35,814 nt of DNA from a virus. The position numbers and the translations under genes are program-made. Location of the stretch: IMG/VR virus record IMGVR_UViG_3300017749_000046, positions 1 to 35,814 of that record, one strand, 5' to 3'. The notes beneath the pieces were generated by a model. That model saw nothing but the letters and a program-made list of their open reading frames with translations. It did not search any database and had not been told where the DNA came from. Shown here one piece after another: positions 1-35,814 of the stretch (position 1 is the first letter of the stretch; each line of letters opens with the position of its first letter).

Positions 1-959
1 GCGGTGGTACAACTAATAAAGTTCCATTATGGACAGGTACAACTGTTTTAGGAAATTCTGAAATTGCACAAAGCAGCAGCAATATAGGAATAGGGACTAC
101 TAGTCCTGCAAATGGTAAATTACAAATTGATTCAGCAACAAATCAAATATCAATAGAAACGGGCACTTCTGGAAACGGAAGATTACAGATAGGGCATTTT
201 TCAAATGGTGCTTTTATAGGTACTTATGGAGATGATGGAGGAGTTGGTGATGTTATAAGATTTGGCACTCACTCTGGTGACGAAAGAATGCGCATAGACT
301 CTAGTGGAAACGTAGGAATAGGGACTTCGAGTCCGAGTGCCCCATTATTTTTTGGCAAAGCTGTTTATGGAGCGCCTAGCTCAGAAGATTTTTATAGAAT
401 AAAATTTAATGACCTTGGGGGGGTAAATAATGATGTTGGGGTTGGTCAACCAGACGCAAATTCTTTGGGCTTTAATGTTGAACCAGCAGGGGCTATCACT
501 TTCAATAGAGGAACTGGCGGTGAAACAATGCGCATAGACTCCACAGGCAATGTAGGAATAGGGACTACGAGTCCTTCTGTTTCTCTTGATATAAATGATA
601 CAGATGCTATTCAAGTTCCGGCGGGAACTACAGCACAAAGGCCTACTCCTGCAAATGGTATGCTAAGATATAGCACTACAGACAATCAATTTGAAGGTTA
701 TGCAGATGGTGCTTGGGGAGCAATAGCAGGCGGTGGCGGTTTACCAACCAAAACAGTAAACCAAATAACAGTTGCAAATGCTACAACTGGAACTATTACA
801 CTAAGTGTATCCCCAACAAATGAAAATTATACTGATATGTATGTATCAGGTGTATATCAAAATAAATCAACTTATACTTTATCAGGTTCTACAATAACAT
901 TAGATGGTGGTGCTTATTTTCCAAATGGCGCTATTGTAGAAGTAGTATCAACAACTTAA
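1..959 (+). CDS. Tail fibre protein with NVGIG repeats, 5' truncated
   Basis: The reading frame is open from the left window edge (first full codon at base 3), so this is the C-terminal part of a longer fibre. An internal ATG at 288 is not the true start, because coding with the same repeat pattern continues upstream of it. Three copies of a motif of the type MRIDSSGNVGIGTSSP are visible, with the NxGIG core at about 81, 309 and 549; this repeat is common in fibres of marine phages. A segment follows containing GTTAQRP and the pattern LRYSTTDNQFEGYADGAW, then a short glycine linker and a terminal beta-rich domain of about 65 residues. It is the first of four consecutive adhesin genes and ends 1 base before the next start. 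The likely role is a structural fibre at the virion surface. The receptor is unknown. Confidence 0.8.
   Translation, partial: GGTTNKVPLWTGTTVLGNSEIAQSSSNIGIGTTSPANGKLQIDSATNQISIETGTSGNGRLQIGHFSNGAFIGTYGDDGGVGDVIRFGTHSGDERMRIDSSGNVGIGTSSPSAPLFFGKAVYGAPSSEDFYRIKFNDLGGVNNDVGVGQPDANSLGFNVEPAGAITFNRGTGGETMRIDSTGNVGIGTTSPSVSLDINDTDAIQVPAGTTAQRPTPANGMLRYSTTDNQFEGYADGAWGAIAGGGGLPTKTVNQITVANATTGTITLSVSPTNENYTDMYVSGVYQNKSTYTLSGSTITLDGGAYFPNGAIVEVVSTT
81..579 (+). repeat. Three in-frame NVGIG(T/S)SP fibre repeats
   Basis: Related coding segments with cores near 81-110, 288-338 and 528-578 encode (MRIDSSG)NxGIGTxSP. The second and third share most bases, including atgcgcatagactc at their start, and are 240 bases apart; the first lacks the MRIDSSG part. 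The spacing is a whole number of codons, so these are protein-level repeats of a fibre shaft rather than regulatory repeats. Confidence 0.75.
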
Positions 960-960
960 T

Positions 961-2004
961 ATGGCAATAACTAAAGTAAGAGCTTCTGGTATAAACCTTA
1001 GTGGCAATACAAGTTATTTAAATATGCCAAAAGGAACTACCGCTCAACGACCTTCTTCTCCAACGACTGGAATGATTCGCGAAAACACCACTCTAAATAA
1101 AATAGAAGTATATAACGGTACCGAATGGCGTGCACTTAAAGAAAATGTGCCAAGTATAGAATACCTTGTATTAGCCGGTGGTGGCGGTGGCGGTGGCTGG
1201 GGCGGCGGAGGCGGAGCTGGCGGTTTATTAATTAACTCTTTTGACCCTGCTTCAGGAACAACCTATACAGTAACTGTTGGAACAGGTGGCGCAAGGGCAA
1301 CAAATAATTCATATAACACCGGTAATAACGGAAATATTTCATCTATTTCTGGATCTGGTTTAACCACTATTGAAGCAGCAGGCGGAGGCGGTGGTGGTGG
1401 TGGAACAGCCCAAACCAGCGGTAATAATGGTGGCTCAGGAGGGGGAGCTACTAATGCGCAATATGCTCCAGCCGTCTCAGGCGGAATTGCTACGCCAGCC
1501 GGGCAAGGAAATAATGGCGGTGCCTCAAGTGGTATAAACCAATATAGAGGTGGTGGAGGCGGTGGAGGTGCTGGCTCTGCTGGTTCACAAGGCAACTCTA
1601 ATGTAACAGGGACTGGCGGATATGGAGGAGATGGCTTGCAATCTAATATTACTGGTAACAATAAATATTATGCCGGAGGTGGCGGTGGTCATACTGACGG
1701 TAGAAGCGGACAAGGAAATGCCAGCGGAGTAGCTTTAGGAGGAAGCGGAGTTGGAGGAAATGGAGGTAATTATCAATATAACAACGCAGGAACAGATGGA
1801 ATAAGAGGTAGCGGTGGAGGTGGCGCATATAATTACTATGGGTACGATGCAGGCAACGGAGGTGATGGCACAGTTATAATTAAAGTACCTACAATTTACA
1901 CAATAAACGTTACGGGGTCACCAACGCTAAATCCAGATGGAGCAGTAACAGACTTTAATATATATGAATTTGGCACAGGAGGTGGAACATTTACAATAAG
2001 CTAA
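961..2004 (+). CDS. Glycine-rich adhesin-like tail protein
   Basis: A 347-residue protein. Residues 1-60 form a head shared with its neighbours: MAITKV, then GTTAQRP and the pattern GMIRENTTLNKIEVYNGTEW. Residues 67-312 are a very glycine-rich domain opening with LVLAGGGGGGG and containing a YTVTVGTGG strand. Runs of this kind are known to form packed polyglycine II helices in some phage adhesins such as S16 gp38; whether that fold applies here is inference. A short beta-rich tail ends with FGTGGGTFTIS. The stop codon shares one base with the next start (TAATG), so translation is probably coupled. The likely role is a virion-surface adhesin or fibre tip. A proline-rich frame on the opposite strand is only the complement of the glycine codons. 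Confidence 0.75.
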   Translation: MAITKVRASGINLSGNTSYLNMPKGTTAQRPSSPTTGMIRENTTLNKIEVYNGTEWRALKENVPSIEYLVLAGGGGGGGWGGGGGAGGLLINSFDPASGTTYTVTVGTGGARATNNSYNTGNNGNISSISGSGLTTIEAAGGGGGGGGTAQTSGNNGGSGGGATNAQYAPAVSGGIATPAGQGNNGGASSGINQYRGGGGGGGAGSAGSQGNSNVTGTGGYGGDGLQSNITGNNKYYAGGGGGHTDGRSGQGNASGVALGGSGVGGNGGNYQYNNAGTDGIRGSGGGGAYNYYGYDAGNGGDGTVIIKVPTIYTINVTGSPTLNPDGAVTDFNIYEFGTGGGTFTIS

Positions 2005-5000
2005 TGGCAATAACTAAAGTAATAAACGACGCGGTAGATTTAAACCAGACTAGTGATTATAGCGGGCTTAGATTACCGGTAGGTACAACAGGTAATGTGG
2101 TAGAATCTTTTACTACTGATTATTTAGTGGTAGGTAGCGGTGGAGGAACTCAAAGTGGTGGCGGTTCTAATTATCCCGGGGGCGGAGGCGCTGGAGGTTT
2201 GCGTACTTCTTATAATAATTCTACAACTACCACAAACTCATTAAGCTTCCCATCGGGTAAAACGGCTATAGCTACATATATGCTAAACAATAATGCCAAT
2301 GATGTTTCTGGAAACTATAACGGTACAGAATTTAATATTTCTTACAATACGGGAAAATATGGGGGTGCTGCGATATTTAACGGGAGTAACGCTTATATTG
2401 ATCTACCTTTAAGTACATCATCTTTATTTGATGGAAAAAATACATTGGCTGTTTCTTTTTGGTTTAAAACAACTACAACAGCAAGACAAAGAATGTTTAC
2501 TGATTATGCTCAAACAAGCAGAAACTGCGATATTACAATAGATGCTGGGCTTATTGAAGTTGTAACTGATTATAACCAAAGTACTAATCTTAAATATACA
2601 TCTACCTCAACATATAATGATAGTAATTGGCATAATGTAATTGTATCACTTGATCAATCCGCAGGACAAAGAACTATTTATATAGACGGCTCTTTGGTAG
2701 ACACTGGAACCTTATCAACAAATAGTTGGAGTGGAACTGGACAAAAAGTTACAATAGGAGCATTTTATAGTTCTTCAAGTGGATATTCCCAATATTTTGA
2801 TGGCTCAATAGATCAACTAAGAGTATATAATTCTGCTTTAGATTCTACTAATGCGTCTAATATTTATAGCAATGAAGTACAAGCGGATTCTGGAGGAGGT
2901 TCAGCGGCTGAATCAAGTTTAACACTAAGCGAAGGTGTCGCTTATGATGTTACTGTAGGTGGCGCTACTACAACAGGCGAAGATTCTACCTTTAGCACAA
3001 TAACGGCTTCAGGAGGTGGTAGATCCGGAGGTCCCGCCGCTAGCGCTTTTGGTTCTTCTGGCGGAAGTGGAGGAGGCGGAGGTGGGGACGCTTATAGTGC
3101 AGCCGGGGGAAATGGCACTTTAAATCAAGGGTATGCAGGGGGAAGTTCGGGCCCTTCGTGCAGCGGTGGTAGTTGTAGATACCCCGGTGGCGGTGGCGGT
3201 GGAGCGGCTGGTATTGGCGAAAATGCAACAACTACAACTGCGGGTAATGGAGGTGAAGGCTTAGAGGTTAATATAATAGGTGGGACTGGAAACTATTATG
3301 CTGGCGGTGGAGGCGGAAGTAGCTATTTATCGGGCGCTGGATCAGGAGGTTTAGGTGGTGGTGGTGACGGATCAGCTAGATTATCTAGTTCTGAAGCTGC
3401 AAATGATGGAGCCGCAAACACTGGTGGAGGTGGTGGTGGCGGACTAATAGCTTCATCAATCCCTGCTCTTGGAGGTTCTGGTGTAGTTATACTTCGTTAT
3501 CCTACAGCTAATGTATCTAGCTTTACAACAACAGGTACACTTAATACACCATCTACAACAGATACTTTAGCAAGTGCTACATATCCAATAACGAATACTG
3601 CATATTATAAATTAGATGGGAACGCTACAGATTCCAGTGGCAATGGAAATAATGGTGCTGAATCAAATGTAACATGGGCAAATGGTAGGTTTGATCAAGC
3701 TGCGGTGTTTAATGGCACAAATAGTTATATATATGCTTCAAATTCCGTACAACAACCAACAACAAATTATAGCATTTCGGTGTGGTCTAAATGGGATTCA
3801 AAGCCATCAGGCAGTGTTGGATTAGTTGGAAACTTTAAAACAGGTGTAAACCCTCAAGTTGGATTTGTTTTAGCTAAAGCAACTGGATCAAATGTTTTTG
3901 GGTTTTGGGCTGATGGAACTGCCACTAATGGTAATGTTCAAGGAACTACTAATTTTGTAATTAACAGATGGTATCATGTTGTTGGAACTTATGACGGTTC
4001 AAATATTAAAATATATGTAGATGGCCAGCTAGAGGGCACACAAGCATATACCGCTACCCCGGGAACTACAGATCAACCTTTAGTCATAGGTAGATGGTAT
4101 GGTAATTACAATGCGTATTATTATGATGGTCAAATTGACCAAGTACGCATATTTTCATCAGCACTTTCGAGTAGCCAAGTAACCCAACTTCACAACGAAC
4201 ATTATCAAACTAAATTTACAGATGGTTCTGATACTGCTATTGTATTTACAGAGGGAACTGGTACAGTAGCTTTTAGCGGAACTAACCCTACTCCACCTCA
4301 AGGAGCTTTAAGAACAAACACTTCATACTCTGAAGATGGATCCGCAAGCGTTATAGAACACTATAATGGTACAGATTGGAAATTTTTTTATGCTATTAAA
4401 TATTGTACAACAAACACATTAAATTTTCCTTTAGGAGCGGGATGTATTGCTTCATATAATCTAAACAACAATGTTAATGATATTGGAAATACTTATAGTG
4501 GTACAAACAACAATGTAACTTTTAATGCTTCGGGTAAGTTTGGAGCGGCGGGAGTATTTAACGGGAGTAGTTCTAATATATCTGTTACTGGATCTTTAAT
4601 TAATTCTTTAACCAGTATAAGCTATTCAGCTTGGGTATATTATAGAGGAACTGGTTCAGGACAAAGCTATGCCCACATAGTCAGTGGGGGTGCAACAAAC
4701 TCACTCGCTGCGGGTAAAGGTTCAGGAATGGCTGTGCAAAATTCTAATGATATATTATATATTTGGGCACCTAGTGGCTCTAGTTTTTCAACAACAACAT
4801 TACCCGAAAACGTTTGGACTCATTTAGCCCTTACTAATAGTGGCGGTACTGCTAAACTATATATGAACGGGAGTTTAATCCACACAGCCAGCGTTGGATC
4901 ATTAGCTTTTTCTTCCTCAAGTAATAATTTACGAATAGGAGAATATTATTATAACGGTTCTCACCATTTTTACGGAGAAATAGATCAAGTAAGAATATTT

Positions 5001-5063
5001 AATAAGGTATTGTCTGCTTCGGAAGTTACTACATTATATAATAACGAAATTGCATGCTCATAA
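2004..5063 (+). CDS. Tail adhesin with glycine-rich domain and three LamG-like lectin domains
   Basis: A 1019-residue protein with the same MAITKV head as the preceding gene. The glycine-rich domain starts near residue 40 (DYLVVGSGGG), is interrupted by a LamG/concanavalin-like domain at about 75-296, and resumes at YDVTVGGA (about 314) to end near 500 with VVILRYP. Two more LamG-like domains occupy about 533-735 and 803-1017. Each shows the family pattern: an AxFNGxxxYI strand, an NxWHNVxVSxD-like strand, a YxDG strand and the ending (D/E)GxIDQxRxxN. Between the last two lies the pattern GALRTNT...EHYNGTDW, also found in the neighbours. LamG folds commonly bind carbohydrate or protein ligands, so attachment to surface glycan is the likely role. 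The start overlaps the preceding stop by 1 base. Confidence 0.8.
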   Translation: MAITKVINDAVDLNQTSDYSGLRLPVGTTGNVVESFTTDYLVVGSGGGTQSGGGSNYPGGGGAGGLRTSYNNSTTTTNSLSFPSGKTAIATYMLNNNANDVSGNYNGTEFNISYNTGKYGGAAIFNGSNAYIDLPLSTSSLFDGKNTLAVSFWFKTTTTARQRMFTDYAQTSRNCDITIDAGLIEVVTDYNQSTNLKYTSTSTYNDSNWHNVIVSLDQSAGQRTIYIDGSLVDTGTLSTNSWSGTGQKVTIGAFYSSSSGYSQYFDGSIDQLRVYNSALDSTNASNIYSNEVQADSGGGSAAESSLTLSEGVAYDVTVGGATTTGEDSTFSTITASGGGRSGGPAASAFGSSGGSGGGGGGDAYSAAGGNGTLNQGYAGGSSGPSCSGGSCRYPGGGGGGAAGIGENATTTTAGNGGEGLEVNIIGGTGNYYAGGGGGSSYLSGAGSGGLGGGGDGSARLSSSEAANDGAANTGGGGGGGLIASSIPALGGSGVVILRYPTANVSSFTTTGTLNTPSTTDTLASATYPITNTAYYKLDGNATDSSGNGNNGAESNVTWANGRFDQAAVFNGTNSYIYASNSVQQPTTNYSISVWSKWDSKPSGSVGLVGNFKTGVNPQVGFVLAKATGSNVFGFWADGTATNGNVQGTTNFVINRWYHVVGTYDGSNIKIYVDGQLEGTQAYTATPGTTDQPLVIGRWYGNYNAYYYDGQIDQVRIFSSALSSSQVTQLHNEHYQTKFTDGSDTAIVFTEGTGTVAFSGTNPTPPQGALRTNTSYSEDGSASVIEHYNGTDWKFFYAIKYCTTNTLNFPLGAGCIASYNLNNNVNDIGNTYSGTNNNVTFNASGKFGAAGVFNGSSSNISVTGSLINSLTSISYSAWVYYRGTGSGQSYAHIVSGGATNSLAAGKGSGMAVQNSNDILYIWAPSGSSFSTTTLPENVWTHLALTNSGGTAKLYMNGSLIHTASVGSLAFSSSSNNLRIGEYYYNGSHHFYGEIDQVRIFNKVLSASEVTTLYNNEIACS

Positions 5064-5073
5064 AATAAATTAA

Positions 5074-8000
5074 ATGGCAAATACAGTAATTAACACACCA
5101 GAATTATTAAACCTTGATTCGACAACAGGAGCAACAATTTTAGCTAAGGGAACAGTTAACGAAAGACCCCCAACTCCTACTTTTAGTATAGATTATCTTG
5201 TAGTTGCCGGAGGTGGTGGTGGTGGCGGAGGCGTTAGTAGTGAATCTCCGGGCGCCGGAGGTGCCGGTGCTGTTATATATCAAGCTGCCGGATTAAATGT
5301 AATTCCTTCAAGTGAATATACTTTATATATTGCAGATGGAGGGGCAGGCGGCGGCAATAATTCTCAGGGAACAAATGGTCAAGATTCATATATATCTTTC
5401 GGTGGCTCTAATATAGTTCTTGCAAAAGGAGGCGGTGGCGGCGGTAGTTATAGCGGCCCAGGATTAGACGGCGGTTCAGGCGGTGGTGGTACTCGAGATG
5501 GAGATACAAATAGTTCACAAGCGGGGGGATCCGCTGTAACTACTAATATAGCACCAGCGGGAGCATCAATTTATGGTAATAATGGAGCAAGCGGAACTGG
5601 CACTGGAGGGTGTTCAGGAGGAGGCGGGGGTGCCGGAGAAGCCGGTAATACTGATGGAGAAGGTACAGGCGGTGATGGTGTACAAATAAATATTGACGGA
5701 AACAACTACTACTGGGGAGGCGGTGGTGGTGCATGCGGATCTGTGGGTACTGGCGGCCAAGGTGGCGGCGGCGGCGGGCCAAGAGGTGGCCAAGGAGGTA
5801 CGGGAGGTATAAATCCAGGTGTAAGTACAGGTAGTTCAGCAGATGGCGGAGGTAATGGTGGCGCTAATACTGGTGGTGGTGGTGGTGGTGGTACTAATCC
5901 TACAAGTTATCCTGGTGGTACCGGTGGATCAGGTATTATAATATTGCGTTATCCAAATACTCAAACAATAACAATAGGGAATGGGTTAACAGGTACAACT
6001 TCTACTGTAGGATCAGACAAAGTAACAACATTTACAGCTGGAACGGGAACAATAAGTTTTTCAGGAACAGTAGTAGGCGGTGACAATGATGCTACAGACG
6101 GCGCGCTAAGATTCAATACTGACACTAATAAAACAGAGTATTTTGACGGTACTGGTTGGTATGAAATAGTTGACGAATACGCGAGCGGATTTATAGGGCC
6201 AGCAACTAATTATTTTGATACAAAATTATATACAGGTAATGGCGCTACACAAGGTATAGGCGGGTATATAAATGGATCAGGGAGTTTTAACGGAAGTAGT
6301 AGTAAGGTAGTTTTACCTGTTGGATTGGGTGATAATGGAGATAGAACTCGTTCAATGTGGATTAAGGTTGGTGAATTACCAAGTTCAGGTTCTGATTTCT
6401 TTTTTTATATAGGCAATCAAGGTGCTAATGATGATTATGAAACTTTAAGAGTAAATTCAAGTGGAAATATACAACTACAAGAAAGAAATGATGCAGGTGG
6501 TTCAGGCGATTTAACATTAACGAGTTCAATTACTTTAAATGTTGGTCAATGGTATCATATCGCTTATGTGTTTAGCGGAACAAGTAGAAAACTTTACATA
6601 AATAATTCTACAACAGATGGTGCGACAGGAACAAAAAGTGGAGGTACAGTTGATAATTCGTCTTTTGCAAGTAATTTAGGTCAATTTAGAACTTTAACAC
6701 CTTCATATGATGGCTCAATAGACCAAGTAAGAATATACGGCACTGCATTAAGTTCTTCAGATGTTACAGCTCTTTATAGCGAAACAGCAGCAACTGCAAC
6801 AACTGCCGCATTCCCATCTGGGCAAACAGCTATAGCCACATATACAATGGACACCAGTGCTAATGGTCTTTTAAATACACAAGATTTAAGTACAGTTAAT
6901 TATCCAGCAGGGGCGGGGTGCATGGCACTATATGAAATGAATGGAAATTCAAATGATACTAGTGAAACATATAATGGTACACCGACTAATATTACTTATG
7001 AAGGAGGTGCATTCGATAAAGCAGCGGTGTTCGGAAGCAGTAGTAATATATTGCTTCCAAGTAATTTAATTAGTGGTACTACAGACAGCGATTATAGTGT
7101 TTCTCTTTGGGTTAAATTTGACACACTACCAGGCGCTAATTTTGTGCCTTTAATAGGCCAACTTAGCAATACGTCTGCTTTTAGATTATTATTATACCAC
7201 AATTCAGGTAGCACTTATAATGTGGGGCTTTTGAGAACATTTGGGGGTACTTATTATTACAATTCTCCGAATACAGCAATACAAGGTACTTTTAACGTAG
7301 GTCAATATTATAATGTAATAGTTACTTACCAAAGCTCAAATAAGTTAGTAAATGGTTATTTAAACGGTAATTCAATTGGCTCATATACACTTAACACAAC
7401 TGGTTCAGGGGCAGCGGGTGCGATTGCTTTAGGTACGTATAATGGCACTACTAGTTACAGTTTTGATGGTTCATTAGACCAAGTACGCATATTTAATACA
7501 GTACTTACGCAATCTCATGTTACAACTTTAGCTAGAGGTATCGCTACATCATATAGCGGAGCAGCTACAAATGTAAACTTTAATGGTCATTTAGATTTTG
7601 CACCAGATTTTACTTGGATTAAAGCTCGTGAAGCTGCTCATGATCATGTATTAGTAAACAGTATTAATGGAGCAGGTAGTAATCAAGGGCTAAGCAGTAA
7701 TGCAACCTACTACAATGGTCAATATACTGCTACATATGGTTATATTTCAAGTTTAAACTCAAATGGATTTACAGTATCTGCAGGCAGTAGCTATGCAAAT
7801 TACACTAATGTAAATAATCAAGATTACGTATCATGGAACTGGAAAGGCGGTGGTGCAGCGGTTACTAATAATGACGGTACTATAGCCAGTCAGGTTAGTG
7901 CCAATAAAGATTCTGGATTTAGTATTGTTAAATATACAGGTAATAGTACTGCAGGTGCTACTATTGGACACGGACTTTCTTCTACGCCTGAATTTATAAT

Positions 8001-8550
8001 AACAAAAGGTCTTTCAGGAACTGACCCTATTACTAATTGGAAAGTTTATAATTCTACAATAGGTAATACAAAATATTTGCACTTAAATTCTACGATAGCC
8101 GCTGCATCAGCATCAGTTTGGAATAACACTTCTCCGACATCATCTGTATTTTCACTTGGCAATTCGGCAGACAATAACGGAAATGGAACTATTTTTATCG
8201 CCTACTGTTGGCATTCAGTTGCAGGATATAGTAAGATAGGGAGTTATACAGGGACAAATGCAATTAACACAATAACAACAGGATTTGAACCAACATTTTT
8301 AATGGTAAAGTTAACAAGTGCTATTAATGGTCAGTGGGTGATGTATGATAATGCAAGGAGTCCAACAAATCCAAGAACTAAAAAATTAGCTGCAAATTCA
8401 AGTGTAGTTGAAAATGATGGAAGTTTATTAGGTGGAGATTCTGTTAATCAAGTAAATTTTACAAGCACAGGGTTTGAATTATTAGAAACAAGTGGCGCTG
8501 TTAATACAAACAAACTCAATGAAACCTACATCTATTTAGCAATTAAATAA
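5074..8550 (+). CDS. Large tail adhesin: glycine-rich, two LamG-like domains, DUF7483-like C-terminus
   Basis: A 1158-residue protein starting MANTVINTPELL. The glycine-rich domain spans about 40-294 (opens with YLVVAGGGGGG, ends with IIILRYP). Next come the shared GALRFNTDTNKTEYFDGTGW pattern (343-362), LamG-like domain 1 (about 372-567), a truncated LamG start (about 578-598), and LamG-like domain 2 (about 605-817) with SLDQVRIFN near its end. Residues about 830-1158 resemble a C-terminal domain widespread in marine phage fibres (DUF7483-like): TWIKAREAAHDH, DYVSWNWKGGG, SGFSIVKYTGN, GHGLSSTPEFII. It is preceded by an A/T-rich leader without a Shine-Dalgarno sequence. The likely role is a receptor-binding or side-fibre protein. 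It is the last and largest of the adhesin array. Confidence 0.8.
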   Translation: MANTVINTPELLNLDSTTGATILAKGTVNERPPTPTFSIDYLVVAGGGGGGGGVSSESPGAGGAGAVIYQAAGLNVIPSSEYTLYIADGGAGGGNNSQGTNGQDSYISFGGSNIVLAKGGGGGGSYSGPGLDGGSGGGGTRDGDTNSSQAGGSAVTTNIAPAGASIYGNNGASGTGTGGCSGGGGGAGEAGNTDGEGTGGDGVQINIDGNNYYWGGGGGACGSVGTGGQGGGGGGPRGGQGGTGGINPGVSTGSSADGGGNGGANTGGGGGGGTNPTSYPGGTGGSGIIILRYPNTQTITIGNGLTGTTSTVGSDKVTTFTAGTGTISFSGTVVGGDNDATDGALRFNTDTNKTEYFDGTGWYEIVDEYASGFIGPATNYFDTKLYTGNGATQGIGGYINGSGSFNGSSSKVVLPVGLGDNGDRTRSMWIKVGELPSSGSDFFFYIGNQGANDDYETLRVNSSGNIQLQERNDAGGSGDLTLTSSITLNVGQWYHIAYVFSGTSRKLYINNSTTDGATGTKSGGTVDNSSFASNLGQFRTLTPSYDGSIDQVRIYGTALSSSDVTALYSETAATATTAAFPSGQTAIATYTMDTSANGLLNTQDLSTVNYPAGAGCMALYEMNGNSNDTSETYNGTPTNITYEGGAFDKAAVFGSSSNILLPSNLISGTTDSDYSVSLWVKFDTLPGANFVPLIGQLSNTSAFRLLLYHNSGSTYNVGLLRTFGGTYYYNSPNTAIQGTFNVGQYYNVIVTYQSSNKLVNGYLNGNSIGSYTLNTTGSGAAGAIALGTYNGTTSYSFDGSLDQVRIFNTVLTQSHVTTLARGIATSYSGAATNVNFNGHLDFAPDFTWIKAREAAHDHVLVNSINGAGSNQGLSSNATYYNGQYTATYGYISSLNSNGFTVSAGSSYANYTNVNNQDYVSWNWKGGGAAVTNNDGTIASQVSANKDSGFSIVKYTGNSTAGATIGHGLSSTPEFIITKGLSGTDPITNWKVYNSTIGNTKYLHLNSTIAAASASVWNNTSPTSSVFSLGNSADNNGNGTIFIAYCWHSVAGYSKIGSYTGTNAINTITTGFEPTFLMVKLTSAINGQWVMYDNARSPTNPRTKKLAANSSVVENDGSLLGGDSVNQVNFTSTGFELLETSGAVNTNKLNETYIYLAIK
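5872..5892 (+). repeat. Perfect (GGT)7 trinucleotide repeat inside adhesin gene
   Basis: Seven uninterrupted GGT codons encode a glycine run within the glycine-rich domain. They differ from the mixed GGN codons used elsewhere in this domain. Such a tract can change length in whole codons by replication slippage without breaking the frame. Confidence 0.8.
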
Positions 8551-8565
8551 AATTAAAATAAAAAA

Positions 8566-9027
8566 ATGAAATTACCAAAAAACGGCATAGCACGCGAAAT
8601 AAGACATTATATTGGAAGTTTATTTGTATTCTTATTAATTATAGGAATAGTAGTATGGCTTGTTAAGTTTCCAGTATTAGAAACAAACAAAGAAGTTGTA
8701 ATGATGCTAATTGGAACCATTTCTGCTTCAATTGGTATTGTTATTAGCACAATTACTGGTGCCAAGCCCGATGATGTAAACGCTTTAAAAGGTGATGTAG
8801 AAAAAAAGCAATTACAGATAGATTATTTAACTAAAGCAAAAGATGATTTAGAATCTATGGTTATTAACCTTCAGAAAGAAATGCTAAAAAACCAAGACGA
8901 TGTAATGGACAAGATTATATTAAAAGCAGCATTAGACTATGATGACCGATCGGGAGCATATAAACAACTATCGTCACAAAAAAAATGCACATGCGGCAAA
9001 GACAGCTGCTCTTGTAAAGGTGAGTAA
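8566..9027 (+). CDS. Small two-helix membrane protein with coiled coil and Cys-rich tail
   Basis: A 153-residue protein that I do not recognise as a named family. A basic N-terminus precedes two hydrophobic segments (about 16-33, SLFVFLLIIGIVVWLV, and about 43-65), predicted membrane helices with a short loop. Residues 70-115 are charged and heptad-like, suggesting a cytoplasmic coiled coil. The C-terminus carries four cysteines in the motif CTCGKDSCSC, which could bind a metal or form disulphides. No signal peptidase or lipobox motif is apparent. The position after the adhesins and the membrane topology fit a lysis-associated or inner-membrane phage protein, but this is inference; a holin-like or spanin-like role is possible. 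The leader is A-rich with no Shine-Dalgarno sequence. Confidence 0.65.
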   Translation: MKLPKNGIAREIRHYIGSLFVFLLIIGIVVWLVKFPVLETNKEVVMMLIGTISASIGIVISTITGAKPDDVNALKGDVEKKQLQIDYLTKAKDDLESMVINLQKEMLKNQDDVMDKIILKAALDYDDRSGAYKQLSSQKKCTCGKDSCSCKGE

Positions 9028-9034
9028 TTACAAG

Positions 9035-9076
9035 TAATAATAAACTATAAACCTAACTAATTTTAAACCAACACCA
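9035..9076 (+). promoter_or_regulatory. A/C-rich leader without Shine-Dalgarno sequence
   Basis: The stretch directly before the ATG at 9077 contains no G from about base 9036 on and ends in aaccaacacca. There is no AGGAGG-like element. It resembles the unstructured leaders of Bacteroidota genes, and similar leaders precede the genes at 12339 and 12855. Confidence 0.4.
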
Positions 9077-9358
9077 ATGACACTATTTTACCAGACTCAA
9101 TCGTGGTCTAGTCAACCACAAGTATCCGAAGAAACCAAGAAAATTTGGAAACGTTATTCAAAGAAAAAAAATTGGAGGATAACACAACTTTCAAACGGCT
9201 ATTACCAAGCTGAATGGATTGATTTCAACGAAAACTGGAACGGAATTACAAGGCGTGAAACAATTGAAGGAGCTGAAAAAGCAATTGAATCTTCAATTGA
9301 ACATTACACTAAAAAATTAAAACTTTCCGAAGGTCCAGTTGTTGTAAAAACCTTTTAA
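9077..9358 (+). CDS. Hypothetical small protein
   Basis: A 93-residue protein with no family I recognise. It is soluble-looking, with no membrane segment. A lysine- and tryptophan-rich N-terminal half (KIWKRYSKKKNWRI) is followed by a probable beta hairpin (SNGYYQAEWIDF) and a C-terminal helix (GAEKAIESSIEHYTKKL). This beta-beta-alpha order with exposed aromatic and basic residues could suit nucleic-acid or protein binding, but that is a guess. It sits alone between the two-helix membrane protein and groEL with a 49-base A/C-rich leader and a 31-base gap downstream, so it is probably an independent, non-coupled gene. The start is the first ATG after the leader. Confidence 0.6.
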   Translation: MTLFYQTQSWSSQPQVSEETKKIWKRYSKKKNWRITQLSNGYYQAEWIDFNENWNGITRRETIEGAEKAIESSIEHYTKKLKLSEGPVVVKTF

Positions 9359-9389
9359 ATAAAATACTTAAATTAAATTTAATTAAATC

Positions 9390-10943
9390 ATGTCAGACGC
9401 AATTGTCAAAAACCTCAGCTTTGGTCACGAAGCTAAGGATAAACTATTTGAAGGTATAAACAAACTCACAAAAGCCGTTAGTTCCACTCTCGGAGCTAGC
9501 GGTAAACGTGTGATATTAGAAGACGGCGTGGGAAAACCTGTTATTACAAAAGATGGGGTAACTGTAGCTGATTCAATTGTATTATTAGACCCTATTGAAA
9601 ATATGGGTGCTACGCTTTTAAAGGAAGCTGCTAGGAAAACTGTAAGAGAAGCTGGCGACGGAACGACAACGGCTACAGTGCTAGCGCACTCAATTTTAAA
9701 TGAGGCGTATCCTAAATTAAAAGAATTAGGCGCTAGGGGATTAAAAGAAGGTATTGACAGTGCTGTACAGAAAGTTGTGCAACATTTAGAAAAAGCTTCT
9801 GTAGAGGTCACAGGTGATATGATTGACCAAGTGGCTAGTATATCTACTAATAACGATATAAAACTAGGTACAACTATTGCAAACGCTTTTAGATCAGTTG
9901 ATGAAACCGGCGTAGTTATGATGGAAACAACAGAGTTGTCTGAAACTACAGCTGAATTAATTGATGGATTACAATACGAAAAGGGGCTAACAAATTCACA
10001 TTTTATTACTAAGCAAGATTCTAAAGTTGCAGAGCTTGATAATCCTTATGTATTATTAATTGAATCCCCTGTAGAAAATATACGTAAGATACAATCTGTA
10101 TTAGAATACATTATAAAGAAAAGTAAACCTTTACTTATTATAGCTGATTTAGATCCTAAAGTTATATCTACATTGGCAATGAATAAAATAAAAGGTAATG
10201 TAAAAATTAATGTTATTAATGCGCCTACTTATGGGGTAGCTAAAAAAGATATGCTAACTGATTTAGCATTATTAACCGGTGCTACTATTATAAATGAAGA
10301 TTTAGGTGATGATATGGATTTAATACAGCCAGAGCATTTAGGTAAATGTTTAAAATCTGTTACCAATGATACTGAAACTATTATAAAAGTTGAAAGTATT
10401 AGCGATGAAGTATCAGAAGTAATTAATAAAATTAAAAAAGATTTATCTGGTAAAAACAATGCCGCTGAAACTATAAGGCTTGAAAAAAGATTAGCTAGGT
10501 TATCAGCTAAGATTGCTACAGTTAAAGTGGGGGCAGATTCAGATATTGAATTAAAAGAAAAAGCAGATAGAGTAGAAGATGCTATTTGTGCTACTAAAGC
10601 TGCAATTAAAGAAGGCATTGTGCCTGGTGGCGGCGTTGCATTATTAAATGCTGCAACACTTATTAAGCCTAAAAATAAAGCAGAAGAAATATTATTAGAA
10701 GCTATTAAAGCTCCTTATATAACAATATTAGAAAATGCAAACTTTGATATTGTTGAACCTAGCAAAAAAGGTTGGGGACTTGATGTTATTACTGGACAAA
10801 GTAAAAATATGATTAAGTCTGGAATAATTGATCCGTTGCTTGTGACTAAGACTGCGCTAAAAAATGCAGCTTCCGTGGCAACTACTATATTATCTACAGA
10901 TTGTATAATTAATAATTTACGTATTAATGAAGGCAATAGGTAG
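9390..10943 (+). CDS. groEL: Phage-encoded GroEL chaperonin
   Basis: A 517-residue group I chaperonin subunit, close to full length (E. coli 548). It would form an ATP-driven double-ring folding chamber in the host cytoplasm. Visible hallmarks are TKDGVTVA (53-60, D55 equivalent to E. coli D52), GDGTTTATVLA (89-99, D90 equivalent to D87) and RVEDA (394-398, D397 equivalent to the catalytic D398) with EGIVPGGG. The ATP site therefore looks intact. The C-terminal GGM repeat tail is absent; the protein ends INEGNR. By my hand alignment several apical substrate/GroES-contact positions differ: L200 for Y199, H204 for Y203, Q235 for L234, A263 for V263 and M264 for V264, while F205 and L238 are kept. 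groES overlaps its end by 17 bases. The leader is AT-rich without a Shine-Dalgarno sequence. Confidence 0.97.
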   Translation: MSDAIVKNLSFGHEAKDKLFEGINKLTKAVSSTLGASGKRVILEDGVGKPVITKDGVTVADSIVLLDPIENMGATLLKEAARKTVREAGDGTTTATVLAHSILNEAYPKLKELGARGLKEGIDSAVQKVVQHLEKASVEVTGDMIDQVASISTNNDIKLGTTIANAFRSVDETGVVMMETTELSETTAELIDGLQYEKGLTNSHFITKQDSKVAELDNPYVLLIESPVENIRKIQSVLEYIIKKSKPLLIIADLDPKVISTLAMNKIKGNVKINVINAPTYGVAKKDMLTDLALLTGATIINEDLGDDMDLIQPEHLGKCLKSVTNDTETIIKVESISDEVSEVINKIKKDLSGKNNAAETIRLEKRLARLSAKIATVKVGADSDIELKEKADRVEDAICATKAAIKEGIVPGGGVALLNAATLIKPKNKAEEILLEAIKAPYITILENANFDIVEPSKKGWGLDVITGQSKNMIKSGIIDPLLVTKTALKNAASVATTILSTDCIINNLRINEGNR

Positions 10944-11187
10944 AAACTTAATAATTAAAAAAGAAAAGCAAGGTACTTCTGAAACCAAAGGAGGCTTATT
11001 GTTAACTGAAAATCAAAGAGAGGATTTAAGATATAGCAAAGCTAAAGTAATATCGGTGGGTTCTGAGGTAGTTGGAGTTAAAAAAAATGATGATATTTAT
11101 TATGACAAGCATGCGGGGCATGGTGTTGAAATAGATAAGGAAGTTTTACAAATAATTAAGCTCCAAGACGTTGTAATTGTTTTATGA
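10927..11187 (+). CDS. groES: Phage-encoded GroES co-chaperonin
   Basis: An 86-residue Cpn10 lid protein for GroEL. The N-terminal strand is NLIIKKEKQ. A mobile loop carries GGLLL (22-26), corresponding to the GGIVL GroEL-contact motif of E. coli GroES. The core strand is KAKVISVGSE, then VKKNDDIYYDKHAGHG, the usual GD-like turn and roof region with a shortened loop, and a closing strand (VLQIIKLQDVVIVL). It is slightly shorter than the usual 95-97 residues. It begins inside the end of groEL (17-base overlap, different frame) and its stop overlaps the next start by 4 bases (ATGA), so the three genes are probably translated together. The order groEL then groES is reversed from the common bacterial groESL operon. 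Confidence 0.95.
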   Translation: MKAIGRNLIIKKEKQGTSETKGGLLLTENQREDLRYSKAKVISVGSEVVGVKKNDDIYYDKHAGHGVEIDKEVLQIIKLQDVVIVL

Positions 11188-11630
11188 AAAGATTAGAAGC
11201 AGTAGATTTAAAAGATCTTAACTTGCTTAAGCATTACAGAATTATAAGGAAGTGGGCATCAAAAAATAATGGAATGACAGATGCTGATTTAGAACTTTTA
11301 ATATATTTAGATTGTGTTGATCTGTTTACTAAGATAGATTTTAAAATGGGGGCATATTCTTACAGTTGGAATAATAGAAGATGGAATACATTGTTAAAGG
11401 AAGGCTGGATAATTGTTTGGCGTAAAAGAAATCATACAACACAAAAGTATAATATATATAAAACCTCTTTTAAGTGTAAGCAGCTTATAAATAAAATATA
11501 TAAAATAATGCTAGGCAAGGAGGATATTCCTATAAGCGAACGCAGGAATGTAATAATGAAAGGCGAAACCTATACAAATAAAGTTTTAAAGGTTTCAATA
11601 GATAACATTAATAAAGACAAGTATAGATAA
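11184..11630 (+). CDS. Basic protein, possible winged-helix DNA-binding
   Basis: A 148-residue basic protein. Residues about 15-90 look like a winged helix: helix LNLLKHYRIIRKWASKNN, a helix TDADLELLIYL, a helix SYSWNNRRWNTLLKEGW, and a wing IIVWRKRNHTTQKYNIYKTS. This resembles MarR/ArsR-type folds in order only; I see no diagnostic signature. The C-terminus is a basic extension. The start codon lies in the ATGA overlap with the groES stop, so it is co-translated with the chaperonin pair. It could be a regulator of late transcription or a virion DNA-binding protein. Function is not established. Confidence 0.6.
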   Translation: MKRLEAVDLKDLNLLKHYRIIRKWASKNNGMTDADLELLIYLDCVDLFTKIDFKMGAYSYSWNNRRWNTLLKEGWIIVWRKRNHTTQKYNIYKTSFKCKQLINKIYKIMLGKEDIPISERRNVIMKGETYTNKVLKVSIDNINKDKYR

Positions 11631-11632
11631 TT

Positions 11633-11842
11633 ATGGACAAAAGTAAAGCAATCATTTCGAACCCGCAACTTCAAGGGCAAGTAGGAGAGTCTCACGTATG
11701 GGATGGTCCTTTAAACACAAATGGATTTCCTATGGGTAATGGCTCTAGCTCTGGTATTACCGGAATGGAAGTTAAAAAAGCGCCGACTTATTATAAAGCA
11801 GGTGCTATTACTCAAATAGCTAAAGCGGCTAGAGGAGAATAG
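11633..11842 (+). CDS. Hypothetical small Gly/Asn-rich protein
   Basis: A 69-residue protein with no recognised family. The N-terminal half is turn-rich and low in charge (VWDGPLNTNGFPMGNGSS), and the C-terminal half ends in a short basic helix (AITQIAKAARGE). It has no membrane segment or cysteine. It follows the preceding stop by 2 bases and lies 2 bases before the next very small gene, so it belongs to the same transcription unit of small genes. It could be a minor virion component, judging only by its neighbours. Confidence 0.55.
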   Translation: MDKSKAIISNPQLQGQVGESHVWDGPLNTNGFPMGNGSSSGITGMEVKKAPTYYKAGAITQIAKAARGE

Positions 11843-11844
11843 TA

Positions 11845-11991
11845 ATGGATATTGCTCACATAAAACTACTGGCGCTAAATGGCTCCGTAGGAGTAGTGAC
11901 CATGATGGATCTGGAGGTATGGCTTAAAGTAATATTATTATTAGTTACTATAGGTTATACAGTCCATAAGTGGTTTAAAATAAAAAAATAA
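11845..11991 (+). CDS. 48-residue single-helix membrane protein, candidate class II holin
   Basis: A short open frame of 48 codons plus TAA that fills the gap between two genes and shares one base with the next start (TAATG). The product has a polar N-terminus (MDIAHIKLLALNG), one strong hydrophobic segment (about 23-40, LEVWLKVILLLVTIGYTV) and a basic C-terminus (HKWFKIKK). The layout, helix then KWFKIKK-type tail, resembles small podoviral holins such as T7 gp17.5 in shape but not clearly in sequence. A chance AGGAG lies 8 bases before the ATG, one of the few Shine-Dalgarno-like sites in the window. The tight packing and credible membrane helix support a real gene; the holin role is inference. 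Confidence 0.55.
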   Translation: MDIAHIKLLALNGSVGVVTMMDLEVWLKVILLLVTIGYTVHKWFKIKK

Positions 11992-12293
11992 TGGCATATA
12001 TACAGAACTCATCGCCTTTCTTAAAGAAAACAGCAGCCTGGACTCGTAAAGAGGGTAAAGACCCTAAGGGTGGATTAAATGAAAAAGGTGTTAAATCTTA
12101 TAGAAAAGAAAATCCAGGTAGCAAGCTGCAAACTGCAGTAACTACTCCTCCTTCAAAATTAAAAAAAGGGAGTAAAGCCGCAAAGCGTAGAAAATCTTTT
12201 TGCGCTAGAATGAGTGGTGTAAAAGGTCCGATGAAAAAGCCGAATGGAAAGCCTACTAGAAAAGCTTTGGCTTTAAGAAAATGGAATTGCTAA
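11991..12293 (+). CDS. DUF6321-like conserved basic phage protein
   Basis: A 100-residue, strongly basic protein. It carries the signature of a family widespread in marine phages: AWTRKEGKDPKGGLNEKG, then ENPGSKL, RRKSFCARMSG near residues 66-76, KPNGKPTRKAL, and the final RKWNC. The two cysteines (in SFCARM and at the C-terminus) are conserved in family members as I recall them. Function is unknown. The high lysine/arginine content suggests nucleic-acid or membrane association. The start overlaps the stop of the preceding 48-codon gene by one base. A 45-base A/C-rich gap follows. Confidence 0.8.
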   Translation: MAYIQNSSPFLKKTAAWTRKEGKDPKGGLNEKGVKSYRKENPGSKLQTAVTTPPSKLKKGSKAAKRRKSFCARMSGVKGPMKKPNGKPTRKALALRKWNC

Positions 12294-12299
12294 TAATTA

Positions 12300-12338
12300 A
12301 ACAACAACAATAACAACACAAACCAAAACACAAAAATT
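12300..12338 (+). promoter_or_regulatory. A/C-only leader without Shine-Dalgarno sequence
   Basis: From 12301 to 12335 the strand contains no G and a single T, built from repeats of acaacaa and aaccaaaaca. It immediately precedes the ATG at 12339. There is no Shine-Dalgarno sequence. It is probably an unstructured translation leader as used in Bacteroidota; any role as an enhancer is inference. Confidence 0.5.
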
Positions 12339-12791
12339 ATGGGACACATGAAATCAGATGAACGTTATGATGCTAAAGAAGCATATAACAAAAACCTATC
12401 TTCAAAAGCAAGAATGCATTATTTAGAAAATGATATTGCTGATAGGAAAGGACACTCAGGAACTTACAGCGGTAATCACCCAAGATATTCAAAAGGAATG
12501 AGTATGATGGGGCAAGCAAAAGCTGATCTTACTTACAATCCAACAGATGACATTGCAGGCCAAGGAACAGAAGGAGTAAACACTGGGATGATGATGAAGA
12601 ACATGTCTCCTATGCAGAATATGAATAAAGGATATGGCCAACAAGTAGGAAAGCCTTCAGTTGCAAGCCGACAAAAATATGGCGGTAATAAAGGAGACGA
12701 AAGTATGTCCAAGAGAGACTATAGCGCCCCTACTAAAATGTACGGTGGCAAAAAAGGAGACATGAGCAAATCTCGAAGAGATTATAAATAA
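12339..12791 (+). CDS. Met/Gly/Lys-rich repeat protein
   Basis: A 150-residue, low-complexity protein with no recognised family. The first third is helical and charged (SDERYDAKEAYNKNLSSKAR). The rest is rich in Met, Gly, Lys, Ser and Tyr with little hydrophobic core, for example TGMMMKNMSPMQNMNKG, so it is probably disordered. Two diverged C-terminal repeats, KYGGNKGDESMSKRDY (113-128) and MYGGKKGDMSKSRRDY (134-149), end almost at the stop. An A/C-rich leader precedes it and another follows, which suggests it is expressed as its own well-translated unit. A virion-associated role would fit but is unproven. Confidence 0.65.
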   Translation: MGHMKSDERYDAKEAYNKNLSSKARMHYLENDIADRKGHSGTYSGNHPRYSKGMSMMGQAKADLTYNPTDDIAGQGTEGVNTGMMMKNMSPMQNMNKGYGQQVGKPSVASRQKYGGNKGDESMSKRDYSAPTKMYGGKKGDMSKSRRDYK

Positions 12792-12820
12792 AACAGATAG
12801 GACTGTATAAACCTGGAAAA

Positions 12821-12854
12821 ACATAAACATTAACAATAACAAAACAAAACCAAA
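12821..12854 (+). promoter_or_regulatory. A/C-rich leader without Shine-Dalgarno sequence
   Basis: This G-free stretch, ending in acaaaaccaaa, directly precedes the ATG at 12855. It is the third leader of this type in the window. No hairpin or Shine-Dalgarno element is seen in the 63-base gap that contains it. Confidence 0.45.
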
Positions 12855-13157
12855 ATGGCAAAATTTATCAAAATTAAAAAATCAAATTTCGCATCTAGTT
12901 TAAACTATACAGCTGATATGCTTATAGGTGTAGACAGTATTGCGGTAGTCAAGAAAGGAACAAACAGTGCGATTAATTCAGACGCGGCTACTATCTTTTT
13001 TCAAGATGCTAGCTCTTATATTACTTTTACTGACACAGCTAAAGGTGTAGACATTGCAAATGGAATTAATAGCGCTCTTACAGCTAATCCAGGCGGAGTA
13101 GTGGCTAATGTGCAGCTAGATTCTTCAGTAGAAATTACAGCAATTACAATAGCGTAA
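12855..13157 (+). CDS. Small conserved phage protein, beta-rich
   Basis: A 100-residue protein resembling short proteins I recall from marine phage virion regions that begin MAKFIKI. It shows alternating hydrophobic strands (MLIGVDSIAVVKKG, AATIFFQD, YITFTDTA), then a helix (GVDIANGINSALTAN) and a final strand (SSVEITAITIA). The composition is low in charge, with Ala, Ser and Thr abundant, as in decoration or minor structural proteins. No enzyme motif is visible. It has a dedicated A/C-rich leader and is followed after one base by a 50-codon gene. Function is not known; a head decoration role is a guess. Confidence 0.65.
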   Translation: MAKFIKIKKSNFASSLNYTADMLIGVDSIAVVKKGTNSAINSDAATIFFQDASSYITFTDTAKGVDIANGINSALTANPGGVVANVQLDSSVEITAITIA

Positions 13158-13158
13158 C

Positions 13159-13311
13159 ATGGAATCTAAAGGACTTGGTGATTCAATTGAAAAAGTTACT
13201 AAAGTTACTGGAATTAAAAGTGTAGTAGACAGAGTCGCAGAGGGTTTAAATATCCCCTGCGGCTGTTCTGCTCGCAAAGATAAACTAAATAAAATGTTTC
13301 CTTATAAATAA
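13159..13311 (+). CDS. 50-residue protein with CGC motif
   Basis: A short open frame of 50 codons plus TAA, packed between two genes and sharing one base with the following start (TAATG). The product begins with a helix-prone segment GLGDSIEKVTKVTGIKSVVD and ends with IPCGCSARKDKLNKMFPYK. I recall small proteins of this form (GLGDTIEK-type start, CGC, then K/R-rich KLNKxFPY ending) in phages and prophages of Flavobacteriia. The two cysteines of CGC could take part in metal binding or oligomerisation. Function is unknown. The overlap with the next gene and the family-like ending support it as real. Confidence 0.65.
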   Translation: MESKGLGDSIEKVTKVTGIKSVVDRVAEGLNIPCGCSARKDKLNKMFPYK

Positions 13312-13619
13312 TGGCTTTTAAACTTAATACACCTCCATATAATTTAGACAATACACCTATATATAATGTAGATTTAGGTGATGATATATTAGGTAAAGCT
13401 AACAATAATGGAACTATATTAATAAATAAAAACTTAGATCCATCTAAAACTAAAAAAGTGGTTGATCATGAGATGGTTCATATTGATCAATTTAAAAGGG
13501 GCGATTTAGACTACGACGATAACAACGTTTACTGGAAAGGTAAAACATATTCTAGAAGTAAAATGCAGGAGGGCGCTAAGGCTCTTCCTTGGGAAAAAGA
13601 AGCTTACGACAAAGCTTAA
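13311..13619 (+). CDS. Zincin-like putative metallopeptidase
   Basis: A 102-residue protein containing HEMVH at residues 53-57, the HExxH zinc-protease motif, in the setting VVDHEMVHIDQFKRGDLDYD. A later glutamate in LPWEKEAY near the C-terminus could be the third zinc ligand; HExxHxxQ with a downstream ExEA is a pattern seen in several small zincins. Upstream is a beta-rich region (GTILINKNLD). There is no signal peptide or membrane helix. It starts in a 1-base overlap with the preceding short gene and ends 3 bases before the 3TM holin, suggesting a lysis or virion-processing role, but no substrate can be named. The small size suggests a minimal catalytic domain or a protein that works in a complex. 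Confidence 0.7.
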   Translation: MAFKLNTPPYNLDNTPIYNVDLGDDILGKANNNGTILINKNLDPSKTKKVVDHEMVHIDQFKRGDLDYDDNNVYWKGKTYSRSKMQEGAKALPWEKEAYDKA

Positions 13620-13622
13620 ATT

Positions 13623-14003
13623 ATGATAAAGTTATTATTAGGCCTACTAAAAGGCGGCAATGGCAGAAAGTCAGTAGCCGGAAACTTAGCGTGGGAAATA
13701 AGAGAAGCAATTAAGGGTAAAGAATTAGACCCTAATGAAATAATAGAATTGCAAACTAAAATAAATGAAATCGAAGCTGGTCATAGAACAGTATTTGTTG
13801 CCGGCTGGAGACCATTTATAGGATGGGTTTGCGGAGTGGCATTAGCATATAACTTCGTAATAAGAGATTTATTTATTTGGATTACAAAAACAACCGACGC
13901 TCCACCGGCATTACAAATGGAGCATTTAATGACAGTCTTATTAGGTATGCTTGGTCTTGGCGGATTAAGAACCTTTGAGAAAATAAAAGATAAAGTAAAA
14001 TAA
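13623..14003 (+). CDS. Holin, 3TM type (GTA_holin_3TM-like)
   Basis: A 126-residue protein matching the 3TM holin family as I know it. It has an N-terminal amphipathic segment (MIKLLLGLLKGG), a charged helix with ELQTKINEIEAGHR, then FVAGWRPFIGWVCGVALAYNF (about 60-80), a short loop with DLFIWIT, and a C-terminal hydrophobic helix LMTVLLGMLGLGGLRTFEK. The GWRPFIGW and LLGxLGLGGxRTFEK motifs are the diagnostic parts. Holins oligomerise in the inner membrane and trigger lysis at a set time. It lies between the zincin-like gene and a small coiled-coil gene; a separate endolysin is not seen in this window. Confidence 0.85.
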   Translation: MIKLLLGLLKGGNGRKSVAGNLAWEIREAIKGKELDPNEIIELQTKINEIEAGHRTVFVAGWRPFIGWVCGVALAYNFVIRDLFIWITKTTDAPPALQMEHLMTVLLGMLGLGGLRTFEKIKDKVK

Positions 14004-14022
14004 TTTAATTAAATTTAATCAA

Positions 14023-14274
14023 ATGAGTACACAAGAAAAAAAAGTAACAGAGGAACAATTAGCTAAAATTAAAGAGCAACAAGTAACAATGAACAATAAA
14101 TTACGTGACATTGGGCTTGTTGAAAATCAAAAACACGTTTTATTACATGAATACGCTGGACTTGAGCAAGATATGGAAGCTTATAAAAAAGACCTTGAAA
14201 AAGAGTATGGGGCAATTAGTATTGATTTGGAAACGGGTGTTTACAAAGAAATAGAAAAGCAAGAAGAAAAATAA
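14023..14274 (+). CDS. Small coiled-coil protein
   Basis: An 83-residue, highly charged protein with a heptad-like pattern for most of its length (EEQLAKIKEQQVTMNNKL, then LHEYAGLEQDMEAYKKDLEK) and a short end EYGAISIDLETGVYKEI. I recall short proteins of this kind, ending in YGxIxIDLxxGxY, in phages of Bacteroidota near the terminase genes. No function is established; it could be a dimeric partner for a packaging or lysis protein. The leader is AT-rich and contains TTTAATTAAATTTAAT, similar to the leader of groEL. The next gene starts 1 base after the stop. Confidence 0.65.
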   Translation: MSTQEKKVTEEQLAKIKEQQVTMNNKLRDIGLVENQKHVLLHEYAGLEQDMEAYKKDLEKEYGAISIDLETGVYKEIEKQEEK

Positions 14275-14275
14275 G

Positions 14276-14506
14276 ATGAGCAGCATTATAAGGAAGATCA
14301 GCATCGGTTCTGATTATAAAAATGATGCTATGCATTACTCTGTAAGCCAAGAAGTATACGGGGGACACAAAATAGCTTATATCATATTTGAAGATACTGA
14401 TAGTTCTTATAATATTTTCATTAAAAAAAACAATGAAGTATTGCCTTGGAAAAAGTTTAATTCTAACATGGCTATTTCTGTTGAATATAATTTAGAATAT
14501 GAATAG
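14276..14506 (+). CDS. Small conserved phage protein of unknown function
   Basis: A 76-residue protein of a type I recall from marine and flavobacterial phages, with the pattern IRKISIGSDYKNDAMHYSVS, then a strand pair AYIIFEDTDSSYNIFIKKN and the ending AISVEYNLEYE. It is probably a small all-beta domain. There are no cysteines, enzyme motifs or membrane segments. The start lies 2 bases after the previous stop and the end overlaps the next gene by 8 bases, so it is co-translated with the tandem Cpn10-like gene that follows. Function is unknown. Confidence 0.65.
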   Translation: MSSIIRKISIGSDYKNDAMHYSVSQEVYGGHKIAYIIFEDTDSSYNIFIKKNNEVLPWKKFNSNMAISVEYNLEYE

Positions 14507-15104
14507 TGTCTACGATTTTATCGTTGAGCCTATTGGAGAAAGATATAACAATACAACTAAAGTAAATAATAAAGATTTAATATTAAATTGTAATATAGAA
14601 TCATTTAAGTTTATAAATAAACTTGCTAAAGTTATATCTACGCCAAAAGCTTATAATACTGTTATAAAAAAAGGTGATGAAATTGTAATTCATCATAATG
14701 TTTTTAGAAGATATTATGATATAAAAGGTAAAGAAAAAAACAGTAGTAAATATTTTAAAGACAATCTTTACTTTTGTCAGACAGATCAGGTGTATCTTTA
14801 TAAAAAAAATAATGAGTGGCATTCATTTATGGATAGATGCTTTGTTAAGCCTATTTTAAATAATGACCCTACAAGCCTAGAAAAAGAGCAAAAGCATGTT
14901 GGTATACTAAAGTATGGCAATAGCTCGTTAAAAGCGCTTGAAATCAACCCAGGCGATGTTATAGGCTTTACTCCAAACAGCGAATGGGAGTTTATAGTAG
15001 ATAATGAGCGGTTATATTGTATGAAATCTAATGATATTGTTATTAAGTATGAACGTAAAGAAAACCAAACTGAATATAATCCAAGCTGGGCAAAAAGCAG
15101 TTGA
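14499..15104 (+). CDS. Putative tandem Cpn10 (GroES-like) protein
   Basis: A 201-residue protein that reads as two successive GroES-type beta barrels. Domain 1 (about 4-102): strand YDFIVEPIG, a flexible stretch ending LILN where GroES has GGIVL, strand KLAKVISTP (matching KAKVISVG of the GroES in this window), then VIKKGDEIVIHHN (matching VKxGDxVxF) and closing NLYFCQTDQVYLYKK. Domain 2 (about 113-185): CFVKPI, HVGILKYGN, INPGDVIGFTPN, LYCMKSNDIVIKYE. Each order is that of Cpn10: strand, loop, strand, GD turn, closing strand. The second mobile loop lacks an evident hydrophobic tripeptide. The architecture recalls chloroplast Cpn20, also two Cpn10 units. It lies directly upstream of the terminase genes, so a role in folding capsid or packaging proteins is plausible. 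The family assignment is by pattern, not search. Confidence 0.6.
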   Translation: MNSVYDFIVEPIGERYNNTTKVNNKDLILNCNIESFKFINKLAKVISTPKAYNTVIKKGDEIVIHHNVFRRYYDIKGKEKNSSKYFKDNLYFCQTDQVYLYKKNNEWHSFMDRCFVKPILNNDPTSLEKEQKHVGILKYGNSSLKALEINPGDVIGFTPNSEWEFIVDNERLYCMKSNDIVIKYERKENQTEYNPSWAKSS

Positions 15105-15315
15105 GGAGTTAATCAAAGTAGCCAAAGAAGCTATTGTAGATTCAGAAGATGACATATCAGCCGATAGATTAAAAAATGCAGCAGCTACAAAAAAACTAGC
15201 AATATTTGATGCGTTTGAAATATTAACAAGAATTGAAACCGAAGAAAAGTTATTAGAAGACAAATCTGGTAATCAAAAAACATTCGGGGGCTTTGCTGAA
15301 AAAAGATCTAAATGA
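15049..15315 (+). CDS. Candidate small terminase subunit
   Basis: An 88-residue, helical, charged protein immediately before the large terminase, whose start it overlaps by 4 bases (ATGA). It contains LNIIQAGQKAVEELIKVAKE, DISADRLKNAAATKKLAI and FDAFEILTRIETEEKLLE, then the ending FGGFAEKRSK. The position, helical content and coupling fit a small terminase, which recognises phage DNA and regulates the large subunit, but no helix-turn-helix is certain, so the call is mainly from context. An earlier in-frame ATG at 15031 would add MILLLS. I prefer 15049 because those extra residues look unlike the rest and would deepen the overlap with the upstream gene, which already overlaps this start by 56 bases. 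Confidence 0.55.
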   Translation: MNVKKTKLNIIQAGQKAVEELIKVAKEAIVDSEDDISADRLKNAAATKKLAIFDAFEILTRIETEEKLLEDKSGNQKTFGGFAEKRSK

Positions 15316-17534
15316 CATATCAGCAAACATTATATTCAGTAATATCTGATTATGTAAAGCCCAATATATTAAAGAAAAAAAATAAACAAAAAAGCTGGGA
15401 ATACGGTTATAACAAAGAGCATGATTTAGTTGTAATAAGCAAATCAGGTGAACTTGGTGAAGTATACGATATTCAAGGCTTAAAAATAGGCTTACCATTA
15501 ATCAATAGATGCTTTAAAAGATCTAATAAAAAACAAGAGCAATATTGGCAGAAATTTAATTATCCTAAAGAATTACAAAAAATTAAAAGTGTTTTCGATT
15601 GGAATAATTATCCCGATAATTTTAAAGAGCAATGGTACGACTATATAGATAATGAATTTAAATACAGAGAAGAAGGGTTTGCATTTTACAATAACGGTGC
15701 TGAAACTTATATTACTGGGTCTCATTACATGTACCTGCAGTGGACTAAAATTGACGTTGGGGCCGCTGACTTTAGGGAATCAAATAGATTATTCTATATT
15801 TTCTGGGAAGCGTGTAAAGCAGATACCAGATGTTATGGAATATGCTATCTCAAAAACAGACGGTCTGGGTTTAGCTTCATGGCATCGAACGAAACTGTTA
15901 ACCAGGCAACCATGTCAAGTGACGCAAGATTTGGTATTTTATCAAAAACTGGGGCTGATGCCAAAAAAATGTTTACCGATAAAGTTGTTCCAATATCAAT
16001 CAATTATCCCTTTTTCTTCAAGCCCGTTCAAGACGGTATGGATCGTCCGAAAACAGAGCTTGCTTACCGAGTGCCCGCCTCCAAACTAACTCGGCGCAAG
16101 ATAGAAGTAGGCGAACAATTAGCTGAAATTGATGGGCTTGATACTACAATCGACTGGAAAAATACAGGCGATAATTCATATGATGGAGAAAAGCTAAAGC
16201 TTTTAATTCATGATGAATCTGGCAAGTGGGAAAGACCAGATAATATAATTAATAACTGGAGAGTAACTAAAACAACATTAAGGCTAGGTAGTAGAGTAGT
16301 CGGTAAATGTATGATGGGATCTACATCTAACTCTTTAGACAAAGGAGGTAATAATTTTAAAAAATTATATGAAGGATCAGATGTTACTAAAAGAAACCGC
16401 AACGGACAGACTAGCTCAGGATTATATTCTTTGTTCATACCTATGGAATGGAATTACGAAGGATTCATTGATGTGCATGGAATACCTGTATTCGATACAC
16501 CAAAAAAATCAGTCAAAAGTATTGATGGAACGGAAATAGATACTGGAGTAATTAATTATTGGATAAATGAAGTTGACGGATTAAAAAAAGATCAAGATGC
16601 TTTAAATGAATTTTATCGTCAATTTCCGCGAACTACTCAACATGCATTTCGAGACGAAACAAAACAATCTTTATTTAATCTAACTAAGATATACGAGCAA
16701 ATAGATTATATTGAAGAAATAAAATATACCGGCCTTATTACGCAAGGCAATTTTCAATGGCAGGGCGGCATTAAAGATTCATTAGTTGAATTTGCGCCTA
16801 ATAACAATGGGAGATTTTTTATTTCATGGGTTCCCCCTCATAATATGCAAAATAGATCTATAGCTAAAGGTAATTTAAGATACCCGGCTAATGAACACTG
16901 TGGTGCATTTGGATGTGACAGTTATGATATATCAGGTACAGTTGACGGAAGAGGATCTAAGGGATCTTTACATGGGCTTACAAAATTTACAATGGAAGAT
17001 ATACCGCCCAATCATTTCTTTTTAGAATATATATCACGGCCTGATAATGCAGAAATATTTTTTGAGGATGTACTAATGGCTTTAGTATTTTACGGAATGC
17101 CAATACTCGCAGAAAATAATAAACCTAGATTATTATATTATTTAAAAAGAAGAGGATATAGAGGATACTCTATGAATAGACCAGATAAAGTTTATAATAA
17201 ATTATCAATAACAGAAAGAGAGATAGGTGGAGTGCCTAACTCTAGTGAAGATATGAAGCAAGCTCACGCAGCGGCTATAGAATCCTATATTGATTCTCAC
17301 GTAGGGTTTAACGGGGAGACACACGGAGACTTATATTTTACAAGAACATTAAATGATTGGTCAAAATTTAATCTTAACAACAGAACGAAGCATGATGCTT
17401 CTATAAGTTCTGGTCTTGCTATAATGGCTTGTAATAAAAATAAATATGCACCAGTAGCAAAAAAAGTTTTTCAGCCTGTTAATTTGGGTATAAAAAGATA
17501 TAACAACGATGGATTTACATCAAAAATAATTTAA
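15312..17534 (+). CDS. terL: Terminase large subunit
   Basis: A 740-residue packaging motor that pumps and cuts phage DNA at the portal. The ATPase half shows KNRRSGFSFM (181-190) in the Walker A position, without the usual GKS/T; KLLIHDE (296-302) as Walker B with the catalytic E302; and GSTSN (336-340) as the coupling motif. The nuclease half shows a first acidic site in GCDSYD (534-539, D536), a second at AENN (600-603, E601) and a third at RTKHDAS (691-697, D695), the RNase H-like triad pattern. The length is at the high end for terminases because of a long N-terminal region (1-150). It is coupled to the small gene upstream by ATGA and followed after 4 bases by the portal gene. Confidence 0.92.
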   Translation: MTYQQTLYSVISDYVKPNILKKKNKQKSWEYGYNKEHDLVVISKSGELGEVYDIQGLKIGLPLINRCFKRSNKKQEQYWQKFNYPKELQKIKSVFDWNNYPDNFKEQWYDYIDNEFKYREEGFAFYNNGAETYITGSHYMYLQWTKIDVGAADFRESNRLFYIFWEACKADTRCYGICYLKNRRSGFSFMASNETVNQATMSSDARFGILSKTGADAKKMFTDKVVPISINYPFFFKPVQDGMDRPKTELAYRVPASKLTRRKIEVGEQLAEIDGLDTTIDWKNTGDNSYDGEKLKLLIHDESGKWERPDNIINNWRVTKTTLRLGSRVVGKCMMGSTSNSLDKGGNNFKKLYEGSDVTKRNRNGQTSSGLYSLFIPMEWNYEGFIDVHGIPVFDTPKKSVKSIDGTEIDTGVINYWINEVDGLKKDQDALNEFYRQFPRTTQHAFRDETKQSLFNLTKIYEQIDYIEEIKYTGLITQGNFQWQGGIKDSLVEFAPNNNGRFFISWVPPHNMQNRSIAKGNLRYPANEHCGAFGCDSYDISGTVDGRGSKGSLHGLTKFTMEDIPPNHFFLEYISRPDNAEIFFEDVLMALVFYGMPILAENNKPRLLYYLKRRGYRGYSMNRPDKVYNKLSITEREIGGVPNSSEDMKQAHAAAIESYIDSHVGFNGETHGDLYFTRTLNDWSKFNLNNRTKHDASISSGLAIMACNKNKYAPVAKKVFQPVNLGIKRYNNDGFTSKII

Positions 17535-17538
17535 ATAG

Positions 17539-19953
17539 ATGGTTAACACAAATTATAACAGTTCATTTCCAGATCAGGTAGTACCTGATTCCGTAAAGAA
17601 TAGTTATGACTATGGCTTACAAGTTTCACAAGCTATAGAAAATGAATGGTTCAGGCAGGACATCGGAGGTGAAAGGTATTTGCAAAATTTTCAAAATTAC
17701 CATGCGCTAAGGCTTTATGCTAGAGGTGAACAGCCTATCCAAAAATATAAAGATGAATTATCAATTAATGGTGATTTATCTTATTTAAATTTAGATTGGA
17801 AAATTGTTCCAGTAATACCTAAGTTTGTTGATATAGTAGTTAATGGAATGACAGATAAAGGTTATGAAATTAAATCATTTGCTACCGATCCATTTGCACT
17901 TAAAGAAAGAACTGATTTTGCTTTTAATGCAATGCGTGATATAATTAATAAAGAATACATTGAGCAAATGAATGCGGCAACAGGGCAAAATTTTTATGCT
18001 TCTGCTCAGCCTGATAAATTACCAGCCTCTCGTGAAGAATTAGATCTTTATTTACAATTAAACTATAAACAAAGCGTTGAAATTGCTGAAGAGGAAATAA
18101 TTAAAAATGTTTTTTCTTTTAATAAATATGATGAAATACAACGCCGGATTGCTTATGATTTAGCTGTATTAGGTATTGGTATATCTAAAACTAGCTTTAA
18201 TTTTTCAGAAGGTATTACTGTTGATTATGTAGATCCAGCTTCGGTAGTATACTCTTATACAGAAGATCCTAATTTTGAAGATATATATTATGTTGGAGAA
18301 GTTAAAAATTTAAGTCTTTCAGAAGTAAAAAGATTATACCCTAATTTAACAGATCAAGATTTAGAAGAAATACAAAAATACAGAGGCCCTTCTAATTATA
18401 GTAATTATGTAAGAAACTACGGAGGGCAAGATGATGCTAATTTAATATCAGTGCTGTTTTTTGAATATAAAACCTACACTAATCAAGTTTTTAAATTAAA
18501 AAATACAGATCAAGGATTAGAAAAAATATTAGAAAAAGATGATACTTTTAACCCGCCTGAAAATGATAACTTTAGCAAAGTTTCAAGAAGTATAGAAGTT
18601 TTATACACAGGAGCTAAAGTATTAGGGCTAAGTAAGTTGCTTGATTGGAAAATGGCAGAAAATATGACCCGCCCTAATTCTGATGTTACTAAAGTAAATA
18701 TGAATTATTCTATATGTGCACCTAGAATGTATAAAGGGCGCATAGATTCTATTGTTAGTCGTATTACAAGCTTTGCTGATATGATTCAATTAACTCATTT
18801 AAAACTTCAACAAGTCTTAGCTAGAATAGTTCCTGACGGTGTTTATTTAGATATGGACGGATTAGCGGAAGTTGATTTGGGGAATGGAACAAATTATAAT
18901 CCGGCGGAAGCATTAAACATGTATTTTCAAACGGGTAGCATTGTTGGAAGATCTTTAACTCAAGATGGTGATTTAAATAGAGGCAAAGTGCCCATTCAGG
19001 AATTACAGTCATCAAGTGGTATGGCTAAAATACAATCTTTGATATCTACTTATCAATATTATTTACAAATGATAAGGGATGTTACAGGATTAAACGAAGC
19101 GGTTGACGGCAGTACACCGGACAAAAATGCATTAGTTGGGTTACAAAAAATGGCTGCCGCTAATTCTAATGTAGCCACAAGACACATATTAAAAGCTTTA
19201 ATGTACATAACTATTAAAATAGCTGAAAATGTAAGCTTGCGGGCTAATGACGCATTACAATTTCCATTAACAAAAGATGCGTTGCTTAATAGCATTAACA
19301 CATTTAATGTTAATACACTTGAAGAAATGGAAAAGGTAGCAATGCACGATTTTGGTATATTTTTAGAACTAGAACCAGACGAAGAAGAAAAAGCAAAACT
19401 AGAACAAAATATACAAGTAGCTTTACAGTCTGGTGGAATAGATTTAGATGATGCTATTGATGTTAGACAAATATCAAATTTAAAATTAGCCAATCAATTA
19501 TTAAAACTTAAAAGAAAAGAAAAAGGAGCACGAGATCAACAAGCCGCTCAGGCTAATATTCAAGCTCAAGCGCAGGCTAATGCACAGGCTTCTGAAGCAG
19601 CGGCGCTGGCTGAAGTACAAAAGCAACAAGCCTTAGCCGAAACAAAAGTGCAGATTGAAAAAGCTAAATCAGATTTTGAAATTGCTAGAATGGAACAAGA
19701 GGCATTAATTAAGAAACAATTAATGGCAGAAGAATTTAGTTATAATATGCAACTAGCTCAAATACAAGCATCTGCAACAACAAAAAAAGAACAAGAAATA
19801 GAAGATAGAAAAGATAAGCGTGTAAAAATACAAGGTACACAACAATCTGAACTTATTGATCAAAGAAAAAATGATTTATTACCTAAAGATTTTGAATCAG
19901 CGGGTAACGATAATCTAAGTGGCTTTGGCTTAGAGCAATTTGAGCCGAGGTAA
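17539..19953 (+). CDS. Portal protein
   Basis: An 804-residue protein between terminase and scaffold, the standard portal position. The N-terminal and central part (1-640) has features of podoviral portals: LDWKIVPVIPKFVDIVVNGM (85-105), FSEGITVDYVDPASVVYS, and a long helical region with YYLQMIRDVTGLNEAVDG and ALVGLQKMAAANSN. The C-terminal 150 residues are an Ala/Gln-rich coiled coil (about 655-765; QAAQANIQAQAQANAQASEA) and a polar tail. Dodecamers of this protein form the vertex through which DNA enters and leaves and to which the neck attaches. The extended C-terminal coiled coil could form the barrel inside the head. The call rests on position, length and pattern. Confidence 0.88.
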   Translation: MVNTNYNSSFPDQVVPDSVKNSYDYGLQVSQAIENEWFRQDIGGERYLQNFQNYHALRLYARGEQPIQKYKDELSINGDLSYLNLDWKIVPVIPKFVDIVVNGMTDKGYEIKSFATDPFALKERTDFAFNAMRDIINKEYIEQMNAATGQNFYASAQPDKLPASREELDLYLQLNYKQSVEIAEEEIIKNVFSFNKYDEIQRRIAYDLAVLGIGISKTSFNFSEGITVDYVDPASVVYSYTEDPNFEDIYYVGEVKNLSLSEVKRLYPNLTDQDLEEIQKYRGPSNYSNYVRNYGGQDDANLISVLFFEYKTYTNQVFKLKNTDQGLEKILEKDDTFNPPENDNFSKVSRSIEVLYTGAKVLGLSKLLDWKMAENMTRPNSDVTKVNMNYSICAPRMYKGRIDSIVSRITSFADMIQLTHLKLQQVLARIVPDGVYLDMDGLAEVDLGNGTNYNPAEALNMYFQTGSIVGRSLTQDGDLNRGKVPIQELQSSSGMAKIQSLISTYQYYLQMIRDVTGLNEAVDGSTPDKNALVGLQKMAAANSNVATRHILKALMYITIKIAENVSLRANDALQFPLTKDALLNSINTFNVNTLEEMEKVAMHDFGIFLELEPDEEEKAKLEQNIQVALQSGGIDLDDAIDVRQISNLKLANQLLKLKRKEKGARDQQAAQANIQAQAQANAQASEAAALAEVQKQQALAETKVQIEKAKSDFEIARMEQEALIKKQLMAEEFSYNMQLAQIQASATTKKEQEIEDRKDKRVKIQGTQQSELIDQRKNDLLPKDFESAGNDNLSGFGLEQFEPR

Positions 19954-19984
19954 ATTTTATTAATTAATTTTATATTATCATATT

Positions 19985-21205
19985 ATGTCAACAGAAGTAA
20001 AACAAGAAGGGGATTTTAAAATTAAAAAAAGAACTCCTAAAAAATTAGTAGGAAAAGAAGATATTATTAAAGTAGATCTTTCTAAACCGGCTGTAGAACT
20101 TAAAAAAGAAGAAGATGCCATTCAAAAGCAAAGCGCAGATGAAGTACCTGTACGCAACGAATCCGAAACTAGCGAAGGAATTCGAGAAGGAAACGAGCAG
20201 CCAACAGATGAAAAATCTACCAGACAAGATAATAGCAATGCTAGCGAAGCAGAAGTAGACTCTCCTATTCAAGTTATTGAAGATGAAGAAGATAATTCTG
20301 AAGAGGCAGGAGTGGATAGAAGCAATGAAGCTTCCTCTACCGTATCGGAACAAAAAGAAGTATTATCGGAAACAAAAGCACAAAAGCTTCCCGAGGGAGT
20401 AGAGAAACTTATAAAGTTTATGGAAGAAACGGGTGGTACTGTTGAAGACTATGCTAGGCTTAATGCGGACTACTCTAATGTAGACAATAACACGTTGTTA
20501 AGAGAATATTATAAAACAAGTAAACCTCATTTAGATTCAGAAGATGTAAATCTACTATTAGAAGATTTTACATGGGACGAAGAAGTTGATGAGGATAGGG
20601 ACATACGCAAGAAAAAAATTGCGTATAAAGAAGAAGTTGCAAAAGCTAAAAACTTTTTAGAGCAAACTAAGAGTAAATATTACGAGGAAATAAAATTAAG
20701 GCCTGGTGTTACTCAAGAGCAACAAAAAGCTACAGACTTTTTCAACCGATATACTGAAGAGCAGAAGCGTAATGAAACTGTTCGTGAGGGATTTATAAAT
20801 ACTACTAAAGACTATTTTTCTAATGATTTCAAAGGTTTTGATTTTAAATTAGGGGATAAAAAAGTTAGATACGGTATTAAAGATCCTGAATCAACCGCTG
20901 ATAATCAAAAAGATCTTACAGATTTTGTTGGGACGTTCCTTGGCAAAGATGGTCAAATGAAAGATCCAGCTGGTTATCATAAAGCAATTTATGCTGCCCG
21001 TAATGCTGATACTATGGCAACACATTTCTATGAGCAAGGCCGTGCCGATGCTATAAAAGATCAAGTTGCTAAAACTAAAAACATAACTACCGAGCCCAGG
21101 CAAACTGCTCCGGGCGATGTATTTGTTAATGGGTTAAAAGTAAAAGCTATTAGTGGACTAGACTCTTCAAAACTTAAAATTAAAACAAAAAAATTTAACA
21201 ATTAA
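19985..21205 (+). CDS. Scaffold-like head assembly protein
   Basis: A 406-residue, highly charged, helix-rich protein between portal and major capsid protein, where scaffold genes lie. The N-terminus has KIKKRTPKKLVG, then a long acidic, low-complexity region (about 40-135) rich in Glu, Ser and Asp. A helical core follows (KLIKFMEETGGTVEDYARLN, and AKAKNFLEQTKSKYYEEIK). The C-terminus ends LKIKTKKFNN, a basic segment echoing the N-terminal one; basic C-terminal tails often contact the capsid protein in scaffolds. No protease motif is visible. The leader is AT-rich and lacks a Shine-Dalgarno sequence. The call is from position and composition. Confidence 0.7.
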   Translation: MSTEVKQEGDFKIKKRTPKKLVGKEDIIKVDLSKPAVELKKEEDAIQKQSADEVPVRNESETSEGIREGNEQPTDEKSTRQDNSNASEAEVDSPIQVIEDEEDNSEEAGVDRSNEASSTVSEQKEVLSETKAQKLPEGVEKLIKFMEETGGTVEDYARLNADYSNVDNNTLLREYYKTSKPHLDSEDVNLLLEDFTWDEEVDEDRDIRKKKIAYKEEVAKAKNFLEQTKSKYYEEIKLRPGVTQEQQKATDFFNRYTEEQKRNETVREGFINTTKDYFSNDFKGFDFKLGDKKVRYGIKDPESTADNQKDLTDFVGTFLGKDGQMKDPAGYHKAIYAARNADTMATHFYEQGRADAIKDQVAKTKNITTEPRQTAPGDVFVNGLKVKAISGLDSSKLKIKTKKFNN

Positions 21206-21215
21206 AATTTAAAGA

Positions 21216-22661
21216 ATGGCAAATGTAGTACCCTCGTTTGGGTCAATTAAACCTAGTCAGAAGCAACAAGCTCTGTCTACAAATTATCTGCAATTTACAG
21301 ATAAAGCTGGCGATGATTTTTCAGATTTCGCAGCACAATATCTTCCTGAGATCTACGAACAAGAAGTAGAGCGATACGGAAACCGAACTCTTTCTGGATT
21401 CTTACGCATGGTAGGAGCAGAAATGCCTATGACTTCAGATCAAGTAATTTGGTCAGAACAAAATAGATTACATATTGCGTATGATGGTGTTACCAAAGCT
21501 AGCGCAACTACTCTAACTTTTGTATTGAATGCCGCTGCGGGGCCTAACTTTGTGGCTAATACAATTTCTAAAAATCAAACCATTGTAGTAATGGATCCCG
21601 CTACAGGTAAGGAAGTAAAAGCTTTAGTTACCAATAGTGTTGACACTACTGCTATTTTGGCTACAATTACTGTTGCTACTTACACAGGGGCTGATCTTGC
21701 CGCTACTTTTGGAGCTGGAGCAATTGCTACTCTTAAGATATTTGTATATGGTTCTGAATATAGAAAAGGAACTGGCGATGCCGATATTAAAAGCGTAACA
21801 CCTTCTTTTACTCAATTTAATAACTCACCAATTATTATTAAAGAAAAATATGTGGTCAATGGATCAGATATGGCTCAGATTGGTTGGGTTGAAGTTGCTA
21901 CTGAAGATGGAACATCTGGATACCTATGGTACCTAAAAGCTGAGTCTGAAACTAGATTAAGATTTGAAGATTATCTTGAAATGTCAATGGTTGAAGGTGA
22001 AAAAGCTGCTGCAGGTTCTGGGGTAGCCGGAATCGCTCCAACTCTTAATGGCACTGAAGGTCTTTTTGCTGCTATTAATGCTAGAGGTAATGTACTAAAC
22101 AATTTTAGTGCTGCTGCAGGTCTTGGTGAATTTGACAGTATTCTTAAAAATCTAGATACTCAGGGTGCTATTGAAGAGAACATGCTTTTCTTAAATAGAA
22201 AAACTTCTTTGGATTTTGACGATATGCTGGCTAACCTTTCTTCTGGAATGGGTGGCGGTACTGCTTTTGGTTTATTTGAAAACTCAGAAGAAATGGCTTT
22301 AAATCTTGGCTTTTCAGGATTTAGAAGAGGTTCTTATGACTTTTACAAAACTGATTGGAAATATCTAAATGACGCTTCTACCCGTGGCGCTACAGCTGTT
22401 TCAGCAATTGATGGAGTTCTTATTCCAGCTGGAACATCAACTGTATACGATCAAATTTTAGGTTCTAATATTCGTAGGCCTTTCTTGCATGTTCGTTACA
22501 GAGCTTCACAAACTGAAGATAGAAGAATGAAATCTTGGATTACTGGATCTGCTGGAGGTGCTTTTACTTCTGACATTGACTCGATGGATATTCACTTTTT
22601 GTCTGAAAGATGTTTGTGTGTACAAGGTGCTAACAATTTCGTATTGTTTACTGCATCATAA
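21216..22661 (+). CDS. Major capsid protein
   Basis: A 481-residue protein downstream of the scaffold-like gene and ending at a strong terminator, the usual place and size for a podoviral capsid subunit. The N-terminal arm (FGSIKPSQKQQALSTNYLQF) is followed by the helical segment DFAAQYLPEIYEQEVERYGN and beta-rich domains. Visible blocks include AEMPMTSDQVIWSEQNRLH, YVVNGSDMAQIGWVEV, LRFEDYLEMSMVEGEKAA (spine-helix-like) and FLHVRYRASQTEDRRMKSW. An HK97-type fold is inferred, not shown. Codons are rich in GCT and other T-ending forms compared with neighbours, as expected of a highly expressed gene. Subunits assemble the icosahedral head with the portal at one vertex. Confidence 0.87.
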   Translation: MANVVPSFGSIKPSQKQQALSTNYLQFTDKAGDDFSDFAAQYLPEIYEQEVERYGNRTLSGFLRMVGAEMPMTSDQVIWSEQNRLHIAYDGVTKASATTLTFVLNAAAGPNFVANTISKNQTIVVMDPATGKEVKALVTNSVDTTAILATITVATYTGADLAATFGAGAIATLKIFVYGSEYRKGTGDADIKSVTPSFTQFNNSPIIIKEKYVVNGSDMAQIGWVEVATEDGTSGYLWYLKAESETRLRFEDYLEMSMVEGEKAAAGSGVAGIAPTLNGTEGLFAAINARGNVLNNFSAAAGLGEFDSILKNLDTQGAIEENMLFLNRKTSLDFDDMLANLSSGMGGGTAFGLFENSEEMALNLGFSGFRRGSYDFYKTDWKYLNDASTRGATAVSAIDGVLIPAGTSTVYDQILGSNIRRPFLHVRYRASQTEDRRMKSWITGSAGGAFTSDIDSMDIHFLSERCLCVQGANNFVLFTAS

Positions 22662-22678
22662 TTTTTTTGATATTAATT

Positions 22679-22707
22679 ACCTCCGCTTAATTGCGGGGGT
22701 AGTTTTT
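22679..22707 (+). terminator. Rho-independent terminator after major capsid gene
   Basis: An 8-base stem (acctccgc with gcgggggt, one G-T wobble) closes a 6-base loop (ttaatt) at 22679-22700 and is followed by agttttt. It starts 17 bases after the capsid gene stop. The GC-rich stem stands out from AT-rich surroundings, a classic intrinsic terminator that would limit read-through from the capsid gene into the tail genes. Confidence 0.8.
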
Positions 22708-22736
22708 ATCTTTTAACTATTTAATTTTATTATATC

Positions 22737-23582
22737 ATGGCTAAAAAAGCTACTCAAGCAGTAAAAGATATTGAGGTTGCACCTCAAGCAATTCAAGCAA
22801 AAGAAGTTGCAAAACCTGCAGCTAAAATATCAATACCAAAAAAATCAGAATGGGAAATTAAAGACAGAACATATTTATTAAGTGGTCTTAAAACTCCATT
22901 AACATATACTATAGCGTCTCGTCATACTGGTCGCTATCCTTTATTGTGGTTTGATAAAGAAAAAAACGAACAAAGAGAATTAAGGTATGCTACTAATCAA
23001 AATTCCCCATTAGTTGATCAACAATCAGGTGAAGCTACATTAGGGCACATTGTTTTTAGAAATGGCACATTAACCGTTACTAAAGAAAAACAAAATTTGC
23101 AAAAATTATTGTCTCTATATCATCCTATGAAAGGCGTGAAATATAGTGAATTTAATGCTGTAGAAGAAGCTGTAGATGATTTAGAAACTATTGAATATAT
23201 AATTGAAGCATTAAATATAGCAAGAGATATGGATATAGACCAAGCTGAAGCTATTTTAAGAGTAGAGGTTGGTTCTAAAGTATCTGACATGAGTTCTAAG
23301 GAGATTAAAAGAGATCTTTTGATATTTGCTAAAGAAAATGCTCAATTGTTCATAGAACTTGCTAATGACGAAAATGTTCAATTAAGAAATGTAGCAATTA
23401 ACGCTACCGAATTGGGCCTTTTAGATTTATCACAAGATCAAAGAACTTTTGCATGGGCTAAAACAGGAAGGAAAATAATGAATGTTCCTTTTGATGAAAA
23501 CCCATATTCGGCTATGGCTGCATTCTTTAAAACAGATGAAGGCATAGAAGTTTACAAATCTATAGAGAAAAAACTTCTATAA
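22737..23582 (+). CDS. Capsid-proximal virion protein of unknown role
   Basis: A 281-residue protein immediately after the capsid gene. The first 35 residues are Ala/Lys/Val-rich and probably disordered. A beta-rich domain follows (TPLTYTIASRHTGRYPLLWF, LRYATNQNSPLVDQQ, LGHIVFRNGTLTV), then a helical, acidic region with NAVEEAVDDLETIEYIIEALN. I recall genes of this pattern directly after the capsid gene in phages of Bacteroidota, but not a proven function; head completion, decoration or a connector ring are possible. It is bracketed by hairpins on both sides, so its dosage may be controlled separately from capsid and tail genes. The start follows an AT-rich leader. Confidence 0.65.
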   Translation: MAKKATQAVKDIEVAPQAIQAKEVAKPAAKISIPKKSEWEIKDRTYLLSGLKTPLTYTIASRHTGRYPLLWFDKEKNEQRELRYATNQNSPLVDQQSGEATLGHIVFRNGTLTVTKEKQNLQKLLSLYHPMKGVKYSEFNAVEEAVDDLETIEYIIEALNIARDMDIDQAEAILRVEVGSKVSDMSSKEIKRDLLIFAKENAQLFIELANDENVQLRNVAINATELGLLDLSQDQRTFAWAKTGRKIMNVPFDENPYSAMAAFFKTDEGIEVYKSIEKKLL

Positions 23583-23605
23583 CGTGTAATATTTATAATA
23601 TGTAG

Positions 23606-23626
23606 AGCCGTCATTTGGCGGCTTTA
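23606..23626 (+). terminator. Hairpin after capsid-proximal gene
   Basis: A 7-base stem (agccgtc with ggcggct, one T-G pair) with a 4-base loop (attt) at 23606-23623 is followed by a short T run and an A/T-rich stretch. It lies 24 bases after a stop and 24 bases before the next start. It is weaker than the hairpin at 22679, so partial termination or mRNA 3'-end protection is plausible. Confidence 0.65.
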
Positions 23627-23649
23627 CTATTATATAACAAAAAATAAAA

Positions 23650-24408
23650 ATGGCAATAAACGTAAATACTGTATATCAAACAGTGTTGTCTATTTTAAAT
23701 AAAGAACAAAGGGGGTATATGACTCCTGATGAATTTAACAAAGTAGGGACACAAGTTCAACTTGAAATATTTGAAAAATATTTTGAAGATTTAAATCAAC
23801 AAGCTAGAGTTCCTCAAAGCAATTTAAATTATGCTGATAGATTAGAAAATATAGACGAAAAGGTAGCTATATTTAAAACGTTTGGTAATGCCTCTTATAA
23901 TAATACATCACCTACTCCTAGTAATTATTTTACTTTGCCTACAACTGATTCTTACGGAAGAACAGTAAATCTATACAGAATAGGTGAAGTAACATACAAT
24001 AATGAAGCGCTAATACAAAGACTTCAAAGAAATGATTTTTATACTTCTGAAAAATCCAAATTAACAAAAGCAACCGAAACTTTCCCTACATATTTGTATG
24101 AGAACAATTATTTGTTTATAAAACCAGATACTATTCAAAATAATGTGCAAGTAGAATATGTTAAAAAACCATCTAATGTAATATGGGGTTTTAATGTAGG
24201 TACGCTAGGCGAGTATTTATATAACGAAGAAGAGTATAATGCATCTACTCAACCAACAGGTTCTATTAATTTTGAGCTTCACGAAAGTGAACAAACAGAA
24301 GTTATTTTAAGAGTACTTCAATATGCAGGGATTATAATTAGAGACCCTCAAATAGTTCAAGCGGCAGCACAGCAAGTGCAAATGGATGAAATAAATGAAA
24401 AAAGTTAA
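23650..24408 (+). CDS. Putative head-tail connector or neck protein
   Basis: A 252-residue protein opening the tail module. The N-terminal half is helical (VYQTVLSILNKEQRGYMT, VGTQVQLEIFEKYFEDLNQQ), followed by a beta-rich region (DNYF-like TPSNYFTLPTTDSYGRTVNL) and a C-terminal helix (SEQTEVILRVLQYAGIIIRD). An RLQRNDFYTSEKSKLTKAT segment precedes a strand YLYENNYLFIKPD, a pattern I recall from structural proteins of flavobacterial phages. The position between the capsid genes and the tail tube-like proteins suggests a neck or adaptor role. This is inferred from position. It is followed after 6 bases by the next gene. Confidence 0.6.
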   Translation: MAINVNTVYQTVLSILNKEQRGYMTPDEFNKVGTQVQLEIFEKYFEDLNQQARVPQSNLNYADRLENIDEKVAIFKTFGNASYNNTSPTPSNYFTLPTTDSYGRTVNLYRIGEVTYNNEALIQRLQRNDFYTSEKSKLTKATETFPTYLYENNYLFIKPDTIQNNVQVEYVKKPSNVIWGFNVGTLGEYLYNEEEYNASTQPTGSINFELHESEQTEVILRVLQYAGIIIRDPQIVQAAAQQVQMDEINEKS

Positions 24409-24414
24409 TAAGCT

Positions 24415-25641
24415 ATGGCAAAACCAAACGGAGGTTTAGTACAGGAAACTAACGCACAATATTACGCTGGATCACAAACATTTTTAGCAGACGGAATCAA
24501 TAATACATTTACAACTACATTTAATACTAATTTAGTATTTAAAAATAATAATCCTACTATAGCTAGCTATGCAGAAAATAATTTTAAGCTTTACACTAGT
24601 CCTACTGGTATTGCTGGTTCTTACACTGAATATATACAGCCTTATTCTGTAGGAAATAATATTATAACTATTCCCGCAGTGCCAGCACAGAATACAGTTA
24701 TAGTAGTTCAATTAAAAACACTAACAGGAGGTAATTATGGTAATAAAAATGCTTATGGCAATGTAGTTGAAGAAAATTACGGGGAGTATGCTTTCATAAA
24801 AGTTTCAGAATTAGTTACAAATTTTTTAGTAGGGTATGTAGGGCAAGGAAAAATTATTCAAAATGTAAAGCGCAATGACATTATATTTCATGTTAAACGT
24901 GCCTTACAAGAATTTAGTTATGATACTTTACCAAGTATAAAATCTCAAGAGGCTACTATTCCGCCTAATTTATCAATTCCAATGCCTCAAGATTATGTTA
25001 ATTATGTTAAAATGTCCTGGGTTGATCAATTAGGAGTAAAACATATTATATACCCAACAACCTTAACATCCAATCCTGATAGCTTGTTGCCCCAAGACTG
25101 GCAAGGTATTCCTATACAAGATAATTTTAGCGAAGATATAGACGCAACATCATTAACAGAAGAAAGATGGGCTAGCGCGAATGATAAGTTAATAAATGGT
25201 AATTTAAATTTAAAAGATTTATCAAATGGAATATATCCAGGAACTTGGTATGGATTTGGTTTTGAGGGTAGGGCCGGGGAAAGATATGGATTAAACCCAG
25301 AAACATCTCAAAAAAATGGATGGTTTACTATGAACCATAGAGAGGGCAAAATATCTTTTTCAAGTGACTTAAGAGATGCTTTAATAATATTTGAGTATAT
25401 ATCGGACGGCCTTGCTTATGATCAAGATATGAAAGTTCCTAAGATGGCTGAAGCGGCTGTATATGCTTATGTAAACCATGCTGTACTTTCTACAAAAGTT
25501 AATACCCCTGAATATATAGTTAATAGATATAAAAAAGAAAAAAGTGCATTGCTTAGAAATGCTAAAATTAGATTATCTAATATTAAATTAGATGAAATAG
25601 TTCAAGTAATGCGAAATAAATCTAAATGGATTAAAAGTTAA
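24415..25641 (+). CDS. Putative tail adaptor protein with extra N-terminal beta domain
   Basis: A 408-residue protein. The first 105 residues form a Thr/Asn-rich beta domain (SQTFLADGINNTFTTTFN, NNFKLYTSPTG, NIITIPAVPAQNTVIVVQLK) that resembles small beta-sandwich modules common in phage fibres. The rest looks like an adaptor: YAFIKVSELVTNFLVGYVG, IIFHVKRALQEFSYDTL, LSIPMPQDYVNYVKMSWVDQ, and the C-terminal helix VPKMAEAAVYAYVNHAVLS with a basic end. Adaptors of the T7 gp11 type sit on the portal and carry the nozzle; the role here is inferred from position and architecture. Compared with typical adaptors (about 200 residues) it is long because of the added N-terminal domain and mid-region. 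The next gene starts 4 bases downstream. Confidence 0.6.
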   Translation: MAKPNGGLVQETNAQYYAGSQTFLADGINNTFTTTFNTNLVFKNNNPTIASYAENNFKLYTSPTGIAGSYTEYIQPYSVGNNIITIPAVPAQNTVIVVQLKTLTGGNYGNKNAYGNVVEENYGEYAFIKVSELVTNFLVGYVGQGKIIQNVKRNDIIFHVKRALQEFSYDTLPSIKSQEATIPPNLSIPMPQDYVNYVKMSWVDQLGVKHIIYPTTLTSNPDSLLPQDWQGIPIQDNFSEDIDATSLTEERWASANDKLINGNLNLKDLSNGIYPGTWYGFGFEGRAGERYGLNPETSQKNGWFTMNHREGKISFSSDLRDALIIFEYISDGLAYDQDMKVPKMAEAAVYAYVNHAVLSTKVNTPEYIVNRYKKEKSALLRNAKIRLSNIKLDEIVQVMRNKSKWIKS

Positions 25642-25645
25642 ATAA

Positions 25646-28600
25646 ATGGCAGAAGTTAAAAATGCTTTTATAAAGTCTAAAATGAATTTAGATCTTGATG
25701 CACGATTAGTGCCTCAGGGCGAATATAGGCAAGGCTTTAACATACAAGTTAGTAAATCTGAAGGCGATGACGTTGGGGCATTGGAAAATGTATTAGGAAA
25801 TGTTTTGTTACCCCAAGGAGATTTTCAAGCTTTAGAATCAGGGAAAACAGGGTTACAAGCTATAGGTTATATTGTAAATCCTGTAAATGATACTGCATAC
25901 ATTTTTTTAACTAATAATACAGGTACTTCATATGATGTTACAAAAGCTAATTTTATTTATGCTTATGATGTTTTAAATAATACTTCTAATAAATTAGTTG
26001 AAGGATCGTTTTTAAATTTTTCTACGCAAAATCCTATATATGGAATTAATATAGTTGAAAATTTATTGTTTTGGACAGATAATAGAAATCAACCAAGAAA
26101 AATAAATATAAATAAAACATTAGGATATTACACTACGGAAGATCATATTTCAGTAGCTAAATTTGCGCCTTATGAAGCTATAAATTTATATCAAGAGAGC
26201 TCTATAGCAGGGAAATATGAAACTACTATGAAAGATGTAGTAAGCCCCACGGTGCCCGCGATTAATGCCGCAGATACAAACCCTCCGGCAAACCCATATT
26301 TAAAAACAGATTATGCGGGAGATCCAGATTATTTAGAAGATAAGTTTGTAAGATTTAGCTATAGATTTAAATTTGAAGATAATGAGTATTCAGCGCTAGC
26401 ACCTTTTACTCAAGAATGTTTTATACCCAAACAAGACGGATATTTTTATGCGGAAGATGAGGATGCAACATTTAGAAGTACCGTAGTTAATTTTATGGAA
26501 AATAAAGTAAATGAAATTACTTTAAATATTCCCTTACCAAAAGCTATAGACGACTCGGCTATTACCGGAGCAACACTAAATAACATTTTAAAAGTTACAG
26601 AAATTGATATTGTTTATAAAGAATCAGACGCGCAAGCTGTACAGGTGGTAGATACTTTATTAGTTAACAATCAATTCACTACAACATATCCAGGCTCGAC
26701 TATAAGTTATGTTTATCAAAGTTTAAAACCTTATAAAACTTTACCTGAATCAGACTTAATTAGAGTATATGATAAAGTTCCGGTTAAAGCCTTTTCTCAA
26801 GAAATATCAGGAAATAGAGTTATTTATGGTAATTTCCAAGATAAACATACTCCGCTGTTTCAAGATTTAAATGGGCAACTTACTTCTCAATTAGATTATA
26901 AAATAGGAGCTTTTGATAAATCTAATTTTACTCCAGGGAATAGTTCAACTAGTACGACTAGTATTGTAGAATATCCTAATAGCACATTAAAGCAGAATAG
27001 AAATTATCAAGTAGGTATTGTTGTTTCAGATAGGTACGGAAGATCATCTACAGTGTTATTGTCCCAATTTGCAGATGCTTCCATAACAACAAGCGGGGGA
27101 GGAACATTTGCCGCTTCAACTCATTATCATCCTTATAGAAACAACGCTGATACTCCAGTGGCCTCTTGGCCTGGAGATGCTTTAAAAATATTATTTAACA
27201 GTCCTATATCTACCCCATCCCCAATTCCAGCTGGATCTGGTATACCCGGGCTTTACGTTGGCTCAGGTAATAATTATAATCCATTAGGATGGTATAGCTA
27301 TAAAGTTGTAGTTAAACAATTTGAACAAGAATACTATAATGTTTATTTACCTGGAATTTTAGATGGTCCTCCAAATGGTGTATCTACTGATGATCCTGTT
27401 GGTACAGTTGGATTTGTTACATTGATTAATGATAATGTAAATAAAGTACCTAGAGATTTATCTGAAGTTGGACCTGAACAAAAACAATTTAGAAGTTCAG
27501 TACAATTATTTGGAAGAGTTACTCCAGACGCAGCAGGACCTCCAACTTATAATAAACAATTTTATCCAGGAAATCAATCTAATACTGTAATTACCATTGC
27601 TGAAGAAGAGGATTTATTTGGGCAAAATGTTACAGATATATACGATACAACATCTAATCCTTTAGTTGGAAGAATATCACAAATAGCATCAAACTCTATA
27701 GGTTCAGCAGGGGCTTCAGGTACGTATAATTTTTTATTAAGTGTATTTGAAACAGAACCTGCTGAATCAAGGTTAGATATATATTATGAAACATCTACCG
27801 CCGGTTTAATATCAGAGTTAAATTCAGCTATTGAGAGTGGAAATGCTACCGATGTTACCGGCGCTGTTGGAGATATTAGTAATAATTTTAATGAAAATCA
27901 ATCACACACAAGCGGCAATGTAAGTATTACTGGATTATGGGCCCCTACTAATTTGGGCTCTGGAGGCAGTGCTGTAGATCAAGATTTACCAGCTAATAGA
28001 TTAACTGCTTCAATAACCTCTGTAACCAGCCCAGATCCAGCGGTTTCAAATAGTATGTTTACTGTTATTTCTGGGCCTGTTCCAACTCAGCCTTATAATG
28101 CAGGAAATCCTGACACATGGTATAGATATAAAATACAAAGTACTCAAGATTTTTGTTATGATCAAGGGGCTGAAACATTAAAAATTTATAATATTGTAGT
28201 AAACTTTAAAGACACATCCGGTACTTCGGTTGGTTCTTCAGGCTTTGAAATACCTTTAAGAAATACTTCACCTATATTTGAAAAATATACATCGTCTGCT
28301 GGTACAGAAGTTACCCTACAAGGCGCTGCTATTGATCCGCCAGGCTCGTTACCTACAAATTTTAATCTTCAACTTACTGAAGGTCAACAAGGAATACTAG
28401 CCACTTTTTCAAAATTAAATGGCACGGCAAAAGCCGGAGAAACAAAAAAAGATTTAAGTTTTTCCATTATATCGCCCGCTAACCAAACTGTATTTAGCAT
28501 TAATGCAGACGGTGAATTATCGACTACTCAAACTTTAACTGGTCCCTACCCTATAACAATTAGATTAGAAGATGCGGGAGGCCCAAATGATGCTACAGAT

Positions 28601-29971
28601 TTTCCACTTACTGTTTTATTTGGTAACGAACCTATAAATGTTGAGTTTGGTTCTACAACAAACTTAACTATTGCCACATCAGGGGGTGAATCGGGGGCTG
28701 TTTATTTTGTAAACGACGTGAACAATGCCGCGGGAAGTTACTCTTTGCCTGGTGTGCCTGGGGGTAGCAATAATGATATAAGAGCACCTTATCCTGAGCT
28801 ACAACTAAGTAATAGTCTAATAGCTAACGCTAATGGTGGCGTGGAGCGTGCAGAATTATCAGCTGTTTCGGGGTGTACTAATTTTAGTATGCTAAACGCC
28901 AATTATAACTCTATAAATATTCAAGCTGCCGGTGTTAATGGAGCTGCTCTAGCTCAGGCTAGCGGAGGTTTAACACAAGGTACGGCCTTTGTAGGGGTTG
29001 AAATTTCTTTTAATCAGCTAGACGCTGGGCTCGAAGGTTTAACATCAAATGATTATCCTTTGCTAATGTATCCTATTTATTTACAATATAGGCCTTCCGG
29101 AGGAGGGAATGCTTGGGTTACAGCAACAGATATTGAAGGTAAAGCAATTAATTTTGGGGGGTCTCAAATAAATAGAACCAATTTTGATTCTACGAACTCT
29201 GTAGGCGGTAAAGGTATAATAAATCAAAGAGATCTACCCTTTTATTTTGAATCTACACGGGTTAATAGCTCAAGCTTTACAACTAATATTTTAAATACAG
29301 CTTGTTTGGAGGCAAATACGCAGGTAAAACAGCTAAATGGAGATACCCGAAATACTATCGCAAGAAAAACTTTTGTTGTAGGTAAATCTCCCTATAGTGG
29401 AATAGCTAGTAAGTTTGGCGATTATAGATTAATTGTGCGTTATCCTTGGGGTATGGTATTTGCATCTTCTAACCCTATAGTAGTGGGTTATGGATCAAGC
29501 GAATGTCCTGCAAGCGGATTTAATATTATGAGAATGGTAAGTGCTTCAGCTTTCTTTGGGGATTTTTATTATCCACCTTTTTCAGGGGCAAGCGGAATAT
29601 ACTCTTATCAGTATAGAGTAAGTAATACTGCTGTAAATGATGCGCAAACAGCATCTTCCCAACCCCCAAATCAAACTCTTTATGCCCGCGAGTGGCATAT
29701 GAAATATGTGAGTAAATTTTATACGAATGCCGAACTAACTGCAGAGTGGGTCCCTGATAATGCTGGTTGGTTTGTTTATGTGCCGGGAAATAATACTACA
29801 GATATTAATGCTGTTTATGGAACAGACTATTCTAATACTAGTTCAACTAACAACCCTGGTTTAACACAAGATATACACAGAAGATGGGTAGCATACTTTG
29901 ATAGCACAGGATTAAAAAGTTTAGCTAATTCAAATTATCCTTCTTTGGCTATGGAATACCAAGGTTGGTAA
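25646..29971 (+). CDS. Large tail (nozzle-like) protein
   Basis: A 1441-residue protein, the longest complete one here. The N-terminus carries a pattern common in marine podoviral tail proteins: NAFIKSKMNLDLDARLVPQG, then GFNIQVSKSEGDDVGALE, followed by repeated beta strands (IVENLLFWTDNRNQPRKINI), consistent with a propeller-like nozzle as in T7 gp12. Region about 890-1005 looks like a cadherin/Ig-type insertion (VFSINADGELSTTQ, PITIRLEDAGG). The C-terminal third is beta-rich with LIVRYPWGM and turns ending in MEYQGW. It is probably the tail-tube tip or nozzle, with the inserted domain facing outward. The call is inferred from N-terminal pattern and position. The gene is followed by a 33-base AT-rich gap. 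Confidence 0.72.
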   Translation: MAEVKNAFIKSKMNLDLDARLVPQGEYRQGFNIQVSKSEGDDVGALENVLGNVLLPQGDFQALESGKTGLQAIGYIVNPVNDTAYIFLTNNTGTSYDVTKANFIYAYDVLNNTSNKLVEGSFLNFSTQNPIYGINIVENLLFWTDNRNQPRKININKTLGYYTTEDHISVAKFAPYEAINLYQESSIAGKYETTMKDVVSPTVPAINAADTNPPANPYLKTDYAGDPDYLEDKFVRFSYRFKFEDNEYSALAPFTQECFIPKQDGYFYAEDEDATFRSTVVNFMENKVNEITLNIPLPKAIDDSAITGATLNNILKVTEIDIVYKESDAQAVQVVDTLLVNNQFTTTYPGSTISYVYQSLKPYKTLPESDLIRVYDKVPVKAFSQEISGNRVIYGNFQDKHTPLFQDLNGQLTSQLDYKIGAFDKSNFTPGNSSTSTTSIVEYPNSTLKQNRNYQVGIVVSDRYGRSSTVLLSQFADASITTSGGGTFAASTHYHPYRNNADTPVASWPGDALKILFNSPISTPSPIPAGSGIPGLYVGSGNNYNPLGWYSYKVVVKQFEQEYYNVYLPGILDGPPNGVSTDDPVGTVGFVTLINDNVNKVPRDLSEVGPEQKQFRSSVQLFGRVTPDAAGPPTYNKQFYPGNQSNTVITIAEEEDLFGQNVTDIYDTTSNPLVGRISQIASNSIGSAGASGTYNFLLSVFETEPAESRLDIYYETSTAGLISELNSAIESGNATDVTGAVGDISNNFNENQSHTSGNVSITGLWAPTNLGSGGSAVDQDLPANRLTASITSVTSPDPAVSNSMFTVISGPVPTQPYNAGNPDTWYRYKIQSTQDFCYDQGAETLKIYNIVVNFKDTSGTSVGSSGFEIPLRNTSPIFEKYTSSAGTEVTLQGAAIDPPGSLPTNFNLQLTEGQQGILATFSKLNGTAKAGETKKDLSFSIISPANQTVFSINADGELSTTQTLTGPYPITIRLEDAGGPNDATDFPLTVLFGNEPINVEFGSTTNLTIATSGGESGAVYFVNDVNNAAGSYSLPGVPGGSNNDIRAPYPELQLSNSLIANANGGVERAELSAVSGCTNFSMLNANYNSINIQAAGVNGAALAQASGGLTQGTAFVGVEISFNQLDAGLEGLTSNDYPLLMYPIYLQYRPSGGGNAWVTATDIEGKAINFGGSQINRTNFDSTNSVGGKGIINQRDLPFYFESTRVNSSSFTTNILNTACLEANTQVKQLNGDTRNTIARKTFVVGKSPYSGIASKFGDYRLIVRYPWGMVFASSNPIVVGYGSSECPASGFNIMRMVSASAFFGDFYYPPFSGASGIYSYQYRVSNTAVNDAQTASSQPPNQTLYAREWHMKYVSKFYTNAELTAEWVPDNAGWFVYVPGNNTTDINAVYGTDYSNTSSTNNPGLTQDIHRRWVAYFDSTGLKSLANSNYPSLAMEYQGW

Positions 29972-30004
29972 TTAAATTTATAAATAAATAAGTAATAATA
30001 TATT

Positions 30005-31543
30005 ATGCCAGCAGTTATAGAAGTAAAATATTTTAACAGCTTTGTTCTAAAAAAAGTTTTAAGCCCAGAATCTACCTCAGGAGCTAATGATGAAACTCCG
30101 GTTTGGAATGGATCATTTGGTATACCTAACGGTTTGCAAGGTTATGATCGAGGTAATGTAGAAACATCAAATCCTACAATTATTGCTAAAAATTGGACAA
30201 TTGAAGAATCTAGAATCAGAGGGGGGTATAATAATACATCAGTTAGTTTTGGGCCTAGAGCATATTTAGTTGAAGAAGAGCCTAATGCAACGTTTAGAAA
30301 TAATTCTTTAATATATTCCGGTATATTTAATTCAAGCACTGGTGTTAATGAAACCAATGTGTTTAGTGTAGGTACAGATATAACACGTAGTTTAAATCCT
30401 GCTTATGGCTCGATACAAAAGCTTTATGCTCAAGACTATTATTTAACTATATTTCAAGAAAATAAAGTTAGTAGAGCCCCTATTAATAAAAATGTAATAT
30501 ATTCCGCAGAAGGTAACCCTACTGTTACAACAAGTAATATGGTTATAGGTGAGCCACAAGCTTATGCGGGCAATTTTGGTATTAGCAGAAATCCAGAAAG
30601 TCATACTGTATACGGGTTTAGGCAATATTTTGTTGATAAAGATAGAAACGCCGTATTAAGATTATCTAATAATGGTTTAGAAGAAATACAGCGCTACGGT
30701 ATGTATGACTTTTTTAGAGATAAGCTAAGTGAACTGGATCAAGGCAAGCCTTTTGTAGCCGGTAAAGCTGTGGGGGCATGGGATATTTATAATAAACAAT
30801 ATGTCATATCGCTACAAACTGCTAATGCATCTTTTACAACTAATGCCTTAGGCGAGCCTGAAACTAATAAATATTTTACATTATCCTTCGATGATGATAT
30901 AAACGGATGGAATAGCTTTTTTAATTATAAACCTGCTTTAGGATTTAGCTTAAAAAATTATTTTTACACTATAAACAACGGAACAACTTCTTCTACAGCT
31001 GCTGCATTATATCAGCATAATAATTTAACTGTTAATCGAGGTAATTTTTATGGTGTAAATAATAATTCTAATATTACGTTTATATTTAACCCCAGACCCA
31101 GTATGTCTAAGGTATTTAAAACAGTAAATTACGAAGGAAGTAATGGTTGGCAAGTAAATAGCATTAAATCAGATTTTACAGGTATTGGAGTTGCAGATAC
31201 AGCCCCAGACTTTTTAAATTTTGCTACAACCAATACTCAAGATACAAGCGCTTTAATATACAGCTATAATCAAGGGGCATATGATAATTATGGTAATCAA
31301 TTTCCAACACGATTAATACCGCCAATAAATAGAGCGGGCTTTACTAGAAAAGAAAATAAATATATGGCTAATATAGTTAATAGCAGTGTAGTGGCTCCCG
31401 GTGAAGTAAAATTTGGTAATCAAATGAGTGGCATTAAAGGTTATTTTACAACCGTTACAATGTCTACTGATACTGTTACTGATTATGGAGGCCCCAAAGA
31501 ATTATTTGCTGTATCTTCGGAGTATGCAGCATCAAGCTATTAA
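30005..31543 (+). CDS. Second propeller-like tail protein
   Basis: A 512-residue protein continuing the tail module. It shows the repeated strands typical of phage beta-propeller tail components I recall: LYAQDYYLTIFQENKVSRAP, NVIYSAEGNPTVTTSN, AYAGNFGISRNPESH, VYGFRQYFVDKDRNAVLRLS, AWDIYNKQYVISLQT and INGWNSFFNYKPALGFSLKN. The last pattern, GWNSFxxYxP followed by LKNxFYT, is frequent in such proteins. There are no cysteines or enzyme motifs. In related phages this part may be fused to or follow the large nozzle-like protein; here it is a separate gene. The likely role is a structural tail protein at or near the tip. The next gene begins 5 bases downstream. Confidence 0.7.
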   Translation: MPAVIEVKYFNSFVLKKVLSPESTSGANDETPVWNGSFGIPNGLQGYDRGNVETSNPTIIAKNWTIEESRIRGGYNNTSVSFGPRAYLVEEEPNATFRNNSLIYSGIFNSSTGVNETNVFSVGTDITRSLNPAYGSIQKLYAQDYYLTIFQENKVSRAPINKNVIYSAEGNPTVTTSNMVIGEPQAYAGNFGISRNPESHTVYGFRQYFVDKDRNAVLRLSNNGLEEIQRYGMYDFFRDKLSELDQGKPFVAGKAVGAWDIYNKQYVISLQTANASFTTNALGEPETNKYFTLSFDDDINGWNSFFNYKPALGFSLKNYFYTINNGTTSSTAAALYQHNNLTVNRGNFYGVNNNSNITFIFNPRPSMSKVFKTVNYEGSNGWQVNSIKSDFTGIGVADTAPDFLNFATTNTQDTSALIYSYNQGAYDNYGNQFPTRLIPPINRAGFTRKENKYMANIVNSSVVAPGEVKFGNQMSGIKGYFTTVTMSTDTVTDYGGPKELFAVSSEYAASSY

Positions 31544-31548
31544 ATTAT

Positions 31549-31959
31549 ATGGAATTTAAAATTCGTAAACTTACAGAAAATGATTATCCTCTTTTAGTTT
31601 CATGGTGGAAAAAATGGAAATGGCCTGTTTTGCCAAAAGAATTTTTACCTAATAATGGAACAGGAGGATATATGGTAGAAAAAAATAGCATACAAATAGT
31701 CGCGGGATTTACATATTTAACATCAAATTCAAAAGTAGCATGGTTAGAATGGATTATTTCAAACCCTGACTATAAAGAAAAAGACAGAGACGAAGCTGTA
31801 GAAACATTAATTATTACTTCAGAAGAAGTATGTAGAAAATTAGGTTACAATTTTATGTTTTCTATAGGTAGAAATCAAAATTTAATTAATAAGCATAAAA
31901 AATTAGGTTGGAGCGTAGATAATACAAGATCACACGAATTAGTAAAAAAAATAAATTAA
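31549..31959 (+). CDS. GNAT-like acetyltransferase
   Basis: A 136-residue protein whose strand-helix order and motifs suit the GNAT fold: IRKLTENDYPLLVSWWKKW (beta 1, alpha 1), PNNGTGGYMVEKNSIQIVAGF (beta 2-3), SKVAWLEWIISNPDYKEKDR (beta 4 and the acyl-CoA-binding turn region, where DYKEKDRD substitutes for the usual RGxGxG), a helix AVETLIITSEEVCRKLGY, then FMFSIGRNQNLINKHKKLGW (beta 5, alpha 4) and a C-terminal strand. Short GNAT-like proteins of this exact shape recur in phage virion gene blocks. The substrate is unknown; acetylation of a virion or host protein is possible. It sits between tail and internal virion genes, 5 bases after one and 1 base before the next. Confidence 0.72.
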   Translation: MEFKIRKLTENDYPLLVSWWKKWKWPVLPKEFLPNNGTGGYMVEKNSIQIVAGFTYLTSNSKVAWLEWIISNPDYKEKDRDEAVETLIITSEEVCRKLGYNFMFSIGRNQNLINKHKKLGWSVDNTRSHELVKKIN

Positions 31960-31960
31960 T

Positions 31961-32824
31961 ATGGGAGTAGTAACAGCAGCAACAGTTTTAACAGCATCAG
32001 TAATAGGCGCAGCAGGATCAGTTGGGGGATCGGCAATATCGGCTCATCAACAAAAACAAGCCGCTAAAGGCGCTAGAAATGAAGCTAACCGCTTAAAAAA
32101 TGATATTGCAGAAATTGAAAAAGCTAGAGAAAAAAATAATCCTATAGTTAATCCTTATGCTAAGGTAGAAGATTTATCAGGAATGATTCAAGATTTGTCT
32201 GGAATGTTAAGTAATCCTTTTGACAATTTAGGTGTTGCTACTAAAGCAGCAGAAATACAAATGGAACAAACCGATATTGCTTTAGCTAACACTTTAGATT
32301 TATTAGCCGCAACAGGTGCAAGCGCGGGAGGCGCTACAGCATTAGCGCAGGCTGCCGCAAGAGGTAAGCAAGGCGTGGCCGCTAGCATAGAGGCGCAAGA
32401 AGCACAAAACGAAAAACTTAGAGCGCAGGGTGAAGCGCAGCTTAATCAACAAAAAATGGCTGAAGCTACCAGAGTGCAGGGAGCTTTATTTGGGGAAGCT
32501 ACACGACAGCAACAAGCAGACGTGCAAGGCGAAATGTTTATGTATCGCGAAAAAGATAATAGATATTTAGAGCAACTTGACAGAAAGCAAGCACAATTAA
32601 CAGGCCAACAACAAGTGGCCGCTCAAAGAAGATCTGATGCTGCTAATATAATGGGGGCAGGAATATCTGGCGCTGGAAATATTTTAGCCAGTGGTTTAAC
32701 AAGCGCAGCAACAATGGGATCACCTACCACTTCTACTGTTCCTTCTGATCCTTTTAGTGGAAGCTATAGAGATTATAAAGCTCAAGGCGGAAGTATGAGT
32801 AGAAAACAATTTAAAAATTTCTAA
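31961..32824 (+). CDS. Internal virion protein, T7 gp14-like
   Basis: A 287-residue protein with a small-residue-rich hydrophobic N-terminus (about 5-27; VTAATVLTASVIGAAGSVGG) that could insert in a membrane, a central coiled coil rich in Ala, Gln and charged residues (KQAAKGARNEANRLKNDIAE, IEAQEAQNEKLRAQGEAQLN), a second Gly/Ala segment (AANIMGAGISGAGNILASGL, about 228-250), and a polar C-terminus. This layout is that of small internal virion proteins such as T7 gp14, which are ejected and help DNA cross the outer membrane. The gene lies directly before two larger virion genes, as in T7-like phages. The call is by architecture and order rather than by sequence signature. Confidence 0.7.
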   Translation: MGVVTAATVLTASVIGAAGSVGGSAISAHQQKQAAKGARNEANRLKNDIAEIEKAREKNNPIVNPYAKVEDLSGMIQDLSGMLSNPFDNLGVATKAAEIQMEQTDIALANTLDLLAATGASAGGATALAQAAARGKQGVAASIEAQEAQNEKLRAQGEAQLNQQKMAEATRVQGALFGEATRQQQADVQGEMFMYREKDNRYLEQLDRKQAQLTGQQQVAAQRRSDAANIMGAGISGAGNILASGLTSAATMGSPTTSTVPSDPFSGSYRDYKAQGGSMSRKQFKNF

Positions 32825-32826
32825 TA

Positions 32827-34269
32827 ATGGCAAGTACATACAGAAGTCCAGAAACGGTAGTAGTATCAGAAGCGGGTCCAGCAGTTAAAATTTTAGATTC
32901 TTTTTCTAATAATTTTGTTAAGGCTGCTAGTAATATTGTTAAAATTAATAACGAAAAAGTTAAAAGAACTAGAGCAGAGCAAGCTGCGTTGGCTAAAAGC
33001 ATATATATAGATCCAGAAAAATTTCTTGAAAGATTACAAAAAGCAGGGGCTGAAGAAGAGGAATATAAATTGTTTAATGATTTATTAGACAAGAATGCTA
33101 ATATGCAATTAAAAATTGAAGCCGGTTTTTTTAACAAAGGTGACTATAAATATTTAATGGGTGAAAAAAATAAAACCTTAACACAATTAAATTCTATGGT
33201 TGGGTTAGCCGCTGATGGTACTACTAAGTCAGTTGCATACAAAGAAAATTATTTAGATAATTCAAAAAATTTAAGTAGACAAGGCTTTCAATCAGCTTTA
33301 GATAATGATTATATAAGTGCTATGAATATTTATTCAGGTGTAAAACAACCCGCTAAAGATTTTGAAACTTATTTTCAAGGTGATACGCAAATGATAAAAT
33401 TTTATGGCGAAGAATTTGAAAAAGACGAATACACTATTCCGCTTAAAAGTCTTTTAGCTTATGAACCCATAATGGTTCCTGAATTTAATAAGGAAGTAAC
33501 AAATTTAGCTATTGGACGATTAATAGAAGAAGACGGGTCATTAACTAAAGTTGCTAAAGGAATGACTGAAGAAAACTATTTAGGCGAATGGGGGGATATA
33601 ATTAATACTGTAGTTAAAGGATATGCTGGCAATTTACCTCAAATAAAAAGTTTGGCGTTAGAAGTGATAGGCATGGAAAGGGACGATATTTTTTCTTTAG
33701 ATATTAATACAGGAGTTCCTGGAACAGAAATAAGTGATGAAGCATTACTAAAAACTATGGCAGCCGCTAACAAATGGGCGGAAGATACGATGCTTATCCC
33801 TAAGCATATTTATGAGCCACCTCAGCCTAAAGAATTAACTCCTACTCAAATTAAAGAAATTAAAACACAAAATTTATTTGATAGCAATGTTAAAGACTGG
33901 GAGGATAAATTTAAAAGAACAATGGATAAATTTAAATCTGCTTTTAACCCCGCAGGTGTAATGACTGGTGAATTAGATATTTTTGAAGAGGTACCAGGTG
34001 AAGATGGCGAAATAATTCAAGAACTAAGGCCTAATTTTGTAAGAGCTCTTTCTGATCTTAATGGTATAACAATTAAAACTATTAATCCTGGTGAAGCAAG
34101 AATTTCTGGAGGAGGCTTAAAAGGTGACTTTACAATAACCGAAGGTCAACCAATAAATGTTTTTGTTGAAAACTTGCATAAAAATATTTGGGGACAAAAT
34201 AAATTATACGACGCTAAAACAGCTAGCGAATTTGCTTATCAATTTAAACTTGCGTTACCAGGAAGCTAA
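32827..34269 (+). CDS. Putative internal virion protein, gp15-like position
   Basis: A 480-residue, mostly helical, charged protein between the gp14-like and the large partial gene, the position of T7 gp15. The N-terminus has VKILDSFSNNFVKAASNIVK, then a basic helix EKVKRTRAEQAALAKS. A glutamate-rich middle follows (EEEEYKLFNDLLDKNANMQL). The C-terminal third includes DIFEEVPGEDGEIIQELRPN and a final mixed domain (GGGLKGDFTITEGQPINVFV). No signal peptide, membrane helix or enzyme motif is seen. The assignment comes from gene order; in podoviruses such proteins line the ejection channel within the capsid and enter the host. The next gene starts 9 bases after the stop. Confidence 0.6.
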   Translation: MASTYRSPETVVVSEAGPAVKILDSFSNNFVKAASNIVKINNEKVKRTRAEQAALAKSIYIDPEKFLERLQKAGAEEEEYKLFNDLLDKNANMQLKIEAGFFNKGDYKYLMGEKNKTLTQLNSMVGLAADGTTKSVAYKENYLDNSKNLSRQGFQSALDNDYISAMNIYSGVKQPAKDFETYFQGDTQMIKFYGEEFEKDEYTIPLKSLLAYEPIMVPEFNKEVTNLAIGRLIEEDGSLTKVAKGMTEENYLGEWGDIINTVVKGYAGNLPQIKSLALEVIGMERDDIFSLDINTGVPGTEISDEALLKTMAAANKWAEDTMLIPKHIYEPPQPKELTPTQIKEIKTQNLFDSNVKDWEDKFKRTMDKFKSAFNPAGVMTGELDIFEEVPGEDGEIIQELRPNFVRALSDLNGITIKTINPGEARISGGGLKGDFTITEGQPINVFVENLHKNIWGQNKLYDAKTASEFAYQFKLALPGS

Positions 34270-34278
34270 ACTTTAATT

Positions 34279-35814
34279 ATGTATAAATATAAAAATTACG
34301 ATTATTCTTTAGAAGAAGTTCAAGATGCTGCAGATAAAGAAAAATTATCTATAGACGAATATATTAAAAAATTTAATATACAGAAAACCGATCCCGATCC
34401 TGATGAAGAGGGAAAGGAAGCCCCTTCACAGGAGACAGTGGATGCAGCTGTGGAGGTAGACGATACGGCATCCAAATCGGAAGATTTTTTATCGGTATTT
34501 CAAAGAACTAGCGCAAGAAAAAAAACGAGGCAAAAAGATTTAGCAAAAATTATTAAAGAGCCTAAACCTGTAAAGCAATTTAAACCAGAAGATTTTGAAG
34601 ATGATTCTTTTATAGATCCTAAATTTAAATTAGCTACAGAGGGCGATCTTTTTGTAAAAGATGCTCAAAGAAAAAAAGAAATAGAAGGTATAATAGAAGA
34701 GTCAATAGACCCTGAAATAGCTTTTCAGTTTGAAACTGAATTAAATCAAATTGAAAAAAGAAATCCTAATATTAACGAAGCTGTATTACAAATAAGCAAA
34801 GATACAGGCGGAGTAGGAGACATTACTACACTTTTTGATTTTAAAGCCGCAGCTAGCCAAGAAGCTTCTGAAAAATTAGATTTATCTATAGAAACCAAAG
34901 GCGCTATAATAGATGTATTAAAAGAAAAAAATATCCCAATTGAAAAAGCCGCGCAAGGAAGATTAACTTTAGAAGAAAAAGAAGATATTATTACTAATGC
35001 TAAAAATATCGTATTAAACAAAAGCTTAGAAAATAAAATACAAAATTTTACTGAAACTTTTTCTAAAGAGTATAGTGCAGGATTAGAAAAATTACAATAT
35101 TTAAATAATCAAATAGATTTATTATCTGGGGGAGATATGCAAATGGATGCTTTAGATTCTCCAAATAGAATTGAAAAATATAATAATACTGTAAAAGAAT
35201 ATAATAATTTATACAATACACTAAAACAAAGTGAAGAAAATTTTCAATCTGGCATAGAAGATTTACAAGCTAAATACACTGTAGACCGCGGAGAAATATT
35301 TGTAAAAAATTTTAAAAAGTCTATAGAAAAAGAAAAAGCAGCAGAAGATTTACCGGGCGGAGCTACAGCAAATGCGCTATTTACATTGTTAAATGAAACT
35401 TATAGTATTGTAAAAAAAAGCACTGTTGCTGTACCTCAATTTTTAATTAAAGGAGCAGCAAATTTTGCAGATGTTATTACGGATAAAGAAGAGTATAGTA
35501 TGTTTGATGCTTTTGCCGATCAACTAGGGGTTGAAGCAAGCCGAGGATTAGGTTTGCCCCAATCAGATAAATATAAGCTTGTTGACGATGAGGGTAATTT
35601 TAATGTTACTTACGGGAATGTTGTAAATAACATTGCAGAAACTTTACCATTTTCATTATATATACTTTTTGAAGCGGGAAGAGGAGATTTTAAAAATGCT
35701 AAAAAACTATTAAGTAGTGGCTATAGCAAGGCGGCTAAATTATTACCTAAGCAAATAGATCAATTAAATATTGTACAATCCGCTTGGAAAGCAACTGTAA
35801 ATGATAATGTTAAA
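34279..35814 (+). CDS. Large internal virion protein (gp16-like), 3' truncated
   Basis: An open frame of 512 codons running off the right window edge. It begins MYKYKNYDYSLEEVQDAADK then LSIDEYIKKFNI, an N-terminal pattern found in many marine podoviral internal virion proteins. An acidic, Pro-rich linker follows (about residues 36-68), then helical, Glu/Lys-rich sequence with coiled-coil potential. Further on are hydrophobic stretches such as VAVPQFLIKGAANFADVI and IAETLPFSLYILFEAGRG. By gene order it corresponds to T7 gp16, the largest ejected protein, which helps DNA cross the host envelope. No transglycosylase motif is visible in the part present; the C-terminus is outside the window. The start is the first ATG after the previous stop. 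Confidence 0.72.
   Translation, partial: MYKYKNYDYSLEEVQDAADKEKLSIDEYIKKFNIQKTDPDPDEEGKEAPSQETVDAAVEVDDTASKSEDFLSVFQRTSARKKTRQKDLAKIIKEPKPVKQFKPEDFEDDSFIDPKFKLATEGDLFVKDAQRKKEIEGIIEESIDPEIAFQFETELNQIEKRNPNINEAVLQISKDTGGVGDITTLFDFKAAASQEASEKLDLSIETKGAIIDVLKEKNIPIEKAAQGRLTLEEKEDIITNAKNIVLNKSLENKIQNFTETFSKEYSAGLEKLQYLNNQIDLLSGGDMQMDALDSPNRIEKYNNTVKEYNNLYNTLKQSEENFQSGIEDLQAKYTVDRGEIFVKNFKKSIEKEKAAEDLPGGATANALFTLLNETYSIVKKSTVAVPQFLIKGAANFADVITDKEEYSMFDAFADQLGVEASRGLGLPQSDKYKLVDDEGNFNVTYGNVVNNIAETLPFSLYILFEAGRGDFKNAKKLLSSGYSKAAKLLPKQIDQLNIVQSAWKATVNDNVK

Follow-up and report, generated by a model that had tools for sequence, protein, structure and literature searches.

Within the second of three consecutive fibre genes of a linear viral record (35,814 bases, analysed at its full length and called the window below), a complete LamG domain interrupts the glycine-rich domain, and in close relatives the same position holds LamG domains with related edges and completely different cores. 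We think it likely that this gene encodes a fibre or adhesin subunit in which a LamG was inserted once, within strand β2 of the scaffold, that the core of the inserted domain has since been replaced repeatedly by recombination, and that the domain probably binds glycans.

The large terminase of the window has 62% identity with its counterpart in a podovirus genome from Manatee Spring and about 45% with those of Flavobacterium phages. Among 87 terminase-matching records, 68 carry Flavobacterium names and 15 carry Cellulophaga names, which makes a marine flavobacterium the probable host. The fibre genes lie at 961–2004, 2004–5063 and 5074–8550 (here genes 1, 2 and 3), and Pfam places a Gly_rich_2 domain in all three, together with three LamG domains in gene 2 and with two LamG domains and a DUF7483 in gene 3. 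The open reading frame of gene 2 was confirmed and has a product of 1019 residues. When annotated phages were searched with the whole of gene 2, the sole match was a LamG match to Synechococcus phage S-H9-2; the corresponding search with gene 1 returned 116 records, and in the 40 of these that were inspected the match was confined to the first ~70 residues. The gene upstream of these three (288–959), at the record's open end, contains, as read by eye, repeated MRIDSxGNVGIGT motifs, which we take to be typical of fibre or spike proteins.

Evidence for the nesting comes from how the glycine-rich profile breaks. Gly_rich_2 (PF21722) scores 28.4 bits in gene 2, against a curated cut-off of 24.3 and against 77.8 and 43.5 bits in the two neighbouring genes, and its best stretch in gene 2 (residues 297–499) begins only at profile position 40. 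A profile of our own for the glycine-rich domain finds a weak left piece and a right piece that starts at model position 30, and these flank an insert of about 225 residues that breaks the continuity that is usual for, if not strictly defining of, Gly_rich_2. Laminin_G_3 (PF13385) matches gene 2 in three stretches, at 231.9 bits against a cut-off of 27.6. In gene 1 the glycine-rich domain is continuous (GAGGLLINSFDPASGTTYTVTVG), with 12 residues between the opening glycine segment and the following strand, and gene 3 is likewise continuous at this loop (GAGGAGAVIYQAAGLNVIPSSEYTLYIADGG); in gene 2 the domain is cut after GGGGAGGLRTSY and resumes at SGGGSAAESSLTLS...YDVTVG (Table 1). An earlier note on this DNA had placed a complete LamG between two glycine-rich parts at about residues 75–296, which agrees closely with the 71–295 that Pfam, our own profile and the structural model give. 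The note had also described the neighbours as running directly from the glycine segment into the next strand; they are indeed uninterrupted, but their empty loops are about 12–29 residues long. Its further proposal, that the two glycine-rich parts make up one interrupted scaffold, holds up as far as profile continuity and predicted strand order reach, with no sign of the two parts folding separately, and on that basis the split Gly_rich_2 of gene 2 appears still to be one domain. GC content is 32.9% in the insert, 49–52% in the two glycine parts, 37% in the other LamGs and 35% over the whole window; the contrast between insert and glycine parts reflects glycine codons and is no evidence of a foreign origin.

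Table 1 Features of the three fibre genes, in window coordinates.
Feature	Position	Strand	Basis
Gene 1: neighbouring paralogous fibre gene with uninterrupted glycine-rich domain (control)	961..2004	+	Gly_rich_2 at residues 60-308; model pLDDT 88.6, pTM 0.84
Gene 2: N-terminal segment, residues 1-34 (MAITKVIND...), probable attachment end	2004..2105	+	Common to orthologues; model confidence low at residues 1-28
Gene 2: left part of split glycine-rich domain, residues 35-70 (strand 1, GGGGAGGL, first half of strand 2, TSY)	2106..2213	+	Weak left profile piece from model position 2; modelled strands 35-43 and 66-68
Gene 2: inserted LamG domain, residues 71-295	2214..2888	+	Laminin_G_3 / Laminin_G_2; residues 85-290 match AbnA domain 4, Z 24.5
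Gene 2: exchangeable LamG core, residues 129-249	2388..2750	+	No blastn homology to L001 (gap 2387-2749); 16-31% amino-acid identity among four loop LamGs over residues 126-270
Gene 2: right part of glycine-rich domain, residues 296-500 (SGGGSAAESSL through VILRYP)	2889..3503	+	Gly_rich_2 at residues 297-499; profile piece 30-239
Gene 2: second LamG, C-terminal to glycine-rich domain; core also replaced between window and L001	3594..4230	+	Laminin_G_3 best stretch 570-726; blastn gap 3732-4124; core 18-29% amino-acid identity
Gene 2: third LamG, C-terminus	4480..5060	+	Laminin_G_3, three stretches in gene; profile match near C-terminal end
Gene 3: neighbouring fibre gene with uninterrupted Gly_rich_2, two LamG and DUF7483	5074..8550	+	Pfam; blastn gaps to L001 within its LamGs

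The scaffold resembles known phage fibre tips. The model of gene 1 has as its best fold match the tail-tip protein of phage Bxb1 (PDB 9d93, Z 13.6), followed by Pam3 gp24 (PDB 7ypx/7yfw, Z 12.7) and then by the ALK/LTK ligand-binding domain at about 6; the polyglycine adhesin S16 gp38 (6F45) is absent among the fold matches listed. The Pam3 gp24 match covers residues 61–315 of gene 1 (rmsd 2.7 over 167 residues) and is accompanied by a sequence-profile match with an E value of 4e-5. A TNF-like plus glycine-rich fibre fold is thereby predicted for gene 1 from its model, and by homology the split gene should share it. According to its published description (PMC9608196), the Pam3 protein has its TNF-like β-strands along the fibre axis and its glycine loops stacked at the far end, and receptor recognition is proposed to take place at this tip of the fibre, through contact with the ends of the loops. 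It differs from gene 2 in being described with three domains (helical, TNF-like and glycine-rich) and no lectin insert. Mycobacteriophage ‘brush’ domains are described as polyglycine-rich (PMC13243795), and the matched Bxb1 chain is probably one of these; unlike the fibre gene studied here, it belongs to a siphovirus tail tip. Strand order is alike in the models of genes 1 and 2, the strand LLINSF of gene 1 being split in gene 2 into LRT (residues 66–68) and LTLS (306–309). By comparison with Pam3 gp24, the LamG would interrupt strand β2 of the TNF-like β-sandwich and should leave the fibre sideways, immediately beneath the glycine lattice instead of at the tip, a predicted placement that speaks against the earlier idea of a lectin displayed from a polyglycine loop.

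An AlphaFold2 model of the split domain, made from a 39-row alignment, has a pLDDT of 80 and a pTM of 0.68. Its pLDDT falls below 50 at residues 73–75 and 293–297, on either side of the LamG, and otherwise just at both ends of the model; two such low points are what hinges would give. Modelled residues 85–290 superpose on domain 4 of AbnA, a GH43 arabinanase with a solved LamG-type structure (PDB 5ho2/5hon), with an rmsd of 2.0 over 192 residues, and are thus predicted to form the same LamG-type jelly roll. The title of the 5hon record gives AbnA domain 4 complexed with arabino-oligosaccharide. Unlike the LamG of gene 2, AbnA domain 4 is an enzyme appendage and is not nested, and identity between the two is just 24%. 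Clostridial neurotoxin binding domains, which are among the many LamG fold matches (Foldseek/VIA), were set aside as having only the common jelly-roll fold.

Three viral contigs from other samples (L001, L002 and L003) carry a LamG at the same place, with the same two junctions as in the window. Their large terminase (TerL) is 99% (L001), 93% and 97% (two pieces, L002) and 82% (L003) identical to that of the window. Orthologues in L004, L005 and L007 begin with the same MAITKVIND, which is common to all seven aligned orthologue rows, and have an empty loop; their TerL identity is 71–76%, and that of the relatives searched is 61–76% except for L006 at 84%. Since the LamG is found at the same site in three relatives and the loop is empty in more distant ones, the insertion was probably a single event in this clade. 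Gene 3 of L001 and L002 has an uninterrupted loop of the same long type, GAGGLRTSYGSTSGGG..AESS (RTSYGSTSGGG..AES). At the entry to the insert, the scaffold codons ACT TCT TAT are followed by AAT AAT TCT ACA ACT, and this resembles the linker between the tandem LamGs of L067, TTG TAT AAT AAC GAA ACA ACT, the TAT codon being common to both; the resemblance leads us to infer that what the loop captured was a single unit from a tandem LamG array. In L006, gene 2 has collapsed (448–660): its MAITKVIND start is retained and fused to a short downstream module, its glycine-rich and LamG parts are gone, and gene 3 of this contig is also without such parts.

We surveyed this loop more broadly with a profile of the part to its right, a query that keeps the loop from biasing the sample. 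Among the matches listed, 185 fell in 126 loci (at least 80 from a viral scan and 14 from a bacterial genome scan); 179 had a left anchor, the 6 without one were dropped, and the merging of 7 duplicates left 172 distinct glycine-rich domains. The distance between left and right anchors is at most 60 residues in 167 of these 172 and at least 250 in the other five, namely the window, L001, L002, L003 and L150, the last of which its own sequence reveals to be a search-pattern miss and not a fifth insert. The loop is thus empty in 168 of the 172 distinct domains among the matches listed and holds a LamG in 4. Being absent from 168 of 172 relatives among the matches listed, the LamG is not a general adaptor. 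The earlier note had suggested looking for homologues with other inserts at this loop, and none other than LamG came to light in the 172 distinct domains among the matches listed. The loop does vary between homologues, in that four of them hold LamGs with different cores and others are empty. A scan with split profile pieces flagged three of the four known inserts, all four of which show as split pieces; it also flagged L112 (a copy of the L001 contig), L102, L103, L143 and L168.

Outside the fibre genes, the DNA of the window and of L001 is 96.2, 94.6 and 95.8% identical over stretches of 2,480, 1,862 and 6,567 bases, and inside the nested LamG blastn between the two finds nothing between 2387 and 2749. 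Amino-acid identity among the four loop LamGs is 63–85% over residues 80–125 and 50–73% over residues 271–296 but just 16–31% over residues 126–270, and the length of the core changes among relatives, with differences that span whole cores and are not scattered codons. Further blastn gaps between the window and L001 lie in the second LamG (3732–4124) and in both LamGs of gene 3 (6316–6711 and 7054–7474), so the nested LamG is not alone in exchanging its core. The right glycine-rich half also has a blastn gap to L001 (2961–3474), with 48–57% amino-acid identity, and the LamG is therefore not the sole variable part.

Edges and cores rank differently when each loop LamG is compared with all others (copies L053–L055 excluded). 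The N-edge of each of the four has another loop LamG as its nearest piece (first among 92 other pieces), whereas for the cores, each compared with 105 others, the first loop LamG comes only at rank 16 for the window, 15 for L001, 5 for L003 and 2 for L002. The C-edge is mixed, its nearest piece being another loop LamG for the window and L001 and not for L003 and L002. In a blastp comparison of 90 cores, the best match of each of the four loop cores was a non-loop LamG. In particular, the L002 core recurs in four other contigs (L174–L177) at 69–77% protein identity, and the L001 core recurs in one (L172) at 56%; with domains read by eye, none of these five matching LamGs lies in a glycine-domain loop. 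The matching LamG follows a DUF7483-like stretch in L175 and L176, in fibres whose own glycine loop is empty, and lies in a long fibre in L174 and L177 and near the gene start in L172. The terminases of four of the five contigs are related (69–75%), and L172 shows none. At the nucleotide level, residues 117–271 of the L002 gene are 72–75% identical to the LamGs of L174–L177, and the window aligns with L002 at residues 1–148 and 264–788, flanking the core, which at 18% protein identity differs from that of the window. By these alignments, the L002 core is a replacement at conserved LamG edges. For the core of the window itself, a viral scan for a close relative gave 11 pattern matches, 0 of which were confirmed. 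The earlier note's suggestion of modular lectin swapping stands in so far as the cores differ completely on a related scaffold with related edges; the unit exchanged, however, is the LamG core and not the whole domain.

These data bear on three other accounts of the variation or of the nesting. The cores might have diverged in place very fast under host selection without exchange, and a core tree leaves some room for this: a single clade of the four loop LamGs is not rejected (p-AU 0.434), few forks are resolved, and the four need 4 changes, the same as with shuffled labels. Being so poorly resolved, the tree cannot by itself separate replacement from very fast divergence. Divergence in place would nevertheless have had to erase all blastn homology in the core between backbones that are 95–96% identical in DNA, and would leave the L002 core closer to non-loop LamGs of phages with 69–75% TerL identity than to the core of the window, and we regard it as unlikely. 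High variability of the LamG core between near relatives could also recall a diversity-generating retroelement, a source that we consider very improbable: no reverse transcriptase (PF00078) turned up in the 9 records searched, several of which are partial, and the changes involve whole cores and their lengths. Since the window is a metagenomic viral record, an assembly error or a frameshift might be suspected of having produced the nesting; this is refuted by three contigs from other samples that have the same junctions, each in a single open frame.

The role of the domain is a separate matter. LamG-type domains are binding modules, and our best guess, by analogy, is that the inserted LamG binds host surface glycans; it may thereby decide receptor specificity and play a part in the choice of host. 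The insert might instead be a spacer or stabilising piece, making trimer contacts or providing shielding and having no receptor role. Its predicted place on the flank, away from the polyglycine tip, would suit such a piece, as would the abundance of LamG modules in these fibres (147 pieces), but replacement of the core with fixed edges is not expected of a mere spacer, and we judge this reading improbable, if less so than divergence in place.

We favour the following course for insertion and repeated core replacement. The product of the gene would be a subunit of a phage tail fibre or adhesin, and its tip-forming domain would consist of a TNF-like β-sandwich with a glycine-rich lattice on top. 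In the ancestor of a small clade, a LamG module from a tandem LamG array, extending from one Y-N-N linker to the following one, would have been placed once inside strand β2. The scaffold would still close around the inserted LamG, which would be attached to the side of the fibre tip by two flexible hinges, as an additional and probably glycan-binding receptor module. Its core would then have been replaced repeatedly as other LamG genes recombined with it, with the conserved edges of the domain (FNGS... and ...GxxDQVR) as homology arms, so that frame and hinges stay constant while the binding face changes. We give about even odds to a stronger version of this, a two-level cassette in which only the core is exchanged, from a pool of LamG cores common to other fibre genes and phages, while the glycine-rich frame and the edges of the LamG stay in place as a permanent socket on the side of the tip. 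If true, such a cassette would let receptor choice change without disturbing the folding or assembly of the fibre. The comparisons locate the boundaries of a natural lectin exchange inside one domain, between phages 95–96% identical in backbone DNA, and offer a concrete, testable rule for how such marine phages may change their attachment. The gene would also be a natural example of a glycine-rich fibre fold that tolerates a large domain insert.

Tail fibres are modular mosaics in which distal binding parts, usually C-terminal, are exchanged between phages by recombination at conserved blocks. The exchange described here differs in that it lies inside a nested domain, both flanks of which are kept. 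Another parallel is the evolved Dit of lactococcal 936 phages, in which a carbohydrate-binding module inserted in a tail protein adds a host-binding surface (PMC6669499). There the scaffold is Dit and the module is BppA-like, whereas here the scaffold matched Gly_rich_2 and fibre folds and the core of the LamG is exchanged inside a fixed LamG shell. Among the open-access papers listed for this combination, we found no report of a glycine-rich fibre domain that contains a LamG and in which only the LamG core is exchanged. Phage tail proteins with inserted binding modules are already known, and what appears to be new is the socket with exchangeable LamG cores.

The alignments of two uncultured phage proteins in BFVD (A0A6J5PPG5 and A0A6J5Q1Y0) with the split domain cover 481 and 505 columns, and these proteins may have the same architecture. 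Not far beyond the fibre genes, the window contains a GroEL-type chaperonin at 9390–10943 (Cpn60_TCP1, 198 bits) and a GroES-type partner at 10927–11187 (Cpn10, 45.7 bits), and we speculate that this pair might help to fold the glycine-rich fibres. Further along, a gene at 30005–31543 matches the C-terminal domain of the crassvirus muzzle protein (PF25729, E 1.5e-13), which suggests kinship with crAss-like podoviruses.
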